A stretch of 12,121 nucleotides of DNA, from assembly GCF_000272405.2 (NCBI RefSeq), contig NZ_AJZM02000289.1, forward strand, positions 1 to 12,121, read 5' to 3'. Position 1 is the stretch's first letter, and the number at the start of each line of letters is the position of its first letter. This stretch comes from Vibrio tasmaniensis 1F-187. Its GTDB lineage: Bacteria > Pseudomonadota > Gammaproteobacteria > Enterobacterales > Vibrionaceae. Shown here one piece after another: positions 1 through 12,121 of the stretch. The notes under the pieces are model-generated. The model worked only from the letters and a program-made list of their open reading frames with translations, ran no database searches and was not told where the DNA came from. A program made the position numbers and the translations under genes.

Positions 1-66
1 GGACGAATTATGACTACTTCAAAGCGGAAGATTACTCGTTGGTTAAACATCGGTGTTTGGCGTTAA
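1..66 (+). CDS. Possible 3' end of a gene entering from the left (partial)
   Basis: Reading from base 1 gives 21 codons (…MTTSKRKITRWLNIGVWR) ending in TAA at 64-66, just before the A-tract of a hairpin terminator. That is where the end of a plus-strand gene converging on the flavoenzyme would be expected. The product is not recognisable. A second plus frame, starting at base 3, is open to TGA at 111-113 and has codon use that looks at least as natural, but it would run through the terminator hairpin. The choice of frame, and even the existence of a gene, is uncertain. Confidence 0.22.
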   Translation, partial: GRIMTTSKRKITRWLNIGVWR

Positions 67-69
67 GGC

Positions 70-100
70 AAAAAAAAGCAGAGCTTAATCGCTCTGCTTT
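70..100 (-). terminator. Rho-independent terminator closing the regulator-ridA-tcyP-flavoenzyme series
   Basis: Arms at 75-84 and 91-100 form a perfect 10-bp stem (AAAGCAGAGC/GCTCTGCTTT) around a 6-base loop. On the minus strand the stem is followed directly by a run of eight T (complement of A at 70-77). It lies about 45 bases after the flavoenzyme stop. On the plus strand only three T follow the stem, so any termination of a convergent plus gene would be weaker. Confidence 0.9.
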
Positions 101-144
101 GATCTCTAAATGAATATGCTTTGGGACTAGTACAATCAGTTCGC

Positions 145-1467
145 TTATTTAGCGACGTTACCTGCCACGTTTAGCGCATCCCATGTACGTGAAAAAGGCG
201 GGGCATAACAGAAATCCATGTAGCCTAGTTGTTGAGTAGTCATCTTGGCTGTGATCGCTACGGCCAGTGCATTGATGCGGCCAACGGCTCCTTTCTTACC
301 TACGATTTCACCACCTAAAAGGACCTTAGTTTCTGGGTGATAAACCAACTTCACCTTGATGTCTTCCTGGCCAGGGTAGTAATCGGTTTGGTTCTTATCT
401 GAAATGGTCGATACTTTCACATCCAAGTTATGTTCTTTCGCTAGAAGTTCATTTACGCCAGTACACGCCAGCTCGTAATCGAGTACTTTCAAACAAGACG
501 ACCCCAAGAAGCCCGACATGTAGGTATCTTTACCTGCTAGCTTGTCTGCCATCATACGCGCTTGCTTATTGGCTGTGGTTGCTAGAGCAACATAAACAGG
601 TTTGCCTAGTGCCATATGATGGACAACGGCACAGTCACCGACTGCGTGGATGTAAGCATCTACAGTAGCACCATATTCATTTACCAACAGAGCGCCGTTT
701 GCAGCTTTTGGCAGTTCGAATGCTTCCGTGTTTGGTTTGAAACCGAGTGACAGGATCACGACATCGGCTTCTACGTTGCCATTATCGGTTTCTACTATGT
801 AACCACCTTGTTCCGCATCGCGAATTGCAGACACGCTGCACCCTGTTTTAAGGTCTGCACCTGATTCACGAATCGCACCTTCGACTACTTCAATGATTTC
901 TGGGCTGAACTGACGGCTCATGATGTGTTGTTCACGTTCGATGATCGTCACGTGTTTGTCTAAGCCGTGCGCTGCATCGAATACTTCCAGGCCGATAAAA
1001 CCAGCCCCAATAACACACACACGTTGCTTGTTAACATCCTTTAGCGCTTCTTTAACCGCCAAGCCGTCTTCCATGCTTGTTAGTGTGTATACGTGTTCTG
1101 GATTGAATTCACCTAATGGTGGAACGATTGGTCGCGCACCTGTTGCAATGACCAACATATCGTAATCGATGACGCTTTCTTCATTTTGGTGACGTACCGT
1201 AATTTGCTTTTCAGTGCGGTCGAATGACACCATTTCTGTTTCTACACGTACATCTAAGCCTGATTTTATGGCTTGATCTGGTGTACGGGAGATCATTCGC
1301 TCGGTGTCATCAAACATGCCGCCTGCAAAGTAAGGTAAGCCACAGGCTCCGAAAGAGATGTAGCTACGCTTATCTAAAACGATGACTTCGTCTGATGGTT
1401 GATTACGTTTGTATTTTGCTGCGAAACTCATACCCGCGGCGCTACCGCCTATAACAACAACTTTCAT
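145..1467 (-). CDS. CoA-disulfide reductase-like FAD/NAD(P)H-dependent oxidoreductase
   Basis: 440-residue single-cysteine flavoprotein disulfide reductase. Family members reduce CoA disulfide, per- or polysulfides, or oxygen with NAD(P)H. Visible features are the N-terminal FAD-binding VVVIGGSAAG (residues 3-11), the redox Cys42 in SFGACGLPY, the second nucleotide fold VIGAGFIGLE (152-161), the FAD-contacting AVGDCA (275-280), and a C-terminal dimerisation domain from about 325. Tyr364 (YYPG) and Tyr421 (YAPPFSR) match the two tyrosines characteristic of CoA-disulfide reductases. Glu177 at the end of the second nucleotide-fold strand suggests NADH rather than NADPH (inference). No C-terminal rhodanese domain is present, unlike the longer persulfide-reductase (Npsr) relatives. 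The ATG has an AGG nearby. It is last in the minus-strand series, 77 bases after tcyP and separated from it by a hairpin, so it may be expressed at a different level. NADH oxidase (Nox) is the main alternative name. Confidence 0.88.
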   Translation of the reverse strand: MKVVVIGGSAAGMSFAAKYKRNQPSDEVIVLDKRSYISFGACGLPYFAGGMFDDTERMISRTPDQAIKSGLDVRVETEMVSFDRTEKQITVRHQNEESVIDYDMLVIATGARPIVPPLGEFNPEHVYTLTSMEDGLAVKEALKDVNKQRVCVIGAGFIGLEVFDAAHGLDKHVTIIEREQHIMSRQFSPEIIEVVEGAIRESGADLKTGCSVSAIRDAEQGGYIVETDNGNVEADVVILSLGFKPNTEAFELPKAANGALLVNEYGATVDAYIHAVGDCAVVHHMALGKPVYVALATTANKQARMMADKLAGKDTYMSGFLGSSCLKVLDYELACTGVNELLAKEHNLDVKVSTISDKNQTDYYPGQEDIKVKLVYHPETKVLLGGEIVGKKGAVGRINALAVAITAKMTTQQLGYMDFCYAPPFSRTWDALNVAGNVAK

Positions 1468-1496
1468 ATTTACTACCTAAATAACCTGAACTCAGG

Positions 1497-1529
1497 AAAA
1501 ACAGAAGAGCACTCACGTGGAGTGCTCTT
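1497..1529 (-). terminator. Hairpin between tcyP and the flavoenzyme gene: terminator or attenuator
   Basis: Arms 1505-1514 and 1520-1529 form a perfect 10-bp stem (AAGAGCACTC/GAGTGCTCTT) with a 5-base loop. On the minus strand a T5 run (complement of 1497-1501) begins three bases after the stem (CTGTTTTT). It lies 16 bases beyond the tcyP stop and about 30 before the flavoenzyme start. The offset T-run suggests partial termination, or an RNA-stabilising hairpin that sets different expression of the last gene. Confidence 0.65.
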
Positions 1530-1544
1530 AATTAAGTTTGAGAA

Positions 1545-2951
1545 TTATACTGCTGCTTCTTTTGATACTGTCGCTGTAACGTCAGCGTCGTATTGTTCAG
1601 TATCCAATGAGCCATTCTTCTTCGCTGTAAGAACGCCTGACAACATAGAGCCTGAGATGTTCAGCGCTGTACGAGCCATGTCAATTAGTGCTTCAATAGA
1701 CACTAAAATCGCGACTACTGTGATGTCTAGACCCATGATGGTGAGTACCGCTACTGCTGCGAACGTTGCACCGCCACCAACACCTGCGATACCGAATGAA
1801 GCAATCGCGATAACAGCTATCAGTTGTAGGATAAAGCTCAAGTCTACAGGCATGCCCATGACCTGTGCCGCCATGATTGCTAGCATTGCTGGGTAGATAC
1901 CGGCACAACCGTTTTGACCGATACTAGTACCGAATGTCGCTGACATGTTTGCTGTTTCTTCGTCTACACCTAGGCGCTGAGTTTGTGTTTCAACGTTTAG
2001 TGGGATAGCTGCCATGCTTGAACGAGACCCGAAACCGAACACGAGTACTGGCCAGATTTTCTTCATGAACTTGGCAGGAGAAAGGCCGAACATTGACACC
2101 ATCACGAAGTGGATGCCGAACATAACGCCAATTGCTACGTAGCTTGCTAGAAGGAAGCGGCCCATCTCTGCAAGTGCGAACAGGTCGTTTGTCATCATGA
2201 ACGTGGTCATCAGAGCGAATACACCGTAAGGCGTTAGCTTCAGGATTTCACGAACCATTGAAAGCACTACTTCTTTTGCAGAGTTGATGAAATCAACGAA
2301 GTTTTGCACTTTCTCAGGCTTACGGTTTTTCACTTGAAGGATGCAGTAACCAAGGAACATACCGAACAGTACAGTTGATAGCGTAGAAGTACGTTGAGAG
2401 CCCGTTAGCATGTCGAAGATGTTGGTTGGAATGATAGACAGAGCCATACCAGACAGACCGCTGCTCGCCATCGCATCTTGTGTTGCGACCAGTGAATCAC
2501 CGCGAGCTTCAATCGCACTGTTTGTGCCGATTGTGCTTACTAGCGCGTTCGCATCGATACCAAATAGGTAAATACTTGCGATACCAACGGCCGCTGAGAT
2601 AGCACAAGTGAAAAGTAGAATACCGATGATTTTTGGTGCGATTCGAGATAGCGCACCGCCGCCTTCAACGTTCATGATCGAAGAGATCATCGCCACAAAC
2701 ACAAGTGGGATAACGATCATTTGTAGAAGTTTGATGTAGCCTTTACCGAACACCGAAATCAGTTCAGCAAAGCCAGATGTCGCAACGTTGCCGACACCGA
2801 AAACAAGTTGAATTGCGCCACCGAACAGTAAGCCAGCAGCAAGCGCACTCAGTACGCGGAAGTTAAAACTTTTCTTTTGCTTTTTGAAGTTCGACAGCAG
2901 TGCGTAGAACCCAAAGAACAGTATGCTTAATCCAATAAATGAAACGCTCAT
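1545..2951 (-). CDS. tcyP: L-cystine symporter, TcyP type (dicarboxylate/amino acid:cation symporter family)
   Basis: 468-residue inner-membrane transporter, close in length to E. coli TcyP/YdjN (about 463 residues). The aligned motifs recalled from that protein are all present: GNGYVQLLQMIVMPLVF-like at residues 69-85, LKLTPYGVFALMT (237-249), SRSSMAAIPLNVETQT (309-324, first re-entrant hairpin), IGQNGCAGIYPAMLA (344-358, unwound substrate/sodium-binding helix), GVGGGATFAA (390-399, second hairpin) and IDMARTALNISGSM (423-436). These are the signature of the cystine-specific branch rather than glutamate (GltP) or C4-dicarboxylate (DctA) carriers. A strong AGGAG sits six bases before the ATG. 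It lies 37 bases downstream of ridA on the same strand, so co-transcription is likely. The last 30 residues are polar and cytoplasmic. Confidence 0.9.
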   Translation of the reverse strand: MSVSFIGLSILFFGFYALLSNFKKQKKSFNFRVLSALAAGLLFGGAIQLVFGVGNVATSGFAELISVFGKGYIKLLQMIVIPLVFVAMISSIMNVEGGGALSRIAPKIIGILLFTCAISAAVGIASIYLFGIDANALVSTIGTNSAIEARGDSLVATQDAMASSGLSGMALSIIPTNIFDMLTGSQRTSTLSTVLFGMFLGYCILQVKNRKPEKVQNFVDFINSAKEVVLSMVREILKLTPYGVFALMTTFMMTNDLFALAEMGRFLLASYVAIGVMFGIHFVMVSMFGLSPAKFMKKIWPVLVFGFGSRSSMAAIPLNVETQTQRLGVDEETANMSATFGTSIGQNGCAGIYPAMLAIMAAQVMGMPVDLSFILQLIAVIAIASFGIAGVGGGATFAAVAVLTIMGLDITVVAILVSIEALIDMARTALNISGSMLSGVLTAKKNGSLDTEQYDADVTATVSKEAAV

Positions 2952-2988
2952 GAGAATCTCCTATGATACCCATTAATACCTAAGTCGG

Positions 2989-3372
2989 TTATTTTTTGTA
3001 TGCGATGGCTTCAATTTCAACCAGTGCGTCTTTTGGTAGTCGTGCTGCTTCAACACAAGAGCGAGCAGGTGCGTTCTCTGTACCAAACACCTCTGTATAC
3101 ACTTCGTTAAAGGCAACGAAGTTCTCCATGTCTGATAGGAAGCAGGTTGTCTTAAGCACTGTGTCCAGTCCCGCATTACTCGCTTCTAATACAGCTTTTA
3201 AGTTTTCCAGAGACTGACGAGCCTGCTCTTTGATGCCGCCCTCAACAAACTGCATGGTTTCTGGAACGAGAGGTAATTGACCTGATGTATAAACCATGTC
3301 GCCGTAAGACGTACCTTGTGAGTAAGGGCCGATAGCTGCAGGTGCTTGTTCAGTGGCAATGATCTGTTTCAC
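2989..3372 (-). CDS. ridA: RidA family reactive intermediate (enamine/imine) deaminase
   Basis: 127-residue RidA/YjgF/UK114 protein. Family members form trimers that hydrolyse reactive enamines/imines such as 2-aminoacrylate, a by-product of PLP-dependent serine and cysteine enzymes, to keto acids plus ammonia. The sequence shows IGPYSQGTSYGDMVYTSGQLP (residues 14-34), the NLKAVLEASNAGLDTVLKTT block (57-76) and the catalytic Arg104 in APARSCVEAARLP, followed by Glu119 in VEIEAIAYKK. Having this arginine places it with archetypal RidA rather than inactive Rid subfamilies. The start is GTG at 3370-3372, chosen because AGGAG lies seven bases upstream and the protein begins MKQIIATEQAP as in relatives. 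It lies 23 bases after the regulator and 37 before tcyP. It may be a paralogue of a housekeeping ridA elsewhere, dedicated to this operon. Confidence 0.92.
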   Translation of the reverse strand: MKQIIATEQAPAAIGPYSQGTSYGDMVYTSGQLPLVPETMQFVEGGIKEQARQSLENLKAVLEASNAGLDTVLKTTCFLSDMENFVAFNEVYTEVFGTENAPARSCVEAARLPKDALVEIEAIAYKK

Positions 3373-3395
3373 GATGTAACTCCTAATTATTGGTT

Positions 3396-4061
3396 TTATT
3401 CTGATTTAAATTCACGGATAAACTTGTAAACCGCCTGTCGGCTGATCCCAAGTTGCTCTGATACTTGTGTAGTCGTCTCTTTTAGCTCAAATACGCCGTT
3501 ATCAAATAAGCAACGGATGATGGCTTTATTACGACCTTTGCAGGAAACCGACTCGTCTTGGTCAACCTCGTTAATGGCTGAACTCAATGCTTGCTGAATC
3601 ACATCATTTGCATTGTTACTGAAGGTCTCACTGACAATGGTTTGTGGCACATTGCACTGCGGCATCAGCGTCTTGACGATTTCTGGAAATGGGAAAGATA
3701 AGTTCATGTTGATACACAGCATACCAATCGGCTTTTGTTGTGGACCAGCCAGTACACAGGTGGTCGATTTAAGTAGGGAACCATCTGCTGAGTTGGTGAA
3801 ATAGCTTTTCGGAGAAACTTCGCCAGTTTTCTCGAATGTGCTCCACATGCGTAAACCTAAATCGGTGATTGGTGACCCAATTTCACGACCCGTATGATGA
3901 CCATTGACGATCTTCACGACTGAGTTTTCTAAGCTTTCAAATGAATGGATAACCACTTCGCAGTAAGGACCAATCAAATCGGCGATAGTGTCTGCTAAGC
4001 GGAAGTAATTACTTAAGCATTCTCTGTCTTCATCGGTGAATCGAACTTGTTTTACATTCAT
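3396..4061 (-). CDS. YheO/DauR-type PAS-helix-turn-helix transcriptional regulator
   Basis: 221 residues in two parts. The N-terminal YheO-like PAS domain (about 10-122) includes the family block NGHHTGREIGSPITDLGL (53-70) and a hydrophobic sensor core PIGMLCINMNL (111-121). The C-terminal helix-turn-helix (about 175-219) contains TTTQVSEQLGISRQAVYKFI. Relatives include E. coli YheO and the Pseudomonas D-arginine regulator DauR, which bind small ligands and control amino-acid genes. Here the target is probably its own operon with ridA and tcyP, because repeated palindromes lie directly upstream (separate entries). No Shine-Dalgarno sequence is seen before the ATG (…CCGAAATCATG), so translation may be weak. 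The next possible operator overlaps this leader, consistent with autoregulation. Ligand unknown; cyst(e)ine or a related amino acid is an inference from the neighbours. Confidence 0.85.
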   Translation of the reverse strand: MNVKQVRFTDEDRECLSNYFRLADTIADLIGPYCEVVIHSFESLENSVVKIVNGHHTGREIGSPITDLGLRMWSTFEKTGEVSPKSYFTNSADGSLLKSTTCVLAGPQQKPIGMLCINMNLSFPFPEIVKTLMPQCNVPQTIVSETFSNNANDVIQQALSSAINEVDQDESVSCKGRNKAIIRCLFDNGVFELKETTTQVSEQLGISRQAVYKFIREFKSE

Positions 4062-4067
4062 GATTTC

Positions 4068-4084
4068 GGTTTACATTTTTGAAC
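4068..4084. promoter_or_regulatory. Candidate operator copy 1, overlapping the regulator's leader
   Basis: GGTTTACATTTTTGAAC begins seven bases upstream of the regulator ATG. It shares the 11-base stretch CATTTTTGAAC exactly with the copy at 4287-4303 and the left half GGTTTACAT with 4265-4273. Bound protein here would sit just downstream of the proposed transcription start and would repress. Confidence 0.5.
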
Positions 4085-4095
4085 TCAATGACTGA

Positions 4096-4124
4096 AATCT
4101 ACTCCTTTGGTGGTACTCCCACAA
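4096..4124 (-). promoter_or_regulatory. Candidate sigma-70 promoter for the regulator-ridA-tcyP operon
   Basis: On the minus strand TTGTGG (complement of 4119-4124) and TAGATT (complement of 4096-4101) are separated by 17 bases. The -35 matches consensus at three of six positions and the -10 at four of six. Transcription would start near 4089, about 28 bases before the ATG. The promoter lies between two of the palindromes, at 4068-4084 and 4130-4147. Weak consensus, so position is tentative. Confidence 0.35.
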
Positions 4125-4129
4125 GATGC

Positions 4130-4147
4130 GGTAAACTTCTGTAAACC
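4130..4147. promoter_or_regulatory. Candidate operator copy 2, adjacent to the promoter -35
   Basis: GGTAAACTTCTGTAAACC is an 18-base imperfect palindrome. Its complement reads GGTTTACAGAAGTTTACC, so GGTTTACA is shared with the copies at 4068 and 4265. It ends six bases upstream of the proposed -35. A perfect short palindrome, TGAACGTTCA, follows at 4153-4162 and carries the GAAC half-motif of the other copies. Confidence 0.5.
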
Positions 4148-4239
4148 TGAAGTGAACGTTCAAAACATCAACAAATCGTAAGTTTTAGACCTATATCACG
4201 AGCGGAATTTGAACAAGATCACCAAAGGTAGCCAAATGA

Positions 4240-4257
4240 GGTTTAATTTCTTAAACC
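4240..4257. promoter_or_regulatory. Candidate operator copy 3, the most perfect palindrome
   Basis: GGTTTAATTTCTTAAACC has perfect 7-base arms (GGTTTAA/TTAAACC) around TTTC. It defines the likely consensus of the cluster: GGTTTA, six bases, TAAACC. It lies about 180 bases upstream of the regulator start codon. Confidence 0.55.
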
Positions 4258-4264
4258 GCATCAA

Positions 4265-4283
4265 GGTTTACATATTTAAAACC
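4265..4283. promoter_or_regulatory. Candidate operator copy 4
   Basis: GGTTTACATATTTAAAACC has GGTTT/AAACC arms, one base longer overall than copy 3. The left nine bases equal those of copy 1. It begins seven bases after copy 3 ends. Confidence 0.45.
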
Positions 4284-4286
4284 AAA

Positions 4287-4303
4287 GGTTGCATTTTTGA
4301 ACC
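4287..4303. promoter_or_regulatory. Candidate operator copy 5
   Basis: GGTTGCATTTTTGAACC has GGTT/AACC arms and a core nearly identical to copy 1. It begins three bases after copy 4. The start-to-start distances of copies 3, 4 and 5 are 25 and 22 bases, about two helical turns each, which would place bound dimers on nearly the same face of the DNA. Confidence 0.45.
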
Positions 4304-4360
4304 CTTTGATGATCTAGGACAAGTTATAAGGAAAGGCAAAAAATTGAATTAATTGGTATT

Positions 4361-4387
4361 GTAAATGCATGGCAATCAAGCATTTAC
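4361..4387. repeat. Perfect 8-bp inverted repeat in the regulator-MATE intergenic region
   Basis: GTAAATGC (4361-4368) and GCATTTAC (4380-4387) flank an 11-base spacer. There is no T-run, so it is not a terminator. It could be an operator or a hairpin. Around it, 4304-4500 has no recognised gene. A plus-strand frame is open from 4313 to a TAA at 4451-4453, but it has no ATG. Confidence 0.5.
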
Positions 4388-4503
4388 CTTGCGAATGTGG
4401 TGGTGAGTAAAGATAGGTGGTTAATTGAAAATGAGGTTGTATTAGAGAGTTAAATTCACAAAAAACAGCTTTTTAATAGGATGCAAGCTAGGATTTAGAT
4501 CCT

Positions 4504-4529
4504 AAAAAAGCAGCTGAAGTTGCTGCTTT
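4504..4529 (-). terminator. Rho-independent terminator of the MATE transporter gene
   Basis: Stem AAAGCAGC/GCTGCTTT (4507-4514 with 4522-4529) and a 7-base loop. On the minus strand the stem runs into a T6 tract (complement of 4504-4509). It lies about 20 bases past the MATE stop. A further inverted repeat, TAGGAT/ATCCTA (4489-4504), follows immediately. Confidence 0.88.
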
Positions 4530-4550
4530 ATTTTGGAGTGTTCTGTTTGA

Positions 4551-5888
4551 TTATTCGCTTGGCAGTTTAAGCTCGACTTGTTTTAGCGCGCGCTGATACA
4601 TAAACCATGCACAGGTGCCGGCAAGCACATTACCTGTCATTGCGCCCCAGAATAGGCCTTCAATACCCGCAAGCTGAGAGCCAACCCACAAGCTAGGTAA
4701 GAAGAAGGCGAACAGGCGCAGCGCTGAAATCGTCAAGGCGGTATAGGACTTGCCTAATGCGTTAGAGACGGAAACCATCAGCATACAGATTCCTAATGGC
4801 CCTAAGCTAATAGGTACGATCAGTAGGTGATAGTTTAAAATCGTCGAGACTTCGCTTTCACTGGTCATTAGGTTTGCTAGTCCGCCAGAGAATAACCAAG
4901 TCACTAGTGCGATCACCAACTGGAAACCCAATACAAACATCACCGCAATCTTAACGAGCTTACGTATGTTTTCGAGATTGTTCTCTCCCAACATGCGGCC
5001 AATCATCGGAGGCATCGACATCGTTAGTGCTAGCACAGCGACAATCGAGAAGAATTCAAAACGTGAACCCAATGCCCAAGCTGCAACGGCAGCTGTGCCA
5101 TAGCCAGCAAGCAGCTTAGTGGCGAACATGGATGAAACAGGAGGCAGCAGCTGACTGATCATCGCAGGCCCCATGATGTTACCAATGGAGCGAACACTCT
5201 TGCTGATGTCGAGGTCGTGCCAGTCGAAGGTCATCCAATGCTTCTTGGTGACCTTTGGTGCAACGATAAATATACCCGCACCGAACGCCAAGATGGTCGC
5301 AATGGCGGCTCCATTGATGCCCATGTCGAGCGTAAAGATGAAAATCGGGTCCAATATTAAGTTGATGATACTGGTCGCGATCATCATTGAACCGGGCAGC
5401 ATGGTATTACCATTGGCACGACACACACTGTAGAAAAAGTAGAGCAGTGCACCTGTCCAAGAGCTGGCTAGCCAATAGATCCAATAAGAATCAATGATCG
5501 GTAATACCGTCGGTGGCGCATCCAACAATTGTAAAATTGGCCCTCGCAGCAGATAGATGATGACGGAGAAAAACGCGACACTCACGCTGCCCATCGCAAT
5601 CACTAATCCACCAAGCTGCTTAGCGTAGCGCGTTTCATTCGCGCCAATGGCTCTCGCGATTACCGCGGTTGTCGCGATACCTAACCCGACCTGAATACCG
5701 ATGATGATCATCTGTATTGGAAGCGTGAAACCTTGAACAGCGAGCGGCAGTACGCCCAGTTGGCCAATAAAAGCACTGTCGACAAGCTGGAAGCTCATTA
5801 GGGAAAGTACCCCAAATAGCATTGGCCATGTCATTGTATAGAGTTGTCGGCCAAGAGAAGGCGAGGGAGTTGCGGTAGTAGAATTCAT
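4551..5888 (-). CDS. MATE family multidrug/cation antiporter
   Basis: 445-residue integral membrane protein with the MATE layout: about 12 hydrophobic helices in two homologous halves of six. Both halves carry the family's short loop after the third helix: ARAIGANE (about residues 78-85) in the first and IGRMLGENN (about 295-303) in the second. Asp37 in LVDSAFIGQLG of the first helix matches the ion-coupling aspartate of the DinF/NorM-type N-lobe. MATE exporters use sodium or proton gradients to expel cationic drugs, dyes or metabolites; the substrate cannot be read from sequence. The ATG is preceded by a modest AAGAG. It is a single-gene unit with its own terminator, and the ppsA terminator lies upstream. 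No neighbouring regulator is evident on its side. Confidence 0.88.
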   Translation of the reverse strand: MNSTTATPSPSLGRQLYTMTWPMLFGVLSLMSFQLVDSAFIGQLGVLPLAVQGFTLPIQMIIIGIQVGLGIATTAVIARAIGANETRYAKQLGGLVIAMGSVSVAFFSVIIYLLRGPILQLLDAPPTVLPIIDSYWIYWLASSWTGALLYFFYSVCRANGNTMLPGSMMIATSIINLILDPIFIFTLDMGINGAAIATILAFGAGIFIVAPKVTKKHWMTFDWHDLDISKSVRSIGNIMGPAMISQLLPPVSSMFATKLLAGYGTAAVAAWALGSRFEFFSIVAVLALTMSMPPMIGRMLGENNLENIRKLVKIAVMFVLGFQLVIALVTWLFSGGLANLMTSESEVSTILNYHLLIVPISLGPLGICMLMVSVSNALGKSYTALTISALRLFAFFLPSLWVGSQLAGIEGLFWGAMTGNVLAGTCAWFMYQRALKQVELKLPSE

Positions 5889-5912
5889 AACACTCTTATC
5901 GGTCTTGAAGTT

Positions 5913-5935
5913 AGGCTTGTTGTGATGACAAACCT
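5913..5935. repeat. Imperfect inverted repeat in the MATE gene leader
   Basis: AGGCTTGT (5913-5920) and ACAAACCT (5928-5935) pair at seven of eight positions around a 7-base spacer, 25 bases upstream of the MATE start codon. It could be an operator or an mRNA leader hairpin. No clear promoter could be placed in 5889-6029. Confidence 0.3.
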
Positions 5936-6029
5936 CTCAATGAAGAATTGTGTAAAGGATAACGTAAGGTCAGCGCGATACCAATGCTTGTTATGATAGG
6001 CAGGTTATCTTTGTTGGCTCTCGGTGAAC

Positions 6030-6057
6030 AAAAAAGCCAGTCGCGATGACTGGCTTT
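6030..6057 (-). terminator. Rho-independent terminator of ppsA
   Basis: Stem AAAGCCAGTC/GACTGGCTTT (6033-6042 with 6048-6057), 10 bp, with a 5-base loop. It is followed on the minus strand by T6 (complement of 6030-6035). It lies about 35 bases after the ppsA stop. Between stop and stem, the 12-mer TTGTTGACTCTA occurs twice (6056-6067 and 6075-6086); the first copy overlaps the stem base. Confidence 0.92.
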
Positions 6058-6090
6058 GTTGACTCTATATCTAGTTGTTGACTCTAAGCG

Positions 6091-8463
6091 TTACTTGTTT
6101 GCAACGTTACCAAGCTTCAACCACGTGTCGATAACCGTATCTGGGTTTAGTGAAACAGAGCTGATGCCTTGTTCCATTAACCACTCCGCTAGGTCGTCAT
6201 GGTCTGATGGGCCTTGGCCACAAATTCCTACGTATTTACCCGCTTTAGCTGCTGCATCGATTGCCATTTTCAGCATCGCTTTCACCGCTGGGTTACGCTC
6301 ATCGAATAAGTGAGCAACGTCACCTGAATCTCGGTCTAGGCCAAGTGTCAGCTGTGTCATGTCGTTTGAACCGATAGAGAAGCCATCGAAGTACTTCAAG
6401 AATTCCTCAGCCAAAATCGCATTCGATGGTAGCTCACACATCATGATGACCTTCAGACCTTGGTCGCCACGACGAAGATCGAACTTAGCCAGAATGTCGA
6501 TAACCGATGCTGCTTCGCTTGGAGTACGAACGAATGGGATCATGATTTCAACGTTCTTAAGACCCATTTCGTTGCGAACGCGTTTGATTGCTTGAGTCTC
6601 TAGCTCGAAACAGTCTTCGAATACTGGTGAGATGTAACGAGATGCGCCACGGAAGCCCAGCATTGGGTTCTCTTCATGCGGTTCAAACGTTTTACCACCG
6701 ACTAGGTTGCTGTATTCGTTCGACTTGAAGTCAGACATACGTACGATCACACGCTTAGGCCAGAATGCAGAAGCGATTGTAGCAATGCCTTCTGTTAGCT
6801 TGCTTACGTAGAAATCGATAGGATCTTTGTAGCCACGAATACGCTGGTTGATTTCTGCTTTGATCTCATCCGTTTGCTCATCGAAGTTCAACAGAGCTTT
6901 AGGGTGAATACCAATCATCTTGTTGATGATGAATTCAAGGCGAGCAAGGCCAACACCTTCGTTCGGGATTTGGGCGAAGTCGAAGGCACGATCTGGGTTA
7001 CCCACGTTCATCATTACTTTGGTTGGCAGCATTGGTAGCTCATCAACCTCAGAACGTTTGATCTCGAAGTCGAGTTCGCCGTTGTAAACGTAGCCTGTTT
7101 CGCCTTCTGAACATGACACTGTTACGGTGTCGCCATCATTCAGGCTGCTTGTCGCGGTACCACAACCAACTATGGCAGGAATGCCTAGCTCACGAGCAAT
7201 GATTGCTGCGTGACAAGTACGGCCGCCACGGTTAGTGACAATCGCAGAGGCTTTCTTCATCACAGGCTCCCAGTCCGGGTCTGTCATGTCAGTGACCAGT
7301 ACGTCGCCTTCTTGAACCAGTGACATTTGGTCTAGAGAGTCAACCAAGCGAACAGGGCCTGAACCGATACGCTGACCGATAGCGCGGCCTTCAACCAAGA
7401 CATCCGCCTTGTTGTTTAGCTCGTAACGCTCGATAACGTTTTGGTCGCTCTGAGAACATACGGTTTCAGGACGCGCTTGAACGATGTAAAGCTTGCCGTC
7501 GATGCCATCTTTTGCCCACTCAATGTCCATCGGACGTTGGTAGTGCTTCTCGATGATCATTGCTTGTTTTGCAAGTTCTTTGATCTCTTCATCGTTCAAT
7601 GAGAACTCGTTACGTTCTTTAGTATCTGTATCGATGATATCAACTTGCTTGCCGATCTCTTGGTTGGTTGAGTAGATCATCTTGATCAACTTAGAACCAA
7701 ACGTCTTTTTAACAACTGGGTAGTGACCCGCTTCTAGCATTGGCTTATGAACGTAGAACTCATCTGGGTTCACCGCGCCTTGTACGACCATTTCACCTAG
7801 GCCCCAAGAAGAGGTGATGAATACCACTTGGTCGAAGCCTGACTCAGTATCAAGCGTGAACATCACACCTGAAGAAGCTTTGTCTGAGCGAACCATACGC
7901 TGGATACCCGCAGACAATGAAATGCCACGGTGATCAAAGCCTTGGTGTACTCGGTAAGAGATAGCGCGATCGTTAAACAGAGAAGCGAACACGTGTTTCG
8001 TTGCTTCGATAACTGCATCGATACCTTTCACGTTAAGGAAGGTTTCTTGTTGGCCAGCAAAAGAAGCATCTGGAAGGTCTTCAGCTGTTGCCGATGAGCG
8101 AACCGCAACAGACAATTCTTCGTTGCCTTCAATCAGTTCACGGTAGTTATCACGGATATCTTGCTCTAGTGATTCTGGGAAGGGTGCGTCTAGAACCCAT
8201 TGTCGAATCGTTGCACCTGTCTTACGCAGTGCGTCAACGTCTTCAACATCAAGTTCATCAAGGAGTTGGTGAATGCGCTCATCAAGACCTTTGTAGTCAA
8301 GAAAGTTGTTAAACGCATAAGATGTGGTAGCAAAACCATTAGGTACTGATACGCCAGCGTTGGCTAGGTTAGAAACCATCTCGCCAAGTGAAGCATTCTT
8401 ACCGCCGACTTTGTCGACATCTTCCATGGAAAGGCCATTGAACCATAGGGTGTTATTTTGCAT
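6091..8463 (-). CDS. ppsA: Phosphoenolpyruvate synthase
   Basis: 790 residues (E. coli PpsA is 792). Cytoplasmic enzyme making PEP, AMP and phosphate from pyruvate, ATP and water for gluconeogenesis. The N-terminal ATP-binding domain (about 1-340) includes [13 protein letters not shown] (17-29), [24 protein letters not shown] (118-141) and DIEWA (313-317). The swivelling phosphohistidine domain has [21 protein letters not shown] (413-433) with phosphocarrier His418. Thr416, two residues earlier, is the counterpart of the E. coli threonine phosphorylated by PpsR. The C-terminal pyruvate-binding barrel has [10 protein letters not shown] (601-610), MMCELPSNA (674-682), [17 protein letters not shown] (698-714) and catalytic Cys748 in [13 protein letters not shown] lies six bases before the ATG. 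It is divergent from ppsR across 178 bases. All key residues are intact, so the enzyme should be active and reversibly regulated. Confidence 0.98.
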
Positions 8464-8641
8464 TTATTTCTCCAGAAACATAGCAAGCATTGTAGGGATT
8501 TAAAGGCAAACGATTACGTATCAGTTTAAAAAAATGTAAATTATTTTCTAAAGCTGTGGGGGACGTAATAGTCAGCAGGGTTTCGTTATATATATTATGG
8601 TTCCCATCCTACTCAAAATAATTTTAAACATTAAATAAAAA
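8464..8641. promoter_or_regulatory. Divergent ppsA/ppsR promoter region
   Basis: AT-rich spacer driving ppsA leftward and ppsR rightward. It contains the palindromic TATATATA (8589-8596) within TTATATATATTATGG, a plausible ppsR -10 zone about 50 bases before the start codon, but no convincing -35. On the minus strand, AATCGTT (complement of 8509-8515) matches the core of E. coli Cra/FruR sites, 46-52 bases upstream of the ppsA ATG; flanking bases match poorly. TTTACA (complement of 8535-8540) could be a ppsA -35. Exact promoters are not resolved. Confidence 0.5.
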
Positions 8642-9475
8642 ATGCAAATTGATATCCAAAGTCGTGATGTATTCTATGTTTCTGATGGAACGGCCATAAC
8701 ATGTGAGACTTTAGGGCATGTTGTTCTAGGTCAATTCCCATTCGAAGCTAATGAAAAAACCTTCCCGTTTGTCGAAAGTGAAGACAAACTTTCTGATTTA
8801 TTGAAAGAGATCGAGATTTCATATCGAGCAACAGGCCATGAACCTTTGGTCTTTTTCTCGATTGTGATTCCGGAGATAAAACTCAAGCTGTTAGATGCGC
8901 CTGCGCATTGTTATGACGTGTTAGAGAGTATCGTGCAGAAAGTGCAAGATGATACGAAAATGGCGCCTAAGCCGAAGCTGCAGCGTTCTCGTAGCGTCAA
9001 TAAAGACTCGGACAAATACTTCGACCGTATTGCTGCTATCGAATACACGTTAGCGCACGACGACGGCATTACTTTAAAAGGCTTGGAAGAGGCAGACATT
9101 ATCTTGTTGGGAGTCTCTCGCAGCGGTAAAACGCCAACGAGCTTGTACATGGCAATGCAGTTTGGTTTACGCGTCGCAAACTATCCGTTTATCCATGATG
9201 ATATTGCTCGCTTAAGGTTGCTACCGGAATTTGAGATATATCGTCATAAGCTGTTTGGTTTAACCATTGATGCAGAAAGGCTCACTGAAATTCGTGAGAA
9301 CCGCTTAGCAGGCAGCGAATACGCGAGTGACTCTCAATGTTTGTATGAGCTGCAAACGGTAGAAGGTTTGTTCAGACGTGAAGCCATTCCATACATCAAC
9401 ACCTCGTCACTGTCTGTTGAAGAGATTTCGACACGAATCTTGGAACGTACAGGTTTGAGAAGGCGCTTGTTGTAG
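8642..9475 (+). CDS. ppsR: PEP synthase regulatory protein (bifunctional kinase/pyrophosphorylase)
   Basis: 277 residues, the same length as E. coli PpsR (YdiA, DUF299 family). It inactivates PpsA by ADP-dependent phosphorylation of the active-site threonine and reactivates it by phosphate-dependent dephosphorylation yielding pyrophosphate. Visible features are the N-terminal [24 protein letters not shown] (10-33), [15 protein letters not shown] (128-142), the P-loop-like [11 protein letters not shown] (157-167), and YPFIHDD followed by [13 protein letters not shown] in the second half, all family hallmarks. The ATG at 8642 matches the family's start, but no Shine-Dalgarno sequence precedes it (…CATTAAATAAAAAATG), suggesting low expression, as fits a catalytic regulator of an abundant enzyme. 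It is divergent from its target ppsA and followed by a strong terminator. Confidence 0.97.
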
Positions 9476-9498
9476 AAAAAGACCATTGAGTCATAAGA

Positions 9499-9541
9499 AT
9501 CGAAGCTCGTACGAACAATGGTTCGGGGAGCTTCGATTTTT
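9499..9541 (+). terminator. Rho-independent terminator of ppsR
   Basis: Outer stem ATCGAAGCTC/GAGCTTCGAT (9499-9508 with 9528-9537), a 3-by-3 internal loop, then inner stem CGAAC/GTTCG (9512-9516 with 9521-9525) capped by a tetraloop. T5 (9537-9541), then CTTTT, follows on the plus strand. It lies 23 bases after the ppsR stop. The minus side lacks a T-run, so it probably does not serve the convergent grxB. Confidence 0.9.
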
Positions 9542-9554
9542 CTTTTAGCTGGTT

Positions 9555-9582
9555 GTTAGCTATTAACTGTTAACTATTAACG
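9555..9582. repeat. Two tandem copies of a 14-base AT-rich unit
   Basis: GTTAGCTATTAACT (9555-9568) and GTTAACTATTAACG (9569-9582) agree at 12 of 14 positions. They lie between the ppsR terminator and the grxB stop codon. No function is apparent; it may be a slippage duplication. Confidence 0.6.
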
Positions 9583-9592
9583 ACTCAACAAA

Positions 9593-10225
9593 TTAGCGAA
9601 GCAGCATGATGCTAAGCGTTTTGCTCTGTTTTTCGAGCCAATGTTCAAGTGCTGGTGGCCATTCGATACTTGGTTCGACACAGAAACCGCGAAGCATTGA
9701 GAAATAAAGAGCTTGATCAATCAAAGGTAGCGATGATTCACCATTCTCTAGCTCCAATAGAAGCTCTGCATCTTTCAGCAATGGGTTAATCAGTTGAACG
9801 TATTGTGGGGTCTTTTCTAAGAGCTCTTCAAAATTAAAGCCTTCGGTCTCTTTACTAACACGCCAAGCTTCTTTTGCTCCAGCCGAACGATATTCAGCCA
9901 AGTCGAGGTTCCACCAACGTGGGCGTCCGATCTGTTGAGTGAGAGGGAAAGTTCGGCTTTGGAAAAGAGTAGCCTGCTCTGAAGGTTCACGTTGCTCATT
10001 ATTTGATTTCAAATCCATGAAATAAGCAATGATGTCTAGGCTTTCGGCCATGATAGAACCATCGTCTTTCTGTAAGACGGGCACCATTTTTTTACCGATC
10101 AGATCGATAAGGGTTTGGGCATCATCATAATCCACAGAAACAAGTTCGATATTCAAGCCAAGAGATTGAGCAATGTAGGCAACTCTTGCACAGAAAGGGC
10201 AGTGGTCGTAAATGTAAAGCTTCAT
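9593..10225 (-). CDS. grxB: Glutaredoxin 2
   Basis: 210-residue GrxB-type glutaredoxin, an atypical large glutaredoxin with a glutathione-S-transferase fold that reduces disulfides with glutathione in the cytoplasm. The N-terminal thioredoxin-like domain begins MKLYIYDHCPFCARV, with the redox pair Cys9-Pro-Phe-Cys12. The cis-proline glutathione-binding loop is MVPVLQKDDG (Pro49), and Glu61-Ser62 match the gamma-glutamyl-binding position. The helical C-terminal domain (about 80-210) includes GRPRWWNLDLAEYR. An ATG four codons upstream gives MREAMKLY, but the inner ATG at 10225 is preferred. It reproduces the E. coli N-terminus, and GAGGGA ends six bases upstream of it, overlapping the upstream ATG's own codons. 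E. coli GrxB is 215 residues. It is convergent with ppsR and monocistronic. Confidence 0.92.
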   Translation of the reverse strand: MKLYIYDHCPFCARVAYIAQSLGLNIELVSVDYDDAQTLIDLIGKKMVPVLQKDDGSIMAESLDIIAYFMDLKSNNEQREPSEQATLFQSRTFPLTQQIGRPRWWNLDLAEYRSAGAKEAWRVSKETEGFNFEELLEKTPQYVQLINPLLKDAELLLELENGESSLPLIDQALYFSMLRGFCVEPSIEWPPALEHWLEKQSKTLSIMLLR

Positions 10226-10251
10226 AGCTTCCCTCATTTATGGTCATTACA

Positions 10252-10280
10252 AGTATAAGATAATGCTAATGTACCAGAAA
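10252..10280 (-). promoter_or_regulatory. Candidate grxB promoter
   Basis: On the minus strand TATACT (complement of 10252-10257) matches the -10 consensus at five of six positions. A poor -35, TTTCTG (complement of 10275-10280), lies 17 bases upstream. The -10 is 26 bases from the preferred grxB ATG, giving a leader of about 20 bases. The weak -35 makes this tentative. Confidence 0.35.
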
Positions 10281-10467
10281 CTCTTACGAATACTAAGCAT
10301 CAATAAATGCCAAGTTCCAGTAAACGCTTAGCACTAATAAACAGCATGCACTACCAGACAATAAGTATTTAGTGTAGATACTCTTTACTGAATTCTATTG
10401 TCCGTTGGATTGGACTTTATTGTAACGAGTAAATTAGTGGGGAAGCTGGTGGGTAAATCACGGGCAC
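10281..10467. other. Intergenic stretch without recognisable gene
   Basis: Part of the 348-base gap between grxB and the small minus-strand gene. Its plus-strand open frame from 10398 runs through the terminator hairpin and has no ribosome-binding site or recognisable protein, so it is not called. Loose repeats AGCATCAATAAATGCCA (10297-10313) and AGCACTAATAAACAGCA (10330-10346) share AGCA and AATAAA elements, but no site could be named. Confidence 0.6.
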
Positions 10468-10522
10468 AAAAAAGGCTCTGGCTGCTCATTCTAATGCAGA
10501 AGAATGAAGTCAGCCAAAGCCT
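10468..10522 (-). terminator. Long rho-independent terminator of the small minus-strand gene
   Basis: Outer arms AGGCTCTGGCTG (10473-10484) and CAGCCAAAGCCT (10511-10522) pair over 12 bp with one G-U on the minus-strand RNA. An inner stem (CTCATTC at 10485-10491 with GAATGAA at 10502-10508) extends it. T6 follows on the minus strand (complement of 10468-10473). It lies about 50 bases after the stop of the 53-residue ORF and supports that ORF being transcribed as its own unit. Confidence 0.85.
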
Positions 10523-10573
10523 CAATTTTGTTACCTTTAGCAGAGTGACTACTAAAAGAGCGGAGCGGTTAAA

Positions 10574-10735
10574 CTATGCTTTTTTAAGGTCTTTTGCAGG
10601 GTAAGTAAGCGTCATTATTGCGCCTTCTACTGTTGTAACATGAACGTAGCCACCACCAGCACTTAGGCCAATTACTACCATTTCACCTAGCTCAACACCT
10701 TTTGTTGCAACAACGCGATCATCAACTGAAAACAC
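10574..10735 (-). CDS. Small protein of unknown function (53 residues)
   Basis: Not recognised as a named family. The frame reads fMet-FSVDDRVVATKGVELG… and ends …MTLTYPAKDLKKA before TAG. The start is GTG at 10733-10735, chosen because GAAGG (complement of 10744-10748) lies eight bases upstream. A GTG three codons earlier would lack that spacing. Composition is protein-like: valine- and glycine-rich, with LGEMVVIGLSAGGGYVHVTTVEG suggesting a compact beta-strand fold. No cysteine occurs in the preferred reading, and there is no signal peptide or membrane helix. It stands alone, closed by a strong terminator at 10468-10522. A short KOW/SH3-like barrel (phrases 'VDDRVVAT' and 'GYVHVTTVEG') is a speculative reading only. 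Confidence 0.75.
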   Translation of the reverse strand: MFSVDDRVVATKGVELGEMVVIGLSAGGGYVHVTTVEGAIMTLTYPAKDLKKA

Positions 10736-10898
10736 TTTACACACCTTCAATAAAATAAATAAATACGACAGATATCGAACGCGGATTTAAACAGATGGTA
10801 TCCCAATCAACTAATCCGGTTATTTGTCGTAAAGATTAAATTTAGTTATGCATAAATCGGCATTTCTTAAAAATCAGTTGGTTAACATGCTTGGGGTG

Positions 10899-11879
10899 TT
10901 ATTTGTCGGCGGGATAAACGACACCAACTTGTTGACGCATATCTGTAATCAACTTTGCAACGGTTAAAGCACGTAGTTTGGCTTGAGCTTGTGTACTTTT
11001 GTCACCAGCAATGCAGTTTGCAAAGGCTTGGGCCTCGTAACTCATGGAGTTTTCTCTTTGTGCTTGAGTAAGGTTTTCTACCGTGCCATCACGATAGCGA
11101 ATCTTAACGTCGGTGCATTCTGCAATGTGATCGATGATGATCGCTCCCTGTTCGCCTTGGATCTCGCTTGGTACGTAAGAGTCGCTGACTTTAGAGTGCG
11201 CAAGGGTTACATCAAATTCTGGATACTGGAAGATCGCACAGCCATGCGCATCCACACCTGAGTCAAGTAGCTTTGCCGAAGCCTGTGCATTCTCAGGTTC
11301 ACCAAACAGAGCAACAGTCGCGGCTACGCAGTAGAAGCCAATATCGACTAATGAACCATTAGAGAAAGCTGGGTTGAAGGTGTTTGGGTTCTCGCCGTTT
11401 AGGTATTTCTGGTAACGCGATGAATATTGACAGTAGTTGATGTGCGCTTTATGCACTTTGCCTATCTTTTTTAAGCCGAGTTGAACTTGCTCAAAGTTCG
11501 GTAGATACTGAGATTTATACGCCTCAAACAGCACCACACCGTTCTTCTGAGCGACCTCAAACATGTGTGTTGCTTCTTCAATATTCGATGCGACAGGCTT
11601 CTCACAGATGACATGCTTGCCGTGTTCCATCATCAAGATAGATTGCTCGCAGTGCAGTGAGTTTGGTGAAGCGATGTACACGGCTTCAACTGTGTTGTCA
11701 TTTGCCAATGCGTCGAGTGAGTCATACGTCGTTTCAACGTCAAATTCTTGGGCGAACTGCGCCGCGCTGGCCAGATTTCGTGAATAAACAGCAGCCAACT
11801 GCATCGATTGTGATTCATGAGCAGCTTGAACAAATTTCTGTGTAATCCAATTGGTTCCAATTACAGCGAACTTAATCAT
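10899..11879 (-). CDS. Gfo/Idh/MocA family NAD(P)-dependent oxidoreductase
   Basis: 326 residues, usual family length. N-terminal Rossmann fold KFAVIGTNWITQKFVQA (3-19) with a slightly altered glycine motif (GTNWIT). Then VYIASPNSLHCEQS (67-80) and the hallmark Glu93-Lys-Pro95 in HVICEKPVASN, where the lysine is catalytic. The C-terminal substrate domain has SLVDIGFYCV (176-185). Asp179 is kept, but the frequent D-x-G-x-H histidine is replaced by Tyr183, as in dihydrodiol dehydrogenase/aldose-type branches. Substrate is therefore probably a sugar or sugar derivative, but cannot be named. The start at 11879 (MIKFAVIG) is preferred over an ATG 20 codons upstream, which would add an unrelated segment before the Rossmann strand. 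Only a weak GGA precedes it. No terminator is evident in 10736-10898, and no partner gene is adjacent. Confidence 0.87.
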   Translation of the reverse strand: MIKFAVIGTNWITQKFVQAAHESQSMQLAAVYSRNLASAAQFAQEFDVETTYDSLDALANDNTVEAVYIASPNSLHCEQSILMMEHGKHVICEKPVASNIEEATHMFEVAQKNGVVLFEAYKSQYLPNFEQVQLGLKKIGKVHKAHINYCQYSSRYQKYLNGENPNTFNPAFSNGSLVDIGFYCVAATVALFGEPENAQASAKLLDSGVDAHGCAIFQYPEFDVTLAHSKVSDSYVPSEIQGEQGAIIIDHIAECTDVKIRYRDGTVENLTQAQRENSMSYEAQAFANCIAGDKSTQAQAKLRALTVAKLITDMRQQVGVVYPADK

Positions 11880-12024
11880 AAGGTATCCAATAGTTAGTAT
11901 ATTAATTCTATGAAGATAGTAGCACTCAATGGCTAGCATTGTTTCTGAGATTTGCGGAACAATTCTCCAAGATCTTTAGCCTGATATTAATATTAACTCG
12001 TCTATACCTGAGCTTTCTAGAGCA

Positions 12025-12099
12025 TCATAATAGAGTCTTTTGTTGTGCTGGTTCGGAGGTGGGAGGTGCAGGTTTAGTATCAGTGACCGATTGTATTCT
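12025..12099 (-). pseudogene. Possible 3' remnant of a gene cut by an insertion sequence
   Basis: On the minus strand the frame starting exactly at the proposed IS boundary (12099) is open for 24 codons to a TGA at 12025-12027. It reads IQSVTDTKPAPPTSEPAQQK then TLL, a Pro/Ala/Thr/Gln-rich tail typical of a genuine C-terminus. The same frame meets TAA inside the proposed IS end (12117-12119). Between it and the oxidoreductase (11880-12024) only AT-rich sequence is seen, including the palindrome ATATTAATAT. Too short to identify; a chance open frame is possible. Confidence 0.3.
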
Positions 12100-12121
12100 G
12101 GCTTTGTTGCGTAATTAAATT
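12100..12121. mobile_element. Possible terminal inverted repeat of an IS903-group (IS5 family) insertion sequence, running off the right edge
   Basis: GGCTTTGTTGCGTAATTAAA begins at 12100. Its first ten bases equal those of the IS903 terminal repeat as I recall it (GGCTTTGTTGAATAAATC), and the following TAA and A-rich tail also resemble it. No transposase is inside the window, so the call rests on this end alone. IS903 makes 9-bp target duplications; the nine bases before the end are TTGTATTCT (12091-12099). Confidence 0.45.

Follow-up and report, generated by a model that had tools for sequence, protein, structure and literature searches.

Four conserved palindromes at fixed spacing upstream of a PAS_6/HTH_22 regulator gene in Vibrio tasmaniensis: a probable operator array with relatives across a regulator clade

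The window analysed here is the whole 12,121 nucleotides of contig NZ_AJZM02000289.1 from Vibrio tasmaniensis 1F-187 (assembly GCF_000272405.2). On its minus strand lies a YheO-like regulator gene (3396..4061), the product of which carries a PAS_6 domain (119.2 bits, cut-off 27) and an HTH_22 domain (46.1 bits, cut-off 29.6), both over the curated cut-offs. Next on that strand, 23 bp 3', comes a gene for a ridA-like reactive-intermediate deaminase (2989..3372; TIGR00004, 168.8 bits, cut-off 106.25), then an SDF-family transporter gene (1545..2951) and a gene for a CoA-disulfide-reductase-like flavoprotein (145..1467; NF007123, 677.9 bits, cut-off 458), the latter falling below the cut-off of TIGR03385 (411 vs 578.8). 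No NCBIfam model matched the transporter over its cut-off; its relatives are named L-cystine transporter/TcyP in some sources and only cation:dicarboxylate symporter in others, and the gene is referred to as tcyP below. A MATE transporter gene lies 5' of the regulator on the same strand.

One genome per species was scanned for relatives of the regulator, which gave 96 loci, and the best 80 of the 96 were kept. Clade A comprises 32 loci (L016-L046 and L088) among these 80. ridA adjoins the regulator in all 32, and the gene order regulator-ridA-tcyP-CoADR was found in 31; L036 ends within the transporter gene. The MATE gene was matched upstream in six of the 32 (L016, L017, L018, L021, L024 and L030), the nearest upstream open reading frames (ORFs, called mechanically) being of many kinds, 22 codirectional and nine divergent. 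The downstream genes of L042 match in broken pieces, the regulator match of L040 is split over two frames and that of G046 (L156) spans residues 36-221 only, its frame seemingly broken; the array sites described below are present in all three all the same.

The initial annotation described five related palindromes 5' of the regulator as a likely operator array, and the five strings, with start-to-start spacings of 25 and 22 bases among the distal three, could be read directly in the window. Four of them, all given on the minus strand, are termed operators O1 to O4 here. O1, AGTTCAAAAATGTAAACC (4068..4085; -24 to -7 from the ATG), has a motif score of 20.4, a conservation of 0.91 and two mismatches to the 18-bp pattern GGTTTA-N6-TAAACC. 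O2, GGTTTACAGAAGTTTACC (4130..4147; -86 to -69), scores 17.6 with a conservation of 0.88 and also two mismatches. The distal pair consists of O3, GGTTTAAGAAATTAAACC (4240..4257; -196 to -179; score 19.7, conservation 0.82), which matches the pattern exactly, and O4, GTTTTAAATATGTAAACC (4265..4282; -221 to -204; score 19.6, conservation 0.84), which has one mismatch.

The sites are unremarkable when considered one by one. At up to three mismatches the window holds 17 matches to the motif, compared with 4.76 +/- 2.08 in shuffles, and at up to two mismatches the whole genome holds 306 places, compared with 309 for a reversed control, so that the bare motif is at background. At this genome-wide rate ∼0.014 places would be expected per 250 bp, compared with four in the region upstream of the regulator, a comparison that is partly circular because the motif was derived from these very sites. 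When strict 18-bp palindromes were counted in 4062-4311 without reference to the motif, one was found, with a shuffle mean of 0.66 and 965 of 2000 shuffles as high, which is not significant. Because the bare motif is at background and the palindrome count is not significant, the window alone is no proof; the decisive support comes from conservation and from co-occurrence with the regulator.

Conservation was assessed in an alignment of the window with the 32 clade A loci (33 rows). The flank value was taken between -245 and -5, leaving aside the promoter hexamers and the 16-base block at a presumed activator site. The mean conservation of the four sites was 0.86 vs 0.63 for the flanks (0.84 vs 0.61 with 25 less redundant rows), the four sites were the best-conserved blocks, and no random set of four blocks, out of 2000 drawn with either 33 or 25 rows, was as well conserved. 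The motif is thus conserved in orthologous upstream regions, and the positions of the sites are kept although the upstream gene varies. The palindromic motif model for clade A is RGTTTAMNNNNKTAAACY. At a score of at least 10 this model, trained on the rows that it scored, found four sites in 24 of the 33 rows, three in seven and two in two, a mean of 3.67 per sequence vs 0.035 in shuffles. Any site at all was found in two of 714 other 350-bp segments of the clade A loci. Single sites are absent from divergent rows (O2 from L044-L046 and L152, O3 from L037, L039 and L043, O4 from L042), a pattern of loss that is consistent with two modules, proximal and distal.

The fifth palindrome (4287..4303, assigned to neither strand) did not behave in this way and is not supported as an operator. 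It has 17 bp and, at up to three mismatches, no fit to the 18-bp frame, its conservation of 0.63 equals that of the flanks in the 33-row alignment (0.60 with the 25 less redundant rows), and a motif-model match at this place was found only in the window sequence (score 9.2) and in none of the other 32 rows. The array as first proposed is therefore retained for the sites at 4068, 4130, 4240 and 4265 and dropped for the site at 4287. A second conserved stretch, roughly AACTTGTNCTAGATCATNAAA on the minus strand, was seen by eye 5' of the array (window ∼4305-4326) in rows of the splendidus-harveyi group.

A candidate promoter between two of the palindromes had also been proposed, and O1 and O2 do bracket a conserved promoter-like hexamer pair on the minus strand. 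It consists of a -35-like hexamer, TTGTGG (4119..4124), which has three of the six consensus letters in the window and a conserved position in the alignment, and a -10-like hexamer, TAGATT (4096..4101), at a spacer of 17. The pattern TTGnnn-16..17-nAnnnT occurs between O2 and O1 in 32 of 32 rows, in 29 with a 17-bp spacer, but a general consensus promoter scan did not report a hexamer pair there. The promoter call is based mainly on the fixed place in the alignment, because the pattern is loose, was counted without a shuffle control and was missed by the scan. From the predicted transcription start at ∼4089, O1 lies just 3', O2 is centred ∼50 bp upstream and directly 5' of the -35-like hexamer, and the distal pair lies 160-185 bp upstream.

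The distance from O3 to O4 is 25 bp in all 28 rows counted (of 32). The proximal pair is separated by 62, 63 or 65 bp (22, five and one rows), and the gap between the distal and proximal groups is 110 bp in 16 rows, 109 in nine and 118 in L041. The spacings (25, 110 and 62 bp) do not all correspond to whole helical turns and therefore give no special support for looping. Between the distal and proximal operators lies a block, GTGATCTTGTTCAA (4209..4222, minus strand), which we take to resemble CRP/FNR sites. In the form GTGATCnnGTTCAA (GTGAYCnnGYTCRW) it is kept in 21 of the 32 clade A rows; a perfect match to the CRP/FNR consensus was found nowhere in clade A.

To follow the array through the genus, the distal pair was sought as a pattern, at up to three mismatches, in 148 genomes, and the regulator was sought in the same genomes by protein search. 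The pattern was found at 34 places in 32 genomes, and its reversed control had matches in 14 of the 148. The clade A regulator was found in 32 genomes, which are the 32 best rows (68-100% identity), the one of lowest identity (G083, L152 in the tree) grouping with clade A there. In 30 of these 32 genomes with the ortholog the distal pair is situated directly 5' of the regulator, 169-288 bp before the matched start (the values of 236 and 288 come from rows with a late-starting protein match), and it was found in one of the 116 genomes without the ortholog (G067). The four stray places that do not adjoin the regulator are all at three mismatches. A random genome-wide frequency, which would have spoken against the initial proposal, is thus observed for the single site and not for the array. 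In G053 and G001 the ortholog is present and the distal pair, as searched, is absent; other array sites are retained in L151 (from G001) and in L038 and L039, the latter two also having 76-78% regulators.

At up to one mismatch the clade A motif occurs at 23 places in the genome (37 for the control), and no second target stands out. Three of the 23 belong to the array and 18 of the other 20 are inside ORFs, and the regulator therefore looks local. A lone RGTTTA-type site with one mismatch (G000:C344:14449-14466, L143) lies outside ORFs, ∼290 bp before a 111-aa ORF; it is a possible but unsupported second target.

Related arrays were found beyond clade A. Clade B consists of 48 other upstream regions (L071, with a short upstream region, was excluded) from Photobacterium, Enterovibrio, Shewanella, Pantoea, Endozoicomonas and kin, Psychromonas and Vibrio paralogues. 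Its motif model is AGTTAAC-N4-GTTAACT, compared with an RGTTTAC half-site in clade A, and sites recur near -21, -87, -140/-149, -202, -229, -274 and -302. Each row has 2-7 sites at a score of at least 10, with three or more in 47 of the 48; the mean is 5.17 per sequence vs 0.025 in shuffles, again for a model trained on the rows that it scored. When the models were crossed, each being run on the other clade, 1.94 and 2.31 sites per row were found vs 0.027 and 0.029. Other 350-bp segments of clade B loci had any site in 10 of 1032 cases. A clade B motif search begun from a neutral start settled on an offset repeat, which had lower information (12.5 vs 16.1) and was rejected.

In clade B the nearest upstream ORF, called mechanically, is divergent in 48 of 49 rows, and the regulator is mostly separated by the array from a divergently oriented M24-hydrolase-like gene. 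The array is also present in eight loci in which ridA was undetected nearby (L051, L052, L054, L059, L060, L067, L078 and L085). Since the array is kept without ridA and with a changed upstream gene, it tracks the regulator. FNR-like boxes, TTGATnnnnATCAA, were seen between the operators in L097, L068 and L052, with no mismatches in four of 52 clade B rows.

The 1F-187 genome itself has three PAS_6 genes. One paralogue (L097/L142) is a clade B regulator with its own AGTTAAC-type array, and ridA and a diaminopropionate ammonia-lyase gene (TIGR03528, 572.3 bits, cut-off 532.25) lie 3' of it. In L142 (4214-11155) these three genes share one strand, and the array lies between them and divergent genes for an M24-hydrolase-like protein, EamA-type transporters and an M20-type amidohydrolase. 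The third PAS_6 gene, a distant YheO-like one, has no such array upstream.

The type of half-site was compared with the regulator proteins, leaving out L036, L040 and L041, for which the assumed start gave no full-length protein. Position 5 of the half-site is mostly T where residue 209 is Q and A or C where it is H. The T fraction ranges from 0.30 to 1.00 in rows with Q209 and from 0 to 0.33 in rows with H (30 rows of clade A and 48 of clade B), the two ranges meeting only at L037 (Q, 0.30) and L064 (H, 0.33). This count is not wholly independent of the motif models because the sites were picked with both. Within the HTH, a clean split between the two groups is seen at the column of residue 209 and at no other; in the PAS domain, residues 73 and 115 divide them equally completely. 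A predicted structure (mean pLDDT 80.6, pTM 0.54) puts residue 209 second in helix 208-220, which is the second HTH helix and the predicted recognition helix, with Q209 at its start.

In a tree of 88 proteins all 32 Q rows fall on one side of a single branch (support 100/98), and the other side holds 56 rows, 52 with H and B-type sites and four with H and no sites. The sister of the Q group, L049 (Psychromonas), shares the four-gene operon but carries H and B-type sites; the tree thus places the changes of operator and helix on one branch, later than the formation of the operon. As this represents one evolutionary event, a causal link between residue 209 and half-site fits but cannot be proven. 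That the half-site type follows residue 209 through a single evolutionary change is thus suggestive only.

These data suggest that the four palindromes are probably dimer operators of the adjacent PAS_6/HTH_22 regulator, through which it would regulate its own gene together with ridA, tcyP and CoADR from one promoter, most likely by looping repression that a ligand relieves. The single promoter between O2 and O1 would drive all four genes. Ligand-free regulator would bind as dimers both at the promoter-flanking sites O1 and O2 and at the rigid distal pair, and contacts between the two groups would loop out ∼110 bp and hold transcription down. A metabolite sensed by PAS_6, perhaps tied to cystine/cysteine or 2-aminoacrylate chemistry, would release repression, and an activator of CRP/FNR type may work from the conserved block within the loop.

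A regulator that binds these sites and mainly activates the operon is somewhat unlikely. O2, ∼50 bp 5' of the start, would then serve activation, O1 would limit the level of the regulator itself and the distal pair would add to activation. O2 does abut a poor -35-like hexamer; however, O1, just 3' of the predicted start, is in a position of repression, and in the accessible part of a report on Campylobacter jejuni the mutant of a relative, Cj1387c, over-produces the adjacent L-PSP/RidA-family protein, which its authors read as repression (PMC4519771). It is improbable that something else binds the array, whether the paralogous regulator (L097/L142) or some global one. The CRP/FNR-like block lies in the same region, and the clade B model scores 15.3 on O1, so that cross-binding by the paralogue is conceivable. 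However, the bare motif is at background genome-wide, the distal pair adjoins this regulator and upstream of the paralogue lies a separate array of a different half-site type. We consider it equally improbable that the distal pair is a functionless leftover of an ancestral divergent promoter of the clade B kind. The nearly uniform divergence of upstream ORFs in clade B and their mixed orientation in clade A would fit such an origin, but O4 and O3 are far better conserved in clade A than the flanks and their 25-bp spacing is exact. Action of the repeats in RNA as a leader structure is very improbable, since O1 is within the predicted 5' leader but three of the four sites lie 5' of the predicted promoter and no Rfam match at E <= 0.1 was found in 3900-4600.

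Autoregulation by the adjacent regulator, the reading preferred here, is ordinary as a kind of system: a one-component regulator with an autoregulatory operator array. The finding is wider than that of the initial annotation, since it concerns a clade-level operator code with a paralogue-specific half-site. Tentatively, the fixed-geometry multi-operator array may be a property of the whole PAS_6/HTH_22-RidA clade in marine gammaproteobacteria, in which the array of the TcyP-operon paralogue was rewritten from the AGTTAAC type to the RGTTTAC type along with a change from H to Q at residue 209, possibly insulating the two paralogues in one cell. The code is testable. It predicts how the promoter is laid out and which residue is a candidate for specificity, and in Vibrio it would place a probable cystine transporter, RidA and a thiol-disulfide reductase under the control of a single switch. 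With two paralogues of different half-site in one genome, divergence of specificity can be tested directly.

As far as the open-licence literature shows, this is the first operator code for the clade; no defined operator for the PAS_6/HTH_22 family was found there, subscription journals being mostly outside its scope. Cj1387c (CfiR/HeuR) has the same domains and, like the regulator of the window, lies beside an L-PSP/RidA-family gene, a linkage also reported for its relatives (PMC4519771, accessible part). HeuR is the ortholog of strain 81-176 (PMC11187230, accessible part); purified, it bound the chuZA promoter in gel shifts, the site itself still being sought by the authors (PMC5111405, accessible part). 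In the accessible parts of these sources Cj1387c differs in its other reported targets (heme uptake and flagella) and in its undefined operator, and it is likened here by description. Work on Yersinia has also dealt with an operon that combines a PAS/HTH gene with Rid-family genes, the portion of text available containing no operator (PMC7221256). The distant YheO-like genes share the PAS_6 domain and the helix-turn-helix but differ in their upstream regions, 22 of 23 such loci (38-43% identity) having no site and one a single site. DauR of Pseudomonas aeruginosa presumably has the same domain type and controls its own catabolic operon, in a pathway that differs from that of the window operon. 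AraC, GalR and DeoR are looping repressors with operators around the promoter and remote operators; they belong to families unrelated to PAS_6/HTH_22, and looping is something that we infer for the Vibrio array, but the arrangement of promoter-flanking plus remote operators is the same as that found here.
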